From positions 1 to 64,000 of the forward strand of contig NZ_JAERQF010000004.1 of NCBI RefSeq assembly GCF_016734815.1: a stretch of DNA of 64,000 nucleotides, written 5' to 3'. The stretch's first letter is position 1. Every line of letters begins with the position of its first letter. The translations under genes and the position numbers were made by a program. Below are positions 1 through 64,000 of the stretch, piece by piece. Source of the stretch: Hymenobacter rubidus (GTDB lineage: Bacteria > Bacteroidota > Bacteroidia > Cytophagales > Hymenobacteraceae). Below the pieces are notes generated by a model. The model made no database searches, had not been told where the DNA came from, and was given only the letters and a program-made list of their open reading frames with translations.

Positions 1-219
1 GAGGGCATCGCGCCCGCAGGCCACGCCCTGCGCCCGTAGGCGCGGAGCGATTTTGTGCAGCAGTTTGCGCGTGCCCAGGCGCGGGAGCAACGCCCGTTCG
101 GCCCGCACCTCGACCAGCACCTGCTCGGATTGGCTGGCTTGCCGGGCCTGGCGCTGACGGCGCTGATAGAGGCCCTGGCGCGAAACACCAACATGCTGAC
201 AGGCGCGCTGCACACTCAT
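1..219 (-). CDS. IS3-family transposase OrfB, N-terminal part (runs off window)
   Basis: The catalytic half of a two-frame IS3-type transposase; only about the first 73 residues lie in the window, the DDE integrase core being beyond base 1. Translation on the minus strand begins MSVQRACQHVGVSRQGLYQR, typical of the HTH_21/OrfB N-terminus that precedes the rve domain. The ATG at 219-217 overlaps the OrfA stop (ATGA), and is preceded by an A6 run (CCCAAAAAATGA). That arrangement fits both translational coupling and the programmed -1 frameshift that IS3 elements use to make the OrfAB fusion. Completeness of the element cannot be judged because the other end is outside the window. Confidence 0.8.
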   Translation of the reverse strand, partial: MSVQRACQHVGVSRQGLYQRRQRQARQASQSEQVLVEVRAERALLPRLGTRKLLHKIAPRLRAQGVACGRDAL

Positions 220-656
220 TTTTTGGGCGGCTTTGCGGCGGGAAACGGCCGCCGGAAAGACTTTTTTGGCAGCGGGATGCCGTGGTCCTCCTCCACCACT
301 TGCAGCATCGTGCGCAGGAGCAGGTTCAAGTCCTGGGCGTCTTTCAATGCTTTGGCGGCCACGCGCTGTTGCTCGCGTAGCTCGGTTTCCAGCTGTTTGA
401 TGCGTTGCTCTGGGGGCTGCGCCACGGTCAAGGGCTGGCCGGGGGATGCGTGCCCGGCCGCTTTAAAGGCAGCAAAGTGGGTGGCATACTTGCGACACCA
501 GACCAGCACCGTGCTGCGGCCCTGGATGCCGTAGCGCCGTTGCGCCTGTTTTTTGCTCAACTCGCCGCGGGCCACCTCGCCTACTACGGCTAATTTAAAG
601 GCCAGGCTGTAATCGCGCTGGCTGCGTCTAACTCGTTTTTCTTCGGGCTCTTGCAT
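216..656 (-). CDS. IS3-family transposase OrfA (helix-turn-helix)
   Basis: 146 aa. DNA-binding half of an IS3-type transposase. Residues about 15-60 (DYSLAFKLAVVGEVARGELS, then KKQAQRRYGI) match the HTH_Tnp_1/OrfA pattern that recognises the terminal repeats; a leucine/glutamine-rich stretch around residues 80-115 (QRIKQLETELREQQR) is the usual leucine zipper for multimerisation. The C-terminus PPKK* ends on the AAAAAA slippery run at the OrfB junction. The frame is intact, so at least this half is not decayed. The family is secure; the IS subgroup is not determined. Confidence 0.85.
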   Translation of the reverse strand: MQEPEEKRVRRSQRDYSLAFKLAVVGEVARGELSKKQAQRRYGIQGRSTVLVWCRKYATHFAAFKAAGHASPGQPLTVAQPPEQRIKQLETELREQQRVAAKALKDAQDLNLLLRTMLQVVEEDHGIPLPKKSFRRPFPAAKPPKK

Positions 657-659
657 GAC

Positions 660-698
660 AACTTTGGGAAAAGTGTCAACACATAACCGGACGAGACA
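660..698. repeat. putative IS left end / terminal inverted repeat region
   Basis: Reading the minus strand from 698, TGTCTCGTCCGGTTATGTGT begins with TG as IS3-group termini do and lies about 40 bases before the OrfA start. The matching right end is outside the window, so the boundary is inferred and no target duplication can be checked. Confidence 0.35.
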
Positions 699-706
699 CT
701 ATTCAT

Positions 707-740
707 AAAAAAAGCCCTGGTTCACACCAGGGCTTTTTTT
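707..740. terminator. bidirectional Rho-independent terminator after sucD
   Basis: Perfect stem AAAAAAAGCCCTGG / CCAGGGCTTTTTTT with a 6-base loop (TTCACA). It sits 18 bases downstream of the sucD stop on the minus strand and separates it from the insertion sequence; A- and T-tracts on both sides allow termination in either direction. Confidence 0.9.
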
Positions 741-757
741 GTACGGTGATGCGAAGC

Positions 758-1639
758 CTAGTTGCCGCTCAGCACGCGCAGCATGGTGTCGCCAATCTCG
801 GCGGGCGAATCCACCACGTGGATGCCGCACTCGCGCATGATGGCCATTTTGGCGGCGGCCGTGTCGTCGGCGCCGCCTACGATGGCACCGGCGTGGCCCA
901 TGCGGCGGCCGGGAGGCGCCGTCTGGCCGGCGATGAAGCCTACTACGGGCTTCTTGTTGCCGGTTTCTTTAATCCAACGGGCAGCTTCGGCTTCCATGCC
1001 GCCGCCGATTTCGCCAATCATCACGATGCCTTCGGTTTCGGGGTCGTTCATCAGCAATTCCACGGCCTGCTTGGTGGTGGTGCCGATGATGGGGTCGCCG
1101 CCGATGCCGATGGCCGTGGTCTGGCCCAGGCCGGCTTTGGTGAGCTGGTCAACGGCTTCGTAGGTCAGCGTGCCCGATTTCGAGACGATGCCAATTTTGC
1201 CTTTCGTGAAGATGAAGCCGGGCATGATGCCCACTTTGCACTCGCCGGCGGTCATCACGCCGGGGCAGTTCGGGCCAATCATCGTGATGCCCTGCCGGTC
1301 TTTCAGGTAGTGCTTCACGGCAATCATGTCCTTGGTCGGGATGCCTTCGGTGATGGTGATAATCACCTTGATGCCGGCATCGGCCGCTTCCATAATGGCG
1401 TCGGCGGCGAAAGCCGGGGGCACGAAAATGATGCTGGTGTCGGCGCCGGCCTTTTCTACTGCTTCGGCCACGGTGTTGAATACGGGACGGCCGAGGTGCT
1501 CGGAGCCGCCTTTGCCGGGCGTCACGCCGCCCACCACGTTGGTGCCGTAGTCCATCATCTGCTGGGCGTGGAACGAGCCCTCGGAGCCGGTGAAGCCCTG
1601 CACGATAACCTTGGAATTTTTATTGACCAGAACGCTCAT
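758..1639 (-). CDS. sucD: succinyl-CoA synthetase (ADP-forming) alpha subunit
   Basis: 293 aa, the usual length for SucD. It forms the CoA-binding/phosphohistidine subunit of the TCA-cycle enzyme that converts succinyl-CoA, phosphate and NDP to succinate and NTP. N-terminal Rossmann CoA-binding domain ([13 protein letters not shown] near residue 15), GPNCPG motif near residue 120, and the phosphorylated His in GHAGAIVGG at about residue 249. The ATG at 1639 ([10 protein letters not shown]) was chosen because the open frame further upstream translates family B repeat DNA. The beta subunit (sucC) is not in the window. Followed by a strong terminator. Confidence 0.97.
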
Positions 1640-1759
1640 TCGGAGGTGTTTTTGGGATGTTGATGAAGTAGGTGGGAGAGCCCGGGTGGGCAGCGGTTCT
1701 GCAAAAGTAGGGCATTTTGGGGCTAGGGCAAGACCAGTAATTATCAGCTGGAACCGGTT

Positions 1760-1862
1760 TGTCATCCTGAGCGCAGCGAAGGACCTTACCACGCCTGCAT
1801 TATAGCGAATTACCGCCAACCGTTCATCGGTGATAAGGTCCTTCGCTGCGCTCAGGATGACA
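1760..1862. repeat. family B inverted repeat
   Basis: 29-base perfect arms: 1760-1788 (TGTCATCCTGAGCGCAGCGA...) and 1834-1862, with a 45-base loop. It lies between divergently transcribed sucD and the PLP enzyme gene. Same family as 37535-37623 and the inner hairpins at 38793-38892 and 60177-60262. Confidence 0.9.
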
Positions 1863-1893
1863 GGCGTTGCCCGCCCCCCGGCGCCGAAATTCC

Positions 1894-1901
1894 TACCTTT
1901 G
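1894..1901 (+). promoter_or_regulatory. Bacteroidota -7 element
   Basis: TACCTTTG matches the Bacteroidota sigma-ABfr -7 consensus TAnnTTTG and stands 33 bases before the ATG at 1935. The -33 TTTG box is not clear. Confidence 0.5.
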
Positions 1902-1934
1902 CTGCCTCACCCAAAATCCCACCACCCCATTTTC

Positions 1935-2912
1935 ATGTATTTCAACCACGTCATCGAGGCCGTTGGCCATACCCCCCTTGTCAAGCTCAACAGCGTCGCG
2001 GCCGGCATCAAAGGCACCGTGCTGGCCAAAGTGGAGTATTTCAATCCCGGCAACTCGGTGAAGGACCGCATGGCCATTCGCATGGTAGAAGATGCCGAAA
2101 AGGCCGGCCTGCTCAAGCCGGGCGGCACCATCATCGAAGGCACCAGCGGCAACACCGGCATGGGCCTGGCCCTGGCCGCCATTGCCAAAGGCTACAAAAC
2201 CATCTTCGTGATGAGCGACAAGCAGAGCAAGGAAAAGCAGGACATCCTGCGGGCCGTCGGTGCCCAGGTGGTGGTCTGCCCCGTTGATGTGGCGCCCGAA
2301 GACCCCCGCAGCTACTACTCCGTGGCCCGCCGCCTCAACGCGGAAACGCCCAACTCCTTCTATCCGAACCAGTACGACAACCTCTCGAACACCGCCGCTC
2401 ACTACGACCACACCGGCCCCGAAATCTGGAACGGCACCGACCACAAAATCACGCACTGGGCGGCCGGCGTGGGCACGGGCGGCACCATCTGCGGCGTAAG
2501 CAAGTACCTGAAGGAGCAAAACCCGGCCATTGTCACGGTGGGGCTCGATACCTACGGCTCGGTATTCAAGAAATACAAGGAGACGGGCATCTTCGATGAA
2601 AACGAAATTTATCCCTACAAGACCGAAGGCATCGGCGAAGACATTCTGCCCAAAAATGTGGACTTCGATGTCATCGACCTCTTCATCAAAGTGGCCGACC
2701 AGGACGCGGCCGTGATGACGCGCCGCCTGGCCAAGGAAGAGGGCCTGTTTGTGGGCTGGAGCTGCGGCTCGGCCGTTTTTGGCGCATTGGAATACGCCCG
2801 CGAGCACTTGAAAGAAGACGATACCATGGTCATTTTGCTGCCCGACCACGGCACGCGCTACCTTGGCAAAATCTATAACGACGACTGGATGCGCGCCCAG
2901 GGCTGGCTATAA
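1935..2912 (+). CDS. PLP-dependent cysteine synthase / cystathionine beta-synthase-like enzyme
   Basis: 325 aa. Fold-type II PLP enzyme making cysteine or cystathionine by beta-replacement on (O-acetyl)serine. PLP lysine in NSVKDR (K43), substrate-binding loop GTSGNTG (69-75), phosphate-binding GVGTGGT (178-184) and a late SCGSA motif. It lacks CBS domains. The Bacteroidota proteins of this type are variously named CysK/CysM or CBS; the sequence alone does not settle the substrate. The start at 1935 (MYFNHVIEAVGHTPL) is chosen because the longer open frame translates the family B repeat; the TAnnTTTG box at 1894 also supports it. Confidence 0.9.
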   Translation: MYFNHVIEAVGHTPLVKLNSVAAGIKGTVLAKVEYFNPGNSVKDRMAIRMVEDAEKAGLLKPGGTIIEGTSGNTGMGLALAAIAKGYKTIFVMSDKQSKEKQDILRAVGAQVVVCPVDVAPEDPRSYYSVARRLNAETPNSFYPNQYDNLSNTAAHYDHTGPEIWNGTDHKITHWAAGVGTGGTICGVSKYLKEQNPAIVTVGLDTYGSVFKKYKETGIFDENEIYPYKTEGIGEDILPKNVDFDVIDLFIKVADQDAAVMTRRLAKEEGLFVGWSCGSAVFGALEYAREHLKEDDTMVILLPDHGTRYLGKIYNDDWMRAQGWL

Positions 2913-2982
2913 AAAGCTGGACCATTGCCGCATCGAATCGGCTTCGTTATCTTCGTGAAAACTAGAAATAAATATTTATCTG

Positions 2983-3390
2983 ATGTCCGCGAATTTGAAT
3001 CACATTGTACTCGTTGACGACAACGAAACCACGAGTTTCCTCAACAACCGGTTGCTGGGCCGCTTGGCCGTGGCCAACCATGTGAGCACCTTCTCACGGG
3101 CCGACGAGGCGTTTGAGCAGCTGTGGGGCGACCAGCCCGACCGGCAGGCCGCCGCGCCCGACCTGGTGTTTGTGGACCTGAAAATGCCCGGCGTGTCCGG
3201 TTTCGAGTTTCTGGAACTGTACAATGCCCTGCCCCAGCCCGTACAGGACAAAACGGTGATGGCCGTGCTCACCACCTCCATGCACGGCGCCGACACCGCC
3301 CGCGTGGCCCAATACCCCAACGTGGAGTACCTCACCAAGCCCCTGACCGAGGAAAAGATGCGCAAGCTGCTGGAAAAACGCTTCCAGTAG
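2983..3390 (+). CDS. single-domain response regulator (CheY-like receiver)
   Basis: 135 aa, receiver domain only. Acidic pocket D12/D13 (VDDNE), phosphoacceptor D65 (FVDLKMPG), switch Thr near 97 (VLTTS) and conserved Lys at 119 (YLTKPL). It has no output domain, so it acts by protein contact or as a phosphorelay intermediate. No sensor kinase is adjacent (the nearest kinase is 26 kb away), so its partner is unknown. Confidence 0.93.
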   Translation: MSANLNHIVLVDDNETTSFLNNRLLGRLAVANHVSTFSRADEAFEQLWGDQPDRQAAAPDLVFVDLKMPGVSGFEFLELYNALPQPVQDKTVMAVLTTSMHGADTARVAQYPNVEYLTKPLTEEKMRKLLEKRFQ

Positions 3391-3411
3391 CGAGCACCGC
3401 TGTGAAATAAT

Positions 3412-3507
3412 AGAACGTCATGCTGAGCTTGTCGAAGCATCTCTACCGCAATAGTAAATAATTACTTGCGCGGGAGAGATGCTTCGACAAGCTCAGCATG
3501 ACGTTCT
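3412..3507. repeat. family A inverted repeat
   Basis: 33-base perfect arms 3412-3444 and 3475-3507 (AGAACGTCATGCTGAGCTTG... / reverse complement) around a 30-base loop; located between two convergent genes, 22 bases after the response regulator stop and 18 bases before the next stop. Confidence 0.92.
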
Positions 3508-3525
3508 TAATTTTAATCTTATCAA

Positions 3526-4020
3526 TCACAGCTTGTCCAACTGTCGGAAAATGCCGGTTTTTTTCTTCTTGACGAAAATATAGCGCACGGAGAATGCGGT
3601 CGGAAACCGGTTCCAGTCGGCCGAGCCGTATTCGATGGTGGGTTTGAAGTCGACGGCGATGACGAAGGGTAGGAAGGCGATTTTATATTCGGCCCCGACA
3701 ATGCCATCGAAGCCCCAGAAGTCGCCGTCGTCACGGTTGCGGCCGTAGTGGCCGCCCGCACCAAAATAGTAGTTGAGGCTGGGGCCCAGAATGCCGAAGT
3801 GGCGCTCGGCCAGCACGGTGGCGCTACGCTCGCGCGGGGCCAGCATGGCCAGACCTTCGAAGGTGGCTTTAGGCAAAAAGACCTGCTGAATGGTGAGGCC
3901 GTAGTTATTGCCGTCGCTGCGAATGCCGGCGGCGGTGCGGTATTTCTGAGCGGCGGCAGGGCGCGCATTCAGCAACAGGAGTGCTCCGCACAGGAGGCGG
4001 AGCGGCAAGGGGAACTTCAT
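3526..4020 (-). CDS. outer-membrane beta-barrel-like secreted protein
   Basis: 164 aa, signal peptide MKFPLPLRLLCGALLLLNAR.. cleaved after ..AAAQ. The mature part has alternating aromatic/hydrophobic strands (GLTIQQVFLPKATFEGLAML, YYFGAGGHYG, FAVDFKP-like FVIAVDFKPTIEYG) and ends shortly after AFSVRYIF, as in small Bacteroidota OM barrels. It is clearly related to the protein at 26377-26982 (shared GLTxxxxFL..AxEGLL, YYGAG-H, LPFVxxVDxKP). Function unknown. The ATG at 4020 is used because it starts directly at the signal peptide. Confidence 0.75.
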   Translation of the reverse strand: MKFPLPLRLLCGALLLLNARPAAAQKYRTAAGIRSDGNNYGLTIQQVFLPKATFEGLAMLAPRERSATVLAERHFGILGPSLNYYFGAGGHYGRNRDDGDFWGFDGIVGAEYKIAFLPFVIAVDFKPTIEYGSADWNRFPTAFSVRYIFVKKKKTGIFRQLDKL

Positions 4021-4205
4021 GGCAAACAAGACAGACGTAGGGTACGACCCCGTTCCCTACGCAGAAACAAGGCCAGAAATTGCCTCATTGGCTCAAAAAG
4101 CAGCTTGCGGCTTTAGGCAAGCGGTTTGGAAAGTTTCAAGAACGTCATGCTTCGCTCCGCCTCTGCATGACGGGCCAGTATGCGTGAGCGGCTGTCAAAC
4201 CAGCC

Positions 4206-5864
4206 CTACACCACCGCATCCACAAAGGCAAATTGCTGGCCGTCGAACAGGCCCTTGTCGCTGAGCTTGAGGCTGGGAATAACCAGCAGCGCCATGAATG
4301 AAAGCGTCATGAATGGCGCGCCGAGGGGCGAGCCCAACTGCTTGGCCAGCGCATCGACGGCAGCGTAGGCCGCCGCTACCTCGGTTCCGGGCTGGTCCGA
4401 CATGAGGCCGGCCACGGGCAGCGGCACCAGAATTTCCTGGCCATCGGGGCCCACGGCGGCCAGCCCGCCTTTGGCGGCAATCACCAGATTAATGGCGCGG
4501 GCCAGGCTTTCGTCGTCGCAGCCCACGGCCGTGATGTTGTGCGAATCGTGTCCCACGCTGCTGGCCAACGCGCCCTGCTTCAGGCCAAAACCGCGAATGA
4601 ACGCCAGGGCCGGCGCCGCTTGCGGCTGGTAGCGGTTGACGACGGCCAGCTTGAGCACGTCCTGGCTCAGATTCGGCAGCACCATTCCGTTTTCAACGGT
4701 GGCTGGCACATCCACACGGGCCGTGATGAGCTGGCCATCGAAGCATTCGATGACGCGCAGGGTAGGGGCCGGGCCGGGCGCTGGCAGCTGGAAATCGGCC
4801 GCCTGCACGGGCAGGGCGTGGAAGTTGTTGACTACCGAAATGGGCACGGCCGGCAGCAGCGACTTCCCATTTTCAGCCACCAGTTCGCCGTTGAGGTAGG
4901 TTTGAAGGACTTCGAAATCGCGCAGGTCCTTCACCACGATGAAGTCGGCGGGGTCGCCTTCCGCCAATAGGCCCACGGGCAGATTGTAGTGCTTCACGGG
5001 GTTCACGCAGGCCACGCGCAGCACCTGAAATAGGTCGTGGCCGCGGGCCACGGCGCGCTGCACCAGCTGGTTGATGTGGCCCAGCACCAGGGTATCGGGG
5101 TGCTTGTCATCGGAGCAGAACATGAGGTGCGAATAGTGCTCCGGCATCAGCTCAATGAGAGCATCGAAGTTGCGGGCGGCCGAGCCTTCGCGGATAAGCA
5201 CCTTCATGCCTACGGCCAGCTTGTCGCGGGCTTCATCGGCGGTGAAGCACTCGTGGTCGGTGCTGATGCCGGCGCTGGCGTAGTGGGCCGCGTCGTTGGC
5301 GCGCAGGCCGGGGGCGTGGCCGTCCACGGGGCGGCCGGCGGCCTGGGCAATGGCAATTTTGGCCATCACGTCGGCGTCGCGGTGGAGCACGCCGGGCCAA
5401 TTCATCATCTCGGCCAAGTAACCAATTTTGGGGTTCTCGAACAGCTTGGCGATGTCGGCCGCCGATATTTCGGCCCCGGCGGTTTCAAACGGCGTGGCCG
5501 GCACGCAGCTGGGTGCCCCGAAGCAGAACTTGAAAGGGGAATGGCTGGCGTTTTCCAGCATAAATTCGACCCCCGCCACGCCCAGCACGTTGCCGATTTC
5601 GTGCGGGTCGCTCACGGTGGCCACCGTGCCGTGCGTCACGGCCAGGCGGGCAAACTCGGTGGGCACCAGCAGCGAGCTTTCGACGTGCACATGCGCATCC
5701 ACGAAGCCGGGCAGCACGTAGGGCAGCGCCGGGTCGGGCGTGCCATCCTCATCGGTGGGAGCAATGCCGGCAATGCGCCCGCCTTCGACCGAAATAATAG
5801 CGGGCTGGATGGAACGGGCAAAAACGTCAACAACGTTGGCGATGAGCGAGAAATCGGCGGACAT
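4206..5864 (-). CDS. ade: adenine deaminase
   Basis: 552 aa. Amidohydrolase-superfamily adenine deaminase (adenine to hypoxanthine + ammonia, purine salvage, metal-dependent). Metal-ligand motif GFVDAHVHVESS near residue 57, SDPHEI near 86, GHAPGL near 183, DHECFT near 205, FCSDDKHPDTL near 248, plus the C-terminal ade domain with GHDSHNITAVG near 435. Length agrees with the family. Single gene; divergent from the small GTG-start ORF at 5953. Confidence 0.95.
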   Translation of the reverse strand: MSADFSLIANVVDVFARSIQPAIISVEGGRIAGIAPTDEDGTPDPALPYVLPGFVDAHVHVESSLLVPTEFARLAVTHGTVATVSDPHEIGNVLGVAGVEFMLENASHSPFKFCFGAPSCVPATPFETAGAEISAADIAKLFENPKIGYLAEMMNWPGVLHRDADVMAKIAIAQAAGRPVDGHAPGLRANDAAHYASAGISTDHECFTADEARDKLAVGMKVLIREGSAARNFDALIELMPEHYSHLMFCSDDKHPDTLVLGHINQLVQRAVARGHDLFQVLRVACVNPVKHYNLPVGLLAEGDPADFIVVKDLRDFEVLQTYLNGELVAENGKSLLPAVPISVVNNFHALPVQAADFQLPAPGPAPTLRVIECFDGQLITARVDVPATVENGMVLPNLSQDVLKLAVVNRYQPQAAPALAFIRGFGLKQGALASSVGHDSHNITAVGCDDESLARAINLVIAAKGGLAAVGPDGQEILVPLPVAGLMSDQPGTEVAAAYAAVDALAKQLGSPLGAPFMTLSFMALLVIPSLKLSDKGLFDGQQFAFVDAVV

Positions 5865-5906
5865 AAGCGGTGCGGAATGAAAATTGCAAGGCGGCCCGGT
5901 GCCGGC

Positions 5907-5934
5907 TTTGCGCAGGCAAAGAACCTTATATTTG
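5907..5934 (+). promoter_or_regulatory. complete Bacteroidota promoter (-33 TTTG / -7 TAnnTTTG)
   Basis: TTTG at 5907-5910 and TATATTTG at 5927-5934, 16 bases apart. It lies 18 bases before the GTG start at 5953, implying a very short leader. Confidence 0.65.
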
Positions 5935-5952
5935 ACAAAAAACCAGTTCCCG

Positions 5953-6102
5953 GTGAAAAAGAACCTTGTCCTGCTTCTGCTTGTGTTGCCGTTGTTGCTG
6001 GCAGAGAGCGGCTGCGCCCGCCGTACGGCGCAGCAGAAAAAAACCGCGTGGTACCGCCACCACAGCGGCGGGAAGTCGGTGCCCTGCCCCTGCGGGCACT
6101 AG
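5953..6102 (+). CDS. small secreted/lipoprotein-like peptide, GTG start
   Basis: 49 aa from GTG: VKKNLVLLLLVLPLLLAESG then Cys-Ala-Arg-Arg. It has a basic N-terminus, a leucine-rich core and LAESGC, an imperfect lipobox. The C-terminus is HSGGKSVPCPCGH, with a CPCGH end that could bind a metal. The open frame can be extended upstream to 5884, but that would place the start before the promoter at 5907-5934, so the GTG is preferred. Function unknown. Confidence 0.6.
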   Translation: MKKNLVLLLLVLPLLLAESGCARRTAQQKKTAWYRHHSGGKSVPCPCGH

Positions 6103-6243
6103 CAGCTGCTAGGCCGGGAGCAGGCTCTGGCCACCTTCATCGGGGTAGCTGCTACCTTGGATGCTTGCCAACCGGATAATTTTTGCTTGGTAGAATTATA
6201 AAATCAGTATCATTGCGGGCCTTATCCACCACGGCTGCCCGTC

Positions 6244-6966
6244 ATGCACTTTTCTACCACCTCACCGGCTATGGGCCGGCCTGCTTCCCGCTGGTTTTCC
6301 CTTATTCTATTGGCACTGGTGCTGCTGAGCCAAGCGGCAGCTGCCCAGGAGCACAAGCAGCCTACGCTGTATCCCGGCCGGGTGCACCTGACCGACGGCA
6401 GCGTGCGAGCGGGGCAACTACAGCTCGTTGATTGTGACCAGGTGGACGTCACAGGAACTGACGGGGTGGCGCATTCTTACTCGCCCGACGAGGTGAGCAG
6501 CTTCGTGATGGGCATCGATTCATTCACGGTGCTGCGCGATTTCTATATCACCCTCACTCGTGATGCCGAGCATTACAACAAGAGCTTCATGCGGGTGTGC
6601 GCGGCCGGTGCCGGAGTGGAACTGTACGAGTTCCGGGGCTCCATGACGCGCAATCAGAACGGTGGCAGCAACGTGGGCGCAGTGGTGGCCAGCTCTGCGC
6701 TGCGGGTGGCCAGCGGCGGCATCACGCCCATGATGCTGGGCGGGCGGCCGGAAAAAATAGTGATGACGACGGCCTGGCTGCTGCGCCGCGACGGCAACCC
6801 GCGCTGGCTGACCCTGCCCACCGGCGCCCGCAACCTGCGCGAAGTCATTGAGCCCATAGTGGCCGATGATAAAGAATTGGTGGTGCAGTGGCCCATCCGC
6901 CCGGTTGATGTGCCCGCGGTGCTGAGCCAGTACGTGGCCCACAAAACTTCTAAAGGCAAGCTGTGA
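6244..6966 (+). CDS. hypothetical secreted protein
   Basis: 240 aa. Signal peptide (SRWFSLILLALVLLSQAAAA, ending AAAQE near residue 35). The mature protein has an N-terminal GRVHLTDGSVRAGQLQL segment typical of small beta-strand-rich domains, then a mixed alpha/beta part with no recognised motif. An in-frame ATG at 6271 is an alternative start. No operon partner; function unknown. Confidence 0.6.
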   Translation: MHFSTTSPAMGRPASRWFSLILLALVLLSQAAAAQEHKQPTLYPGRVHLTDGSVRAGQLQLVDCDQVDVTGTDGVAHSYSPDEVSSFVMGIDSFTVLRDFYITLTRDAEHYNKSFMRVCAAGAGVELYEFRGSMTRNQNGGSNVGAVVASSALRVASGGITPMMLGGRPEKIVMTTAWLLRRDGNPRWLTLPTGARNLREVIEPIVADDKELVVQWPIRPVDVPAVLSQYVAHKTSKGKL

Positions 6967-7237
6967 GCTTACTCGCCGAGCAGCGGTGACGAAACGGCTG
7001 CTCTGACGGATGAATAATAAGCAAAAAGCTCTGAAATAACGCCTGACTACCCAAAAGGTAGCGCTTACTTAGCTGTGATGCAAGCCACGGTGCTACTTAC
7101 CTTGCAGCAGCTTGCGCGAGCATAATGACCCAATGCCGGCAAGGTTGGTGCAATGACGCCCGTTGCTGGTGCGTTAATTTGTCGGCTGGTTGGCAGCAGG
7201 TACGGCTGCCCATTCTATTGTAATTCTGCTATCATTT

Positions 7238-7645
7238 ATGCCCGACGACACCGGTCCCTCGCCCCTCGAATCCATTGCCCTGGCCGCCGAGCAAGTGCGG
7301 CAGCAGCTGAAGCTGAAAGCCTTTGACGCCGAAGCCGTGGCGCACCTCGATAACTTTATTCTGGCCCAGCGCGGCCAACTGGGAGCGGCCGAGCGGCCGG
7401 GCGTTGTCATGGCGCTGGGCTGCTTTCTGGGGGAGTGCCTGGTGCGGGTGTACCGGGGCGAGTGGGGTACCGGCAAGGACGGCACGACCGGCGTTGGGCT
7501 GGCCAACCGATTTTTTTTTAATCCCTTTCATTTGGTCGATGCGCAACTGAATGAGGGAGAAAGCGCGTCGGTAGCGGCTTTTTTTGCCTCGGTTCCGCAG
7601 CGCTTGAAGACGCCACCTGCGGCGCGTAAGGGTTGGATTTCGTAA
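7238..7645 (+). CDS. hypothetical cytoplasmic protein
   Basis: 135 aa from the ATG at 7238 (MPDDTGPSPLES), chosen over a longer frame at 7190. No signal or membrane segment. It contains GVVMALGCFLGECLVRVYRGEW followed by NRFFFNPFHLVDAQLNEGE, which resembles small DUF3806/immunity-like proteins, but I cannot name the family. It lies 31 bases before cmk in the same direction and could be cotranscribed. Confidence 0.65.
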   Translation: MPDDTGPSPLESIALAAEQVRQQLKLKAFDAEAVAHLDNFILAQRGQLGAAERPGVVMALGCFLGECLVRVYRGEWGTGKDGTTGVGLANRFFFNPFHLVDAQLNEGESASVAAFFASVPQRLKTPPAARKGWIS

Positions 7646-7676
7646 TCTTGCGGGGCCAATGGCCGCCCGCGTCGTT

Positions 7677-8369
7677 ATGAAACAACTCGTTATCGCCATT
7701 GACGGCTACTCCTCGTGTGGCAAAAGCACCACGGCCAAGGCTGTGGCCAACCTGCTCCACTACGCCTACGTCGACACCGGCGCCATGTACCGCGCCGTGA
7801 CGCTGTACCTGCTTGAAAACCACATTGCCTTCGACGACCTGTCCCGCATCGAGCAGGCCTTGCAGGAAATCAACATCTCCTTCCGCCGCAACCCCCGCAC
7901 GGGCCGCAATGAACTGTTCCTCAACGGTGTGAATCGCGAGGACGATATTCGGCAGATGCGCATATCCAATGCCGTGAGCGAGGTGTCCATCATCCCGATG
8001 GTGCGGCACGCCATGGTGGCGCAGCAGCAGCAGATGGGCCGCAAGCGCGGCGTGGTGATGGACGGCCGCGACATCGGCACCACGGTTTTTCCGGATGCGG
8101 AAGTCAAGATTTTTATGACGGCCGAAATCGTGCTGCGCGCCCGGCGGCGGCAGGAAGAGCTGGCTCAGAAAGGCGAGATAGTGGCTCTGGACGACATCGT
8201 GGAAAACCTAAGCAAGCGCGACTACCTCGACTCGACCCGCGCCGAAAGCCCGCTGCGCCGCGCCCCCGACGCCGTATTGCTCGACACCACGCACATCACC
8301 ATCACCGAACAGGTCGATTTTGTGCTCGATAGAGTGTCGTCGGCGCTGTTTGCGGCGGGCTGGGACTAG
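7677..8369 (+). CDS. cmk: cytidylate kinase
   Basis: 230 aa. Phosphorylates CMP/dCMP to the diphosphate. P-loop GYSSCGKST (10-18), YVDTGAMYRA near 37, and the CMP-binding DGRDIGTTVFPDA near 127. Length matches the family. Start MKQLVIAIDG at 7677 is placed so the P-loop is at its normal distance from the N-terminus. Confidence 0.96.
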   Translation: MKQLVIAIDGYSSCGKSTTAKAVANLLHYAYVDTGAMYRAVTLYLLENHIAFDDLSRIEQALQEINISFRRNPRTGRNELFLNGVNREDDIRQMRISNAVSEVSIIPMVRHAMVAQQQQMGRKRGVVMDGRDIGTTVFPDAEVKIFMTAEIVLRARRRQEELAQKGEIVALDDIVENLSKRDYLDSTRAESPLRRAPDAVLLDTTHITITEQVDFVLDRVSSALFAAGWD

Positions 8370-8389
8370 GACTTCAGAACGGGTAAGGG

Positions 8390-8488
8390 CCGTCCTGCTG
8401 AGCGCCGCCGAAGCATCTCGCGTGGGGTAGTAACTCAATTGTTGCAACGAAGCGAGCGAGATGCCTCGGCTGCGCTCGGCAGGACGGT
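8390..8488. repeat. family A inverted repeat
   Basis: Arms CCGTCCTGCTGAGCGCCGCC... and its near-complement ending GGCAGGACGG, about 20 bases after the cmk stop. CCTGC replaces the usual CATGC on both sides, a compensated change that preserves pairing. The loop includes TAGTAACTCAATTG, shared with other copies. Confidence 0.85.
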
Positions 8489-8550
8489 CTTTTAGATTGT
8501 CTGCCTGACGTTCTATCTTCCGGCCAATGCGGCGCAACGCTCGGTCGCCG

Positions 8551-8558
8551 TACCTTTG
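8551..8558 (+). promoter_or_regulatory. Bacteroidota -7 element upstream of ispH
   Basis: TACCTTTG matches TAnnTTTG and lies 44 bases before the ispH ATG; identical to the box at 1894. No convincing -33 box. Confidence 0.5.
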
Positions 8559-8602
8559 CGCCCGGCGAATTCTTCGCCCCCGCGTGGTGTTAGTCCTAGA
8601 GC

Positions 8603-9484
8603 ATGAAGGTCACGATTGATAAAAATTCCGGCTACTGCTTCGGCGTAGAATTCGCCATTCAAATGGCCGAAGATGAGTTGGCGCACGAAGAAAACCTGTA
8701 TTGCCTGGGCGATATTGTGCACAACAGCATGGAAGTGGAGCGCCTGCACAAGCTGGGCCTGCGCATCATCGACCGCGACCAGCTTAGCCAATTGCACGAT
8801 TGCAAAGTGCTCATTCGGGCCCACGGCGAACCGCCCGAAACCTACCAGCTGGCCCTGCAAAACAACCTGGAGCTGATTGACGCCAGCTGCCCGGTGGTGC
8901 TCAAGCTGCAAAACCGGGTGAAGCACGCCTTCGACCTAAGCCAGCGCCAGGACGGCCAGATTGTGATTTATGGCCAACCTGGCCACGCCGAAGTGGCCGG
9001 CCTCACGGGCCAGACGGGCAACCGCGCCATCATTGTGATGAACGAGGCCGACCTCGACCAGATTGATTTTGCCCGCCCCGTCACGCTCTTCAGCCAGACC
9101 ACCAAAAGCACCGCCGGCTTCTACAAGATGAAGGCCTTGATGGAAGCCCGCATTGCCGCCGCTGGCGGCGACTTGCAGAGCTTTGATGCCAACGACAGCA
9201 TTTGCCGGCAAGTGAGCAACCGCGAGCCCGCCCTGGCTCGGTTCGCCACCGAGCACGACGTGGTGCTTTTTGTGAGTGGCCGCAAAAGCTCGAACGGCAA
9301 AGCCCTTTTTTCGGTGGTCAACGCCGTGAACCCGCGCAGCTACTTCATCGAGAACGAAACCGAAATCGAAGAAGAATGGCTGGTTGATGCCAATACCGTG
9401 GGCATCTGCGGGGCCACCAGCACCCCGCTGTGGCTCATGCAACAGGTAGCCGAGCGGGTAGAGGGCGTGGGCGAGCTGGCGTGA
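8603..9484 (+). CDS. ispH: 4-hydroxy-3-methylbut-2-enyl diphosphate reductase
   Basis: 293 aa. Last step of the MEP isoprenoid pathway, a [4Fe-4S] enzyme giving IPP and DMAPP. Cluster cysteines are visible in SGYCFGV (C12), DASCP near residue 96 and SICRQVS near 198; the SGRKSSN motif near 230 and GICGATSTPLWL near the C-terminus are also characteristic. Monocistronic with its own -7 box. Confidence 0.97.
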   Translation: MKVTIDKNSGYCFGVEFAIQMAEDELAHEENLYCLGDIVHNSMEVERLHKLGLRIIDRDQLSQLHDCKVLIRAHGEPPETYQLALQNNLELIDASCPVVLKLQNRVKHAFDLSQRQDGQIVIYGQPGHAEVAGLTGQTGNRAIIVMNEADLDQIDFARPVTLFSQTTKSTAGFYKMKALMEARIAAAGGDLQSFDANDSICRQVSNREPALARFATEHDVVLFVSGRKSSNGKALFSVVNAVNPRSYFIENETEIEEEWLVDANTVGICGATSTPLWLMQQVAERVEGVGELA

Positions 9485-9494
9485 TGGAATTTTT

Positions 9495-9531
9495 TGCGTC
9501 TGTCTTCCGCTACGCTCAGGATGACAGACGC
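9495..9531. repeat. short hairpin containing a half family B core
   Basis: TGCGTCTGTC ... GACAGACGCA arms surround TACGCTCAGGATGACAG, a partial family B arm. It lies between the convergent ispH and macrodomain genes, 11 bases after the first stop and 6 before the second; probably a terminator-like relic. Confidence 0.6.
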
Positions 9532-9536
9532 AATAG

Positions 9537-10070
9537 TTAGCCAGCCAATTCCTGCTCATATAGCCGGCGGTTTTCCTCGTCAAACACCACAAAAACCACC
9601 CTTTGGGGCCAGTCGTGTACCGCCAGCCACTGCCGCACTTCGTGCACGGCAACGGCGGCGGCTTCCGGTTTGGGGTAGCCATAAATGCCGGTGCTGATGC
9701 CGGGGAAGGCGACGCTTTCTAGTTGTCGCTCCTCGGCCAGGCGCAGGCTATTACGGTAGCAGTTGGCCAGTAACTCCGGTTCGCCTTTGCGACCGCCGTT
9801 CCAGACCGGGCCTACGGTGTGGATGACGTGGGCAGCGGGCAGTCGCCCGCCCGTTGTGATGACAGCTTCCCCGGTTTTGCAGCCGCCCTGCCGGGCCCGG
9901 ATGGCGCGGCACTCTTCCAGAATGGCCGGGCCCCCGGCCCGGTGAATGGCGCCATCGACCCCACCGCCGCCCAGCAGGCTGGAATTGGCCGCGTTGACGA
10001 TGGCTGAAACCGACTGGCGGGTGATGTCGCCTTGCACCAGCTGAATGCGATTTGAGAAGAGAGAAGCCAT
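9537..10070 (-). CDS. macrodomain protein (O-acetyl-ADP-ribose deacetylase-like)
   Basis: 177 aa. MacroD-type macrodomain that binds ADP-ribose and probably hydrolyses O-acetyl-ADP-ribose or reverses ADP-ribosylation. Signature [20 protein letters not shown] (residues 14-33) followed by [14 protein letters not shown], then [10 protein letters not shown] near 124. Full family length. No ADP-ribosyltransferase or toxin is adjacent. Confidence 0.92.
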
Positions 10071-10250
10071 GGATAGCGGGAAAGTAGATGTAATGCATCG
10101 CCCGCGAAAGCGATTCAGGGATTACGCTTCGGTAGTAGCATTTGATGCCTCGGAATCGCACTTCGACGCTTCGGCAACGGGAAGTGGCGGAGCGCTGCCT
10201 CAAACGGCTATCTTTCATCATCAATCCCAATCAACCTCACCTTCAAGCTC

Positions 10251-10559
10251 ATGGAACCACTGCAACGCGACCCCTACCTATGGCAAAAGGCCAAAGCCCG
10301 TGCTAAATTTCAAGCGCACCTCGTCACGTACTTGGTGGTGAATGCCGGCCTGTGGGTGATATGGGCCCTGACCGACCATCGCCACGAAGGCGAGGTACCG
10401 TGGCCGCTGTGGGCCACGGCCTTCTGGGGCTTTGGCCTGCTGATGCGCGGCATTGCGGCCTACGGCGGCATGAGCCGTGAGCAACGCACCCAGCGCGAAT
10501 ACGAGCGGCTGGTGCGCGAAGAAGGCACGGGGGCCGACCCGCTGGACCGCTACCGCTAA
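10251..10559 (+). CDS. 2TM domain protein
   Basis: 102 aa. Two hydrophobic segments (LVTYLVVNAGLWVIWAL at about 24-40 and WPLWATAFWGFGLLMRGIAA at about 50-69) with a charged C-terminal tail, matching the Bacteroidota 2TM domain family. Such domains often accompany histidine kinases; none is adjacent here, so the role is unknown. A TATCTTTC sequence at about 10210 resembles the -7 box. Confidence 0.8.
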   Translation: MEPLQRDPYLWQKAKARAKFQAHLVTYLVVNAGLWVIWALTDHRHEGEVPWPLWATAFWGFGLLMRGIAAYGGMSREQRTQREYERLVREEGTGADPLDRYR

Positions 10560-10612
10560 GCCGCGTGCTCCCGGCCTGGGCGGCGCACAGCCGCGCGTGG
10601 GGCCCGCCTCAG

Positions 10613-10714
10613 GCGTCGTGCCCAACGCCGGAAATGCATTCCACCACAGAAGTAATCCAGCCGTTTGGGTTTACTATTGCGGGTAGGATGCTTTTCCGGC
10701 GTTGGGCACGACGC
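10613..10714. repeat. inverted repeat with family A-like loop but different arms; terminator-like
   Basis: 22-base arms 10613-10634 and 10693-10714 (GCGTCGTGCCCAACGCCGGA... / complement) followed by T7 on the + strand. The interior (GCATTCC... AGTAATCCA... GGTTTACTATTGCGGG... GGATGC) matches the loop of family A copies although the arms do not, so arms and loop appear modular. Probably terminates the 2TM gene. Confidence 0.75.
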
Positions 10715-10759
10715 TTTTTTTGGTGCGGGCAGCAGTCCGGTCAGTACCCCGCAATTTGC

Positions 10760-11236
10760 ATGAACCGTTCCCTCAAACGTATGCTCGGCCGCCGCGAGCT
10801 GGTCGATTTTCCTGCCTTCGCGCTGGGCGGTGTGGAGGCCAAAGTAGACACAGGCGCCTACACCAGCGCCATTCACTGCACCAACATCCACATCGAAACC
10901 GAGGGCCAGCCGCGCCCCGTGCTGGTGGTGAACCTGCTCGACCCCGGCCACGAAGGCGCCGATGGCCGCCCGCTGACCTTTACCCAGTTTGAGCTGCGCG
11001 ACATCCGCTCTTCCAACGGCGAAGTGCAGGAGCGCTACGTCATCCGGACGGTGGTGCAGCTCTACGGCGAAGAGTTTGAGGTCGACTTTTCGCTTTCCGA
11101 CCGCTCCGACATGAAATATCCCGTACTGCTGGGCCGCAGCCTGTTGCGCCAGGGACGCTTTGTGGTCGATGTGGCCAAACGCAACCTTTCGTACAAATCC
11201 CTAGCCCGCGCCGCGGCCCGCCGCACCAAGTCATGA
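10760..11236 (+). CDS. RimB/RimK-associated retropepsin-like protease
   Basis: 158 aa. Member of the family annotated as ATP-dependent zinc protease (PF05618-type), with a retropepsin-like fold: active-site motif KVDTGAYTSAIH (Asp30-Thr-Gly) and VLLGRSLL near 130 corresponding to the second psi-loop. Relatives (RimB in Pseudomonas) act with RimK to tune C-terminal glutamylation of ribosomal protein S6. The start at 10760 (MNRSLKRMLGRRELV) avoids translating the upstream repeat. Directly upstream of rimK and the AstE-like gene in the same direction. Confidence 0.85.
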   Translation: MNRSLKRMLGRRELVDFPAFALGGVEAKVDTGAYTSAIHCTNIHIETEGQPRPVLVVNLLDPGHEGADGRPLTFTQFELRDIRSSNGEVQERYVIRTVVQLYGEEFEVDFSLSDRSDMKYPVLLGRSLLRQGRFVVDVAKRNLSYKSLARAAARRTKS

Positions 11237-11256
11237 CTAGTTTTGTGCCGGAAAAC

Positions 11257-11293
11257 AGAACGTCATGCAGCGCGCAGCGAAGCATGACGTTCT
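11257..11293. repeat. family A deletion derivative
   Basis: Only the 12-base outer tips remain perfectly paired (AGAACGTCATGC 11257-11268 / GCATGACGTTCT 11282-11293) around a 13-base loop from the arm; the usual loop is missing. It begins 20 bases after the RimB-like stop. Confidence 0.8.
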
Positions 11294-11353
11294 TGTATTC
11301 GCTGCCATCCCTCTTCCTCCCCAACTCCCCGCTTCACCCACCACCCCACCACG

Positions 11354-12307
11354 ATGAAACTGGCCATTCTCTCGCGTGAGCCGAAATCTTATTCCACCCA
11401 GCGCCTGGTGGAGGCCGCTGCCGCGCAGGGCCACGAAGCGGTGGTCATCGACCACCTGCAGTGCAACATTGTGCTCGAAAAGGGCAAGCCCGGCATTATT
11501 TACCAAGGCGAACGGCTCGAAGGCTTCGACGCCATCATTCCGCGCATCGGGGCCTCGGTCACGTTCTACGGCACGGCCGTGGTGCGGCAGTTTGAGATGA
11601 TGAAGGTGCGCACCGCCGTCGACAGCCAGGCCATTGTGCGCTCGCGCGACAAGCTCCGCTCGATGCAGATTCTGAGCCGCGCGGGCGTGGGCATGCCCAA
11701 AACGGCCTTCACCAACTACTCCGAAGACGTGCCCGCCATGATAAACCAGGTGGGCGGCGCGCCGGTCATCATCAAGCTGCTGGAAGGCACCCAGGGCCTG
11801 GGCGTGGTGTTGGCCGAGTCGGCCAAGGCCGCGCAGTCGGTGATTGAGGCCTTTCACAACCTCAAGGCGCGCATCATCGTGCAGGAATTCATTGCCGAAA
11901 GCAAAGGGGCTGATTTACGGGCTTTTGTGGTGGACGGCGAAGTGGTGGGCGCCATGAAGCGCCAGGGCAAGGAGGGCGAGTTCCGCTCGAACCTGCACCG
12001 GGGGGGCGTGGGCACGCTCGTGAAGCTCACCCGAGCCGAAAAAGCCGCCGCCCTGCTGGCTACCAAGGCCCTCGGCCTGGGCATTGCCGGCGTCGACATG
12101 CTGCAAAGCAAGCGCGGCCCGCTGGTACTCGAAGTCAACTCCTCGCCCGGCCTGGAGGGCATCGAGAAAGCCACCCAGAAAGACATTGCCAGCCGCATTA
12201 TTGACTATACCACCGCCCTGGTAGGCCGGAAAAAAGCCAAACCCAAAGCCAAAAAAGGCGCCGGAGAAGCCGTAGACGCGCAATCGGACGTGCCGAAGGG
12301 CAAGTAA
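11354..12307 (+). CDS. rimK: RimK-type ATP-grasp ligase (ribosomal protein S6 glutamate ligase)
   Basis: 317 aa. ATP-grasp enzyme that adds glutamates to the C-terminus of ribosomal protein S6. N-terminal pre-ATP-grasp domain ([20 protein letters not shown]), ATP-binding [15 protein letters not shown] near 140, and the Mg-binding [15 protein letters not shown] near 262. A Lys/Ala-rich tail ([10 protein letters not shown]...) of about 27 residues extends beyond the catalytic domain. Neighbours (RimB-like protease, AstE/ASPA-like deacylase) are typical of rimK loci. Confidence 0.92.
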
Positions 12308-12336
12308 GGCAGAAAGGGAGGAGCGGACGGTGAGGT

Positions 12337-12438
12337 GCGTCATGCAGAGCGCAGCGAAGCATCCTTACCGCGAAACGCAATTCAATTGATTGGTTTACTA
12401 CTGCGGTAAAGATGCTTCGTTGCGCTCTGCATGACGTG
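12337..12438. repeat. family A inverted repeat
   Basis: Arms around GCGTCATGCAGAGCGCAGCG... and CGCTCTGCATGACGTGC; the core reads CATGCAGAGC rather than CATGCTGAGC on both sides (compensated). The loop holds TCAATTGATTGGTTTACTAC. Located 30 bases after the rimK stop and 30 before the next start. Confidence 0.88.
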
Positions 12439-12467
12439 CTTGTAGTTGTTTATTCATTTCATCCTCT

Positions 12468-13427
12468 ATGCCCAATCCCGCCGCCCCATTTCACCTCAAC
12501 GGCCTCGCCATTCAGCCCGGCGAGCAGGTGCTGACGCGGCTGGTGATTTCGAAGCTGCCCTCGGGCACGGTGATTGACGTGCCGGTGCACGTGCTGCGGG
12601 CCGTGGCGCCCGGCCCCACGCTGCTGCTGATGGGCGGCATGCACGGCGACGAGGTGAACGGCATCGAAACCATTCGGCGGCTTGTGCGGCGCGAGCTGCT
12701 GACGCCGCTGCGGGGCACGGTCATCGCCATTCCCATTCTCAATATTTACGGATTCCTGAATTTTAGCCGCGACGTGCCCGACGGCAAGGACGTGAACCGC
12801 TCGTTTCCGGGGTTTCCGCGGGGCTCGCTGGCCGGGCGGGTAGCGCACCGCTTCATGCGCGAAATCATGCCCCTGATTGACTACGGCATTGACTTTCACA
12901 CGGGCGGCGCGGCGCGGGCCAACTACCCGCAGGTGCGCTGCCTGCTGGGCATCGACCCGGAGGTAGATGCCCTGGCCGCCGCCTTCGGGGCGCCGTTTAC
13001 GCTGCACGCGGGCCTGCGCGGCGGCTCGCTGCGCGAGGCGGCCCATGAGCTGGGCAAGCGCATCATCGTGTACGAAACCGGCGAAAGCCTGCGGCTGGAC
13101 GAAAACGGCATTGAAGAAGCCGTGGCGGGAACGCTGCGGGTGCTGCACCACCTGGGCATGGGCCCCGAAGCGCCCGCGCCGGCCCGGCCGGGCATCATCT
13201 GCCGGCGGCACACGTGGCTGCGGGCGCGGTTTGCGGGCCTGTTTCGCGCGCATGTCGAGAACGGGCAGTTTATCGAGAAAGGCCAGATTTACGGCTCCAT
13301 CGCCGACCCGTATGGCGCGCAGTCGGTGCGACTGGAGTCGCCCCTGAGCGGCTATGTGATTGGGCTGAACTACATGCCCGTGGTGAACCAGGGCGACGCC
13401 CTGCTGCACATTGCCGTGCCCGTGTAG
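12468..13427 (+). CDS. succinylglutamate desuccinylase/aspartoacylase family protein
   Basis: 319 aa. Zinc carboxypeptidase-like deacylase (M14 family, AstE/ASPA). Zinc ligands in GGMHGDEVNGIE (H59, E62) and IDFHTGG near 146; DVNRSFPGFP near 108 and a C-terminal beta domain ending GYVIGLNYMPVVNQGDAL. The substrate is unlikely to be succinylglutamate because no arginine-degradation genes are present; its place after rimK suggests a role connected with amino-acid or peptide ligation, but this is inference. Confidence 0.88.
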   Translation: MPNPAAPFHLNGLAIQPGEQVLTRLVISKLPSGTVIDVPVHVLRAVAPGPTLLLMGGMHGDEVNGIETIRRLVRRELLTPLRGTVIAIPILNIYGFLNFSRDVPDGKDVNRSFPGFPRGSLAGRVAHRFMREIMPLIDYGIDFHTGGAARANYPQVRCLLGIDPEVDALAAAFGAPFTLHAGLRGGSLREAAHELGKRIIVYETGESLRLDENGIEEAVAGTLRVLHHLGMGPEAPAPARPGIICRRHTWLRARFAGLFRAHVENGQFIEKGQIYGSIADPYGAQSVRLESPLSGYVIGLNYMPVVNQGDALLHIAVPV

Positions 13428-13439
13428 AGACGCCTGCGG

Positions 13440-13525
13440 CTTAATGAGGAATGAGGAATGAGGAATTTTGAGCCTAGAAGCCCAATTTCCAATTCTTCAT
13501 ACCTCATTCTCCATTCCTCATTAAG
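13440..13525. repeat. inverted repeat with short-tandem arms (ATGAGGA type)
   Basis: Left arm 13440-13467 contains tandem ATGAGGA units (CTTAATGAGGAATGAGGAAT...) and the right arm 13491-13525 is its degenerate reverse complement. It starts 13 bases after a stop codon; that stop lies in GTGTAGAGACGC, which resembles the arm of the repeat at 36496. Similar in build to the GGGATA arrays at 54.7 kb. Confidence 0.8.
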
Positions 13526-13533
13526 CCCCGCGT

Positions 13534-13541
13534 TACTTTTG
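13534..13541 (+). promoter_or_regulatory. Bacteroidota -7 element
   Basis: TACTTTTG fits TAnnTTTG, 25 bases before the ATG at 13566. Confidence 0.5.
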
Positions 13542-13565
13542 TTGTTTCCTCATTAGTTGTTTTCA

Positions 13566-14273
13566 ATGAAAAACCCTCTTCAGCTTACCATCAACATTGT
13601 GCTGGCGCTGGCCGTGGCCGGTTTGTATTTCCTGCATTTCAACCACAAGCCGGTGGCCCCGGCGATTGCCACCGATAAAAATACCGCCGTACTGGCCTCG
13701 CCCGAGCCCGCCGCCGACACCACTGCCCCGGCTGCCCCGGCTACTGAAACCGCTGATTCCGAGCCGGCTGCCGTAGCGGCTGCCGCGCCCGTGCAGGACC
13801 TGACCGGCGATTTTTCGGGCAAGCTGGCCTACGTGGAGTCGGGCAAGATGCTGGACGGCTACCAGGGCATGAAAGACGCCCGCCGAGCCTTTGAGGGCAA
13901 GGCGCGCGGCTGGGAAAAACAGAACCAGAGCATGGTAGCCAGCTTCAAAGCGGCCGTGGAGGCTTACCAGAAGCAGGCGCCCACCCTCACCGCCGAGCAG
14001 CGCGCTGCTTCCGAGCAAAAACTCCAGGAGCAGCAGCAGCAGGTGGGCCAGCAGCAGCAAATGCTGCAAGCCCAGGCCCAGCAGGAGGAAGCCAAACTCA
14101 CCCAAACCGTGCTCGAAAGCGTGAACAAAAAGGTGGAAGCCTACGGCAAAGCCCACGGCTACAAGCTGATACTGATTGCCGCGCCCAGCGGCACCATTGC
14201 CTACGGCGAGAAAAACCTCGACATCACCACGCCCGTGCTGGCGTATCTGAACGCCGCCTACCGGAAGAAGTAG
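13566..14273 (+). CDS. OmpH/Skp-family periplasmic chaperone-like protein
   Basis: 235 aa. N-terminal membrane anchor or signal (LQLTINIVLALAVAGLYFLHF), an Ala/Pro/Thr-rich linker (residues 30-75), then an OmpH domain: KLAYVESGKMLDGYQGMKDA start, a long Gln/Ala coiled coil (about 105-180, with EQQQQVGQQQQMLQAQAQQE), and the closing YGKAHGYKLILIAAPSGTIAYG strand. Skp-like proteins hold unfolded outer-membrane proteins. A TTG start at 13557 is possible but the ATG is preferred. Confidence 0.85.
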   Translation: MKNPLQLTINIVLALAVAGLYFLHFNHKPVAPAIATDKNTAVLASPEPAADTTAPAAPATETADSEPAAVAAAAPVQDLTGDFSGKLAYVESGKMLDGYQGMKDARRAFEGKARGWEKQNQSMVASFKAAVEAYQKQAPTLTAEQRAASEQKLQEQQQQVGQQQQMLQAQAQQEEAKLTQTVLESVNKKVEAYGKAHGYKLILIAAPSGTIAYGEKNLDITTPVLAYLNAAYRKK

Positions 14274-14296
14274 GGACGGGTTAATACGGATTTAAG

Positions 14297-14400
14297 CACG
14301 TCATGCTGAGCGCAGCCGAAGCATCTCGCGTGTAGTAGTAACTCAATCGATTGGTTTACTGCCGCATGCGAGATGCTTCGACTGCGCTCAGCATGACGTT
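14297..14400. repeat. family A inverted repeat, terminator-like
   Basis: Arms CACGTCATGCTGAGCGCAGC... and ...GACTGCGCTCAGCATGACGT with TTCTTTTTT following on the + strand; loop GTAGTAACTCAATCGATTGG. Starts 24 bases after the OmpH-like stop and probably ends that transcript. Confidence 0.88.
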
Positions 14401-14556
14401 CTTTTTTGCCAATTCTGCAAAGGCAAAGCAACCCCGGCACTCAAATTTTGCTCTTCACCCAAAACTCACTCTGCCAAATAAAAACGCCGGCTTGCCGTTT
14501 GGCCGCTGCGTTGGCTCACGCGGGGCCGGTTCCTTGCCACACCTTTTTGCATCTGC

Positions 14557-16926
14557 ATGAAGACACTTTTTCGCCTTGCCACGCTAAGCGCAGCTTCGCT
14601 GCTGGGAGCCGCTACCACGGCCCAAGCACAACAAGCTAACCGATTTACCATCAGTGGCTACGTGCGCGATGGCGCTACCGGCGAAAGCCTGCCCGGCGTG
14701 GCCGTGGTGCACCCAGCCAGCGGCCAGGGCACCTCCACCAACACCTACGGCTTCTACTCGCTCACGCTGCCGGCCAGCGCCGATTCGGTCCGGCTGCTGG
14801 TGTCGGCGCTGGGCTACGAGCGGCAGTTGCTGGCGCAGAAATCCGGCCACAGCTTCACCCACGACTTCCGCCTGAAAACCGCTACCGCCGAGCTGGCCGC
14901 GGTGGAAGTGGTGGGCAGCAAAGAGGAGAAAGCGACCGAAAGCACGCGCATGGGCACCATCAACGTGCCGGTGGCCCAGATAAAGCTGCTGCCCGCGCTG
15001 TTTGGCGAAACCGATGTGCTGAAGGTGCTGCAGCTGCTGCCCGGCGTGCAGGCCGGCGGCGAGGGCAGCAGCGGCCTGTACGTGCGCGGCGGCTCGCCCG
15101 ACCAAAACCTGCTGCTGCTCGACGGCACGCCCATCTACAACGCCTCGCATTTGTTCGGCTTCTTTTCGGTGTTTAATGCCGACGCCATCAAGAACGTGGA
15201 GCTGATTAAGGGCGGGTTTCCAGCCCGGTACGGCGGGCGGCTGTCGTCGGTGGTCGACATTACCATGAAGGAGGGCAACATGAAAAAGCTGCACGGCGAG
15301 GGCGCCATCGGCCTCATTGCCTCGCGTTTCACGCTGGAGGGCCCGATTAAGAAGGACACGGCCTCGTTCATCTTCTCGGCCCGGCGCACCTACATCGATA
15401 TTCTGGCCCGGCCCCTCATCAAGGCCAACGCCGACGGGCTGGTGGCCGGCTACTATTTCTACGACCTCAACGGCAAGCTGAACTGGAAGCTGAGCGCGCG
15501 CGACCGCCTGTACCTGAGCGGCTACACGGGCTACGACGAGTTTTACGCCAACGACGAGCGCACCACCGACAACGGCAACTACTACAAGCAGCAGAACAGC
15601 CTGGGCTGGGGAAACCGCACCGCCGCCCTGCGCTGGAACCACGTGGTGAACGACCGGCTGTTTATGAACACCCACCTCACCTACACGCGCTACCAGTTCG
15701 ATGTGGGCATCACGCAGGAGGACAAGTACAAGGACAGCAACGGCCAGCAGCGCGACGATAAATATTCGCTGGGCTACCTGTCCAATATTCAGGATATCAG
15801 CCTGAAGTCGGACTTCGACTACGTGCCCAACCCCAACCACTACATTCGATTTGGCGGGCAGCTTATCCGGCACCAGTTCCGGCCCGGTGCGCTGCAAACC
15901 GAAGGCAGCACCGACCCCGCCCTGAACAAAACCACCGGCCGCCGCATCCAGGCCAGCGAAGGCAGCCTCTACGCCGAGGACGACGTGAAACTGAACGACC
16001 GCCTGAAGGTGAACGTGGGCCTGCGCCTGAATATTTTCTTGGTTGATGGCAAGCGCTATCCGAGCGTGGAGCCGCGCGTGTCGGGCCGTTTCCTGCTCAC
16101 CGAGGAGTGGGCGCTGAAGGCATCGTACGCCCGCACCACGCAGTATATTCATTTGCTCACCAACAGCGGCATTGGCCTGCCCACCGACCTGTGGGTGCCC
16201 GCCACGGCCAACACGCTGCCCCAGAAAGCCCAGCAGTTCAGCGTGGGGGCGGCCCGCAACCTGCGCTTCGGCGGCGAGGATTTTGAGCTGAGCCTGGAAA
16301 CCTACTACAAGCCCATGCAAAACCTGATTGAGTTCAAGGAAGGGGCTGACTTTGTGGGCACGACCGACGACAACTACGAGGCCAAAATCACGAGCGGGCA
16401 GGGCTGGGCCTACGGCGCCGAGCTGTTTTTGCAAAAGAAAAGCGGCAAAACCACCGGCTGGATTGGCTACACCCTGGCCTGGAACAACCGCCGCTTCCCG
16501 GAGCTGAACCAGGGCCTGCTCTACCCTTATAAGTACGACCGTCGGCACGATTTCAAGCTGGTGGTCATCCACGAATTCAGCCCCACGCTCACGCTCTCGG
16601 GCACCTTCGTGTACGGTACCGGCAATGCCGTGACCCTCTCGCAGGGGCGCTACTCGCTGGGGCCTTACAGCTCGCCCTTCGAGGACTACGGCACCCGTAA
16701 CAGCTACCGCATGGCCGCCTACCACCGCCTCGACCTCGACCTGAGCCACACCAAGAAAAAGCGCTGGGGCGAAGTGGTGAACAGCTTCAGCGTGTACAAC
16801 GCCTACAACCGCAAAAACCCTTATTTCATGTACGTAGGCCGCGGGGCCGGCACCGACCAGTTGAGCTACCGCCAGGTGTCGCTGTTTCCCATTCTGCCCT
16901 CGTTTAGCAAAACGTTCCGGTTTTAA
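14557..16926 (+). CDS. TonB-dependent receptor with carboxypeptidase-like N-terminal domain
   Basis: 789 aa. Outer-membrane energised transporter. Signal peptide to about residue 25 (ATTAQAQQ), carboxypeptidase regulatory-like/CNA-B domain about 30-110 (FTISGYVRDGATGESLPGV), plug about 120-235 (LPALFGETDVLKVLQLLPGV, GLYVRGGSPDQNLLLLDGTP), then a 22-strand-type barrel ending in FSKTFRF with a terminal Phe. SusC-type proteins are longer (about 1000 aa); this is the shorter class that pairs with DUF4249 lipoproteins, as in the gene that follows. Confidence 0.93.
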   Translation: MKTLFRLATLSAASLLGAATTAQAQQANRFTISGYVRDGATGESLPGVAVVHPASGQGTSTNTYGFYSLTLPASADSVRLLVSALGYERQLLAQKSGHSFTHDFRLKTATAELAAVEVVGSKEEKATESTRMGTINVPVAQIKLLPALFGETDVLKVLQLLPGVQAGGEGSSGLYVRGGSPDQNLLLLDGTPIYNASHLFGFFSVFNADAIKNVELIKGGFPARYGGRLSSVVDITMKEGNMKKLHGEGAIGLIASRFTLEGPIKKDTASFIFSARRTYIDILARPLIKANADGLVAGYYFYDLNGKLNWKLSARDRLYLSGYTGYDEFYANDERTTDNGNYYKQQNSLGWGNRTAALRWNHVVNDRLFMNTHLTYTRYQFDVGITQEDKYKDSNGQQRDDKYSLGYLSNIQDISLKSDFDYVPNPNHYIRFGGQLIRHQFRPGALQTEGSTDPALNKTTGRRIQASEGSLYAEDDVKLNDRLKVNVGLRLNIFLVDGKRYPSVEPRVSGRFLLTEEWALKASYARTTQYIHLLTNSGIGLPTDLWVPATANTLPQKAQQFSVGAARNLRFGGEDFELSLETYYKPMQNLIEFKEGADFVGTTDDNYEAKITSGQGWAYGAELFLQKKSGKTTGWIGYTLAWNNRRFPELNQGLLYPYKYDRRHDFKLVVIHEFSPTLTLSGTFVYGTGNAVTLSQGRYSLGPYSSPFEDYGTRNSYRMAAYHRLDLDLSHTKKKRWGEVVNSFSVYNAYNRKNPYFMYVGRGAGTDQLSYRQVSLFPILPSFSKTFRF

Positions 16927-16929
16927 GCC

Positions 16930-17083
16930 CGTCATGCTGAGCGCAGTCGAAGCATCTCGCTTGTGGTAGTAATCCAGTCGGCTGCAACGAAGCGGTAGAA
17001 ATGCTTCGACAAGCTCAGCATGACAGACGATTAATTGAGTAAATGCACGCGAGATGCTTCGACTGCGCTCAGCATGACGTTCT
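16930..17083. repeat. compound family A repeat with three arms
   Basis: Arms at about 16930-16960 (CGTCATGCTGAGCGCAGTCG...), 16999-17025 (reverse orientation, CTTGTCGAAGC type) and 17048-17083 (reverse orientation, GCAGTCGAAGC type). The first can pair with either of the other two; the last matches its arm sequence better. It starts three bases after the receptor stop. Confidence 0.85.
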
Positions 17084-17108
17084 ACTCTGCTTTCCTCTCC
17101 CAGTCCCC

Positions 17109-18098
17109 ATGAAAACCCAGTCTCTCTCCGTTCTGCTTTCCGCTGCCGTGGCTCTGGCTGGCTGCGAAACCACCGTGGACCTGCCCGAGCCGCCGCACAC
17201 GCCCCGCGTGGCGCTGCTCTACAACCTGACCACCGCGCCGCTGGATTCGTCGTTCAACGAGCTGTTCCAGTTGCGTCAGCTCTACGTCAGCAACAGCCAG
17301 CGCGTGTTTGATACCAGCGAGCTGAAGGGCCGCCCCGATGCCACCGTGGAGCTGCGCAATGCCGCCGGCACCGTGGTGGAGCGCTACCGGTCGGTTTCCA
17401 GCGTGGGCCAGTACGGCTATTCGGGATACGCCGGCTACTACCGGCCAGTGCTGGGCTTCCGGCCGCAGGTGGGGCAGGCCTACACCCTGCGCGCCACCCT
17501 GCCGGGCCTCGAAACCGCCGAAAGCACTCTCACCCTGCCGGCCCCGGCCGTGGTGGAAAGCGGCACCTACGTGCCCAAAACCAGCCAGAACCCCAGCGCT
17601 GGCCAGTACCAGGGCCGGCTGACGGTGGTGCTGCGCGACGACCCCAATGCCGCCAATTACTACCTGGCTTTTGCCCGCGTGCTCGACCAGCAGGGGCAGC
17701 CCGGCGGCTGGTCGCCGGTGAACGTGGACTACGACAGCCAGGGCAATGCCGTGGGCGTGGGGCAGTTCTTGCTATCGAGCCCCCAGCAGCAGTACAGCAT
17801 CTACCCCTTTGCCGACACCGACGTGAACGGCCAGCGCATTTCCCTCACCACCGACGTGCGTTTTTATAGCCAATGCTACCCTGGTAGTGGCCAGCCCTGC
17901 CCGCAACCGGGCTACCTCGAAGTGTATGTGAGCAGCATCACCAAGGACGCGTACAACTTTTACCTCTCGCGCCGCCGCTACTACGACAGCAACGGCAACC
18001 CCTTTGCCGAGCCCGCGCCGCTGGCTTCCAACGTGAAGCCCGGCTACGGCCTGTTTGGCGGCGCCACCGACGTGACGTACCGCGTCCGAATTCCGTAG
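17109..18098 (+). CDS. DUF4249-family lipoprotein
   Basis: 329 aa. Lipoprotein signal with lipobox LAGC (C19), then a beta-rich DUF4249 region: VDLPEPPHTPRVALLYNLTT, an extracellular-sensor-like PATVELRNAAGTVVERYRS, and a C-terminal SITKDAYNFYLSRRRYYDSNGNPFAEPAPLASNV, which is characteristic of the family. DUF4249 proteins nearly always sit beside a TonB receptor of the type immediately upstream, and are thought to be its surface lipoprotein partner; the substrate is unknown. Confidence 0.88.
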   Translation: MKTQSLSVLLSAAVALAGCETTVDLPEPPHTPRVALLYNLTTAPLDSSFNELFQLRQLYVSNSQRVFDTSELKGRPDATVELRNAAGTVVERYRSVSSVGQYGYSGYAGYYRPVLGFRPQVGQAYTLRATLPGLETAESTLTLPAPAVVESGTYVPKTSQNPSAGQYQGRLTVVLRDDPNAANYYLAFARVLDQQGQPGGWSPVNVDYDSQGNAVGVGQFLLSSPQQQYSIYPFADTDVNGQRISLTTDVRFYSQCYPGSGQPCPQPGYLEVYVSSITKDAYNFYLSRRRYYDSNGNPFAEPAPLASNVKPGYGLFGGATDVTYRVRIP

Positions 18099-18201
18099 CT
18101 GAACCATTAAACTGGGTGGTATCGTTTACGTCTAAAATCCGTAAATTGTCTTCGTAAGACGTCCTCTCATCATTAAGTAGCGCGCTTCGGCGCGAATTAT
18201 T

Positions 18202-18495
18202 ATGCGGACCAAATCCATTTTTCTTGCGTTAGGCGTGTGCCTGCTGCTCCTGGGCAGCCACGCAGCCAGTGCCCAGGTTTCCGTCACCATTGGCGGAGGC
18301 TACTACCCGCCCTATTACGGCCCCCGCTACTACCCGCCCCGCCCGCCTGTGGTGTATGCCGTGCCGCCGCCCGTGATGGTTGCGCCTGCGCCTGCGCCTT
18401 ACTACTACGCGCCACGTCCGGTGTATTACGCTCCCCGGCCCATCTATGGCTACCGGGGCGGCTACCGCGGCCGTGGCTACGGCCGGCGCTGGTAA
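18202..18495 (+). CDS. small secreted Tyr/Pro/Gly-rich protein
   Basis: 97 aa. Signal peptide (IFLALGVCLLLLGSHAASAQ) and a 72-residue mature part rich in YYPP, YYAPRP and GYRGRGYGRR repeats, ending in Arg-Trp. Low-complexity composition suggests an envelope or extracellular-matrix polypeptide; no known domain. Followed by a clear terminator, so it is transcribed alone. Confidence 0.75.
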   Translation: MRTKSIFLALGVCLLLLGSHAASAQVSVTIGGGYYPPYYGPRYYPPRPPVVYAVPPPVMVAPAPAPYYYAPRPVYYAPRPIYGYRGGYRGRGYGRRW

Positions 18496-18513
18496 GCGCT
18501 GGAGTTGATTGAC

Positions 18514-18548
18514 AAAAAGCCCTGTTGCCTTGGTAGCAGGGCTTTTTT
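18514..18548 (+). terminator. Rho-independent terminator
   Basis: AAAAAGCCCTG / CAGGGCTTTTTT stem with a 12-base loop, 18 bases after the stop of the Tyr/Pro-rich protein gene. Confidence 0.88.
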
Positions 18549-18792
18549 GTGACTGATGGATAGTCAAAGAATCCATGTGCCTCAAGTTTCGAAGTAGCGG
18601 CAAAGTGTCGACATAGGAATTGGCCGAAATGCCGCCTTGCGGCTCTGGTGGTTTCCTTGTTGCCGGCTTGCATTACTCAGAGCGAGCCCGGAGTCTGTAA
18701 AGACTGGAATTGCCAACGACACGGGCCCCAACACGAAGCTGAGCGATTTTGCTTAATCTTACAGCCGCAAACCTTTACCGCATATTAATCGA

Positions 18793-19419
18793 ATGAGAAC
18801 CTCTTTTCTGGTTTTGGGGGCGGCCCTGCTGCTAACCGGTTGCAACCAGACAGCGCCCGTCACGTCGGCCCCCGCCACCACGCCGGCACCCGACGCTGCC
18901 GCCACTCCCGCCGCTGCGCAGCAGGCCGATTCGGCCGTGGCAGCCGCTACCGCGCCGTCCGCCGACGGCACGGCCGCTGCACCCCAGCCCGCTGCGCCCA
19001 CGCCGGCCGCGTCGGGCTTACAAGAGGCCGAAACGGTGAAGGCCTCTTTTAGCTTCAAGCCGGCACCCAATTCCGACGACCCGGCGCACCCACGCACCAG
19101 CGCCCACCTCGTGCTGCAAGGCAGCAAGCCGCTCGATGTCGACCTAGGCAAGTTTGCCGGCAAGCCCGACGTGGTAGATGCCGCCAAAGCCAAGGCCGCC
19201 AACTTCCCGGCCGGCATGCTCATGGGCTTCCGCAGCTACTCGGCAGCCACCGGCACCAGCCAGGACCTGGCCGTGCTAAGCGTGGACGGGCACCGCCTGC
19301 GCATTGTGCAGCGCCGGGTAGAGGAAACTGCGCCCGAAGCCGGTCCTTTCGAAACGGCCCGTGAAATTCCCCTGCCCGGCAACACCCGGGTAGTGGCTGC
19401 CCCGCCGGCCAAAAAATAG
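18793..19419 (+). CDS. hypothetical lipoprotein
   Basis: 208 aa. Lipobox LLTGC at C17 (MRTSFLVLGAALLLTGC), an Ala/Pro/Thr-rich linker to about residue 78, then a globular C-terminal half (SFSFKPAPNSDDPAHPRTSA, LAVLSVDGHRLRIVQRRVEE). No recognised domain. It lies 24 bases before the cupin gene and may be cotranscribed. Confidence 0.7.
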   Translation: MRTSFLVLGAALLLTGCNQTAPVTSAPATTPAPDAAATPAAAQQADSAVAAATAPSADGTAAAPQPAAPTPAASGLQEAETVKASFSFKPAPNSDDPAHPRTSAHLVLQGSKPLDVDLGKFAGKPDVVDAAKAKAANFPAGMLMGFRSYSAATGTSQDLAVLSVDGHRLRIVQRRVEETAPEAGPFETAREIPLPGNTRVVAAPPAKK

Positions 19420-19443
19420 GCAGAAAAATGCGTAGGTTAGGGC

Positions 19444-19815
19444 ATGGAAAATTCCTCTCTCCTTGGCCCGATGAAGGGCGCCACGCACCGCGAAGTCGGG
19501 GGCGTGCACGTTGATGTAGTGCCGACCGGCAACGCCCGCGTCAAGCGCATAGTGTACCCAACGGGTTTCCGCTGGTCAAAGAACCTGAAAGACATCGTGG
19601 GTACGCCGCTCTGCATGCACGCCCACGTGGGCTTTCTGGCCAGCGGCCAGATTAACATTCAGTACGCCGACGGCGCCATCGAAGAGTTTGTGGCCCCGCA
19701 GGCCGTGGCCATCGCGCCCGGCCACGACGGTTGGGTGGTGGGCAATGAACCGGCTGTTCTGATTGAATTTGATTTCGAAGGCGAAACCGTGGAACGGCTG
19801 GGGCTGCGCCGCTAG
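19444..19815 (+). CDS. cupin-domain protein
   Basis: 123 aa. Single beta-barrel cupin: GTPLCMHAHVGFLASGQINIQ (metal His motif 1, residues about 56-75) and APGHDGWVVGNEPAVLIEF (motif 2 with one His). No enzyme domain is fused, so the substrate is unknown. Confidence 0.72.
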   Translation: MENSSLLGPMKGATHREVGGVHVDVVPTGNARVKRIVYPTGFRWSKNLKDIVGTPLCMHAHVGFLASGQINIQYADGAIEEFVAPQAVAIAPGHDGWVVGNEPAVLIEFDFEGETVERLGLRR

Positions 19816-19850
19816 CTGCCGGTAGAAGCAATGACGTATTTTCTGCACCA

Positions 19851-19908
19851 ACCGCATCAACAGGCAAGCCGCTGGCCAGCTGGCCAGCGGCTTGCCTGTT
19901 GATGCGGT
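19851..19908. repeat. 58-bp perfect palindrome without spacer
   Basis: ACCGCATCAACAGGCAAGCC ... to GGTTACGCC-like mirror: the sequence is its own exact reverse complement over 58 bases with the centre at AGCT (19878-19881). Located 36 bases after the cupin stop. No T-tract follows. Such spacerless palindromes are normally cut by SbcCD. Confidence 0.92.
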
Positions 19909-20082
19909 ACCGGACGATTCCGGAATGCGACCTGTAACGCCGGCGGCACCCACCGTTCAACAAAAAACGGAATTTGGCTTAGCCGGGCATACCAGCTGGC
20001 AGGAGCGGAGCGTTGGTGGGGGAAGGTCGTCGTTTCAGCGGCCTGTTTATTTCCATTCCTTTCCACAGTTAATTCCCACTTC

Positions 20083-21213
20083 ATGAAAAAGCACCTACTG
20101 GCCGCGCTGCTGGCTTTGCCGTGCCTGGCGCAGGCCCAAACGCCGTTCACCTACACCATTAAGGGCAAGCTCGGCAGCCTGAATGCGCCGGCCAAGCTCT
20201 ACCTGGTGCGCGGCATGAACATCGCCGATTCGGCGACCCTAAAAAATGGCGCGTTTGAGCTGAAAGGCAACGCCGACGCACCCACCACCGCCGACCTGGT
20301 GTTTCGGCGCAAAGGACGGCTGGTTAGCTTATATGGGCCCATGGGCGACCGCGCCCGCATTTTTCTGGAGCCCGGCACCCTGGTCCTGACCAGCCCCGAT
20401 TCGCTGGCGCACGCCACCTTCAGGGGCGGCCCGGCCATGGCCGATTACCTGCGGCTGCAGGCCTCGGTGAAACCGGTTGCCGATAAAATGAAAGCATTTG
20501 GGGACGAAGCACAGAAAGCCACCGAGCAGCAGCGCAAAGACCCGGCCTTCGGCCAGCGCATGCGAACCCAGTACGAGGCGTTCAACAAGCAGTACGCCAG
20601 CGGCTACTACGCCTTTATCAAGGCCAACCCCACGTCCTGGGCCAGCCTGGATGCCCTAACGGACATGCGCATGCTGGACCTGCCCCAGTACGCCACCGTG
20701 GCTCCGCTTTACGAGGCCCTGAGCCCCACCCTGAAAAGCAGCCCCCAGGGCCGCGAATACGGTGAATTGGTGCGGGGCCTGAAGGAAACCGCCGTGGGCC
20801 AGCCGGCCCCGGCCTTCAGCCAGACCACGCCCGAGGGCAAGACCGTGACCCTGGCCGACTACCGGGGCAAGTACGTGCTGGTCGATTTCTGGGCCAGCTG
20901 GTGCGGCCCCTGCCGGGCCGAGAATCCGGCCGTGACGAAGGTATACAACGAGTTCAAAGGCCGCAATTTTGACATCCTGGGCGTGTCGCTCGACGAAGAA
21001 GCTGGCCGTACGAAGTGGTTGAAAGCCATTGAGGACGACCGACTGGCCTGGACCCAGGTTTCGGACCTGAGGGGCTGGCAAAACGAGGCCGCCCAGCGCT
21101 ACCATGTGCGCGCCATTCCGCAGAATTTTCTGGTGGACCCCACGGGCAAAATCGTGGCTGCCAACCTGCGCGGGGAAGAATTGAAAACCACACTGGCGCA
21201 GTTCATTAAATAG
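20083..21213 (+). CDS. DUF4369-type / thioredoxin-like (TlpA/ResA) periplasmic protein
   Basis: 376 aa. Signal peptide (MKKHLLAALLALPCLAQAQ), an N-terminal DUF4369 region (FTYTIKGKLGSLNAPAKLYL ... FELKGNADAPT), a helical linker, then a thioredoxin fold with WASWCGPCRAE (redox CGPC near residue 270) and the cis-Pro region AIPQNFLVDPTGKIV. It is a membrane/periplasmic thiol-disulfide reductase of the Bacteroidota TlpA type. A hairpin terminator follows. Confidence 0.9.
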   Translation: MKKHLLAALLALPCLAQAQTPFTYTIKGKLGSLNAPAKLYLVRGMNIADSATLKNGAFELKGNADAPTTADLVFRRKGRLVSLYGPMGDRARIFLEPGTLVLTSPDSLAHATFRGGPAMADYLRLQASVKPVADKMKAFGDEAQKATEQQRKDPAFGQRMRTQYEAFNKQYASGYYAFIKANPTSWASLDALTDMRMLDLPQYATVAPLYEALSPTLKSSPQGREYGELVRGLKETAVGQPAPAFSQTTPEGKTVTLADYRGKYVLVDFWASWCGPCRAENPAVTKVYNEFKGRNFDILGVSLDEEAGRTKWLKAIEDDRLAWTQVSDLRGWQNEAAQRYHVRAIPQNFLVDPTGKIVAANLRGEELKTTLAQFIK

Positions 21214-21248
21214 CGGTTTCGCTGGCCGCCCAGCCTGGGCCTAGAGCA

Positions 21249-21299
21249 GAAAACCGAGTTGTTCTGACCCACGCACCGGGCCGGAGCAACTCGGTTTTC
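21249..21299 (+). terminator. hairpin terminator
   Basis: 13-base arms GAAAACCGAGTTG / CAACTCGGTTTTC with a 25-base loop, 36 bases after the stop. T-run is short (TTTT), so efficiency is uncertain. Confidence 0.65.
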
Positions 21300-21403
21300 G
21301 GTGTTGGCAGGCAGCGGTTTGGCGCAAAGCCAGTTGGCGGTGGCTTTGTTTACTGTGCGAGCGGTGTGCCGGAAAGCAGCTTCTTTTGCACAAATATTTA
21401 CTG

Positions 21404-22534
21404 ATGAAACATGTTGCTTTTCTGTTGCTGAGTGCGCTGCCGGTAGCTGCCCTGGCGCAAACCACGCCCACCACCGAACCAAATCCGGTGGTGCCAACGG
21501 CCGGTGCGCCGGCTGCGCCACTCACTCCCAATCCGCTGACTACCTACGGTTTTGTGGATGGCTACTACGGCTACGATTTCAAGTACGACAACGGCAACAA
21601 CCGCCAGTTCTTCCTGTATTCGCACGGCCGCCAAAACGAATTTGCCATCAATCAGGCCCTCTTTGGCGCACGCTATGACGACGGCAAGGTGCGCGGGGCA
21701 TTGGGCCTGCACGCCGGCACCTACGTGAGTGCCAACTACGCCAACGAGGACCCCGTGCTGCAGCACGTTTACGAGGCGTATGCAGGCTTCCGGCCCTTTG
21801 CCAAGGCGTGGCTGGACATGGGCATTTTTGGCTCGCACATCGGGTTCGAGTCGGCCATTTCGAAGGAAAACTGGACGCTGACCCGCTCCGTCATGGCCGA
21901 GAATTCGCCGTATTACGAGTCCGGCGCCCGGTTTACCTACGAAGTCGGCCCCAAGCTGACGCTGACCGGGCTGGTACTCAACGGCTGGCAAAACATCCGC
22001 GAAACCAACCAAGCCAAAGCCCTCGGCACCCAAATTCAGTGGAAGCCCACGGCCAGTGTTGTTATCAACAGCAGCACGTTCTACGGCAATGAGCAGCCCC
22101 TGGGGCAACCAGTCCGGCGGCGTTATTTCCACAACTTCTACCTCACCTATGCGGCGGCGGAGCGCGTGAATCTGGCGCTGGTGTTTGACGTGGGCAAGCA
22201 GCAAAGTGCCACCTCCGAGAGGTACGATACCTGGCACGCAGCGGCAGCTTTTCTCAAATACCGGCTGGCCGAAAAGTTTTCCACCACCCTGCGCGGCGAG
22301 TACTACTTTGCCGAGCGCGGCGTGCTGATTCAACGCATTGCACCGGCCGCAGCCGATGCCAACTTCCGCGTAGCCGGAGGCTCGCTCAACCTGGATTATG
22401 CCCCGGCCAGCAACGTGCTGTTTCGGGTAGAAGGCCGGTACCTGAACGGCATCAACGGCGTTTTTGCGCGCCCCGACAACGCGGCCAACCAAAGCTACGG
22501 CAACCTGACCACCAGCATTGCGCTGTCGTTTTAG
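21404..22534 (+). CDS. outer-membrane porin (beta-barrel)
   Basis: 376 aa from the ATG at 21404 (MKHVAFLLLSALPVAALAQT, signal peptide). The mature protein starts with a Thr/Pro linker and TTYGFVDGYYGYDFKYDNGN, then alternating strands (FLYSHGRQNEFAINQALFGA, ALGLHAGTYVSANY, VNLALVFDVGKQQ) and ends with LTTSIALSF, a C-terminal aromatic anchoring strand. Matches the Bacteroidota porin (BBP2-like) pattern. Substrate unknown. Confidence 0.83.
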   Translation: MKHVAFLLLSALPVAALAQTTPTTEPNPVVPTAGAPAAPLTPNPLTTYGFVDGYYGYDFKYDNGNNRQFFLYSHGRQNEFAINQALFGARYDDGKVRGALGLHAGTYVSANYANEDPVLQHVYEAYAGFRPFAKAWLDMGIFGSHIGFESAISKENWTLTRSVMAENSPYYESGARFTYEVGPKLTLTGLVLNGWQNIRETNQAKALGTQIQWKPTASVVINSSTFYGNEQPLGQPVRRRYFHNFYLTYAAAERVNLALVFDVGKQQSATSERYDTWHAAAAFLKYRLAEKFSTTLRGEYYFAERGVLIQRIAPAAADANFRVAGGSLNLDYAPASNVLFRVEGRYLNGINGVFARPDNAANQSYGNLTTSIALSF

Positions 22535-22574
22535 CGCGGCTGAACGCAGCCGAGGCGTCTTGTTTAAGCCGGCG

Positions 22575-22937
22575 CTACGCCCGCCCCGCCATTTCCTGCA
22601 GGGGCCAGGTGTTGCCGTCGGGGTCTTTAAAACCGGCATCGCAATGCCGGGCATGCCCTCGCCCAGCGCAATGGAACAGCCCGAGCCGGGCGGTGTGGGC
22701 TGCATCGCGCGCACCGCGGCGTTGGGCAGCACGTCGTTGTGCTGGAGCAGCGCCAGCGCGCCCAGGATTTTGGCCGCACCCGTGATGTGCAGGATGGATG
22801 CCGGGTAGCCCGGCTGGCGCATGGCCGCGACGCTGTTTTGCTCGTGCAGCAGGCCCGCGACGCCATCGGCCAGCATCATTGGGCAAAACAGTGTGGCGAG
22901 GCTCCAGTAGAGACGGCCGGTGGTGCGGGGCGCTCGC
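22575..22937 (-). pseudogene. decayed DoxX-like / VOC (glyoxalase-like) gene remnant
   Basis: On the minus strand one frame reads GRLYWSLATLFCPMMLADGV ... GYPASILHITGAAKILGALALL, a DoxX-family N-terminal half (TM helix and GYPA..KxLGALALL signature). It runs straight into QPTPPGSGCSIALGEGMPG, a VOC-family segment (TPPGSxCSIxxG), and the VOC C-terminus GFKDPDGNTWPLQEM follows in another frame. So a DoxX 5' part is fused to two pieces of a VOC gene, with an internal deletion and a frameshift. A mini family A hairpin (22938-22972) abuts the 5' end, where the start would be. Confidence 0.7.
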
Positions 22938-22972
22938 GGAGGTCATGCTTCGACAAGCTCAGTATGACCTCC
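22938..22972. repeat. minimal family A hairpin
   Basis: GGAGGTCATGC...TATGACCTCC arms (near perfect) of a shortened family A unit, GAGGTCATGCTTCGACAAGC then TCAGTATGACCTC. It directly abuts the DoxX/VOC remnant. Confidence 0.75.
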
Positions 22973-23102
22973 TTTCGGCTTATTTCCTACTTAATCCGAC
23001 GCGTTTCGGCCCCCGCTGGTGCAGTACTGGGTACTGCGCCAGCGGGGGCCGAAGCGCGTGGCGTGGTGCCTGGTCGCGGGCACCGACGTCCTTGAAGGGG
23101 GC

Positions 23103-23552
23103 TTAGCGCCCTGCGGAGGCCACGATTGCGGGGGTAGCCGGGGCCAGTTCACGTACCGAAATGGTGGTGGCCGCCTTGGCTTGCACCTGCACAGTGTAGC
23201 GGTAGCGCTCATGTCCTACGCGCAGCACCACGGCATACTGCCCGGCTGGCACCCCATCGAAGTTCAGTTTGGTGCCGTAGGAGGGCTTGCGGTTCACTTC
23301 GTTCAGCAGGCAGGCGTATTTGTCCAGGCAAATAACCTGCACGTGCATCCGCTCTTGTTGGGGGTTTTCAACGGTCAGGGCCAAGCTTTGCGCGTCAGCC
23401 TTGGCCTTCACGGAAGGAGCGTCCTGGGCCAGGGCCGAGCCCGCGCTACCCAGCACGGCCAGCCCGCCGAGCAGCATGGTCCGCAGGGCGGAGGTGGAGG
23501 AAGTAGCAGCGGTCAACAGCTGCGCGGAGCGGAGGGAGAGGGAAGTGTTCAT
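23103..23552 (-). CDS. hypothetical secreted protein
   Basis: 149 aa. Long signal region ending LGSAGSALAQD (residue about 43), then a small beta-sandwich-like domain (ALTVENPQQERMHVQVICLD, VPAGQYAVVLRVGHERYRYTVQ), as seen in Bacteroidota extracellular appendage proteins. The two cysteines (ICLDKYAC) could bond. Function unknown. A TAnnTTTG box precedes it. Confidence 0.68.
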   Translation of the reverse strand: MNTSLSLRSAQLLTAATSSTSALRTMLLGGLAVLGSAGSALAQDAPSVKAKADAQSLALTVENPQQERMHVQVICLDKYACLLNEVNRKPSYGTKLNFDGVPAGQYAVVLRVGHERYRYTVQVQAKAATTISVRELAPATPAIVASAGR

Positions 23553-24154
23553 GGGTGCAGAAAAAAGGTGTGGTGAAAAAAGTGATGTGATGAGCTATAG
23601 TACTGGGCGACCAACAGTACAAATGTATGATAGGTACTTTGTAAAGCAAGGTACTGTTTCAATTAATGTGCCCGACATATGTTTTCTTGTCCATTAGTGG
23701 TTGATTATCAGGGAGAAAATTTTCAGGAAAAAGCTATCGAAAATTTACTTTGTTCTGATTTGGCTGGCCAATTGGCTGAATTCAGGGCAACGAAGCTTGC
23801 GAAGAAGAAACCGGTAGCCTGGAGCGAGTGCATCGAAAAGCGGGAACTGCCAGAAAGATGCACCAGGCGCGTGCCGGGTTGCCTGGGTGGCTTTCTGATG
23901 TGGATACCGCCGATGAAACCGAACGTTACACGCCGGAAAAACTTTTTTTGCAGCGTGGACGTGCGGCCCCGGCCGGAGCCACTTAGGGCAGGGCAGGGTA
24001 GGGGCCACGAGCCGCGGATGAAAGCGAAAAACCGCTATGCTTCTCAGGCTGCCAGCGTAGCGCGGCCCACCCGGTGCAACCGTTCGGCCCCGCTCCCGGT
24101 CAGGCCCGCAGACAGTCCCGGCTTCTGCTCATCCACTTAGTTCCCTCCCGTTCC
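23553..24154. other. 602-bp gene-free stretch
   Basis: Divergent intergenic region between the secreted protein gene (minus) and the serpin (plus). It holds the minus-strand promoter box at 23620 and is AT-richer from 23570 to 23760. I see no ORF with coding character, no repeat and no RNA gene. Confidence 0.6.
23620..23627 (-). promoter_or_regulatory. Bacteroidota -7 element (minus strand)
   Basis: Reads TACATTTG on the minus strand, a match to TAnnTTTG, 68 bases before the ATG at 23552; GCTTTAC about 18 bases upstream may be a weak -33 box. Confidence 0.5.
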
Positions 24155-25396
24155 ATGACAACCTTTACAGCTAAACCTGCTGCGTTGCGCCTGCTGGCCG
24201 GCGCCCTGCTAGTCACGGCCTGCCAAAAGCACGACGTGGCCCTTCCCGACCCCGTAGCCGCGCCCACCCGTTCGCTAACCGATGCGGAGCGCAACACCGT
24301 GGGCAGCTCCAACGACTTCGCGTTTCGGGCATTTGGCACGCTGCGCACGGCCGCGCCAACCGAAAACCTGTGCATCTCGCCGTTGAGCATTTCGGCGGCC
24401 CTCACCATGGCCTACAACGGCGCCGATGGCAGCACCAAAGCCGCCATGAAGCAAACCTTGGGCTTCCAGCCGCTCACCGATGCTCAAATCAACCAGTCCT
24501 ACCAAAGCTTGTTTGCCTTGCTGCGCGGACTCGACCCGCAGGTGACGTTTACCACGGGCAATTCCGTGTGGTACGGGCAGCAGTACCGGCTGCAGGCGCC
24601 GTTTGTGCAGGCCAACCAGCAGTATTTCGGCGCCACGGTGCAGCCGGTAAATTTTGGCCTGACCACCACCAAAGACGTTATCAACGACTGGGTGAATACC
24701 CAAACCCGCGGCAAAATTCCAACCATCATCGACGGCACCGATGCCAGTGACGTGATGTACCTGATAAATGCCCTGTACTTTAAGGGCACCTGGACCTACC
24801 GCTTCAACCCGCAGAACACGCGCCCCGGCCCGTTTTACCGGGAAAATGGCACCACGGCCACCAAGGATTTCATGAGCCTGACCACCGGCCGCTACCGGCG
24901 CTACGCCGATGCCCAGCAGCAAGTCATCGACCTGCCCTACGGCAACCGCCGCTACAGCATGACCTTCGTGGTGCCCCAGGGCCAGAACACCCTGGCCGGC
25001 GTGGCCAGCCGCCTCACCCGCGCGCAACTCGACGCCTGGTTGGCGGCCACCGACTCGACGGGCATCACTCTGCAGCTGCCCAAATTCCGCGTTGAATACA
25101 AAAAAGAGCTCAGCGGCTTGCTGACACAACTGGGAATGGGCGAGGCTTTCTCGAGCCAGGCCAACTTTAGCCGCATGCTAACGGGTGGCCCTTCTGACCT
25201 GTCCATCAGCCAGGTGCTGCACAAAACCTACCTGGATGTGAACGAAGAGGGCACCGAAGCCGCCGCCGTGACGGCCGTGGGCGTTGTGAACACCAGCGTA
25301 GCCCCCATCACGCTGGTGAACCGGCCGTTCCTGTTTCTTATTCGGGAAAAGTCGTCGGGCACCATCCTGTTCATTGGGCAGATGACGAATCCGTAG
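24155..25396 (+). CDS. serpin-family lipoprotein (protease inhibitor)
   Basis: 413 aa. Lipoprotein signal with lipobox VTAC (C23), then a full serpin fold: NDFAFRAFGTL, ENLCISPLSISAALTMAYNG, NALYFKGTWTYRF, and the C-terminal NRPFLFLIREKSSGTILFIGQMTNP. The reactive-centre hinge EEGTEAAAVT (364-373) keeps the small residues needed for loop insertion, so it should be an inhibitory serpin. By alignment to the P17-P1 spacing the scissile bond would be about T380-S381, suggesting an elastase- or subtilisin-like target. Probably surface-anchored, guarding against proteases. Confidence 0.92.
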   Translation: MTTFTAKPAALRLLAGALLVTACQKHDVALPDPVAAPTRSLTDAERNTVGSSNDFAFRAFGTLRTAAPTENLCISPLSISAALTMAYNGADGSTKAAMKQTLGFQPLTDAQINQSYQSLFALLRGLDPQVTFTTGNSVWYGQQYRLQAPFVQANQQYFGATVQPVNFGLTTTKDVINDWVNTQTRGKIPTIIDGTDASDVMYLINALYFKGTWTYRFNPQNTRPGPFYRENGTTATKDFMSLTTGRYRRYADAQQQVIDLPYGNRRYSMTFVVPQGQNTLAGVASRLTRAQLDAWLAATDSTGITLQLPKFRVEYKKELSGLLTQLGMGEAFSSQANFSRMLTGGPSDLSISQVLHKTYLDVNEEGTEAAAVTAVGVVNTSVAPITLVNRPFLFLIREKSSGTILFIGQMTNP

Positions 25397-25824
25397 CCCA
25401 GGGCGTTGCGGCGAATACCGCTACTGCTGCACCGGTGCTGCTTGCATGCGGGTTTCGTGGCCGACGCGTACGTTGCAAGTACTGGCCGGGTCGGTGAGTT
25501 CGTGCCAGCCGTCGCCGAGGGCCAGGACATGCCCGGATTCCGGGAGGTCATCAATACACCGGCAGTGGCACCGATGCGGCACAACGCGACTGGCTTGGCG
25601 CCTCCCATGATATAGCTATGCTTCGCAGACGGGGGTTGCCGTAGGCCAGAACAGTGGGGCGGGGCAAGGGCAGGAAGCCCGGCGGCACGTTCGGGGTAGT
25701 GGGAGTGAACCGCGGGCTGCATTCAGTAAAGCTAAGGCATTCAGGCGTTTCATGCGATGGAGAAGCTGGCGACGACTGAAAACGCGACGCTTGCTACCCG
25801 TTGGTGCCAAGCAGGTGAAGAGTA
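25397..25824. other. 428-bp gene-free stretch
   Basis: Between the serpin stop and the CCCCGC-type repeat. No open frame has plausible coding character and I see no repeat or RNA structure; possibly decayed coding DNA. Confidence 0.5.
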
Positions 25825-26019
25825 TAGGACTTACGCAGTTGAAGCCCCAGCGGGGCGGCACATTGGTAGTAAGTTATTCATTATGCAATGGCAAAGCCCC
25901 GGCGGGGCGACACTCGCCAAGCACTCAACCGAGTGTCGCCCCGCTGGGGCTTTCTCCCCAACATCAGCCAGTTACTATCGAGATGGCGCCCCGCTGGGGC
26001 TGCAACTGCGTAAGTCCTA
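25825..26019. repeat. nested inverted repeat (GCCCCAGCGGGGC type)
   Basis: Outer arms TAGGACTTACGCAGTTGAAG... (from 25825) and ...GCAACTGCGTAAGTCCTA (to 26019) enclose AGCCCCAGCGGGGCG on the left and CGCCCCGCTGGGGCT on the right. Inside is a second pair: AAAGCCCCGGCGGGGCGACA (25893) and CGAGTGTCGCCCCGCTGGGG (25930). One hairpin sits within a second copy of the same core. Confidence 0.85.
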
Positions 26020-26026
26020 GAGTAAT

Positions 26027-26060
26027 AAAGCACAGGGTATTGAAAAGCACAGGGTATTGA
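26027..26060. repeat. 17-bp tandem duplication
   Basis: AAAGCACAGGGTATTGA occurs twice without spacer (26027-26043 and 26044-26060), just after the nested repeat. Confidence 0.85.
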
Positions 26061-26376
26061 GCGGATAATGATTGAATACTGCCGAGGACGCTGTTTGGGC
26101 AGTGTTTTTTCGCGGCTATGCCAATGCCCGCAGCACCTGCCTTGGCTTGAGGCGGAGGGGGTGGCCCGATGCAAGCTAAAGCAGGTGCGACCCGCTGGAT
26201 TATCGCTTATTTTTTTCGCCCAAAAACCGCTTCTGCCCGACAACGCAAGCGCTGGTGCATCGTCCGATTCAATAGCGGGCAGGGCGAGCCGGGACTTCAT
26301 TTCGTGCGCCACCGCATCGGCTGCCGAATTCGGCTGGACGGACAATGGTCCGCTTGCCGGAGCTGCCTGGCCGGGG
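26061..26376. other. 316-bp gene-free stretch
   Basis: Between the tandem 17-mer and the stop of the beta-barrel gene. An open plus-strand frame continues through the next gene antisense and has no protein-like features; nothing else recognised. Confidence 0.5.
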
Positions 26377-26982
26377 CTAGAACGTGAAGCGCAGGCTCAC
26401 GGCCGCGTCGTTGTAGAAGCCGGTGTAGCCGTGGAAAACCTCGAAGAACGGCTTGTAGTCGACGCCGAGCACGAAGGGCAGGTCGGGCAGCTTGTATTCG
26501 AGGCCCAGAATGAGGTCGGCCCCGATGGCGAGGTAGGTGGCGTCGTCGTAATAATAGCCGTACTTATTGCTCTTGAGAAAGTACACGTCGCCGTTGCGGC
26601 CGTTGTAGTAAAACCGGTCGTCGTCGAAATAATAGCGGCTCTGGTAAGCCCCGGCGTGAAAGCCAGCGCCGTAGTAGAACTGCAGGCCTTTGGCATCGGC
26701 AATGCCGATGTGCTTCTCGCCGAGGATGGTGAGGCGGCCGCCGTGGGCTTTGTATTCCGTGGTGAGCAGGCCTTCGATGGCAACGCCTTTGCCGCTGCCC
26801 AGAAAGTGCTTAAGCGTGAGCCCGGACGACCAGCCGCCGCCGCGCAGGCCAATGCCGGTTTTGTAGCCGGAACCGCTGCCGCTGCCTCCATTGCCCCCGC
26901 TGCTCTTCTTTTTAGACTGGGCATTGGCGGCCAAAACGGGCAGGAGCAACAGGGCCGGTACAAGAATATGTGCAGTTTTCAT
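26377..26982 (-). CDS. outer-membrane beta-barrel-like protein, paralogue of 3526-4020
   Basis: 201 aa. Signal peptide (MKTAHILVPALLLLPVLAANAQ), a Ser/Gly/Lys linker (SKKKSSGGNGGSGSGSG), then barrel strands: YKTGIGLRGGGWSSGLTLKHF, GLQFYYGAGFHAGAY, DLILGLEYKLPDLPFVLGVDYKP, ending AVSLRFTF. Shares order and motifs with the 164-aa protein at 3526-4020, but carries an insertion rich in Tyr/Asp (YYFDDDRFYYNGRNGDVYFL) between strands. Function unknown. Confidence 0.78.
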   Translation of the reverse strand: MKTAHILVPALLLLPVLAANAQSKKKSSGGNGGSGSGSGYKTGIGLRGGGWSSGLTLKHFLGSGKGVAIEGLLTTEYKAHGGRLTILGEKHIGIADAKGLQFYYGAGFHAGAYQSRYYFDDDRFYYNGRNGDVYFLKSNKYGYYYDDATYLAIGADLILGLEYKLPDLPFVLGVDYKPFFEVFHGYTGFYNDAAVSLRFTF

Positions 26983-27145
26983 GAGCTACTAAGGAATTGA
27001 ATGAGCGATGAGAATTTGGACAAAAGTAATCCGTCGGCGTGCATGGCGCGGCCAAGGCCTCCACGGGGGCCGCAGAACCGCGCTGGAAAAACGGCCCGCA
27101 TTGCGTTAAGTCGTCAAGCAAACGTAAACGGCTAGTAAAAAGGTG

Positions 27146-27367
27146 GTCATGCTGCGCTTGTCGAAGCATCTCTACTGCAACAGTAAACCTAGCGCGGTGT
27201 CGGGGTTGGTGTAGAGTAGCGCGAACGTTGTCGTTCGCGTCCCCGCGCCGCGAGCTTGTTCTGGCACGCGAACTGCAAAGTTCGCGCTACTGACTGCACG
27301 TACACTGACTTCGAAACGGCTGTAAGTACTAGCGCGGTAGAGATGCTTCGGCTGCGCTCAGCAGGAC
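27146..27367. repeat. family A repeat interrupted by a second element
   Basis: Left arm from 27146 (GTCATGCTGCGCTTGTCGAA...) and right arm 27338-27367 (GTAGAGATGCTTCGGCTGCG...CAGGAC) are separated by about 160 bases instead of the usual 30-50, because the element at 27199-27338 lies in the loop. Confidence 0.85.
27199..27338. mobile_element. 140-bp hairpin element inserted in a family A repeat, with 10-bp direct repeats
   Basis: CTAGCGCGGT is present at 27189-27198 and again at 27329-27338, flanking DNA that contains GTAGCGCGAACG..GTTCGCG and GCGAACT..AGTTCGCGCTAC inverted arms (27215-27294). Removing the DNA between the copies restores a normal family A loop (ACAGTAAAC + CTAGCGCGGTAGAG). 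This looks like an insertion with target duplication; no ORF is present, so it would need to move in trans. Confidence 0.65.
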
Positions 27368-27403
27368 GTTCGAGCGAATACGATTACTTATGCACGAGTA
27401 CCT

Positions 27404-27439
27404 AAAAAAAGCCCCGCCAGATGCTAGCGGGGCTTTTTT
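27404..27439. terminator. terminator after the GH28 gene
   Basis: A7-GCCCCGC ... GCGGGGC-T6 stem, 20 bases downstream of the GH28 stop on the minus strand; usable in both directions. Confidence 0.88.
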
Positions 27440-27458
27440 GTGGCTCAGGTTACCAAGG

Positions 27459-28778
27459 TTAATCGGGTTTCAAGGGCGTCACGGCCGGGCCGGCGCTTTT
27501 TGTGGCGGTTAGCGGAGCCCCGTTGAGGGTGACGTTTTCAAATTTGATGTCCGAGTACTTGTTGGGGAAAGCGGCCTGGTCGGCGGTGGCGTCCACGTTT
27601 TTGAAGGTGATGTTCGATACCTTGTCGGTGGGGTTGCCGTTGAGCACGGCGAACTGCTTGCACGTCACTTTCACGTTGGAAACGGTGATGTTGCGGATGG
27701 TGCCGAAGGGCTTTTCGGTGCTGCCGGCCATGTTGAAAAACTGCGTCCAGGGGGAGAGCGTGACGATGGTGCCGCACTTGCCGGTGATGCCGTCGATGCT
27801 GATGTTTTCGTAGACCTGGTAGGTGTCGGGGCGCATTTTAAAGAGCAGCACGGGCCGCTCGTTGTCCATCTTGCAGTTGCGCATCACAATGCGGTTGGCG
27901 TGAATGCACTCGCTGCCGCAGGTGAGGGCGGCGTGCACTTCGCCGAAGGTGCAGTTTTCCACCAGCACGTCTTCGATGGGGCCGTTTTCGGGCAGCTTTT
28001 GGGCCGTAGGACCTTTGCCGCCCTTGATGGCAATGCCGTCGTCGTTGACGGAGATGTAGCAGTTGCGGATGGTCACTTTCTTGCACACGTCGATGTCGAT
28101 GGCGTCGGTGCTGGGCGCTTTCACCGGGCGGAAGGGCGAGCGGATGTCGCAGCCGTCGAGGACGACGTTGTTGGACTGGTAAAGGTGGGTGGTCCAGAAG
28201 CCGGAGTTGTGCAGCTTCACGTTTTTGATGCTCACGTTGTTCGAACCCCAGATGAAGAGCAGGCGGGGCCGGTGCACCTCCAGGTTGGTGGCCGACTTGC
28301 CGATTTTCGACATCGAGTCGCGGTAAAACCAGAACCGCTTCCAGAACTTCAGCCCGTTGCCATCAATGGTGCCGGGACCGTTGATGCTGAAGTTGTTCAC
28401 CTGCTTGGCGTTGACGAGGGCAGCGTAGTAATCGAGCTTTTGGCCCTCCATGCGCGAGGGCACCAGGGGGTAGTCGGCAATGTTGTCGGAGCCCTTGAGC
28501 TTGGCGCCGGCCTGCAGGCGCAGGTGAGTGCCCGGCTTAAAAAACAGCGCCCCGCTCAGGAAAACGCCCTTTGGGATGACGATGGTGCCGCCACCGGCCG
28601 CGCTGGCTTTGTCGATGACTTTTTGAATGGCCTGGGTGTTCAGCTTGGTGCTGTCGAGGCCGGCCCCGAATTGGGTGATGACGTAGTCTTTGGGGGCGGC
28701 GGGCGTTTTGGGCGGAGCGGGGGCGTGGAGCGAAAAGGCCGCCAGGCAAGCCGCCAGCGGCGCGAGGAGAAGTTTCAT
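27459..28778 (-). CDS. glycoside hydrolase family 28-like (polygalacturonase-type) protein
   Basis: 439 aa, signal peptide MKLLLAPLAACLAAFSLHAP. Right-handed beta-helix with pectate lyase/GH28 features: N-terminal ITQFGAGLDSTKLNTQAIQKV, FSINGPGTIDGNG, the catalytic region STDAIDID (usual NTD), VNDDGIAIKGG (the DD pair), and CGSECIHANRIVMRNC where most GH28 have GHG and RIK. The changes at the first and third motifs suggest an altered substrate, as in GH28 members acting on rhamnogalacturonan or other polymers. No other polysaccharide-utilisation gene is adjacent. Followed by a strong terminator. Confidence 0.88.
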   Translation of the reverse strand: MKLLLAPLAACLAAFSLHAPAPPKTPAAPKDYVITQFGAGLDSTKLNTQAIQKVIDKASAAGGGTIVIPKGVFLSGALFFKPGTHLRLQAGAKLKGSDNIADYPLVPSRMEGQKLDYYAALVNAKQVNNFSINGPGTIDGNGLKFWKRFWFYRDSMSKIGKSATNLEVHRPRLLFIWGSNNVSIKNVKLHNSGFWTTHLYQSNNVVLDGCDIRSPFRPVKAPSTDAIDIDVCKKVTIRNCYISVNDDGIAIKGGKGPTAQKLPENGPIEDVLVENCTFGEVHAALTCGSECIHANRIVMRNCKMDNERPVLLFKMRPDTYQVYENISIDGITGKCGTIVTLSPWTQFFNMAGSTEKPFGTIRNITVSNVKVTCKQFAVLNGNPTDKVSNITFKNVDATADQAAFPNKYSDIKFENVTLNGAPLTATKSAGPAVTPLKPD

Positions 28779-28858
28779 GGGGCGGGAAAAATGGTGAATG
28801 CTGCAAAGAACCGTGCGCAGAAAGGCCGCACCGTTCTGTAGTTACCTGACAGGCGCGG

Positions 28859-29617
28859 TTAATCCAGCTTGTGCAGGCGCCGCAGCAGGTCGTCGTGGTA
28901 TGTTTCGCCCACGGGCAGGAGCTGCTCGCCCACCTGCACCAGGTTGCGCACCGGGTCGAGGCGCTCGATGTGGTCGAGGTTGACGTAGTAGCTGCGCTGA
29001 ATCTGCACGAAACGCTCGGGGGGCAGGTGGCGCACTACCTCGCGCAGGGGCATGCGCACCAGCACCACGCGCCCGGCCAATACCAGCCGGCAGGCTTTAT
29101 CGCGGGCTTCCACACTCTGAATCTCGCCGATGCGGATTTTTTCGAGCAGCCCGTTCTCCTTCACAAACAGCGCCTCCGGCATCGGTCCGGGCAACGCCAG
29201 CGGCGTTGGTGCCGGCTCATTGGCGGGCGCCGCTGGCGCGGCGAAGCGGTCGACGGCCAGGGCCATGGCGCGCTGAAGCGCATCGAGTGCCACGGGCTTG
29301 ATGAGGTAGGCGGCGGGCCCCAGCGGCCGGGCGCGGGCAAAGGCCGCATCATCGGCCTGCGAGGTAAGAAAAATCAGCGGAATGGGCCGCAACGCCCGCA
29401 ATTGGGCGGCCAGCTCGATGCCATCGACCGGCCCGCGCAGGTGCACATCCAGCAGCACCAGGTCGATGGCCTCGGTGCGAAACAGGGACAGGGCAATGCG
29501 GGCATCGGGGGCCGGGCCGATGGGCTCGCAGCCCAGGTCCTGCAGGTAGGCTTCGAGCTGGTCGGCATAAATCGGCTCGTCCTCCACAATCAGCACACGA
29601 ATGGCTAAGTCGCCCAT
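28859..29617 (-). CDS. LytTR-family response regulator
   Basis: 252 aa. Receiver domain (VEDEP, acid pocket E12/D13; phosphoacceptor D57 in LLDVHLRG; TSQADD; LIKPV) and a C-terminal LytTR DNA-binding domain (about 155-250: FVQIQRSYYVNLDHIERLD). It lies 88 bases downstream of the TPR histidine kinase on the same strand, forming a likely two-component pair. The ATG at 29617 (MGDLAIRVLIVEDE) is chosen over a long upstream extension. Confidence 0.92.
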   Translation of the reverse strand: MGDLAIRVLIVEDEPIYADQLEAYLQDLGCEPIGPAPDARIALSLFRTEAIDLVLLDVHLRGPVDGIELAAQLRALRPIPLIFLTSQADDAAFARARPLGPAAYLIKPVALDALQRAMALAVDRFAAPAAPANEPAPTPLALPGPMPEALFVKENGLLEKIRIGEIQSVEARDKACRLVLAGRVVLVRMPLREVVRHLPPERFVQIQRSYYVNLDHIERLDPVRNLVQVGEQLLPVGETYHDDLLRRLHKLD

Positions 29618-29705
29618 AGCTTTCTTCCAAGTGCCGGCAACCGCCGGAACGCCGCCGAAAATTACGCACATCCGCCCGCGTATTGCTGCCCCGCCGCCGA
29701 AACGG

Positions 29706-31691
29706 CTACGCGAAGTGCGGAGCCGACGGGGCCACCGGTACACCAACGGCGCTTGGCAGCGTGAGCAGAACCGTGGTGCCCTGCTCGGGCGCGCTCACCA
29801 GGCTGAGGCGGCCGCCCTGGGCGCGGGCAAATGCCTGGCTCAGCCGCCAGCCCAGGCCGGCGGGGCTGCGCCGGCCGGCCGGGTAGGCCACGGGAGACTC
29901 CGCAAGCAGGCGCTGCACCTGCCCGGCATCCATGCCCACGCCGGTGTCGCGCACGCTCAGGCCAAGCTGGCCAGTGGCAGCGGGGCCGGCCGTGAGGGCA
30001 ATGCAGCCCCCGGGCGGCGTGGCGCGCAGCGCGTTGCTGATGAGGTTACGCAGAATGGTGCGCGTCATATTGCGGTCGGCCAGGATGTGGCCGGTAGCGG
30101 CGGGGTCCACGGTCAGGTGCACGTCGGCGGCTTCGGCGCCGGGCTGGTAGAGCTCGGCAGCCTCGGCCAGCAGGGTAGCGGCGGCTATGGGCTCGGGCTG
30201 GGGCGTGAGCTCGCCGCGCTGGGTAAGGGCCCAGCTCAGCAGGTTGTCGAGCAGGCCGCGTAGGCCCTCGGCGGCCTGGCGCATGCGCTCGCCCAGGCCC
30301 AGCAGGCGGGCCGTTTCCTGCCGTTCTACGTAGCGTTTCAGCAGGTCGGCCAGGGCGGTGAAGGCGATGACGGGGCTGCGCAAATCGTGGGCGATGAGGG
30401 CGTAGAGCCGGTCCTGCTCGGTGCGGGTAGCCTGCAGCTCGGCGTTCTGATTGGCGAGCAGCGCCCGGCTCAGGCGCAGGCGCCAGGCCAGCAGGCCCGC
30501 TACGCCCAGGCCGCCGGCCACGGCCAGCAGCAAGCCGCCCAGCAGCCACAGGTACTGCCGCTGCCGGGCGGCCTGCTGCTGTTGGTGTTGGGTGCGCTGG
30601 GTAAGCTCGCGCACGCGGCTTTGCTGCCGCTCGGTGTCGAACTGCACGCGCAGGCGGGCCAGGGTTTCGCGCCGCTCGGCCGACTGCAGGCTGTCGAGCA
30701 GGGCCTGACCGGTGTGGGCCAGCCGGTAAGCAGCCAGGCCTTGCCCGGTTTCGGCCAAGGCAGCGGCCAGCAGCTGGTCGCCCTGGGCTTCGAGGCCGGT
30801 GGCTTTGAGCTGGCTGGCCCAGGCCACGGCGGGGCGGAGCAGGACTTCTGCCTCGGCGGGGCGGTGGCGGGCCAGCAGCACCTCGGCCAGACTAAGGCGG
30901 GTTTCGGTTTGCCCAAACCGGTCGCCGAACCGCTGGTAGAGCCGCAGCGACTCGTGGAAGCAGTACTCGGCCGAATCGTATTGTCGGTGCAGGGCGTGCA
31001 CCTTGCCCATGTCGCCGAAGCAGGACGCCAGGTTGGTATCGGGGGGCAGGCGCCGGAAGGTGGCCAGGGTCTGGCGGGTGTAATAGGTGCAGAGGCGGTC
31101 GATGGAGTCGGGCGCGGACTGGCCGGAACGCAGCCAGCCGTAGTACAGCGAGGCCAGGCTGTACTGGCTCAGGCCCTGGTCGGGGAGCGAAACCGGGCGG
31201 CGACGCTGCAGGTGGGCCAGGGCCAGCCGGCCGTACTTCTCGCCTTCGGCAAAATCCTGCTGCTGAATGGCTACCCGGCTCAGGCCCAGCAGCGCCAGCA
31301 TGAGCTGCCGGTCGGTGCGGGGCTCGGCTTCGGCGCGGCGCACGGCCTGCTGGTAGTAGCGAATGGCGGCCAGCTCGTCGTGCTGCAGGAAGGCGGCCCG
31401 CGCCAGGGCATTGAGCAGGTACACTTCGCCCAGGCCAAAGCGCAGCTGCCGGGCCAGCGCCAGGCCCTGCTGCCCGTAGGCCAGCGCCTGCGTCACGTTG
31501 CGGGTGCTGGTTTGCCAGCACAGGTGGTTGAGCAGCAGCACGCGGCTGGTGTCGGACGGCGTGGTGGCCAAGCGCTGCCGCAGGCTGTCGAGGGATGGCT
31601 GGGCTCCGGCCCCAATGGGCCACAGCAACAGTAAGCAGAATAGTGAGCGGAGGAGGGGCACAAGCAACACGAAACGGGCAGGATTATCCAA
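29706..31691 (-). CDS. sensor histidine kinase with N-terminal TPR domain
   Basis: 661 aa. Signal peptide to about 30, TPR-like helical repeats about 35-360 (SLDSLRQRLATTPSDTSRVL, GEVYLLNALARAAFLQHDEL...), coiled coil, one membrane helix about 383-405 (LWLLGGLLLAVAGGLGVAGLL), then HisKA with H435 (IAHDLRSP) and HATPase_c (N-box NLISNA near 550, G1 DTGVGMD near 583, GLGWRLSQ). Periplasmic TPR sensors with LytTR or NarL partners are common in Bacteroidota. Upstream of the LytTR regulator. The cue is unknown. Confidence 0.92.
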   Translation of the reverse strand: MDNPARFVLLVPLLRSLFCLLLLWPIGAGAQPSLDSLRQRLATTPSDTSRVLLLNHLCWQTSTRNVTQALAYGQQGLALARQLRFGLGEVYLLNALARAAFLQHDELAAIRYYQQAVRRAEAEPRTDRQLMLALLGLSRVAIQQQDFAEGEKYGRLALAHLQRRRPVSLPDQGLSQYSLASLYYGWLRSGQSAPDSIDRLCTYYTRQTLATFRRLPPDTNLASCFGDMGKVHALHRQYDSAEYCFHESLRLYQRFGDRFGQTETRLSLAEVLLARHRPAEAEVLLRPAVAWASQLKATGLEAQGDQLLAAALAETGQGLAAYRLAHTGQALLDSLQSAERRETLARLRVQFDTERQQSRVRELTQRTQHQQQQAARQRQYLWLLGGLLLAVAGGLGVAGLLAWRLRLSRALLANQNAELQATRTEQDRLYALIAHDLRSPVIAFTALADLLKRYVERQETARLLGLGERMRQAAEGLRGLLDNLLSWALTQRGELTPQPEPIAAATLLAEAAELYQPGAEAADVHLTVDPAATGHILADRNMTRTILRNLISNALRATPPGGCIALTAGPAATGQLGLSVRDTGVGMDAGQVQRLLAESPVAYPAGRRSPAGLGWRLSQAFARAQGGRLSLVSAPEQGTTVLLTLPSAVGVPVAPSAPHFA

Positions 31692-31931
31692 GATAAGGTG
31701 GCCGGACTAAAAATGGTAATCCGGGCCCGCCCACGAACTCGCGCCGTGAATAACCGGACTCGCACCCGAAATCGCCGGACTCGCGCTGGGGCAGTTTTGG
31801 CGGCGTAGGTGGGCGGCTACCTTGCGCAGCAAGCAACCGGCCGCGCCGTGTGTTTCGTGCGTCTGCGGCTTTTGACTGTAGTGCTCTGTGCATCAAAATC
31901 TTGCTTGTTGTTCAATAACTGATTCTTTCTC

Positions 31932-34900
31932 ATGCTCGAAAAAAATACCTTGCTTCGGCGAATCTCGTGGGGCCGCCTGGGGACCGCGCTGGGGGCACTG
32001 CTGCTGAGCGGCCCGGCGGCGTTGGCCCAGCTCAGCGGTGCCTACACCATCAACGACGGGCTGCCCACCAGTGGCACCAACTACGCCAGTTTCGCGGCGG
32101 CAGCCACGGCCCTGAGCACCAGCGGCGTGAGCGGACCCGTGACATTCAGCGTGAGCGGCGGCCCCTACATGGAGCAGCTGCGGCTGCCGGTTATTGCCGG
32201 AACCAGCGCCACCAACCGGGTGACCTTCAACGGCAACTCCCGCACCATTCAGTTTATCCCCAACGTGGCGGCCGAGCCGGCCGTGATAACGCTGAACGGG
32301 GCCGATTATGTGACGCTGAACAACCTGAACGTGATTGCCATGCCCACCGGCAACTACGGCTGGGGCGTGCAGCTCGTCAACAATGCCGACAACAACGTGG
32401 TGAGCAACTGCACCATCACCTGCGCCGTGGCACCCACCTGCGCCGGCATTGTGTCGGGCGCTTCGGTCACGAGCATCACGGGGGCCGGCACCACCGCCAA
32501 CCAGAACGTGACCATCAGCGGCAACACCGTGCAGGGCGGCTACTACGGCATTGTGGTGATGGGCGCCACGGCCGCCGCGCCCACGCCGGGCGTCGTTATC
32601 AGCAACAACACGGTGCGCGACTATTACCAGTACGGGATTTATGCCGGCTACCTGACGGCGCCGCAACTCATTGGCAACGAGGCTACGCGGCCCACGGCCA
32701 CATCGGTCACCACCTACTACGGCATCTACCTTACCACCGGGGTGAGCGGGGCGGCCGTGGAGCGCAACCGCCTGCACGGCGCTTACGCCGGCACGACCAC
32801 CGGTTCTTCGTACGGCATCTATGTAGGCACGGGCACGGCGGCCACCGCCACCACCCCGAACGACGTCGTGAACAACCTGATTTACGACATCGCCAGCACG
32901 GGCGCGGTGTACGGCATCTATAACCAGAGCGCGGCTTACTGCCGCTACTACCACAATACCATCGACATTGATGCGCCAGGCAACGGCTCGGCCAATAGCG
33001 CCTACGGCTTTTACCAGTTGCTGGGCCCGAACGTGGAATTCCTGAACAACATCGTGCACGTTAACCGGGGCGGGACGGCCCCGCAGTATGCGGTGTTCTT
33101 GTCCACAAGCTCTACGGGCTCCACCACCTCCAACTACAACGACCTGAGCGGACAGGGCAGCAATTTTGTGACGGGGGCCTACTCCCTGGTCAACTACCCG
33201 ACCCTGGCCGCCTGGAAAGCCGCCAACAGTGCGGCCTTCGACCAGGCCAGCACCGGCATCGACCCCACTTTTGTGAGCGCCGCGACCGGCGACCTGCACC
33301 CCAGGGCCAGCGCGCTCAATGGGGCCGCCACGCCGCTGGCCCGCGTGCCGCAGGACTTCAGCGGGGCCACCCGCAGCAGCACCGCTCCCGATTTGGGGGC
33401 CTATGAATTCACGCCGCCGGCCCTCGACGTGGCCCTGCTCAGCATCGATTCGCCGGCCTCGCCGGTGGCGGTGGGCCCGCGCACGGTAGCGGCCACCATT
33501 CTCAACAACGGCAGCTCCGCGCTGACGTCGGTGCGGCTGACCTACGTCTTGAACGGCGGCACGCCCGTGGGCCAGACCTTCACGCTGAGCAGCCTGGCCC
33601 CCGGCGCTGCCCAAAGCCTCACCTTCACCACGCCGGCCACGCTGCTGGCGGGCGCTGACAGCATCAGGGTGATTGCCAGCCTGCCCAACGGCCAGGCCGA
33701 TGCCAACGCCGCCAACAACACCCGCACAACGACGGTGTACACGGCCCTGCTCGGCACTTACACCATCAACCAGCAGCAGCCCACGGGCGGCACCAACTTC
33801 GCCAGCTTCGCGGCGGCGGCGGCGGCCCTGAACGGCGGCGGCGTGGCCGGCTCGGTACGCCTGAACGTGCTGAATGGTCCTTACAACGAAGCGTTGGCCT
33901 TGGGGGTAGTACCCGGCGTGAGCGCTACCGATACCATTGTGGTAGATGGCGGCCCCACGAAGCAAACAATGGCGTACGCGGGCACGGCCGTGCAGCCGGC
34001 CGTGGTGTCGCTGGTGGGAACCGACTACGTGACGCTGCAAAACCTGACCCTCGATGCGACCGCCGGCCTGGTGCAGGCCACGGGCGTGCAGCTGCTGGGC
34101 GCGGCCGAAAACGACCGCATTGCGGATTGCGTGATACTGACGTCGCTGTCGCTGACCTCGAGTGGCTGCGTGGGCATCACGGCCACCAGCGGTTCGGGCA
34201 CGCTGGCCAGTCCCGGCAATGCCAACAACCTGCGCATCGAGCGCAACCTCATCAGCGGCGGCTACAATGGCCTGACGCTGGTGGGCCTGAGCACCACCAG
34301 CCGCACCACGGGCCTGCGCATTGTGGGCAACGAAATCCGGGACTTCTACCGCAGCGGCATTGACCTGGAAACCACCACCGGGGCGCAGGTGCTGCGCAAC
34401 AACATTCACCGCCCGAACCGCACGGTGATGACGACCTTTTATGGCGTGTATGCTTACAACAACCTGGGCACCGCCATCGAAAGCAACCGTATTCACGACA
34501 GCTTTACGGCGTCGCCTGCGCTCACTTCCAGCGCCTACGGCCTGTACTACACGGCCAATAGCGGCGTGGCCGGCCAGGAAAACGACGCGGTGAACAACCT
34601 GGTTTACAACTTCAACGGCTCGGGGCTGGATTATGGTATCTATAACTCCGCTTCGAGCTACAGCCGCTACTACCACAATACGCTGGTGCTGGAAAACTCC
34701 TACAACAGCAACATCTCCAGTGGCTACGGCTTCTATCAGCTGTCGGCGGCTACCAACGTTGATTTCCGCAACAACATCATCAGCATGATGCGCGGCGGCA
34801 CCGGCAGCCAATACGCGCTGTACTTCGGCACAGCCACTTCCACCATCACGTCGGACTACAACGACCTGTACGTGTTCGGTACCAATGCCTACACCGGCTA

Positions 34901-36152
34901 CTACGGCAGCAACCAGGCGACCCTGGCCAACTGGAAGGTTGTGAACAGCTCTGCCTACGACCAGCACAGCCTGCAGCTGGCTCCGCAGTTTGCGGCGGTG
35001 GCCATCGGCGATTTGCTGCCCCTGGCCACTGCCCTGGACGGCTCCGGCACGGGCGCGCTACTGGCCCGCGTGCCGCGCGACATTGTGGGCCAGCCCCGGC
35101 CCACGCTGCCCGACGTGGGCGCCTACGAGATGACCATTGTGCCCAACGACGTGGCCGTATCCAGCATCAGCGCGCCCGCTACACCGGCCGTGCTCGGCGC
35201 CAACCCCGTGACGGTGACCATCCGCAATGGCGGCACGGCCGTGCTGACCTCGGCCACGCTGAGCTACGTGGTGAACAACGGCGCCGCCCCCGCCAGCAAC
35301 TCCCAGGTCTTCAGTGGCCTGAGCCTGGCGCCCCGCGCCACCCAGCAGCTCACCTTTACCACGCCCATCACGCTGGCACAGGCAGGCACCTACACGCTGA
35401 CCGTAACGGGCAGCCTGCCCAACGGCCAGCCCGACGGCAATGCCTTCAACGATGCACAAACCGTCGTATTTGACCAGCTGACGCCGGCCAACGACGAGCC
35501 CTGCGGTGCCGTGGTCCTCACCGGCCCGCTCACCGGCTCCAACCTCAACTGCACCACCAGCGTGGGCGGCGGCATTGCCAACTCGCTCCCGACCTGCTCG
35601 GGCGCCCAGCTCCCAAAGGACGTGTGGTTCAGCTGGACGCCCACCACCGCCAGCGCCGTCCTGACCTTCAGCGGCAACGCCGCCGGCATGGTGCGTGTGT
35701 TCACGGCCACCACCTGCTCTACCGGATTTGTGCAGGTGGCCTGCCGCACCAGCGGGGCTGCCAATACCAGCCTGGGTGCCGTGACCCTGACAGGCCTGAC
35801 GGCCGGCCTGCGCTACTACCTGGCCGTATCGGGCTACGCCAGTACCGACACCCCCGGCAGTTTCACCATTGGCTTCACGCCGCTCAGCGCCCGCAACGCG
35901 GCCAACTCCGCCGCCCTGCTGGTGTTCCCCAACCCCACCGCCACCGGCGAGTTTACGCTGCGGCTGACAAGCGGCAAAGCGGCGGCCGGCACCCTCACGC
36001 TGCTCAACGCCCTGGGGCAGTCGGTGCGCACGCAGCCGCTGGCCGGCACCGAAGAGCAGCGGGTGGTGACGCGCGGCCTGGCCCCCGGCCTCTACACCCT
36101 GCTTGTGCAAACCGGCTCGGAGGTGCTGACGCGCAAGGTGATGGTGGAATAG
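31932..36152 (+). CDS. 1406-aa T9SS-secreted beta-helix protein (internally duplicated)
   Basis: Signal peptide to about residue 33. Domain 1 (about 33-490) is a right-handed beta-helix: AYTINDGLPTSGTNYASFAA ... NVVSNCTITC ... VVISNNTVRD ... GAYEF. A CARDB-like segment follows (about 495-590). The whole unit then repeats at about 605-1065 (GTYTINQQQPTGGTNFASFA ... DVGAYEM) and 1080-1170. A PPC-like domain (DEPCGAVVLTGP ... KDVWFSWTPT, 1180-1310) precedes a T9SS type A sorting domain (VFPNPTATGEFTL ... VLTRKVMVE). Secreted or surface-attached through T9SS, probably binding or modifying a polysaccharide, though no catalytic motif is visible. Confidence 0.9.
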   Translation: MLEKNTLLRRISWGRLGTALGALLLSGPAALAQLSGAYTINDGLPTSGTNYASFAAAATALSTSGVSGPVTFSVSGGPYMEQLRLPVIAGTSATNRVTFNGNSRTIQFIPNVAAEPAVITLNGADYVTLNNLNVIAMPTGNYGWGVQLVNNADNNVVSNCTITCAVAPTCAGIVSGASVTSITGAGTTANQNVTISGNTVQGGYYGIVVMGATAAAPTPGVVISNNTVRDYYQYGIYAGYLTAPQLIGNEATRPTATSVTTYYGIYLTTGVSGAAVERNRLHGAYAGTTTGSSYGIYVGTGTAATATTPNDVVNNLIYDIASTGAVYGIYNQSAAYCRYYHNTIDIDAPGNGSANSAYGFYQLLGPNVEFLNNIVHVNRGGTAPQYAVFLSTSSTGSTTSNYNDLSGQGSNFVTGAYSLVNYPTLAAWKAANSAAFDQASTGIDPTFVSAATGDLHPRASALNGAATPLARVPQDFSGATRSSTAPDLGAYEFTPPALDVALLSIDSPASPVAVGPRTVAATILNNGSSALTSVRLTYVLNGGTPVGQTFTLSSLAPGAAQSLTFTTPATLLAGADSIRVIASLPNGQADANAANNTRTTTVYTALLGTYTINQQQPTGGTNFASFAAAAAALNGGGVAGSVRLNVLNGPYNEALALGVVPGVSATDTIVVDGGPTKQTMAYAGTAVQPAVVSLVGTDYVTLQNLTLDATAGLVQATGVQLLGAAENDRIADCVILTSLSLTSSGCVGITATSGSGTLASPGNANNLRIERNLISGGYNGLTLVGLSTTSRTTGLRIVGNEIRDFYRSGIDLETTTGAQVLRNNIHRPNRTVMTTFYGVYAYNNLGTAIESNRIHDSFTASPALTSSAYGLYYTANSGVAGQENDAVNNLVYNFNGSGLDYGIYNSASSYSRYYHNTLVLENSYNSNISSGYGFYQLSAATNVDFRNNIISMMRGGTGSQYALYFGTATSTITSDYNDLYVFGTNAYTGYYGSNQATLANWKVVNSSAYDQHSLQLAPQFAAVAIGDLLPLATALDGSGTGALLARVPRDIVGQPRPTLPDVGAYEMTIVPNDVAVSSISAPATPAVLGANPVTVTIRNGGTAVLTSATLSYVVNNGAAPASNSQVFSGLSLAPRATQQLTFTTPITLAQAGTYTLTVTGSLPNGQPDGNAFNDAQTVVFDQLTPANDEPCGAVVLTGPLTGSNLNCTTSVGGGIANSLPTCSGAQLPKDVWFSWTPTTASAVLTFSGNAAGMVRVFTATTCSTGFVQVACRTSGAANTSLGAVTLTGLTAGLRYYLAVSGYASTDTPGSFTIGFTPLSARNAANSAALLVFPNPTATGEFTLRLTSGKAAAGTLTLLNALGQSVRTQPLAGTEEQRVVTRGLAPGLYTLLVQTGSEVLTRKVMVE

Positions 36153-36187
36153 CGGCCAGCTCACGACGGTCTGTTTATTATTTCCGC

Positions 36188-36219
36188 AAAAGGCCTTGCC
36201 AATTCTGGCAAGGCCTTTT
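36188..36219. terminator. terminator after the 1406-aa gene
   Basis: AAAAGGCCTTGCC AATTCT GGCAAGGCCTTTTG stem-loop, 36 bases after the stop; T-tract TTTTGCTTT. Confidence 0.85.
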
Positions 36220-36352
36220 GCTTTCAATTGGCAGCCCTCAGGCCAACCCATCGATTGGTTCTGCGTGGGCAAAGCGAGGGACACTGCTGAGAGCAGCCAC
36301 ACCCCGCCGCCGCGCTGCGGCCAGCCCAGCATGTAGGAAAAGTCCTCAGAAC

Positions 36353-36433
36353 GTCCTGCTGAGCGCAGTCGAAGCATCTCTACAGAACGATTCAACGAAG
36401 CGGCAGAGATGCTTCGACTGCGCTCAGCAGGAC
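36353..36433. repeat. family A inverted repeat (CCTGC variant)
   Basis: 29-base perfect arms: GTCCTGCTGAGCGCAGTCGA... (36353-) and ...GCGCTCAGCAGGAC (to 36433), with a short loop ACAGAACGATTCAACGAAGC. Same compensated CCTGC core as the 8390 copy. Confidence 0.88.
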
Positions 36434-36443
36434 CATTTTTGTT

Positions 36444-36613
36444 AACTCAAACAGATTCTTAGAAGCTGTTTGAGTTATTTTTTTAGTCGCCCGACCAATG
36501 TAGAGACGCATCCTTGCGTCTTGTCGTTGAACAAAATCGGCCAACGATGAGACGCAAGGAGGCGTCTCTACACCAGTCCGCTGGTATACCTAGCTAACTC
36601 AAACAGCTTCTAA
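36444..36613. repeat. nested repeats: AACTCAAACAG hairpin around a GTAGAGACGC inverted repeat
   Basis: Left hairpin AACTCAAACAG-ATTCTTAGAAG-CTGTTTGAGTT (36444-36476) with following T7. CTTAGAAGCTGTTTGAGTTA (36458-36477) recurs as an exact reverse complement at 36594-36613, flanking an inner pair TGTAGAGACGC..TTGCGTCT (from 36499) and AGACGCAA..GCGTCTCTACA (to 36573). The stop codon of the AraC gene (36610-36612, minus) is inside the right copy. Confidence 0.82.
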
Positions 36614-37497
36614 GTGGCCCGGCGGAAGGCCAGTGGGGTGGTGCCGGTGTGCTTTTTGAAGAAGAGGTTGAAGTACGTGGGGTACTCGAAGCCCAGGCTG
36701 TGGGCAATTTCGGCCGTGCTCCAGGCGGTGTGGTGCAGCAAGGCTTTGGCCTCGCCGATGACCCGCTCGGCAATGTGCGCGGTGGTGGACTTGCCAGTGA
36801 TTTCCTTCACCGCTCGGTTGAGGTGGTTGGCGTGCACGGCCAGCTGGGAGGCGAAATCCTGGGCGGTTTTCAGGGGCATGGCCTGGCGGGGGCTTTCCAC
36901 CGGAAACAGTCGCTCCAGCAGCTCCAGAAACAGGGCCGTGATGCGCGAAGAAGCATTTTTGTGCTGCACGAAGCTCTCGGAGGGCTGCATCTTCAGCGCC
37001 TCGTGGATGAGCAGCTGCAGGTAGGTCCGAATCAGGTCGTTCTTGAAGAGGTACCCGCTGCCCTGCTCGGCCAGAATCTTCTGAAAAATACCTTCCGCAT
37101 ACGCCGCTTGCCCGGCGCTGAGCTGGAAAATGGGGGAGCCGCCCACCTTGAATAGCGGCGACTGTTGCAGGCTCTCCGACCGGTCATTCTCCTTCATAAA
37201 CGCCTCCGTGAACAGGCAGGAATAGCCCGTGAGCCGCGGCGTGTGCAGCTCGATGGAGTAAGGAATGTGCGGGTTGGCAAACATCAGGCACGTCCCGTTC
37301 AGCTCGATGCTGCGGTCGGCGTAGTGCACGGTGCAGGGGCTCATCACCAGCGCCACCTTGAAGAAGTCGCGGCGGCGGTAGTCGGCGTGGCCGGAGTTGG
37401 CATCGGTGTCTACTTCGTAAGCCTTGAAGCCTTTCAGCTTCAACTCCTGCGGCGTCAGGTTGGCGCTGGGCGTCAGAGCTTCGTTGGTTGTGTTCAT
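36610..37497 (-). CDS. AraC-family transcriptional regulator
   Basis: 295 aa. N-terminal cupin-like sensing region (about 20-150), C-terminal AraC-type double HTH (about 195-295): FASQLAVHANHLNRAVKEIT, WSTAEIAHSLGFEYPTYFNLFFKKHTGTTPLAFRRAT. It stands upstream of two aldo/keto reductases on the same strand, which are its probable targets. Its stop codon falls in a dispersed repeat. Confidence 0.92.
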   Translation of the reverse strand: MNTTNEALTPSANLTPQELKLKGFKAYEVDTDANSGHADYRRRDFFKVALVMSPCTVHYADRSIELNGTCLMFANPHIPYSIELHTPRLTGYSCLFTEAFMKENDRSESLQQSPLFKVGGSPIFQLSAGQAAYAEGIFQKILAEQGSGYLFKNDLIRTYLQLLIHEALKMQPSESFVQHKNASSRITALFLELLERLFPVESPRQAMPLKTAQDFASQLAVHANHLNRAVKEITGKSTTAHIAERVIGEAKALLHHTAWSTAEIAHSLGFEYPTYFNLFFKKHTGTTPLAFRRAT

Positions 37498-37534
37498 AGA
37501 GGCGGGAACAATCTGTTTAGAAAGTCAATAATGT

Positions 37535-37623
37535 TGTCATCCTGAGCGGAGCGAAGGACCTTATCACGTCAGAACGATTGTCGGTCGACGGTGAGAAGGT
37601 CCTTCGCTCCGCTCAGGATGACA
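37535..37623. repeat. family B inverted repeat
   Basis: 28-base perfect arms 37535-37562 (TGTCATCCTGAGCGGAGCGA...) and 37596-37623; loop of 33 bases. In the leader region between the AraC gene and the first aldo/keto reductase stop. Confidence 0.9.
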
Positions 37624-37723
37624 GACAGGTAGCAAAGCCGAGTTTCTGAACAACTTCAAAGCTAGAGCATGTGCGCTCAGGAGGGCCAGCTCAACGGGAC
37701 CTCAATTGATTCAATCAACCCCT

Positions 37724-38935
<1,212 letters not shown>

Positions 38936-38961
38936 TTTTTCGTGGAGTGCTGAAGCTAGCG

Positions 38962-39939
<978 letters not shown>

Positions 39940-40029
39940 TCAGTGTCTCTGGAAGCAAACGATTCAAACCAAAGACTATAAAATTCAAACAGCTTGTAGT
40001 GCCGAGAGTATGTTTGAATTTTGCTGAAA

Positions 40030-40164
40030 AGGCCATGCTGAGTGCAGTCGAAACATCTCGCGTGTGCCCGGATGGCGCGGGCCTGCGGCCCGTGCCGATT
40101 ATTGGCAGGCCTCCAGGCCTGCAACCGTTGAACAATATGCTAACGGTCCGTGCCATCCGGGGAC
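40030..40164. repeat. single family A arm followed by a CCCGGATGGC inverted repeat
   Basis: GCCATGCTGAGTGCAGTCGA... (40030-) is one family A arm without partner. From 40068 a different inverted repeat follows: CCCGGATGGCGCGGGCC ... GGTCCGTGCCATCCGGGG (to 40164). The A arm appears cut where the second element begins. Confidence 0.75.
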
Positions 40165-40227
40165 CCCGCCGCGCAGCCGGCCGCTGCTGCCGCGAAGCTC
40201 CACCAAGCAACCAATTCAGCAGTAAGT

Positions 40228-40235
40228 TACTTTTG
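40228..40235 (+). promoter_or_regulatory. Bacteroidota -7 element at the start of the AAA gene
   Basis: TACTTTTG matches TAnnTTTG. It ends five bases before the ATG at 40241, so if used, either the mRNA is leaderless or translation starts at the in-frame ATG at 40286. Confidence 0.5.
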
Positions 40236-40240
40236 TAGCT

Positions 40241-41665
40241 ATGGCCCAAGAACCTGAATCCACCGGCAAGCGCGCCGAGCTACCCATGCGCTTAACCCGT
40301 CTGCGCGTCAAAAACTTCCGCAGCATTGCGGATATTGACATCCCCTTGTCGCCGCTCACGGTGCTGGTGGGCCCTAATGGCTCCGGAAAAAGCAACGTGG
40401 TGGACGCCCTGCGCTTCGTGCGCGACGTGTTTGCCCGCGGGCTGGACCAAGCCGTTATGGATAGAGAGGGGATGGGGGTTATTCAGCGCTGGGGGACGGA
40501 AGGGGAAGGAGTGACTATTGGATTAACGATGGAAGTCACAGATGCTGCAGAGGCAGGAATGGTTTACGACAATTCAGCAGGTGATGGTGTCGCAGTATAT
40601 AAGCCTATTTCCGATGCTAGCATTGACTATGAATTCGTGATTGTCGAATCCGCTGAGAAGTCAATTGAAATAAAAGAAGAGGCCTTAATTATTAAAGTGC
40701 ATGAAGAGAACGTGCCAACAATTTATATCAGCAGGAAAGGTGATAAACTTGATGGAAAGCTTGGGGATAGTGAATGGAATGATTTGCTTAAATCAGATTC
40801 CAAATCAATTAAAATAGGTAATATAAACGAATTATACATGCCGAAAGGCTTGTTTGGTAGAAGTACAGCCCTTTTCGATGATAGCGACCAGAGGAATTCA
40901 TTTAGAAGAATGAACTTTGGAGCACCGGAAAAAGAGGATAACTCTAAAGGTGCTTCGAACGAGGATTTAAAATATTATTGGATGCAATGCGGTGGGCTTA
41001 TCTCATCGTACCTGAATAGAACAGTAGATACGTTACTGTTTTATACATTAAATCCGACTGACTTAAGGCAGCCTCAACAAACACTGAAGGATGCTCCTTT
41101 TGACGAAAAAGGACGTAATCTAGCAGCTGTATTGCGTCGACTTTCACGCGGAAAGAACTCAGGATGGGAAGCTTTGAAATTTGCGCTTGACCAAACTATA
41201 ACCGGATTTGAAACTTTGGAGGTAGAACCGGTAGGAGGTTATCTAGCTACTAAGCTTATATATCACACAGAAAGTAGCAAGCCCCGAACCTCATATATTG
41301 GCCAAGAGTCTGATGGTACAATTAGAATACTTGGGCTGTTAGCATCACTTCAACAAGAGCCTTCTCAGCCATTCCTTTGCATTGAAGAGCCCGAAGCCAA
41401 CATTCATCCCGGCGCATTGGCGGTACTAGCTGGCGTAATAGACGAAGCCAGTTTGCGTAGTCAAGTACTAGTGACCACGCACAGCCCCGACATGCTCGAC
41501 CATCTGCCCGTTGAGTCATTCCTGGTAGTGGAAAAAGTAGGCGACACCACGCACGTGGGCACGCTTGATGCGAGCCAAATTGCTTCCGTGCGCAAGCGCC
41601 TGTTTACGCCCGGTGAGTTGTTCCGCATGGAAGGTTTGCAGCGCCAAACTGAACCGGCTTCGTAA
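40241..41665 (+). CDS. AAA-family (OLD/SMC-like) ATPase of an accessory cassette
   Basis: 474 aa from 40241; an ATG at 40286 (MRLTRLRVKNFRSI) would give 459 aa and fits the family better. Walker A GPNGSGKS (44-51), Walker B FLCIEEPEANIHPGAL (377-392), and a switch-His motif VTTHSPDMLDHL (411-422), as in AAA_15/AAA_21 ATPases of OLD and Gabija. About 300 central residues are poorly conserved. The middle (40510-41440) is visibly AT-rich while both ends have host-like GC, a mosaic. Its stop overlaps the next start (TAATG). Likely partner of the TOPRIM-like protein; likely defence, not proven. Confidence 0.85.
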   Translation: MAQEPESTGKRAELPMRLTRLRVKNFRSIADIDIPLSPLTVLVGPNGSGKSNVVDALRFVRDVFARGLDQAVMDREGMGVIQRWGTEGEGVTIGLTMEVTDAAEAGMVYDNSAGDGVAVYKPISDASIDYEFVIVESAEKSIEIKEEALIIKVHEENVPTIYISRKGDKLDGKLGDSEWNDLLKSDSKSIKIGNINELYMPKGLFGRSTALFDDSDQRNSFRRMNFGAPEKEDNSKGASNEDLKYYWMQCGGLISSYLNRTVDTLLFYTLNPTDLRQPQQTLKDAPFDEKGRNLAAVLRRLSRGKNSGWEALKFALDQTITGFETLEVEPVGGYLATKLIYHTESSKPRTSYIGQESDGTIRILGLLASLQQEPSQPFLCIEEPEANIHPGALAVLAGVIDEASLRSQVLVTTHSPDMLDHLPVESFLVVEKVGDTTHVGTLDASQIASVRKRLFTPGELFRMEGLQRQTEPAS

Positions 41666-42300
41666 TGCAGACGCTGCACTTGCTAGTAGAAGGAGAGGGA
41701 GACATGAAAGCCGCGCCGATACTGTTGCGGCGGCTGTTGCACGAGACACACGCCCGCTACGACTGGCAGGTGGACCCCAAGCACACCATGAAAGTGTGGG
41801 GCCTGGCTAAGCTGCGGAACCGCCTTTCTGATTACATCGAGCACCTGCGCAACAAGCCGACCTGTCACGGCGCCATGATTCTGCTGGATTTGGAAGACCA
41901 GTTGCCCTGCGAGGAAGCACCCGTGCTGGCCGAAGAAATTGCGGCCTTACAGCCGCTGCCGTTTCCGGTGGTCGTGGTGTTTGCCTGCCGGGAATTTGAG
42001 TCGTGGTTTCTGGCAAGCTTGGGAAGCATTGCTAACGGTTCCGAGTTATTCGCCAGCGGCCTCACGTACCCCAACGACCCCGAAGCCAAGCGCGGCGCGA
42101 AGGAAGAATTAGACAAGCGCATGCCGCCGCTCGTCAAGTACAAAGAGGTGTTGCACCAAGCCGAGTTTACCAAGCTGCTGAGTTTCGAGGAGGCGCGGCG
42201 GGCACCTTCGTTTCAGCGCTTGGAACGGGCGTTGGGCGAATTGCTTACAGCGGTGGATGCAGATGGGGGCGCGGGGGTTATTTCGCCACGTAAGCGTTAA
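41665..42300 (+). CDS. DUF4276-family TOPRIM-like protein
   Basis: 211 aa. N-terminal LHLLVEGEGDMKAAPILLRRLL (E9, E11, D13) and GAMILLDLEDQL (D75-L-E-D78) fit the two acidic motifs of a TOPRIM metal site; FACREFESWFLASL near residue 110 is a DUF4276 hallmark. In OLD-type and PARIS-type systems an AAA ATPase pairs with a TOPRIM effector; here the two are separate genes joined by an ATG/TAA overlap, which forces cotranslation. A nuclease or tRNase role is inferred from family logic only. Confidence 0.8.
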   Translation: MQTLHLLVEGEGDMKAAPILLRRLLHETHARYDWQVDPKHTMKVWGLAKLRNRLSDYIEHLRNKPTCHGAMILLDLEDQLPCEEAPVLAEEIAALQPLPFPVVVVFACREFESWFLASLGSIANGSELFASGLTYPNDPEAKRGAKEELDKRMPPLVKYKEVLHQAEFTKLLSFEEARRAPSFQRLERALGELLTAVDADGGAGVISPRKR

Positions 42301-42303
42301 GTC

Positions 42304-42864
42304 ATGGGCCTTCATCAAGCAGAAATTGAGTTTACAGAAGGAGTGCCTTCTTTTCAGAGTATTAGCCAACAGTACAAGCGGCAAACAGTTCTTGATATAG
42401 AGCTACTAGCAACTATCCATTTAGCCACAGGTGAGTTTGGAGAATTGCTAAACCATCCATCGAGTCTTCTCTCGGTTCTCCAAGCCGATGCTGCTACTGT
42501 TGCTGCATTTGATACTCGCTATGAAGAAGAAAAAGCACCTTTGATTTTATCCAGCCAATACGAAAAAGCCGCGGCCTTAAGAGATAGAACGAAAGAAGAA
42601 AAGGCGCGTCTGAATCATATCAGCAGCATCGAGATAAGAGTTGATTATGGTGATTTTTACCCAATTCAAATCACTGTGCGCGGCCAAACTATAGAGGTCG
42701 ATATGTACTACAACCAGTATTATGCAGTGGCTTCGCTCATCAAATCATTAGTTGATTTAGGAGGTGTATATCAATGGGCGGGCGAGGTACAGAAATTGTC
42801 AAAAAGCTGGCAGAAATTGAAGAAGTGGGAGGATTACAAATGGTATAATCGTCCCAAAAAGTAG
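42304..42864 (+). CDS. hypothetical protein with UVR-like motif, third gene of the cassette
   Basis: 186 aa, 3 bases after the TOPRIM-like gene. QYEKAAALRDRTKEEKARLN (about 80-99) matches the UvrB/UvrC (UVR) interaction motif seen in UvrB, McsA and ClpC. The rest (SIEIRVDYGDFYPIQITVRG, ESWAGEVQ-like end) is not recognised. AT-rich, unlike its neighbours. It could be a regulator, inhibitor or third effector of the ATPase-TOPRIM pair. Followed by a terminator, so the cassette is a unit. Confidence 0.6.
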   Translation: MGLHQAEIEFTEGVPSFQSISQQYKRQTVLDIELLATIHLATGEFGELLNHPSSLLSVLQADAATVAAFDTRYEEEKAPLILSSQYEKAAALRDRTKEEKARLNHISSIEIRVDYGDFYPIQITVRGQTIEVDMYYNQYYAVASLIKSLVDLGGVYQWAGEVQKLSKSWQKLKKWEDYKWYNRPKK

Positions 42865-42875
42865 TCATAAGCTAC

Positions 42876-42908
42876 AAAAAAGCCTCGCCAGATACTGGCG
42901 AGGCTTTT
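42876..42908. terminator. terminator between the cassette and the giant gene
   Basis: AAAAAAGCCTCGCCAG ATA CTGGCGAGGCTTTT stem-loop, 12 bases after the cassette stop and 21 bases after the giant gene stop (convergent); serves both. Confidence 0.88.
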
Positions 42909-42928
42909 CGTTTCTTAAGCTACGGCGC

Positions 42929-45900
42929 TTACTCCTTCACCAGGCGTTTCACCACCGTGCCTTCCTGGGCGTAGATGCGGACGGTGTAGACACCGGTGGG
43001 CACGCCGCTCAGGTCGAGGGTTTCGGAGAGGAAGCCTTGCTTGGGCCGCACGCTCAGCGAGCGGACGGTCTGGCCGAGCACGTTCACCAACTCTACCTTC
43101 ACCGCACCCTGCTCGCGCAGGCCGGCCAGCTCCAGGGTGGCTTTGCCGGTGGTGGGGTTGGGGTAGAGGGCGGTGCGGGCATCGAGCTTGCCGGTGGTTA
43201 CGGCCGTGACGGCGCCGGCCACGAAGTTGAGGTAGAAGCGCTGGCCGGTGTAGTTGGCCAGCATCGTGAAGGCGTAGGTCGGGTTGGCGGCCAGGTTCTG
43301 GCGCTGGTTCAGCACCCGGTCTTCGAGCCATACCTGGGTGCCGGCGGGGGCATCGGTCAGGGCCGTCAGGTCGAGGCGGTGGGCACCGTCGGCGCTCACG
43401 CGCACCCCGAGGGGAATGACGGGGGCCGTGGCCAGGTCGGGCAGGCCGTTGATGGCGAAGCCTTCCGTACCGGCCAGGCTCCAGAGGCTGGGGCGGCCGC
43501 TGCCATTGAGCTGCACCTTGTAGGCATCGTGCTGGGCCGAGAAGCCCAGGCCCGCGCCGGGCTCGAAGTAGATAACCGTTTCATCCACCGTGCCATTGGC
43601 CACGTTGGTGGCTTCGAGGCGCAGCAGCGGGCGGGTGGTCGTCGGCGTCGTGGTGACGGGGCCGGTGGGCGTGGTGCCCTGGCGGTTGAACACCGGCGAC
43701 AGGTACGAGGTAGCCCGCACGGCGTTGGTGAAGCTCACGGCCGCCGTGGGGGCGGTGGCCCGCACCAGGAAGCCCTGCATGGCGGCCAGGTCCTTGGTGC
43801 CGCCGTTCTGGCTCACGCCGGCTACGTAGGTCTTGTAAGTGCCCGTGTAGCGGCCGCTGGGCTCAAACACGTAGAGGGCATCGGCCACGCCGGTCAGCAT
43901 GCCGGTAGTGTTCCGCACCACGTCCCAGTCCATGGGGGCGGGGTAGGGGTTGCCGAGCAGATGCCAGCCCGAGTTGGCCTGGCTGCCGCGGGTGAGGCTG
44001 TAGCTCACATTGCCGTTTTGCAGCAGACCCGTGATGTCCACCGTGGTGGTGGGCAGCGTTTGGGCGGTGTAGCCGCGCATCGGCTCCAGGTCTTCGTTGG
44101 CGGCGGGCACCATCCAGCCATCGTCGAAGGTCGGCTTGCTGGCGGTAATACGCGTCTCGTCGAACTTGAAGAGGGTAGGGAAGGGCGTGGCCGAGTTGCC
44201 CACGGTGTTGTAGGCCGGGTTCAGCTCGAACACCGGCAGGTCGTCGGCAAACTCCTGCACGGTGGTGCTGATGCCGTTGGCGCTGCGCTGCATGGGCGAG
44301 GAGTAGTGGCGGTAGCCGGGCGCCCCGGTCAGGCCCGTGATGAAGCGCTCCATCGTGGCCTTGCCCGTCACGATGCCGCCGCCCACGGGGTTAATCACCA
44401 TGGCGGTGCCGCCGGCGTTGCTCGTGAGGGTGAGGTGGTCGTTGGCGGCCAGGTTGCCGGTGGTCAGGGTCAGCACGTGAGTCAGGAAGAGGTTATCCGT
44501 GCACGTCACGCCGGTGGCGTTCTGGATGTAGAGGTCGTAGAACCGCGTGGGGGTGAGGCTCACGCCGCCCAGGGTTTGCGGGCCCGTGCCGATGCAGTAC
44601 CAGCCGTAGAGGCCGCAGTTCACCAGGCCGGTGTTCACGTAGTTGCCGAGCAGGTACACCGGCCCGTTGCAGGTCACGCCGGCGGGGTTCGAGCAGTTCA
44701 GGCCGAAGAAGCGCAGCTGCTGGGTGCCGCCGCAGGTTTGGGCCACGGTGCCGTTGAAGTACACCGTGAAGGTGGCCGGGTTGAAGGGCCCGTTGCAGAG
44801 CCAGTTGCCCGCCACGTAGATGTCGCCGCCCAGCACGCAGCCCACCAGGTTGGCCCAGGTGATGTGGTGGAAGTAGCTGCGGGCCAGCGCGCCGGTGGTG
44901 GTAATGGTTTGCAGGGCCAGGCCGTTGAAGGTAACCAGGAAGCCATTGCCGCGGAAGATGCCGGTGTTGTTCCAGTTGCCGGCCACCGTGATGTCGCGTA
45001 GCAGCTGCACGTTCACCGTGTTGGTGATGCCCACGTTGTAGAAGGCCGAAAGCGCCGTGCCGCCGATGGTCTGGAGGATGGTGCCGTCGAAAATCACCGT
45101 CTGGCCATTGGCGATGTAGCCGCCGTTGTTCACCCACAGTCCGCTCACGTAGATGCCGTTGAGCAGCGTCACGCCTTGCAGGTTATCGAAGGTGAGGTCG
45201 TGGAAGTGCGTGCGGCCCGAGGTGCAGGTAATGGTCTGCGGCACCGAGCCGTTGAAGCGGGTGCGGAAGCCGCAGCCGCAGTAGCCGCCGGAGTTGATGA
45301 AGTTGTGCACCACGTCGATGTTCTGGCCCAGGCTCACGTTCACGGCGTTGTTAAAGGTCACGTCGTAGAAGGTCGTCAGGGCCGTGCCGGCGATGGTTTG
45401 CAGCACCGTGCCGTTGAAGTACACCAGCAGCGCGTTGTGCAGGAAGGAGCCGTTGTTGGTCCAGTCGCCGAGCAGGGTGATGCCCAAATCCTGCCGCACT
45501 GTGGCGCCCAGCGCAATGGTGAAGTGGTGGAAGATGGTGGCTACCGAGCCGCCGATGGTTTGCAGCACCGTCCCGTTGAAGGTCACCAGCTTGCCATTGG
45601 CGAGGAAGCCGCCGTTGTTAATCCAGTTGCCGGTAAGGAAGATGTTGTTCTGCAACGTCACGCCGGCCAGATTAGCAAATACCACGTGGTGGAAGGTGAG
45701 CGTGCCCGCCGAGTAGACGCCCTGTACCACGCTGCCGTCGAAGTACACCGTGAAGCCGCCGGCCGTGAACAGCGACAGCGCCAAGTTGCGGAAGTCGCCG
45801 CGCACCCGGATGTCGTTGGCCAGGGCCACGCCCACCGGGTTATCCATCGTCACGTTGCCGAAGATGGTCACGCTGGTGCCGCCGATGGTTTGCAGCGCCG

Positions 45901-48900
45901 AGCCGTTGAACGTGACGAGGTAGCCGGAGCAGGTGAAGAGGCCGTTGTTCACCAGGTTGCCCCGGATGAAGATGGGGCCGCCGATGCTCACACCGCCCAC
46001 CGTGTTCAGGATGTTGAGCCCGAAGAAGGTGGTCGTAGCCGTGCCGGTGATGGTCTGGGCAATGCTGCCGTCGAAGTACACGATGTAGATGGCCGGGTTG
46101 AATGAGGTGTTCGTGGCCCCGTTATTCGTCCAGAGGCCGCGCACTCGAATATCCTGCCCCAGCGCCACGACCCCGGTGCCGGTATTGGCGAAGGTGATGC
46201 CGTAGAAGATGGTGGAGGTATTGCCGTTGATGAGCTGGGCAATGCTACCCGCAAACGTCACCGTGAAGTTGCCGTGCAGGAACGCGCCGTTGTTGGTCCA
46301 GTCGCCCAGTATGGTCACCACGCGGCCCAATTGCACGGTAGCCGTGGGCATGATGGTGAGGTGGTGGAACAGCGTGGTGACGGTGCCGGCAATCAGCTGC
46401 GTGCCCGCGCCCGAGAAGTACACCCGGAAGCCGTTGGCCACAAAGCCACCGTCGTGCGTCCAACTGCCGTTCAGGTAAATATCCGAAAGCAGCGTGACGG
46501 ACGTGGGGTTGTTGAAGCGCAGGTCGAAGAAGCGCGTGAGCAGGCCGCAGGAAATGGTTTGGGCCACCGTGCCGTTGAAGTACACCCCGTAGCTGCTGCC
46601 CAGGAACACGCCCGAGCCGGCCCAGTTGCCCAGCACCGTAATGGCCTGCCCCAGCGTCACGGTGCCACTGTTGGCGAAGGTGACGTGGTGGAAAATGGTG
46701 TTCACCGAGCCGCCAATGGTCTGGGCCACGTTGCCAACGAAAGTGACGAGGTAGCCATTGGCCACGAAGCCGCCGTCGTTGCGCCAGTTGCCCCACACGT
46801 TGATGTTGCGGTTGAGCGTGATGCCCGCCAGGTTGTTCCAGGTCACGTGCCAGAAGTCGAACAGGCCGCCGCCCGTCAGGCTCTGCGCGCCCGAGCCGCT
46901 AAAGGTGAAGGTATAGCCCGTGTACACGCTGCCCACCAGGTTGTAGCCGTAGAAATTGCCCGCGTTGGCGAAATTGCCCAGCAGGGTCACGTTCTGAAGC
47001 AGCCGCACGTAGGAGTTCAGGGCAATGTTCCAGTGGTAGAACGAGAGGCCGGTGTAGCCGCCCACCGTCTGCACCACGCCCGGGCCTTCGAAGCCGTTGA
47101 AGAACACCGTGAAGGTGCCGGGGTTAAACGAGCCCGCGTACAAGTTGAAGTTGCCGGCGATGTAGATGTTGGTGGCCAGGCTCACGCCCGCCGCGTTGTC
47201 CACGTAGAAGTGGTAGAAGAAAGTGGTGGGGTTGGCCGTAATCACCTGGGCCCCCGTGTTGCCGCCGAAGCGCACGTAGTAGCCGTTGGTGGTGCCGCCG
47301 TTCAGGTACCAGCCGTAGAAGACGCCGGTGTTCACGAAGGCGCCCAACACGTAGATGTGCCGGTGCAGCGTCACGCTGGCCACCGTGTTCTGGAAGGTGA
47401 CGTTGTAGAAGTTCGTGATGGCCGTGCCGTCGATAATCTGGGCCACCGTGCCGGCAAAAACCACCGAGTACGTGCCGCCGAAGAACAGGCCGTTGTTAAT
47501 CCAGTTGCCCAGCACGGTGATGTTGTTCACCAGCGTCACACCCACCAGGTTGTTGATGGTAATGTGGTAGAACGTGGCGCCGCTGCCGCCAATGGTCTGC
47601 GCCGAGGTGCCACTGAAGTCCACGCCATAGGTCAGAGCGTTGAAGGTGCCGGTAGCCGTCAGGTTGCCCAGGAAAACGGTGTTGATGCCCAAGTTCACCA
47701 CCGCGCCGCTGTTCACAAACACGTTGTAGAACGTGCTGATGGACGTGCCGTTGATGAGTTGGGTACCGCCGATGCCGTTGAAGTACACGCCGTAGCCGGC
47801 CACGCCCACGAAACCGCCGTTGTTGGTCCAGTTTGAATACACGTACAGCGGGGCGCTGCTCATGGTGAAAACCGACGTGCTGCCAATCACCACATTGCCC
47901 GTGTAGAAGGCCGCCGCGCCGTAGAGGTACTGCGCACCGATGCCCGCGAAATTCCAGGTGCTGCCGCCGCTGGCGGCCGTGATGCCGTCCACGGTCACGT
48001 TGCCATAGAGGTTGAAAATCCCGTTGTTGGTGAACGTGGCGCCGCTGGCAATGGTGAGGTGCAGGGCCAGCGCCGCCGTGCTGCCCGCGATGACGGGGTA
48101 GGAGCCGACGCCGCCCGGAATCAGCACCGTGCTGGTGGCGGTGGGCACCTGCCCGCAGCTCCAGTTGCCGGCGTTGAACCAGTCAGTGCTCACCGCGCCC
48201 GTCCAGGTAAAGGTCAGGGCGCCAATGGTCAGGTTCGAGCCATTGTCCGAGCCGATGGTGCCAGGGTTGTTGCCCACCACGCGAATGCGGTAGGCCGTGC
48301 CCGCCGCCGTGCCCAGCGGAATGGTGGCCGCAATGCTGCCGCTGGCAGTGCCGCTCAGCGTGCCAATGGCCACCGGCGCCGCAAACGAGCCGCTGGCATC
48401 CGAAAGCTGCGCCGTGAACACGTTGCCACTCGTGAAGCCCGACGCCGTGAAGGCCACGCTCAGCGAGGAGCCGGGGCAGAACGAGCCGCTGAACGCCGTG
48501 GTGGCCAGCGAAGTCGAGCCGGCATTCACCACCACCACCGCCGAGGTCTGCGACTGGCAGCTGCCCTTGCTCACGAACAAGTCGTAGGTGCCGGCGTTGG
48601 CCGAAGTCGCGTTCGGAATGGTGAGGCTGGCGCCCGTGCCCACCTGGGTTTTGCCCAGGAACCACACGTAGCTGGCCCCCGTCACCACCTGCGCATTGAG
48701 CTGGATGGTGCCACCCACGCTCACCGGCGAGTTGTTGGCCGTGATGGCCGCCACCAGCTGCGAGGTAATGCCAATGTCGGAGCCGTTATCAGCCGGCGAG
48801 ATGTTGGCCGAAGCACCCGACACCAGCCGGACGCGGTAGCCCGTGCCCAGCGGGGTGCTCACGGGGTAAGCCCCCTGAATCAGGCCATTGCCCGTGCCGC

Positions 48901-51900
48901 CGAAGGACACCGAGCCGATGGCCACCGGCGAGGCAAACGAACCGGCGGCATCGGACAGCTGCGCCGTGATGGTGGTGCCGCTGGGCAAGGCCGCCCCCGT
49001 CACCGCAAAGCCGATGTTTGCCGCGTTGCCGGCGCAGGTCGTGAAGCCGCCAAACTGGCTGATGGCCACCGTGGTGGCGCTCGGCGGGTCAATAACCACC
49101 TGCGTCGAAGCGGTGCTTTGGCAGCTGCCCTGCGTCACCACCACCGAGTATTGCCCCGAGGAGGCCGTGGTCATGCTGTTGAACGTGGGGTTCTGCGCGT
49201 TGCTGATGAAGCCACCGCCGCCGCCCGTGTAGCTCACGTACCACTGGTAGGACGTGGCGCCGTTGGGGCCGGCAAACAGCTGCAAGGTGCCGCCCGTGGC
49301 CACCGGCGAGTTGCTGCTGGCCGTGGCCGTGAGCAGGGTGGGCACGGTCAGGTTCGAGCCGTTGTCGGTGGTGCTGGTCACGGCCGGGTTTGAGCCGATG
49401 AGGCGGACGCGGTAGCCCGTGCCGCTCGGCGTGCTGGTCGGAACCGTAGCCGCCACCGAGCCATTGCCCTGGCCGTTAAACGCCACCGAGCCAATGCTCA
49501 CCGGCGAGGCAAACGAGCCGCTGGCGTCGGAGAGCTGCGCGGTGATGGTGTTGCCGCTGCCGAAGTTGTTGCCCGTCACCGAGAAGCCCACGTTGAAGGC
49601 TACGCCCTGGCACAGCGTGCCGCCAAACTGCGCAATGGCCAGAATGGGCTGGGCTGAGGGGTTCACCACCACGGCTGTGCCCACGCCGGGGCTCTGGCAG
49701 CCGTTCACCGTCACGTAGAGGGTGTAGGTGCCGCTGTTGCCGGGCGTAGCGTTCGGGATGGTCGGGTTCTGCTGGTTCGACGAAAAGCCGGGGCCCACCC
49801 AGAAATAGCTGGCGCCGGCCACGGCCTGGGCCGTGAGCTGGATGGTGCCGTTGTAGGCCACCGGCGTGTTGCTGCTGGGCGTGGCCGTGGGCTGGGTCGT
49901 GATGCCGATGTTCGAGCCGTTGTCGTTGCTGGTCACGGCCGGATTGGAGCCCACCAGGCGGATGCGGTAGGCCGTGCCGGTGGGCGTGTTGGTCGGGAGG
50001 GTGGCGGAAATGGCCCCGCTGCCCTGGCCCGTGAAAGCCGCCGAGCCAATCACCGTGGGCGCGGCAAACGAGCCGCTGGCATCGGAAAGCTCGGCCGAAA
50101 TGGTGTTGCCGCTCAGGAAATTATTGCCCGTCACCGAGAAGCCAATGTTGAACGACGAGCCCGCGCAGCCTGTGAAGGTGAACTGGCTCATGGTGAGCAC
50201 CGGCACCGCGTTGGGCTGCACCAGCACCCGCACGCTGGCCGAGTCCTGGCAGCCGTTCGAGTTGGTGACGAACACGAAGTACTTGCCGCTCTGGCTGGGC
50301 TGGGCGTTGGCCAGGTTCAGGGTCTGGCCCGAGCCCACGGCGGCGGTGCCGCCGCCCGTGTAGGTCACGTACCACTGGTAGCTGCTTTGGCCCGTGGGCT
50401 GGGCCGTGAGCTGAATGGTGCCGTTGTAGGCCACCGGCGAGTTGCTGCTGGCCGTGGCTGGCGGGGTGGGGTAAATGGTCAGGTTGGTGCCATTGTCGGT
50501 GCCCGTGATGGCGGGGTTCGACGCCACCACGCGCACCCGGTAGCCGGAGCCGGCCGGCGTGCGGAAGGCCACGGTGTCGGTCAGGGTGCCGCCGCTGCTG
50601 CTCTGGCTGCTCAGGTTGCCGTACAGCCGCGAACCGGCCGTGAACACCCCGTTGGCATCCGAGAGCTGGAAGCGGAACACGTTGCCCACGTTATAACCCG
50701 CCATGTTCGTCGTGAAGGGCACCTGGATGTAGGTGCTGCTGCAAAACGCCGTGGGCGACACCGTGCCCGTGGCGATGGTGGGCGGGTAGGTGTAGTTGCC
50801 TGCGGAGCAGGCCGTGCCGCCGGGCGCGGTCACGCACAGCTGGCCGGTGCTGCCGCCGGTGGGCGCAATGGCCGTGATGCTGGTGCCGGAGTTCACCGTG
50901 AAGCTTTGCGCCGCCACCCCGTTGAAGGTGAAGGCCGTGGCGCCCGTGAAGTTGGTGCCCGTCACGGCCACCGAAGTGCCGCCCGCCCCGCCCGTGGGCG
51001 TGAAGCTGGTGATGGTGGGGCTCGCGCAGTTGAAATCGTAGGCGCCCACGTCGCCGAGGCCCGTCCAGGAGCTGGGGGTAATGCCTTGAATCCGCAGCCC
51101 GCGCACCCCCGTCAGCGGCGTAGCGAAGTTGCGCACCACCGGCGTGGTGTTGCCCGCCGCCACGGTGGTGCTGTAGGTGTCTACGGTGGTCCACGTCACC
51201 ATGTCCGGCGAGGTCTGAACGACGTACGTGGCGCTGGTGCTTGGGGAGGCCGTGGGCGTGTAGCGTACTTCCGTCAGTCGCCGCGCCGTGGTCATGTCCA
51301 CCTGCATGGTGCCGCTGTACGTGCCCGCGTTCCATACGCCACCGTTAAAGCCGGCTTGGGCGTTGTTGCTGGCGTAAAAGCTGCTTTGGGTGTAGTTGCC
51401 GCTGGGCAGGCCGGCCGCAAAATTAGCCGACGAGGCGCAGCCGTTTTTCACAAAGGTTTTGCTCCATACCAGGCTCCACTTGCCGTTGGCATCGCGCGAG
51501 CGCACCGAAATGCGGTGCGACCCGTCGGCCAGCGCACTGGCGTCGGCCGCGAACGCGACAGTGGGCAGGTCCTGGGCCGCCGTCACCGGTACGTCGGTGC
51601 CGGAGCCAAACCCAGGGTCGTTGTCGAAAAAGTATTCCACCTTGTTCACATTGGGCGCCACGGCCACCGCGGGCTCGTAGTAAAAGTTGCGCACGCTGGT
51701 CAGGCTCCACTTGTTGCTGGCGTCTTTGCTGCGGACTTGCAGCGTGTGGAATCCCGGCGTCACCGAGGACAGGCTCACGGCCACGCTCACCGCGCCGATG
51801 TCCGTAGCGGCCGTCACGGGCACGTCGGTGGCGTTGCCAAAGCCGGGGTCAGTATCGAGGAAGTACTCCAGCTTCACCACGTTGGGCGCGCTGGCCGCCG

Positions 51901-52714
51901 CGTTTTGCTCATAATAGAAGCTGCGCACACTGGTCAGGCTCCACTTGTTGCTGGCGTCCTTGCTGCGCACGCTCAGCGTGTGGAAGCCCGTGGCCAGGCT
52001 GCTCAGGTTCACCGCAAGGGTCAGGCCGCTGACGTCGGCAGCGGCCGTGAGCGGAATATCAACGCCGTTGCCGAACCCCGGCTCGCCGTCAATGAAGTAT
52101 TCGGCCTTCACCACATTCGGCGCGCTGGCCGAGGCGTTGGGCTCGTAGTAAAACGTGCGCCGGCTGGTCAGGCTCCACTTGCCGCTGGCATCCTGGCTGC
52201 GCACGCCCACCTGGTGGAAGCCGGCGGCCAGGCTGCTCAGGTTGACGTTGAAGGCAATGCCGCTGATGTCGGTGGCCGCCGATACGGGCACGTCAACTGC
52301 TGCCGCGAAGCCGGGGTCGGTATCGATGAAATACTCAACTTTGGTGACGTTGGGCAGGGTTCCGGCAGAAGCCGGCTCGTAGTAGAACGTGCGCCGGCTG
52401 GTCAGGCTCCAGGCGCCATTCGAGTCCTGGCTGCGCACGCCCAAGGTGTGAAAACCGGGGCTCAGGCTGGCCAGCGGCACGGCGGCCGAGAGGCCGGCCA
52501 GGTCGCTGGCCGGGGCGCCGGGCAGGCTAAACGCCGTGGCTGCCCCAAAGCCGGGGTCGGCATCAATAAAATACTCGGCGCGGGCAATGGTGGCCTGGCC
52601 GTGGCTGCGTGCCGCGCCGCCCAGCAGCAGAAACAGCAAGGCAAGCGCACGCCACCAGCCGGCGCGTTGGTGCCAACCGCCCGGAGCGGGGCGGGGTTGA
52701 GGAAAGCGTTGCAT
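42929..52714 (-). CDS. 3261-aa T9SS-secreted repeat protein
   Basis: Signal peptide (WWRALALLFLLLGGAARSHG, residues about 20-40). Five N-terminal units of about 80 aa (52597-51430; each with K/R-x-EYFID-x-(E/D)PGFG, GFHTL-VRS, WSLTS-R-FYYE). Then a discoidin-like segment, an IPT/TIG domain (PTITSFTPTGGAGGTSV...), several Ig/PKD-like units with VAYNGTIQLTA, and about 20 units of about 62 aa (about 47990-44500) with the core GNWxNxGxF ... VxFNGxxxQTIxGT ... FYxxxxxN. A T9SS type A sorting domain ends it (LYPNPTTGKATLELAGL ... VVKRLVKE). A cell-surface or adhesive protein; no catalytic motif seen. Confidence 0.9.
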   Translation of the reverse strand: MQRFPQPRPAPGGWHQRAGWWRALALLFLLLGGAARSHGQATIARAEYFIDADPGFGAATAFSLPGAPASDLAGLSAAVPLASLSPGFHTLGVRSQDSNGAWSLTSRRTFYYEPASAGTLPNVTKVEYFIDTDPGFAAAVDVPVSAATDISGIAFNVNLSSLAAGFHQVGVRSQDASGKWSLTSRRTFYYEPNASASAPNVVKAEYFIDGEPGFGNGVDIPLTAAADVSGLTLAVNLSSLATGFHTLSVRSKDASNKWSLTSVRSFYYEQNAAASAPNVVKLEYFLDTDPGFGNATDVPVTAATDIGAVSVAVSLSSVTPGFHTLQVRSKDASNKWSLTSVRNFYYEPAVAVAPNVNKVEYFFDNDPGFGSGTDVPVTAAQDLPTVAFAADASALADGSHRISVRSRDANGKWSLVWSKTFVKNGCASSANFAAGLPSGNYTQSSFYASNNAQAGFNGGVWNAGTYSGTMQVDMTTARRLTEVRYTPTASPSTSATYVVQTSPDMVTWTTVDTYSTTVAAGNTTPVVRNFATPLTGVRGLRIQGITPSSWTGLGDVGAYDFNCASPTITSFTPTGGAGGTSVAVTGTNFTGATAFTFNGVAAQSFTVNSGTSITAIAPTGGSTGQLCVTAPGGTACSAGNYTYPPTIATGTVSPTAFCSSTYIQVPFTTNMAGYNVGNVFRFQLSDANGVFTAGSRLYGNLSSQSSSGGTLTDTVAFRTPAGSGYRVRVVASNPAITGTDNGTNLTIYPTPPATASSNSPVAYNGTIQLTAQPTGQSSYQWYVTYTGGGTAAVGSGQTLNLANAQPSQSGKYFVFVTNSNGCQDSASVRVLVQPNAVPVLTMSQFTFTGCAGSSFNIGFSVTGNNFLSGNTISAELSDASGSFAAPTVIGSAAFTGQGSGAISATLPTNTPTGTAYRIRLVGSNPAVTSNDNGSNIGITTQPTATPSSNTPVAYNGTIQLTAQAVAGASYFWVGPGFSSNQQNPTIPNATPGNSGTYTLYVTVNGCQSPGVGTAVVVNPSAQPILAIAQFGGTLCQGVAFNVGFSVTGNNFGSGNTITAQLSDASGSFASPVSIGSVAFNGQGNGSVAATVPTSTPSGTGYRVRLIGSNPAVTSTTDNGSNLTVPTLLTATASSNSPVATGGTLQLFAGPNGATSYQWYVSYTGGGGGFISNAQNPTFNSMTTASSGQYSVVVTQGSCQSTASTQVVIDPPSATTVAISQFGGFTTCAGNAANIGFAVTGAALPSGTTITAQLSDAAGSFASPVAIGSVSFGGTGNGLIQGAYPVSTPLGTGYRVRLVSGASANISPADNGSDIGITSQLVAAITANNSPVSVGGTIQLNAQVVTGASYVWFLGKTQVGTGASLTIPNATSANAGTYDLFVSKGSCQSQTSAVVVVNAGSTSLATTAFSGSFCPGSSLSVAFTASGFTSGNVFTAQLSDASGSFAAPVAIGTLSGTASGSIAATIPLGTAAGTAYRIRVVGNNPGTIGSDNGSNLTIGALTFTWTGAVSTDWFNAGNWSCGQVPTATSTVLIPGGVGSYPVIAGSTAALALHLTIASGATFTNNGIFNLYGNVTVDGITAASGGSTWNFAGIGAQYLYGAAAFYTGNVVIGSTSVFTMSSAPLYVYSNWTNNGGFVGVAGYGVYFNGIGGTQLINGTSISTFYNVFVNSGAVVNLGINTVFLGNLTATGTFNALTYGVDFSGTSAQTIGGSGATFYHITINNLVGVTLVNNITVLGNWINNGLFFGGTYSVVFAGTVAQIIDGTAITNFYNVTFQNTVASVTLHRHIYVLGAFVNTGVFYGWYLNGGTTNGYYVRFGGNTGAQVITANPTTFFYHFYVDNAAGVSLATNIYIAGNFNLYAGSFNPGTFTVFFNGFEGPGVVQTVGGYTGLSFYHWNIALNSYVRLLQNVTLLGNFANAGNFYGYNLVGSVYTGYTFTFSGSGAQSLTGGGLFDFWHVTWNNLAGITLNRNINVWGNWRNDGGFVANGYLVTFVGNVAQTIGGSVNTIFHHVTFANSGTVTLGQAITVLGNWAGSGVFLGSSYGVYFNGTVAQTISCGLLTRFFDLRFNNPTSVTLLSDIYLNGSWTHDGGFVANGFRVYFSGAGTQLIAGTVTTLFHHLTIMPTATVQLGRVVTILGDWTNNGAFLHGNFTVTFAGSIAQLINGNTSTIFYGITFANTGTGVVALGQDIRVRGLWTNNGATNTSFNPAIYIVYFDGSIAQTITGTATTTFFGLNILNTVGGVSIGGPIFIRGNLVNNGLFTCSGYLVTFNGSALQTIGGTSVTIFGNVTMDNPVGVALANDIRVRGDFRNLALSLFTAGGFTVYFDGSVVQGVYSAGTLTFHHVVFANLAGVTLQNNIFLTGNWINNGGFLANGKLVTFNGTVLQTIGGSVATIFHHFTIALGATVRQDLGITLLGDWTNNGSFLHNALLVYFNGTVLQTIAGTALTTFYDVTFNNAVNVSLGQNIDVVHNFINSGGYCGCGFRTRFNGSVPQTITCTSGRTHFHDLTFDNLQGVTLLNGIYVSGLWVNNGGYIANGQTVIFDGTILQTIGGTALSAFYNVGITNTVNVQLLRDITVAGNWNNTGIFRGNGFLVTFNGLALQTITTTGALARSYFHHITWANLVGCVLGGDIYVAGNWLCNGPFNPATFTVYFNGTVAQTCGGTQQLRFFGLNCSNPAGVTCNGPVYLLGNYVNTGLVNCGLYGWYCIGTGPQTLGGVSLTPTRFYDLYIQNATGVTCTDNLFLTHVLTLTTGNLAANDHLTLTSNAGGTAMVINPVGGGIVTGKATMERFITGLTGAPGYRHYSSPMQRSANGISTTVQEFADDLPVFELNPAYNTVGNSATPFPTLFKFDETRITASKPTFDDGWMVPAANEDLEPMRGYTAQTLPTTTVDITGLLQNGNVSYSLTRGSQANSGWHLLGNPYPAPMDWDVVRNTTGMLTGVADALYVFEPSGRYTGTYKTYVAGVSQNGGTKDLAAMQGFLVRATAPTAAVSFTNAVRATSYLSPVFNRQGTTPTGPVTTTPTTTRPLLRLEATNVANGTVDETVIYFEPGAGLGFSAQHDAYKVQLNGSGRPSLWSLAGTEGFAINGLPDLATAPVIPLGVRVSADGAHRLDLTALTDAPAGTQVWLEDRVLNQRQNLAANPTYAFTMLANYTGQRFYLNFVAGAVTAVTTGKLDARTALYPNPTTGKATLELAGLREQGAVKVELVNVLGQTVRSLSVRPKQGFLSETLDLSGVPTGVYTVRIYAQEGTVVKRLVKE

Positions 52715-52728
52715 AGACGGGGCGCGGC

Positions 52729-53733
52729 TTAGTTATTCGAGCGGGTGCCCAGCGTCACGTTCAGCGTGTTGCCGCTCACGGCCTGGCTGAGCTGGTAGAT
52801 GGCCGGGATGGCCGGCAGCCCGCTGAAGTGGTAAGCATAGCCCGTGGAGCTGCCCGTCGCGCCGATGTCGACGCCGCCCTGGCCGCCGCCGGTGGCGGGG
52901 TTGGTGCCGGTTTTTAGCTTGTACCAGGCATCGTATTGGCCGGGCGCGGTGGGCGCCAGCACAAACACGCTGGACTGGGACACGCTGGGCGTGTTGTTGC
53001 TTTGGGAGCCCAAGGTGGGCAGGGCGCCGGTGAGCAGGTTGTACTGCCAGGTGGTATTGGCCGTGGTCGACAGGCTGTTGATGTAGTTGTTTTTTACGGT
53101 GAAGTTGTCGAAATACGCCGTGCCGCTCAACATGTCGTTGTTCGAAAACTCCCCGCTGAAGCTTGCGAGGCTGACGTTGGCGGAGCTCAAGATGATGTTG
53201 TTGGTAATGAGCAGATTGGTCGAAGATGCAGAGCCGCTGTAATAAGAAATGGTGTAGATGTAATTCTGCCGGATGAGGGTATTGCTGATGTTGGCATTGT
53301 AGTTAGCGTAGATAGTGCTGTTGATGTAGTTGCGCACAATGGTGAGGTTGCTGACCCCTGGGTACAAGTTGCCGTTTATCGTCATGCCCGCGATGCTGGA
53401 GCCCGCGCTGCCCGGATTGAATACCACTTGGTCGATGGTTGCCGGAATCACGCTGGCTTGCAGGGCCGGTGGCTGGTTGAAGCTCAGGAAGTAGCCGGGC
53501 CCCACGATGGTGAGCTGCTTGGTGCAGGTGAGGTTGCCGTAGCTGACGGTGGATGGTTCCACTTGGATGATGTCGCCGTTCACGGAGGCGTCGTGCGCCA
53601 GTTGAATCGTGCTGTAGATGTTGGTGCCCGTGATGCCGGTGTTATTCACCCGGCGGATGGTGCCCTGGGCCGAAGCCAAGTGGCTGGCCAGCACCAGCAA
53701 TACGAAGAAGAGGGAAGCGGAGAACTTTTGCAT
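52729..53733 (-). CDS. 334-aa secreted beta-helix protein, partner of the giant
   Basis: Signal peptide (FFVLLVLASHLASAQG), then a pectate-lyase-like beta-helix: TIRRVNNTGITGTNIYSTIQ, SLTIVRNYINSTIYANYNAN-type NxxI/NNxI repeats, TNNIILSSANVSL. It lacks a T9SS sorting domain and ends soon after TLGTRSNN. 14 bases upstream of the giant on the same strand, so the two are one operon; it may be a truncated or partner subunit. Confidence 0.8.
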   Translation of the reverse strand: MQKFSASLFFVLLVLASHLASAQGTIRRVNNTGITGTNIYSTIQLAHDASVNGDIIQVEPSTVSYGNLTCTKQLTIVGPGYFLSFNQPPALQASVIPATIDQVVFNPGSAGSSIAGMTINGNLYPGVSNLTIVRNYINSTIYANYNANISNTLIRQNYIYTISYYSGSASSTNLLITNNIILSSANVSLASFSGEFSNNDMLSGTAYFDNFTVKNNYINSLSTTANTTWQYNLLTGALPTLGSQSNNTPSVSQSSVFVLAPTAPGQYDAWYKLKTGTNPATGGGQGGVDIGATGSSTGYAYHFSGLPAIPAIYQLSQAVSGNTLNVTLGTRSNN

Positions 53734-53880
53734 GGGACTTCAGAAAAAAAGTGGTGGAGATGTTGACGCATCACCCGCTCCCTTACCCCGTAGAACAAGC
53801 AAATGGAGTAGGCGTATGCAAGGGTAAAATTGACCTTTGCAGAGGCGCCCATACAATCCGTGCTGTCCCGTATTTTCCCC

Positions 53881-53916
53881 GCACGTTCTATCCGTGCCAG
53901 CACGGATAGAACGTGC
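53881..53916. repeat. 16-bp perfect hairpin with tetraloop
   Basis: GCACGTTCTATCCGTG-CCAG-CACGGATAGAACGTGC. In the leader region upstream of the 334-aa gene (minus strand); not followed by a T-tract. Could be an RNA leader structure or an operator. Confidence 0.75.
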
Positions 53917-54031
53917 CAAAAAGGCCCTCAATGAGCTGATTTGGCTTTAAAGCAAAAAATAATTATTTTACTATATAATATCCTCCGCCGGGCCTGTTTG
54001 CGCCTTGCGCAGGGGGCGGCCGGCCCCGGAA

Positions 54032-54685
54032 TCAGGCCAACGGGGCCAGCTCGTTCGACTCGTGCACGCGCACGCCGCCACCATCGTCTTCGGCGGCGCG
54101 CAGCATGGCGGCGGCCACCGCGGCGCCACTCACGGGCCGGTACTTCAGCAGCGGGCCGCGCATCAGCGGCTGCAGCACCCGCAGCACCGCCGCCGCGATG
54201 CGCTCGCCCAGGCGGGGCTGCGCCCGCTCGCCCAGCAGCAGCGAAGGCCGGAAAATGTGGATGGCCCGAAACGGCGTCTGGCGCACGGCGGCTTCCATCT
54301 CGCCCTTCACCCGGCTGTAATACATGCGGCCTTCCGGGTCGGCGCCCACGCTGCTCACCACCAGCAGCTGCGAGGCAAAATTGCCGGCCGCTATGGCCGC
54401 CAGCCTCACCACGTACAGGAAATCAACCTGATAAAAGGCTTCCTTCGAGCCGGCCTGCTTCAGGGTGGTGCCCAGGCAGCAGTACACGTCATCGGCAATG
54501 AGCTTGAGGCGCACGGCCTCCAGCTGGTCCAGGTCCGTCACCACCTGCACCAGCTTGGGGTGAATAATGGGCACCGATTTCCGCCCCACCACAACCACCT
54601 TGGCATACCGCTCCGAAGCCAGCAGCAGCGGCAGCAACTGGGAACCAATGAGGCCCGTGGCCCCGGCGAGTAAAGCGGTTTTCAT
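54032..54685 (-). CDS. NAD(P)H-binding protein (atypical SDR / NmrA-like)
   Basis: 217 aa from the ATG at 54685 (MKTALLAGATGLIGSQLL, GATGLIG nucleotide-binding motif). Other features: VYCCLGTTLKQAGSKEAFYQ, SSVGADPEGRMYYSRVKGEME (Tyr-x-x-x-Lys), RPSLLLGER. Resembles oxidoreductase/complex I-assembly-type SDRs. The GGGATA repeat array starts two bases upstream of its ATG and forms its leader. Confidence 0.85.
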   Translation of the reverse strand: MKTALLAGATGLIGSQLLPLLLASERYAKVVVVGRKSVPIIHPKLVQVVTDLDQLEAVRLKLIADDVYCCLGTTLKQAGSKEAFYQVDFLYVVRLAAIAAGNFASQLLVVSSVGADPEGRMYYSRVKGEMEAAVRQTPFRAIHIFRPSLLLGERAQPRLGERIAAAVLRVLQPLMRGPLLKYRPVSGAAVAAAMLRAAEDDGGGVRVHESNELAPLA

Positions 54686-54686
54686 G

Positions 54687-54722
54687 AGGGGATAGGGGAT
54701 AGGGGATAGGGAATAAGGGATA
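54687..54722. repeat. GGGGATA/GGGAATA short-tandem array, inverted copy
   Basis: Three GGGGATA units then GGGAATAAGGGATA (plus strand). Bases 54702-54722 are an exact reverse complement of 54798-54818. Confidence 0.88.
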
Positions 54723-54797
54723 CGGGAGAAGGGACGGGAGGATGGGGGAATGAGGGGTTGAACTTGCAAGGAAACAAGAAACAGGAGCCCTTTTTCT

Positions 54798-54818
54798 TAT
54801 CCCTTATTCCCTATCCCC
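54798..54818. repeat. repeat flanking the four-helix-bundle ORF, downstream side
   Basis: TATCCCTTATTCCCTATCCC plus C (plus strand), matching 55199-55218 as a direct repeat and 54702-54722 as an inverted repeat. The ORF stop codon (TAA, 54804-54806) is inside it. Confidence 0.9.
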
Positions 54819-55178
54819 ACTATGTTTTCTGATAAGGCCGTTGACCAATGCCGTGATGTGGTCGAGCGTCGCTAGTGCTTCATCCGTTTGAATGGCGGTG
54901 ATGTAACTCATCTTCTCTGCTAACAGCAGAAGCGTATCCATTTCGGTAACGGAGCCTCGGGCAATAACCAGAAAGCGACAAAAGTCCGGACTCGAATGCC
55001 GGCCGGCCCCTTCGGCTATGTTTAAAACGACGGAAGAGGCTGCCCGCCGGAGCTGTGACGCTAATTCATATCGCTCTTCGGATGGAAACTGGCGGGCTAG
55101 CGCATAGGCCGTCGGGACAGACTCAAACGCCAGTCGCCAAGCATCCAAACTGTAATGCGCTTTATGTCGACGTGCCAT
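54804..55178 (-). CDS. four-helix-bundle protein (23S rRNA IVS / S23 family)
   Basis: 124 aa. Matches the TIGR02436-type family: YSLDAWRLAFESVPTAYALA, FPSEERYELASQLRRAASSV, LNIAEGAGRHSSPDFCRFLV, GSVTEMDTLLLLAEKM. First known in intervening sequences of 23S rRNA; members behave as small selfish units and relate to the Avd accessory protein of diversity-generating retroelements. Here it is flanked by direct repeats, and its last residues (SGDRE*) are encoded by the downstream repeat. No reverse transcriptase or variable repeat is nearby. Confidence 0.9.
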   Translation of the reverse strand: MARRHKAHYSLDAWRLAFESVPTAYALARQFPSEERYELASQLRRAASSVVLNIAEGAGRHSSPDFCRFLVIARGSVTEMDTLLLLAEKMSYITAIQTDEALATLDHITALVNGLIRKHSGDRE

Positions 55179-55198
55179 TTTCTACAGCTTAACAATCA

Positions 55199-55226
55199 TA
55201 TCCCTTATTCCCTATCCCTTATCCCC
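55199..55226. repeat. repeat flanking the four-helix-bundle ORF, upstream side
   Basis: TATCCCTTATTCCCTATCCC then TTATCCCC (plus strand). The stop codon of the CvfB-like gene (55205-55207) is inside it. Confidence 0.9.
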
Positions 55227-56059
55227 ACAAGCACCGTTGCCTCCGGCTCCAGCAGCACCAAGCCCTGGCGAAACAGCGCCCCCAGCGCCTTCTTGAACAC
55301 CTTTTTGCTCATGCCCACGCGGCGGTACACGTCCTCGGCCAGGCTTTTGTCGCCCAGCGGCAGGCGGCCGCCCGGTGCGGCCTTGAGGGCCTTGAGCAGC
55401 GTGTCGGTGGCCGATTCTACTTCGCCGTAGCCGGTCTGCTGCAGGCGCACGTCGAGCTTGCCATCGGCCCGCACCTGCTTGAGGAAGCCGGGCAGGGTTT
55501 CGCCCAGGCGCAGCGGCCGGAACACCTCGTTGTGAAATAGCAGCCCCTGGTGCGTGCCGTTCACGATGACGGGGTAGCCCAGCTCGGTTTCGTCGGCCAC
55601 TAGCAGGCGCACCTCATCGCCGGGCTGGCCTTGGAACGGGTTGTTTTTCAGGAATTGCTTCCACTTGGCGGAGGCCACCAGCCGGTCGCTTTCCTCGTCG
55701 AGGTACACGTACACCAGCACCCGCTCGCCCACGCGCAGGTCGCGCCGCTGGTTGCGGTAGGGCAGGAGCAGGTCTTTCTCGAGGCCCCACTCCAGGAAGG
55801 CGCCGGCCGGGCCGTGGTCCTTCACGGTGAGGGCGGCGAAGCTGTCGACCAGGGCCAGGGGCCGCAGGTTGGTGGCAATGAGGCGGTCCTCCGAGTCGCG
55901 GTACACGAACACGCGCACGATGTCGCCCACGCGGGTGCCGGCCTCCACGTACTTTTCGGGCAGCAGCAGGTCGCCGTCGTCGGAGGTGAGGTAGAGGCCG
56001 ATGCTGGTTTCGCGGGCTACTTCGAGGTCGTTGTAATCGCCGAGGAGGAGGCTGGCCAT
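55205..56059 (-). CDS. CvfB/YitL-like S1-domain RNA-binding protein
   Basis: 284 aa. Tandem S1-like domains (LEVARETSIGLYLTSDDGDL ... GDIVRVFVYRDSEDR; KDHGPAGAFLEWGLEKDLLL ... VLVYVYLDEESDR; VNGTHQGLLFHNEVF) and a C-terminal winged helix (DKSLAEDVYRRVGMSKKVFK). These proteins bind RNA and affect gene expression or virulence traits in other bacteria. The last six residues (IRDRE preceded by G) and the stop are encoded by the GGGATA repeat, so the original C-terminus has probably been replaced. Confidence 0.9.
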   Translation of the reverse strand: MASLLLGDYNDLEVARETSIGLYLTSDDGDLLLPEKYVEAGTRVGDIVRVFVYRDSEDRLIATNLRPLALVDSFAALTVKDHGPAGAFLEWGLEKDLLLPYRNQRRDLRVGERVLVYVYLDEESDRLVASAKWKQFLKNNPFQGQPGDEVRLLVADETELGYPVIVNGTHQGLLFHNEVFRPLRLGETLPGFLKQVRADGKLDVRLQQTGYGEVESATDTLLKALKAAPGGRLPLGDKSLAEDVYRRVGMSKKVFKKALGALFRQGLVLLEPEATVLVGIRDRE

Positions 56060-56161
56060 GGGGTGCGGTATTTAGGGGTGGAAGGGCAAAGGTCGGGACT
56101 GGCGCGGCAAACAAAAGCGCCCCCGGCCACGGGCCGGGGGCGCTGCACTGCGCAAACGCTT

Positions 56162-56263
56162 GAACGTCATGCTGAGCTTGTCGAAGCATCTCTACTGCTT
56201 CGTTGAATCGATTGGATTACGCACGTGGTAGAGATGCTTCGACTGTGCTCAGCATGACGTTTC
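56162..56263. repeat. family A inverted repeat
   Basis: Arms GAACGTCATGCTGAGCTTGT... (56162-) and ...GACTGTGCTCAGCATGACGTT (to 56263); loop CTTCGTTGAATCGATTGGAT. Located between the CvfB-like start side and the T9SS gene stop, 29 bases from the latter. Confidence 0.9.
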
Positions 56264-56291
56264 ATTTTATTGCTCCGTTACGTGAGTGCCC

Positions 56292-58274
56292 CTAGTAGCG
56301 CACCAGGCGCTTGCTGAAGCTGCCCGTGTCGGTGCGCACCCGCACGGCATACACTCCCGCCGGCAGCGCGCCCAGGTCGAGCAGCAGGGTGTGCGGGTCG
56401 GCCCCCGGCCGGGGCACCGGGCACGGCAGCACCCGGCCCAGGGCGTCGAGCACGTCCACCGCCACGGGGCCGGCCGGGCCGTCGGGGGGCAGCCGCAGGG
56501 TGGCGGTGCCGCTGGTGGGGTTCGGAAACAGGCTGGCCTGGGCGGCCCAGGCGCGGGCCTGCTGGGCACTGGTGGGCCGGCCGAAGGGGTAGAGCGTCTG
56601 GGTGGCCGCGCAGCCCAGGTTGTTCCAGACGGTAACCGTGACGGGCGTGCCGGCCGGCGGCACCTGTGCGTAGCGGTAGCGGAAGGGGCCGGCGGCGTAG
56701 GTGTCGCGCACGGTGCCGTTGCCCAGGTCCCAGCGGAAGCGCACGTTCTGGGCGTAGCGGGGGCCGGCGGTGGAAAAGTCGACCAGCACCAGCGAGTCGG
56801 GGTAGGCGGCGGGGGGGGGCACCACGCCCAGGTTGGGGCGGGGCGGGTAGCGGCAGTAGTCGGGCACGAAGGGCGCCCCCACCCCGGCCGCCCCGCTGCC
56901 GCCGATGCCCACCCCATAAAAACGCTGGGTGTAGGTGGTGCGGGCGGGGCTGTTGAACTGCTGGGCCGAGCCCCAGAGCATGAGCGAGTCGCCGGGCTCG
57001 TGCATCAGGCGGCCGGGGATGAGCTGGCGGGCGTTGGGCAGGGCGTAGGGGCCCAGCGTGGGGTGGGGCTGGCCGGTGGCCGAGTAGCGCAGCACCAGGG
57101 CTTGAGGGGCGTTGAGGGGGCCGGCGGAGGCACCGAGTAGAATATCCCCGGCGCGGGTCTGGCGCAGGTCGGTTACGTTGGCCGTTTGCGGCAGCGTCAC
57201 CGTCCATTGCACATTCCAAAGCGAGTCGAGCTTGACCAGGCGCAGCACGTAAGGGTTAGGGTTGGTCGTCACGCGGGGCTCGTACTCGGTGAGCACGGCC
57301 AAGCCCTTGTCGGTGGTCGGTATCAGGCGCAGGGCGTTGTCGAAGTCGCCCTCGATGCCGAAGCGCTTGGTGCGCACCGTGTCGCCGCTGTGCGTGAACT
57401 CAACCAGCCGCCAGTCGAGCGAGAAATAGGCCGAAGTCGTTAGCGGCGTGCGCACGCCCACAAAGCCGGCGGCCACATAGGCCCCGTTGGGCTGCAGGCG
57501 CAGGTCGGCCGTGCTGGCGTCGCCGGGGAAAGTGCGCTCCCACACCAGTTGGCCTTGGTTGTCGAATAGGTCCAAGGTCTGCCGGTTTAGCCGGGTGGAG
57601 CCGGTGGGTGTGGTATAAAATACCGTGTTGGCCGCTACCATGTATCCATCGGGCGTGCGCACTAGCCCCCCCATGCCAAGGCTGGTCTGCCGGCCAACAG
57701 CATCGAGTCCGTGGAAGTCGGTTTGCCAGAGCACCTGCCCTTGCTGGTTCAGTTTGGCCAAGGTGTGCCTTTGTGTAGTTCCGGGGCCACCTAACTTGTT
57801 TGTGCCGCCCCAGGTGAACGTTCCGTCGAGATTGCTCGCTACGTAAAAGATGTTGCCGTTCCGGGCAGGCAGCACCTGGGTGCGCAGCGAGTCACCTTGT
57901 GCGTTGGTGTACAGAAAATAAGGGTAGTACCCCCCGGAAGTATTAACCACACCCGCGTGAACGTACAGATTCGGACTGAGCTTGAGCGAGCCGGCGTAAT
58001 TGTTGGCCGTCTCGCCCGCAAACCCGCTGCGGTAGCTGTGCTGCCAGAGCGGGGTTTGGGCCTGGGCGGTGAGTGTGAAGGCCAGCAAAGACACCAGCAG
58101 GCCGGCCAACAGACGTGGTTTGGCTAACCGAGAGCGGCCGGTAAGCTCATTCCACCCGCGCAATGCCAACGGGGGTACGGCGGAGTTACTAAAGCGGCTG
58201 TTGCGCCGAAAGTGCACCGAGCAGTCCTGCCCGGTCTGAACTGCCAGCGTCGATGGTGGGTAGCGGTTTGCCAT
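56292..58274 (-). CDS. T9SS type A sorting-domain protein
   Basis: 660 aa if started at the ATG at 58274. The signal peptide (LAKPRLLAGLLVSLLAFTLT, ending AQAQ) lies about 50-73 residues in, which is too deep, so the true start is probably an internal TTG or the N-terminus is disrupted. The body (PLWQHSYRSGFAGETANNYA, GGTNKLGGPGTTQRHTLAKL, repeated W-x-x-x-F/L-PG) is propeller-like, with a PKD-like domain near 500-560 (DFSTAGPRYAQNVRFRWDLG) and a C-terminal sorting domain (LFPNPTSGTATLRL ... GSFSKRLVRY). Secreted; function unknown. Confidence 0.8.
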   Translation of the reverse strand: MANRYPPSTLAVQTGQDCSVHFRRNSRFSNSAVPPLALRGWNELTGRSRLAKPRLLAGLLVSLLAFTLTAQAQTPLWQHSYRSGFAGETANNYAGSLKLSPNLYVHAGVVNTSGGYYPYFLYTNAQGDSLRTQVLPARNGNIFYVASNLDGTFTWGGTNKLGGPGTTQRHTLAKLNQQGQVLWQTDFHGLDAVGRQTSLGMGGLVRTPDGYMVAANTVFYTTPTGSTRLNRQTLDLFDNQGQLVWERTFPGDASTADLRLQPNGAYVAAGFVGVRTPLTTSAYFSLDWRLVEFTHSGDTVRTKRFGIEGDFDNALRLIPTTDKGLAVLTEYEPRVTTNPNPYVLRLVKLDSLWNVQWTVTLPQTANVTDLRQTRAGDILLGASAGPLNAPQALVLRYSATGQPHPTLGPYALPNARQLIPGRLMHEPGDSLMLWGSAQQFNSPARTTYTQRFYGVGIGGSGAAGVGAPFVPDYCRYPPRPNLGVVPPPAAYPDSLVLVDFSTAGPRYAQNVRFRWDLGNGTVRDTYAAGPFRYRYAQVPPAGTPVTVTVWNNLGCAATQTLYPFGRPTSAQQARAWAAQASLFPNPTSGTATLRLPPDGPAGPVAVDVLDALGRVLPCPVPRPGADPHTLLLDLGALPAGVYAVRVRTDTGSFSKRLVRY

Positions 58275-58445
58275 GGTATCGGGTAAGAAGTAGAGGCGCA
58301 TTCGGTGCGGCAAGAACAATGACCCGGCGAATGCTGGCCCGCAATAGCAAGCTGGATAGTCTCGGTTCGTTGGCTTCATGCCCAATAAATTGCCCAAAAT
58401 TTCCAGCAAGTTTCGGTCCAACCTCAACTACTTTCCTCCGCATCC

Positions 58446-58568
58446 CAACTCGCTGCCCTTTTTGGGGAACGGGTTGGGGTCGGACCCCAACCCGTTCCCC
58501 AAAAAGGGCAGCGAGTTGCCAAAAAAGGGCAGCCGGTTCCCGAAAAAGCGGAACCGACTGCCCTTTTT
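58446..58568. repeat. 73-bp near-perfect palindrome plus second hairpin
   Basis: 36-base perfect arms 58446-58481 and 58483-58518 around a single G (CAACTCGCTGCCCTTTTTGG ... / complement). Immediately after, AAAAAAGGGCAG(C)CGGTTCC ... GGAACCG(A)CTGCCCTTTTT (58520-58568) makes a second stem; both share AAAAAGGGCAG. Lies between the T9SS gene and the next minus-strand remnant. Confidence 0.88.
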
Positions 58569-58592
58569 ACTGAAGTAGTTCGGGTGTGCGGG

Positions 58593-58800
58593 CTAGGCCT
58601 TGGCGAGCTTGGCCTTGGCTTTGCTTTGGCCCGCGAAACGGGGTTCCAGCTTGGTCACGGCGGCCTGGGCGCCGGGCTGGTTCAGCGAGGCCGCCGTTTT
58701 CAGAGCCGAGTAAGCCACCAGGGCGGCGGTGTAGCCTTCGGAGCCGGCCTCCATGCGGGTGCGGTCCACGTCGGTGGCGAAGCCGTTGAGCTCCAGACAG
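58593..58800 (-). pseudogene. C-terminal fragment of an unknown protein
   Basis: A minus-strand frame with no start codon reads ELNGFATDVDRTRMEAGSEG then YTAALVAYSALKTAASLNQP, GAQAAVTKLEPRFAGQSKAK and ends KAKLAKA*. It has coding character (amphipathic, Ala/Lys) but upstream frame FLCGCGKSSRYCS is unlike protein of this type and has no initiation codon. Probably the remains of a gene truncated by rearrangement; the family is unknown. Confidence 0.45.
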
Positions 58801-58894
58801 AGGGGGATAGCAGAGCAATACCTGCTGCTTTTGCCGCACCCGCAAAGGAAATTTCTTCTGCCTAATGAAAGGCAAGGCAGAAGCCAGCGCTGCC

Positions 58895-59557
58895 CTACGC
58901 CTGCTCGGTGGCTTGCAGCCAGCGGTCAGCCAGCACGGCCAGCAGCGCGCCCGCCACCGGGCCCACCACGTACAGCCACAAGTCGGCCAGGTGTCCGCTG
59001 AGGAGGGCTGGCGCCAGGGAGCGGGCCGGGTTCATGGAAGCGCCGCAGAGCGGGCCAGTCACCAGCGCCAGCACGCCCACCGTGGCCCCAATGGCCAAGC
59101 CCGCCCACAGCCCCTGTTCTTTGGAGCCCGACGTGACGCGCAAAATCACCAGCATCAGCCAGAAGGTAATGAACGTTTCGAGGCCCAGGGCCTGGCCCCA
59201 GCCGTGGGCCGCCAGGGTGGTGCCCAGCAGCGAACCCGGCAAGGCCACCAGCGCCACCAGCCCGCTGCCCGCGAAGGCTCCCAGCAGCTGCGCGCCTATA
59301 TAGGGCAGCACCCGCCGCCCCGGAAAGCGCCCCGCCGCCCAAAACGCCACCGTCACGGCCGGGTTGATGTGGGCGCCGCTCAACGGCCCCAGGCTTTGAA
59401 TGATGATGAACACCGCCAGCCCGAAGGCCGAAACAATGCCCCCAAGGCCCAAGGCATGGGTTTGCTCGTCCACCACAATGGCCCCGGTCCCAAGCATCAT
59501 CAAGACGGCCGTGCCCAGCGCCTCGGCTAGCAGGCAGGTGCGCAGCGGCACGCTCAT
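58895..59557 (-). CDS. aquaporin / MIP-family channel
   Basis: 220 aa. Six TM segments with two NPA motifs: SGAHINPAVTV (NPA 65-67) and CGASMNPARS (NPA 176-178, followed by Arg179). Water or small-solute channel. The start at 59557 (MSVPLRTCLLAEALG) overlaps the GNAT gene stop (ATGA), so the pair is translationally coupled. An upstream extension to 59734 is not needed. Confidence 0.9.
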   Translation of the reverse strand: MSVPLRTCLLAEALGTAVLMMLGTGAIVVDEQTHALGLGGIVSAFGLAVFIIIQSLGPLSGAHINPAVTVAFWAAGRFPGRRVLPYIGAQLLGAFAGSGLVALVALPGSLLGTTLAAHGWGQALGLETFITFWLMLVILRVTSGSKEQGLWAGLAIGATVGVLALVTGPLCGASMNPARSLAPALLSGHLADLWLYVVGPVAGALLAVLADRWLQATEQA

Positions 59558-60060
59558 GCCGTGGCCGGAGTTGCCCCCACTACCGCGCTCCGCCGTTCCA
59601 GCAGCAGCGTGTCGCGCCACTGCCCGCGCATCTGGCCGATGCGCTCGCGCCGGCCCACCTGCCGGAACCCCTGGGCTTCGTGCAGGCGCAGGCTGGCGGC
59701 ATTTTCTGGGAAGATACCCGCCTGCAAGGTCCACAAGCCCTGCCGTTCCGATTCGGCTGCCAGCGCTGCCAGCAGGGCCCGGCCCACGCCCTGCCCGCGC
59801 GCCGCTTCCCCAATATACACGCTCACCTCGGCCACGCCCGCGTACACGCAGCGCCCCGACACCGGCGAGAGGGCCGCCCAGCCCAGCACCGCGCCGTTTT
59901 CATCCACAGCCACCAGCCGGCACACTGCCAGGTGCGCGGCGTCCCAGTCGGCCCAGGTGGGCAGGTCGGTGGTGAAGGTGGCATTGCCAGTGGCAATGCC
60001 CTCGGCGTAAATGGCGCACACGGCGGGCCAGTGGGCGGGCGTCATCGGCACAATGTTCAT
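59554..60060 (-). CDS. GNAT acetyltransferase (phosphinothricin/amino-acid N-acetyltransferase-like)
   Basis: 168 aa. PAT-like GNAT: TPAHWPAVCAIYAEGIATGN (substrate loop, acetyl-accepting region), VAEVSVYIGEAARGQGVGRA (acetyl-CoA pyrophosphate loop RGQGVG), GLWTLQAGIFPENAASLRLH. Overlaps the aquaporin start by four bases (ATGA). The acceptor is unknown; PAT-like enzymes acetylate amine compounds such as methionine sulfoximine. Confidence 0.88.
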   Translation of the reverse strand: MNIVPMTPAHWPAVCAIYAEGIATGNATFTTDLPTWADWDAAHLAVCRLVAVDENGAVLGWAALSPVSGRCVYAGVAEVSVYIGEAARGQGVGRALLAALAAESERQGLWTLQAGIFPENAASLRLHEAQGFRQVGRRERIGQMRGQWRDTLLLERRSAVVGATPATA

Positions 60061-60137
60061 AGCACGAAGCTAGTACAGGGAGTGTTAAGAGAATAAAGCG
60101 GAGTAGGAATGCGAGTGTTTTATCCGCCAAAACAACG

Positions 60138-60315
60138 GTCATGCAGCGCGCCGCAAAGCTTCTCGCTCGCGCCGCTTGTCATCCTGAGCTTGCGAAGGAC
60201 CTTGTCACGATAGGATGACTTATTCAACGGTGACAAGGTCCTTCGCAAGCTCAGGATGACAGTCGATTTGAATCATCATTGCACACGAGATGCTTCGCGG
60301 CGCGCTGCATGACGT
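60138..60315. repeat. composite repeat: family B hairpin nested in family A
   Basis: Outer arms 60138-60165 (GTCATGCAGCGCGCCGCAAA...) and 60286-60315; inner family B arms 60177-60207 (TGTCATCCTGAGCTTGCGAA...) and 60231-60262. The A-loop junction is CTCGCGCCGC then TTGTCATCC, the same as in the 38751 copy. Confidence 0.88.
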
Positions 60316-60456
60316 TACTTGTAGTCTGCTCTTGCCACCCGCACGAAACTTGTCTGCATTCCGGCGTGAGCAGAGCCTTCGCAAGCGCCGAATGCAAGCG
60401 CTTAAAAACCCTCTCAAAACACCCCATGTCGGCTGGGTGTTTCCCCCTCGCTTCCT

Positions 60457-61362
60457 ATGCTACCCATCGCCTTCGCGCCCAGCTACGCCCACGCGCTGCC
60501 CACCGGCCACCGTTTCCCCATGCTGAAATACGAGCTGCTGCCCGAGCAGCTCTTGCACGAAGGCACGGCCACCGCGGCCGATTTTTTCGTGGCCACGCCG
60601 CCGCCCGAGGCCGACATTCTGCGGGTGCACGATGCCGGCTACTACACCCGGCTGCGCCTCGGCCAACTCACCCGGCAGGAGGAGCGTGCCACTGGCTTTC
60701 CGTGGTCGGCAGCGCTGTTTGAGCGCGAAATCACCATTCTGGGGGGCACCATTGAGGCGGCGCGGCGGGCCCTGGTGCACGGGGTGGCGTTCAACATTGC
60801 GGGCGGCACGCACCATGCGTTTCGGGGGCGGGGCGAAGGCTTTTGCCTGCTCAACGACCAGGCCGCCGCGGCTGCGTGGCTACTGGCCACCGTGCCCGCC
60901 ATTCGCAAAGTCCTCATCGTCGACCTCGACGTACACCAGGGCAATGGCACGGCCGCTATTTTCCAGGACGAGCCCCGCGTGTTCACCTTTTCCATGCACG
61001 GCGCCCGCAACTACCCCGCCCGCAAAGAAGCCTCCGACCTCGACCTGCCCCTGCCCGATGGTACCGACGATGCCCACTACCTCCAGCTCCTCGCCGAAAC
61101 GTTGCCCCGCCTACTCGATGAAGTACAGCCCGATTTCGTGTTCTACCTCGCCGGCGTCGACGTGCTGGCCACCGACAAGCTGGGCCACCTCGCCCTCACC
61201 CGCGCCGGCTGCCGCCAGCGCGACGAGCTGGTGCTCGGCCTCTGCCACCGTCACTGCCTGCCGGTGGTGGTTTGCATGGGTGGTGGCTACTCCGAGGGCA
61301 TCATCGACATCGTTGAAGCCCACGCCAATACGTTTCGGGTAGCAGCCGGGCTGTGGGGCTGA
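60457..61362 (+). CDS. histone deacetylase-like (HDAC/AcuC-type) amidohydrolase
   Basis: 301 aa. Zinc-dependent deacetylase fold: GGTHHAFRGRGEGFCLLNDQ (catalytic His pair H119/H120), IVDLDVHQGNGTAAIF (metal D158 and H160), SMHGARNYP, and LAGVDVLATDKLGHL (metal Asp). Class II-like short HDAC; bacterial members deacetylate acetyl-CoA synthetase or polyamines. No partner gene is adjacent. Confidence 0.92.
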   Translation: MLPIAFAPSYAHALPTGHRFPMLKYELLPEQLLHEGTATAADFFVATPPPEADILRVHDAGYYTRLRLGQLTRQEERATGFPWSAALFEREITILGGTIEAARRALVHGVAFNIAGGTHHAFRGRGEGFCLLNDQAAAAAWLLATVPAIRKVLIVDLDVHQGNGTAAIFQDEPRVFTFSMHGARNYPARKEASDLDLPLPDGTDDAHYLQLLAETLPRLLDEVQPDFVFYLAGVDVLATDKLGHLALTRAGCRQRDELVLGLCHRHCLPVVVCMGGGYSEGIIDIVEAHANTFRVAAGLWG

Positions 61363-61380
61363 TAGCGAGCAGTGAGCAAA

Positions 61381-61500
61381 AAGAACGTCATGCTGAGCGC
61401 AGCCGAAGCATTTCGCGTGTGGCAGCAATTCTTTTATTCAACGATTGAATTACCATTGCACGCGAGATGCTTCGGCTGCGCTCAGCATGACGTTCTTTTT
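61381..61500. repeat. family A inverted repeat, extended arms
   Basis: Arms AAGAACGTCATGCTGAGCGC... (61381-) and ...GCGCTCAGCATGACGTTCTT; outer sequence GCAGTGAGCAAAA (61366) pairs with TTTTTGCTCACTGC (61497), extending the hairpin into the (GCTCACT) array. Lies between the HDAC stop and the methyltransferase stop. Confidence 0.9.
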
Positions 61501-61542
61501 GCTCACTGCTCACTGCTCACTGCTCACTGCTCACTGCTCACT
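61501..61542. repeat. tandem (GCTCACT)6 array
   Basis: Six perfect 7-base units from 61501 to 61542. On the minus strand the array supplies the last residues (SEQ) and the stop codon of the methyltransferase. Confidence 0.92.
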
Positions 61543-62238
61543 GAAAATCACCAACTGCCAGCGAAAGGCCCAGCGCCAGCGCAACTCGTAGCGTGCGATG
61601 CCGGCCTGCGCCAGCAAGACCACCCAGTCGGTGCGACGGAAGGCGCGGGCTACGGATAGCGGCGCGTCGTGCCGCACTAGGTAGGAGCCGCCCAGCAGCC
61701 GCGTCAGCCACTTGATGCTGTGGTAAGCCAGCCAGTGCCGGTGCAGGTCGTTGATGACCACGGCCATCTGCGCCTGCTGCTGCCATTGCCGGAGCAGCGG
61801 CACCAGTTCGTCGGTGGTGAAATGGTGGCAAAACAGGCTGCACGTCAGCACATCGAAAGGCTGGGCCTGAAATTCGGGCGAGAAAATATCGAACTGCCGG
61901 TAGCTGATTTCGGGGTAGTCCCGGCTTTTGCCGGCCGCGTAGTCCAGCATGAATTCGTTCGCGTCAATACCCACCAACTCAACCGCGACGCTATTTTTGC
62001 GGGCCCAGCGGGCTATTTGGCGCAGGGTATCGCCGCCGCCGCTGCCCAGGTCGGCCACGCGCAACGGCCGGCCGGCCGGAAACCTGGGTCGAAGTCGTTG
62101 CAGCGCATCAAGCACCGGCGCGTAGCCGCCCAGCCAGGTGTTGATGGTTTCCAGCTCGTCCAGGTTCTGGCGCAGGGCATCGGAGGCCAGCGTCAGGTCG
62201 TCCATCAGCTCCGGGCCGGAAGCTCTTTCATTTAACAT
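61531..62238 (-). CDS. class I SAM-dependent methyltransferase
   Basis: 235 aa. Motif I ADLGSGGGDTLRQ (about 61-73), DVLTCSLFCHHFTTDEL, VINDLHRHWLAYHSIKWLTR. Next to the type III polyketide synthase and an FAD oxidoreductase on the same strand, so it probably methylates a polyketide or phenolic lipid; homologous gene triads are seen in Bacteroidota pigment or alkylresorcinol-type loci. The C-terminal FSEQ* is encoded by the (GCTCACT) repeat; the N-terminus overlaps the ATTTAAC-type repeat. Confidence 0.88.
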   Translation of the reverse strand: MLNERASGPELMDDLTLASDALRQNLDELETINTWLGGYAPVLDALQRLRPRFPAGRPLRVADLGSGGGDTLRQIARWARKNSVAVELVGIDANEFMLDYAAGKSRDYPEISYRQFDIFSPEFQAQPFDVLTCSLFCHHFTTDELVPLLRQWQQQAQMAVVINDLHRHWLAYHSIKWLTRLLGGSYLVRHDAPLSVARAFRRTDWVVLLAQAGIARYELRWRWAFRWQLVIFSEQ

Positions 62239-62353
62239 CTATCAATTAACATTTAACAGTTCGAGAGGTGGAGCAGCAGTTGCCAGCTCGTCCGGCTTTG
62301 GGGAATCAACCGCTTGCGCCTGCTTGTTAAATGGTAAAGGATACTTGTTAAAT
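62227..62353. repeat. TTAAATG/ATTTAAC inverted repeat within PKS and methyltransferase ends
   Basis: CATTTAACATCTATCAATTA-ACATTTAACAG (62230-62258) and TTGTTAAATGGTAAAGGATAC-TTGTTAAATG (62325-62353) form inverted copies. The right half encodes the PKS tail (LLNVN* and SFNKYPLPFNK), the left half the start of the methyltransferase (MLNER). Confidence 0.7.
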
Positions 62354-63459
62354 GAAACCTCCAGCAGCATGGCTTCCATGGTCAGGCCCGGCCCGAAGGC
62401 GAAGCTGAGCACCGGGGCGCCGTGGTCGGCGGGGGCGGCGGCGGCCAGCACGTCGCGCAGCACAAACAGCACCGTGGCCGACGACATGTTGCCGTAGTCG
62501 CGCAGCACGCGGTAGGCGTGGCGGTTGTCCTGGCGGCTTAGGCCCAGCTCGGTTTCGATGGTTTCCAGAATCTTGCGGCCGCCGGGGTGAATGGCGAAGT
62601 GGCGAATGTCGCCCAGCTGCACCGGCAGGCTGGCCAGCAGCCCATCGGTCAGCTTGCGAATGCCACGCTGAATGAGCTTGGGCACGTAGCTGCTCAGCGT
62701 CATCTCAAACCCAAAGTCGTTGATGTGCCAGGCCATGTCGTCGTGCCCATCGGGCTCCAGGCCGCAATGGAAGGCTTGCAGGGCCAGGCTGGGCGCCTCG
62801 TTGGGCAGCGACTGGCCTAGCACCAGGCAGGCCGCCGCGCCATCGCCAAACAGGGCATTGCTTACGAGGTGGTCTTCTTCCGGGCTCTTCTGGAAGTGCA
62901 ACGTACACAGCTCCACGCTCACGATGAGCACACGGGCTTCGGCATCGGCCCGGCAAAAGGCATCGGCGAGCTTCACGGCATTCACGGCCGCGTAGCAGCC
63001 CATGAAGTTCACGCAGGTGCGGCGCACATCGGGCCGCAGCCCCAGCACCTGCACCAACTCAATGTCGAGCCCCGGCGCGTACATGCCCGTGCAGCTCACC
63101 GTCACCAGGTGGGTGATGCTGGAAGCGGCCACGTCGGGCACTTGGCGTAGGCAGTCGCGCACGGCCTCGGTGGCCAGGGGCAGAGCCTCGCGCCGGTACA
63201 CGGCCATGCGCTGGCCCACGCTGGGGAAAGGCTCCAGGTCCGGCGTGTTCGGGAAAAAGGTGTAGTCGCCGTTGGCCCGCCCGTAGTCCGGCAGCACCGA
63301 GTAGCGGTGCTCGATGCCTGACACCCGGTACAGCGCCCGCAGCTTGCGCGTGTCGTCCTCGCCAAACCCCAGCGCCCGCGCCATAAATTCGGCAATCTGC
63401 GGCTGGGCAATGCGGTGGACGGGGTTGGCAGTGCCGATGGCACCTAAATAACTCGGCAT
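62242..63459 (-). CDS. type III polyketide synthase (chalcone/alkylpyrone synthase-like)
   Basis: 405 aa. Iterative thiolase-fold synthase using malonyl-CoA. Catalytic Cys155 (NFMGCYAAVN), His near 291 (HFAIHPGGRK), Asn near 326 (DYGNMSSATV), and the C-terminal GPGLTMEAMLLE signature. The last about 34 residues (VSFNKYPLPFNKQ ... LLNVN) lie after this normal end and overlap the TTAAATG repeat, so they look like a repeat-derived tail. In the same strand as the methyltransferase and FAD oxidoreductase. Product unknown, perhaps alkylpyrone or a phenolic lipid. Confidence 0.93.
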   Translation of the reverse strand: MPSYLGAIGTANPVHRIAQPQIAEFMARALGFGEDDTRKLRALYRVSGIEHRYSVLPDYGRANGDYTFFPNTPDLEPFPSVGQRMAVYRREALPLATEAVRDCLRQVPDVAASSITHLVTVSCTGMYAPGLDIELVQVLGLRPDVRRTCVNFMGCYAAVNAVKLADAFCRADAEARVLIVSVELCTLHFQKSPEEDHLVSNALFGDGAAACLVLGQSLPNEAPSLALQAFHCGLEPDGHDDMAWHINDFGFEMTLSSYVPKLIQRGIRKLTDGLLASLPVQLGDIRHFAIHPGGRKILETIETELGLSRQDNRHAYRVLRDYGNMSSATVLFVLRDVLAAAAPADHGAPVLSFAFGPGLTMEAMLLEVSFNKYPLPFNKQAQAVDSPKPDELATAAPPLELLNVN

Positions 63460-63637
63460 TCCGGGAGGGGCTTACGGATAAGGAAAAGGGCAAATGCAAC
63501 TCAGAAACGCGGCCAACGGAGTGAGCTTCCATCGGCCAGTGCTCTATTTACGGGATATCAAACAGTTTTGCGCGGCGCTTTGCTAAAAAAACGGCAATAA
63601 TATTCTGGCATTCCCCAAGCAGCCGTTTGCGTTACCA

Positions 63638-63715
63638 GGCGGAGTACCCCGAAATTTCATTTCGGCCCATCTGGTCCGTCGCACGACCCGAAATAATATT
63701 TCGGGGTACTCCGCC
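63638..63715. repeat. GGCGGAGTACCCCGAAAT inverted repeat
   Basis: 18-base perfect arms 63638-63655 and 63698-63715. Inner TTTCATTTCGG/CCGAAATAATATTTC add a second pairing. Lies between the FAD oxidoreductase stop and the PKS start on the minus strand; terminator-like but without a T-run. Confidence 0.85.
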
Positions 63716-63740
63716 CGCCTCAAAAACGCCCTCAAGCCCA

Positions 63741-64000
63741 TCAAAAAGGCTGGCCGTGGGTGCGCCGCATCAGCATCCGCACGGCGCCCGGCCAGTGGCT
63801 CAGGCCACCCACCACCAGCTCGCTCAGCACCGGCCCGCCAAACAGCCGCTGCACCGCCCGGCCCACCCGCAGCCGCGCCGAAAAATGCGCGTGCCAGGCC
63901 CGGCTGTACGCTTGTTCCAATTCGGCCCGCGAGGTGGCACCCTGCAAAAAATCGTGGACGGCCGCCGCTGCCAGCGCCGCCCCGTGCAGCGCCATGGCCA
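63741..64000 (-). CDS. NAD(P)/FAD-dependent oxidoreductase, C-terminal part (runs off window)
   Basis: At least 86 residues of the C-terminus: AMALHGAALAAAAVHDFLQG ... AYSRAWHAHFSARLRVGRAV ... VRMLMRRTHGQPF*. The helical pattern after GxxxAxxxHxxL fits the end of FAD-dependent monooxygenase/geranylgeranyl reductase-like oxidoreductases found beside type III PKS genes in Bacteroidota. The FAD- and substrate-binding parts are beyond base 64000. Confidence 0.65.
   Translation of the reverse strand, partial: AMALHGAALAAAAVHDFLQGATSRAELEQAYSRAWHAHFSARLRVGRAVQRLFGGPVLSELVVGGLSHWPGAVRMLMRRTHGQPF

Follow-up and report, generated by a model that had tools for sequence, protein, structure and literature searches.

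The window (the whole stretch of 64,000 nucleotides that we analysed) comes from contig C44 in a Hymenobacter rubidus draft genome of 5.49 Mb in 87 contigs; the best named matches to a gene adjoining the hairpin described here were likewise from Hymenobacter. The hairpin lies between a gene for a product of 201 aa and a minus-strand gene (27459-28778) for a protein of glycoside hydrolase family 28. The NCBIfam model closest to the latter product is rhamnogalacturonidase, but the 534.5 bits obtained fall short of the cut-off, which is 650. A preliminary description of positions 27146-27367 had recognised a repeat within a repeat, and this is what we found: an insert with a palindrome of its own has come between the arms of a family A hairpin. 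The separated outer arms, at 27162-27185 and 27327-27350, are 83% complementary. The left half of the hairpin, with the loop up to the insertion point, occupies 27145-27189 (+ strand), and the right half occupies 27325-27368 (+ strand). Both halves are held in a larger outer repeat unit at 27106-27404 (TTAAGTCGTC...GAGTACCTA), of which five uninterrupted paralogues were read. The TTAAGT...ACTTA-like ends of this outer unit, as of those at L141 and L237 to L240, form inverted repeats in part, and the unit is possibly a further MITE-like element.

Arms of family A are abundant, with 625 matches genome-wide (323 + 302) and none to the control pattern. In the genome-wide matches listed and in the flanks of the copies of the insert, opposite arms are paired, giving an inverted dimer. 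Tags of the CGTC type (TGACG or GGACG at the arm end) occur on 21 of 26 arms taken from the window and nine other loci; at this locus the left arm carries the tag GGTC, and the right arm ends in GGACG (reverse complement CGTCC). Judged by both its tag and its inverted dimer form, family A is classified here as a CGTC-type REP doublet. Of the 60 Y1/RAYT loci that we scanned, some of which overlap, not one had its gene bracketed by family A.

The segment that splits the hairpin has an inverted repeat with arms at 27215-27243 and 27263-27291 (86% complementary), and the 10-mer CTAGCGCGGT stands near both of its ends, at 27189-27198 and 27329-27338 (both + strand; 140 bases from start to start); the inverted repeat and the two 10-mer copies were already part of the preliminary description. 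The 10-mer had been taken for a target duplication left by insertion. Positions 27100-27400, used as query against the own genome, gave 90 matches, many of about 135 bases and at different places, with scores computed for 40 of the 617 candidates from the first look. We aligned 25 copies, these being the rows of 134-136 bp from L001 to L025 among 32 rows; the rows dropped were six of 147 bp (three elements, each on both strands) and one of 135 bp (L144). The 25 copies share a unit that runs from TAGCGCGGTG to CGGCTGTA with a mean column identity of 95%. In the window, this alignment places the inserted element at 27192-27322 (+ strand; 131 bp, or 135 bp with both TAs), between one TA at 27190-27191 and another at 27323-27324. 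TA stands at the left end of 25/25 copies and at the right end of 23/25 (CA in the other two), counts that are not independent of the copy-finding pattern, which tolerated mismatches but itself included the TA of either end. Independent of that pattern are the bases outside: a pyrimidine precedes and a purine follows the TAs in 24/25 copies, compared with 12.5% of the TA sites of the window (P ~5e-21). A direct repeat longer than TA was found in 0/25 copies. From these comparisons, the target duplicated at insertion is read as TA, with a preference for YTAR (here CTAA, giving an empty site of C-TA-A).

The left 10-mer consists of a host C followed by the insert's own first nine bases (TA-GCGCGGT; some copies differ by a single change), which occur at 25 different places; it contains the left TA and the end of the element and is no target duplication. 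The right 10-mer is family A sequence of the host that happens to resemble the end of the element, and the corresponding region of five uninterrupted paralogues reads ACTTGCGCGG in four and ACTTGCGCGGTAGAG in two. An insertion with a 10-bp target duplication, made by a transposase family that generates about that length, would account for an exact 10-mer repeat at the right distance, but the repeat at the right junction is present in only 1 of the 25 aligned copies, that of the window; with the left 10-mer being the element's own end, we regard such an event as most improbable. Gene conversion or recombination between dispersed repeats, with no transposition at all, is given equally little credence: family A, with its hundreds of copies (625 arm matches), would offer ample substrate, but such exchange is not expected to produce TA ends with a pyrimidine before and a purine after at differing flanks.

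Comparison with the five uninterrupted copies of the outer repeat (on C8, C86, C55 twice, and C87), which are paralogous rather than orthologous, separated the two excision models further. Removal of 131 bp plus one TA scored above the 10-mer cut against 5/5 paralogues. Against the C8 paralogue, the TA model gave 159 identities and no gap, versus 155 identities and 7 gap columns for the 10-mer cut; over the five paralogues, the gap columns were 0, 3, 0, 4, and 0 for the TA model versus 7, 10, 7, 9, and 7 for the 10-mer cut. Only on C8 and C86 does the paralogue have a single TA at the exact insertion site (CC-TA-A). The 25 other genomes that have the gene at 27459-28778 (1.5 kb read on each side) yielded no orthologous empty site. 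Both neighbouring genes were present within 1.5 kb in only one of these genomes (L154, in G115), and its intergenic region holds neither family A nor this element. Between the same two genes, L154 carries a REP doublet of the GTAG type described below, without IS630-like ends (scores of 14 and 13 of 25). At L148 and L149, a family A hairpin lies beside a relative of the gene at 27459-28778 with other neighbours. The hairpin at L149 (G057, 2888-2988) is itself interrupted, there by another palindromic sequence some 100 bases long (GTCATCTGAGC...GTCAGGATGAC). An exact search of named genomes with the 24-base left end gave no match; records of the own genome were possibly excluded from that search.

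With respect to the preliminary description, arrival by insertion is supported, with TA in place of the 10-mer as the duplicated target, and this correction is what the present work chiefly contributes to the original finding. The proposal had been said to depend on other copies also showing a duplication: they show none of the 10-mer, and insertion as such is untouched by this result. The suggestion that these ORF-less hairpins move is supported for inserts of this kind by the spread of 25 similar copies at different places, and not by a 10-bp duplication; it does not extend to the host hairpins, since this locus gives no ground for concluding that family A is mobile. A transposase acting in trans had been put forward as something to search for, and the resident IS630 elements described below provide candidates. 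Folded as RNA, the 135-nt unit reached -64.7 kcal/mol (z -3.85) and, as DNA, -36.2 kcal/mol (z -3.65), with 0/200 shuffles as low in either case, which is expected of a long palindrome.

The ends of the insert resemble those of IS630 elements. The right terminal inverted repeat with its TA (27299-27324, - strand; inward TACAGCCGTTTCGAAGTCAGTGTACG) matches four IS630 ends of three elements resident in the same genome at 20-21 of 26 positions, a level reached by 0 of 20,000 shuffles for each. The left repeat with its TA (27190-27215, + strand; TAGCGCGGTGTCGGGGTTGGTGTAGA) matches IS630 ends weakly, at 15-16 of 26 positions (p 0.0015-0.0045), and matches the insert's own right end at 16/26. A pattern built from the right end found 57 matches in the genome, and the reversed pattern found 0. 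These matches include the right end of an IS630 element on C4 and both ends of one on C35, whose outer ends are 1,014 bp apart. The C35 transposase is split over two overlapping frames, and its orfB scored 117.3 bits against NF033545 (transpos_IS630; cut-off 100). Six contig ends (L127 to L132) carry a second IS630 type that has an end of this sort, and the adjoining frames, with a similar transposase C terminus, read WFGHCGYHVH in four cases and WFDHCGYHVH in two. It appears that one multi-copy IS630 type breaks the assembly at these six places, as expected of a repeated insertion sequence. Ends identical to those of the 135-bp subfamily were not found on any IS630 copy in the draft genome, and no matching ends were found for an IS630-like gene on C63 (L034). 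The elements of 147-149 bp in the own genome have ends nearer to a perfect IS630-like repeat. At 29 IS630 loci of other genomes searched at up to 5 mismatches, 19 had a pair of such ends, one on each side at a distance of about 1 kb, 6 had one on a single side, and 4 had none. Duplication of TA is typical of IS630. The match of the terminal repeats to resident IS630 elements, the TA duplication, and the short, dispersed copies together identify the insert, at the level of sequence, as an IS630-type MITE that has no transposase gene.

The interior of this putative MITE is of a different kind. It begins with GTAG at 27216, ends with CTAC at 27290, and consists of two inverted palindromes, at 27216-27239 (+ strand) and 27267-27290 (- strand), which form a GTAG-type REP doublet (GTAGCGCGAAC...GTTCGCGCTAC; 27216-27290). 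We refer to these as the B REPs and the B doublet. In the own genome, the B REP had 245 matches (121 + 124) at no more than 3 mismatches, and the reversed pattern had 0. The unit was matched at E 1e-10 or better in 53 of 120 genomes of the genus; among the matches listed, most of those from other genomes cover the interior core alone. At 29 best-hit loci from other genomes, the doublet was bare in 22, had IS630-like ends on both sides in 5, and had them on one side in 2, even though these loci were chosen with a framed query and are biased toward framed copies. The bare doublets share a common sequence up to GTAG and CTAC and diverge beyond.

The B doublet is also associated with a RAYT gene. 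In genome G037, an open RAYT frame, which scored 91.7 bits against NF047646 (REP_Tyr_transpos, NCBIfam; cut-off 80), sits between two such doublets. When 30 RAYT loci were fetched from the best matches, 25 had B REPs on both sides within about 200 bp; of the remaining five, three had the looser GTAGCGCG and two had none. In contrast, B REPs were present at four of 30 Y1_Tnp loci of mixed kinds, and these four were the only ones that later matches assigned to this RAYT type. Given the GTAG heads, the bare copies, and the flanking of RAYT genes, we assign the core of the insert to the GTAG REP doublets (REPINs), with a cognate RAYT in other Hymenobacter genomes. In the draft genome of the window, no close RAYT was found: the one match at E 1e-10, on C6, was 31% identical, and no B REP was present in the 3.3 kb read at that locus. 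A close RAYT is possibly absent from the assembly because the assembly is a draft of 87 contigs.

These data bear on another explanation, namely, that a RAYT or Y1 transposase moved the whole insert as a REPIN and that its IS630-like ends are incidental. The interior is indeed a REP doublet with a cognate RAYT in other genomes, and bare doublets occur in the own genome as well (6 of 16 sampled). A REPIN moved by a RAYT would nevertheless be expected to end at GTAG and CTAC, that is, at its REP pair, whereas the present unit reaches the terminal repeats and TA in 25 copies; the sole match in the own genome at E 1e-10 is, moreover, only 31% identical to the RAYT and lacks a B REP in 3.3 kb. We consider this account improbable. 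A Y1 gene on C18 was tried as the mover of the insert and rejected: its locus contains no B REP, and the gene, the only Y1_Tnp match of the genome at E 0.001, is closer to IS200/IS605 transposases. That gene (L031, G000:C18:51585-51929) is flanked by GCCCC.CGGGGC hairpins, and four hairpins of this kind lie in the window within 25844-26000, at 25844, 25896, 25938, and 25988. Elsewhere in the genus, Y1/RAYT-like genes (L178, L180, L184, and L196) stand between hairpins of other families, unrelated to these (GAGCCGCGAAGCGGC, GCCCCAGCGGGGC, CCCAGGGCTTCAGCCCTGGG, and GGCACGGGCCGCAGGCCCGCGCC).

The idea that every B doublet of the own genome is framed by IS630-like ends proved wrong. Among 16 doublets, obtained as pattern matches around the first 30 of the 245 REP matches (L242, L245, and L266 gave none), 9 were framed, 1 had an end on one side, and 6 were bare. 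Across the genus, the composite pattern GTGTACN{0,14}GTAGCGCGAAC was found at 131 places in 16 of 120 genomes, with the control in none; the own genome had 43 places, G009 had 23, G023 had 22, and G113 had 19. We checked 30 of the 131 places, using a threshold of at least 18 of 25 positions that 3 of 3,000 random stretches of the window also reached. Both ends passed in 9 loci (8 distinct places), located in G006, G009, G011, G018, G023, G071, and G080, whereas no end passed at the places checked in G042, G077, G078, and G098, and the count of 16 genomes therefore overstates the distribution of the chimera. Together with G005, G113, and the own genome, doublets framed by IS630-like repeats with both ends supported are present in ten genomes. 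The end types, the spacers between terminal repeat and REP, and the best-matching IS630 ends of the framed elements differ between genomes. This variation fits repeated capture, without proving it.

The same variation can be read in the opposite direction. RAYT-driven doublets could have been inserted, perhaps several times, into existing IS630 MITEs or into internally deleted IS630 copies, in place of a single capture and later joint spread, and the types of terminal repeat and the spacers do differ between genomes and subfamilies. The 25 copies of the 135-bp subfamily, on the other hand, have spacers and doublet in common, small changes aside, so that in this subfamily at least the whole unit has spread together. 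In the matches to the terminal repeat that we read, moreover, no MITE with both such ends and no REP sequence was present; two single-ended matches at 3 mismatches, on C17 and C33 (L272 and L273), had no REP nearby. We regard insertion of doublets into ready-made MITEs as possible but rather unlikely, and we infer instead that the REP doublet was captured.

Five of the 25 copies of the MITE lie between two family A arms, and a single arm accompanies two more (L004 and L010). Compared with the 1 in 67 of YTAR sites outside long ORFs that would be so placed, a share derived from one site in one window with genes approximated by ORFs, landing in family A is in excess (P ~3e-5). Two of the five, the copy in the window and that at L003, occupy the same position in the loop. 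On these small numbers, it is no more than suggested that the MITE lands preferentially in the loops of CGTC hairpins.

Taken together, these results indicate, with a probability of about 0.88, that a CGTC-type REP doublet (family A) was hit by a nonautonomous IS630-type MITE carrying a GTAG-type REP doublet. The DDE transposase of resident IS630 elements, presumably of one or another of the copies described above, would act in trans and recognise the terminal repeats TA(C/G)AGC..TTC..AGT.AGTGTAC. It would then cut the element out and paste it into a YTAR site in the loop of the hairpin (here CTAA), and insertion would duplicate the TA; the activity might be recent or even ongoing. The cargo of the MITE would be the GTAG-type REP doublet, whose own RAYT is present in other Hymenobacter genomes. 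In the own genome, where the draft yielded no close relative of that RAYT, the doublet would spread with the IS630 ends.

A broader proposal, which we hold to be evenly balanced, is that the GTAG REP doublets of Hymenobacter serve as cargo of IS630 MITEs, possibly through several captures made independently by different IS630 lineages. The doublets would have gained a second route of spread via a DDE transposase, multiplying without a RAYT of their own, and the composite would in turn nest in CGTC REP doublets. If true, a recurring chimera lets REP doublets spread without a RAYT, which bears on the persistence of REPs after loss of the RAYT and on the question of which transposases carry small palindromic repeats. 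One genome contains doublets of both kinds, framed and bare, which allows a direct comparison of their junctions and of their polymorphism between strains, as a natural test.

Among known systems, we judge by analogy that the closest match in kind to the insert is RUP of Streptococcus pneumoniae, a 107-bp MITE with IS630-Spn1-like ends (PMC3049150). Like the insert, RUP as portrayed in the text consulted is short, high in copy number, and tightly folded, has the ends of a resident IS630-like element, and includes repeats inserted into one another (PMC3049150). It differs in sequence and in phylum, and the portion of that account consulted here describes no REP doublet inside RUP (PMC3049150); 25 aligned copies of the present subfamily compare with the 110 RUP copies given there for one pneumococcal genome. 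The Correia/NEMIS and ERIC elements are likewise short palindromic MITEs, differing in sequence, and Correia is listed as IS630-derived in the part of PMC2817692 that we drew on. The interior at 27216-27290 resembles REPINs with their RAYTs, as outlined in the excerpts used of PMC3116915, PMC2817692, and PMC3733652, in its inverted GTAG palindromes and in the doublets that flank RAYT genes elsewhere. In comparison with the REPINs of those excerpts, the Hymenobacter doublet is enclosed by IS630-like repeats plus TA and repeated within this larger unit, and a close RAYT was not found in the Hymenobacter draft genome. The sections consulted of PMC3733652 report CGTC repeats in Bacteroidetes with no dedicated transposase for them and note DNA inserted between the partners of REP dimers. 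Family A is like the CGTC-tagged REPs of the same sections by tag and dimer form alone and not through the four consensus families (PMC3733652). In the literature searched, mostly outside subscription papers and represented by partial texts, we found no account that places a REP doublet within an IS630 MITE. Both IS630-type MITEs and REP doublets are familiar, though as separate classes with unrelated enzymes, and the chimera that joins them is the unexpected part of the system described here.
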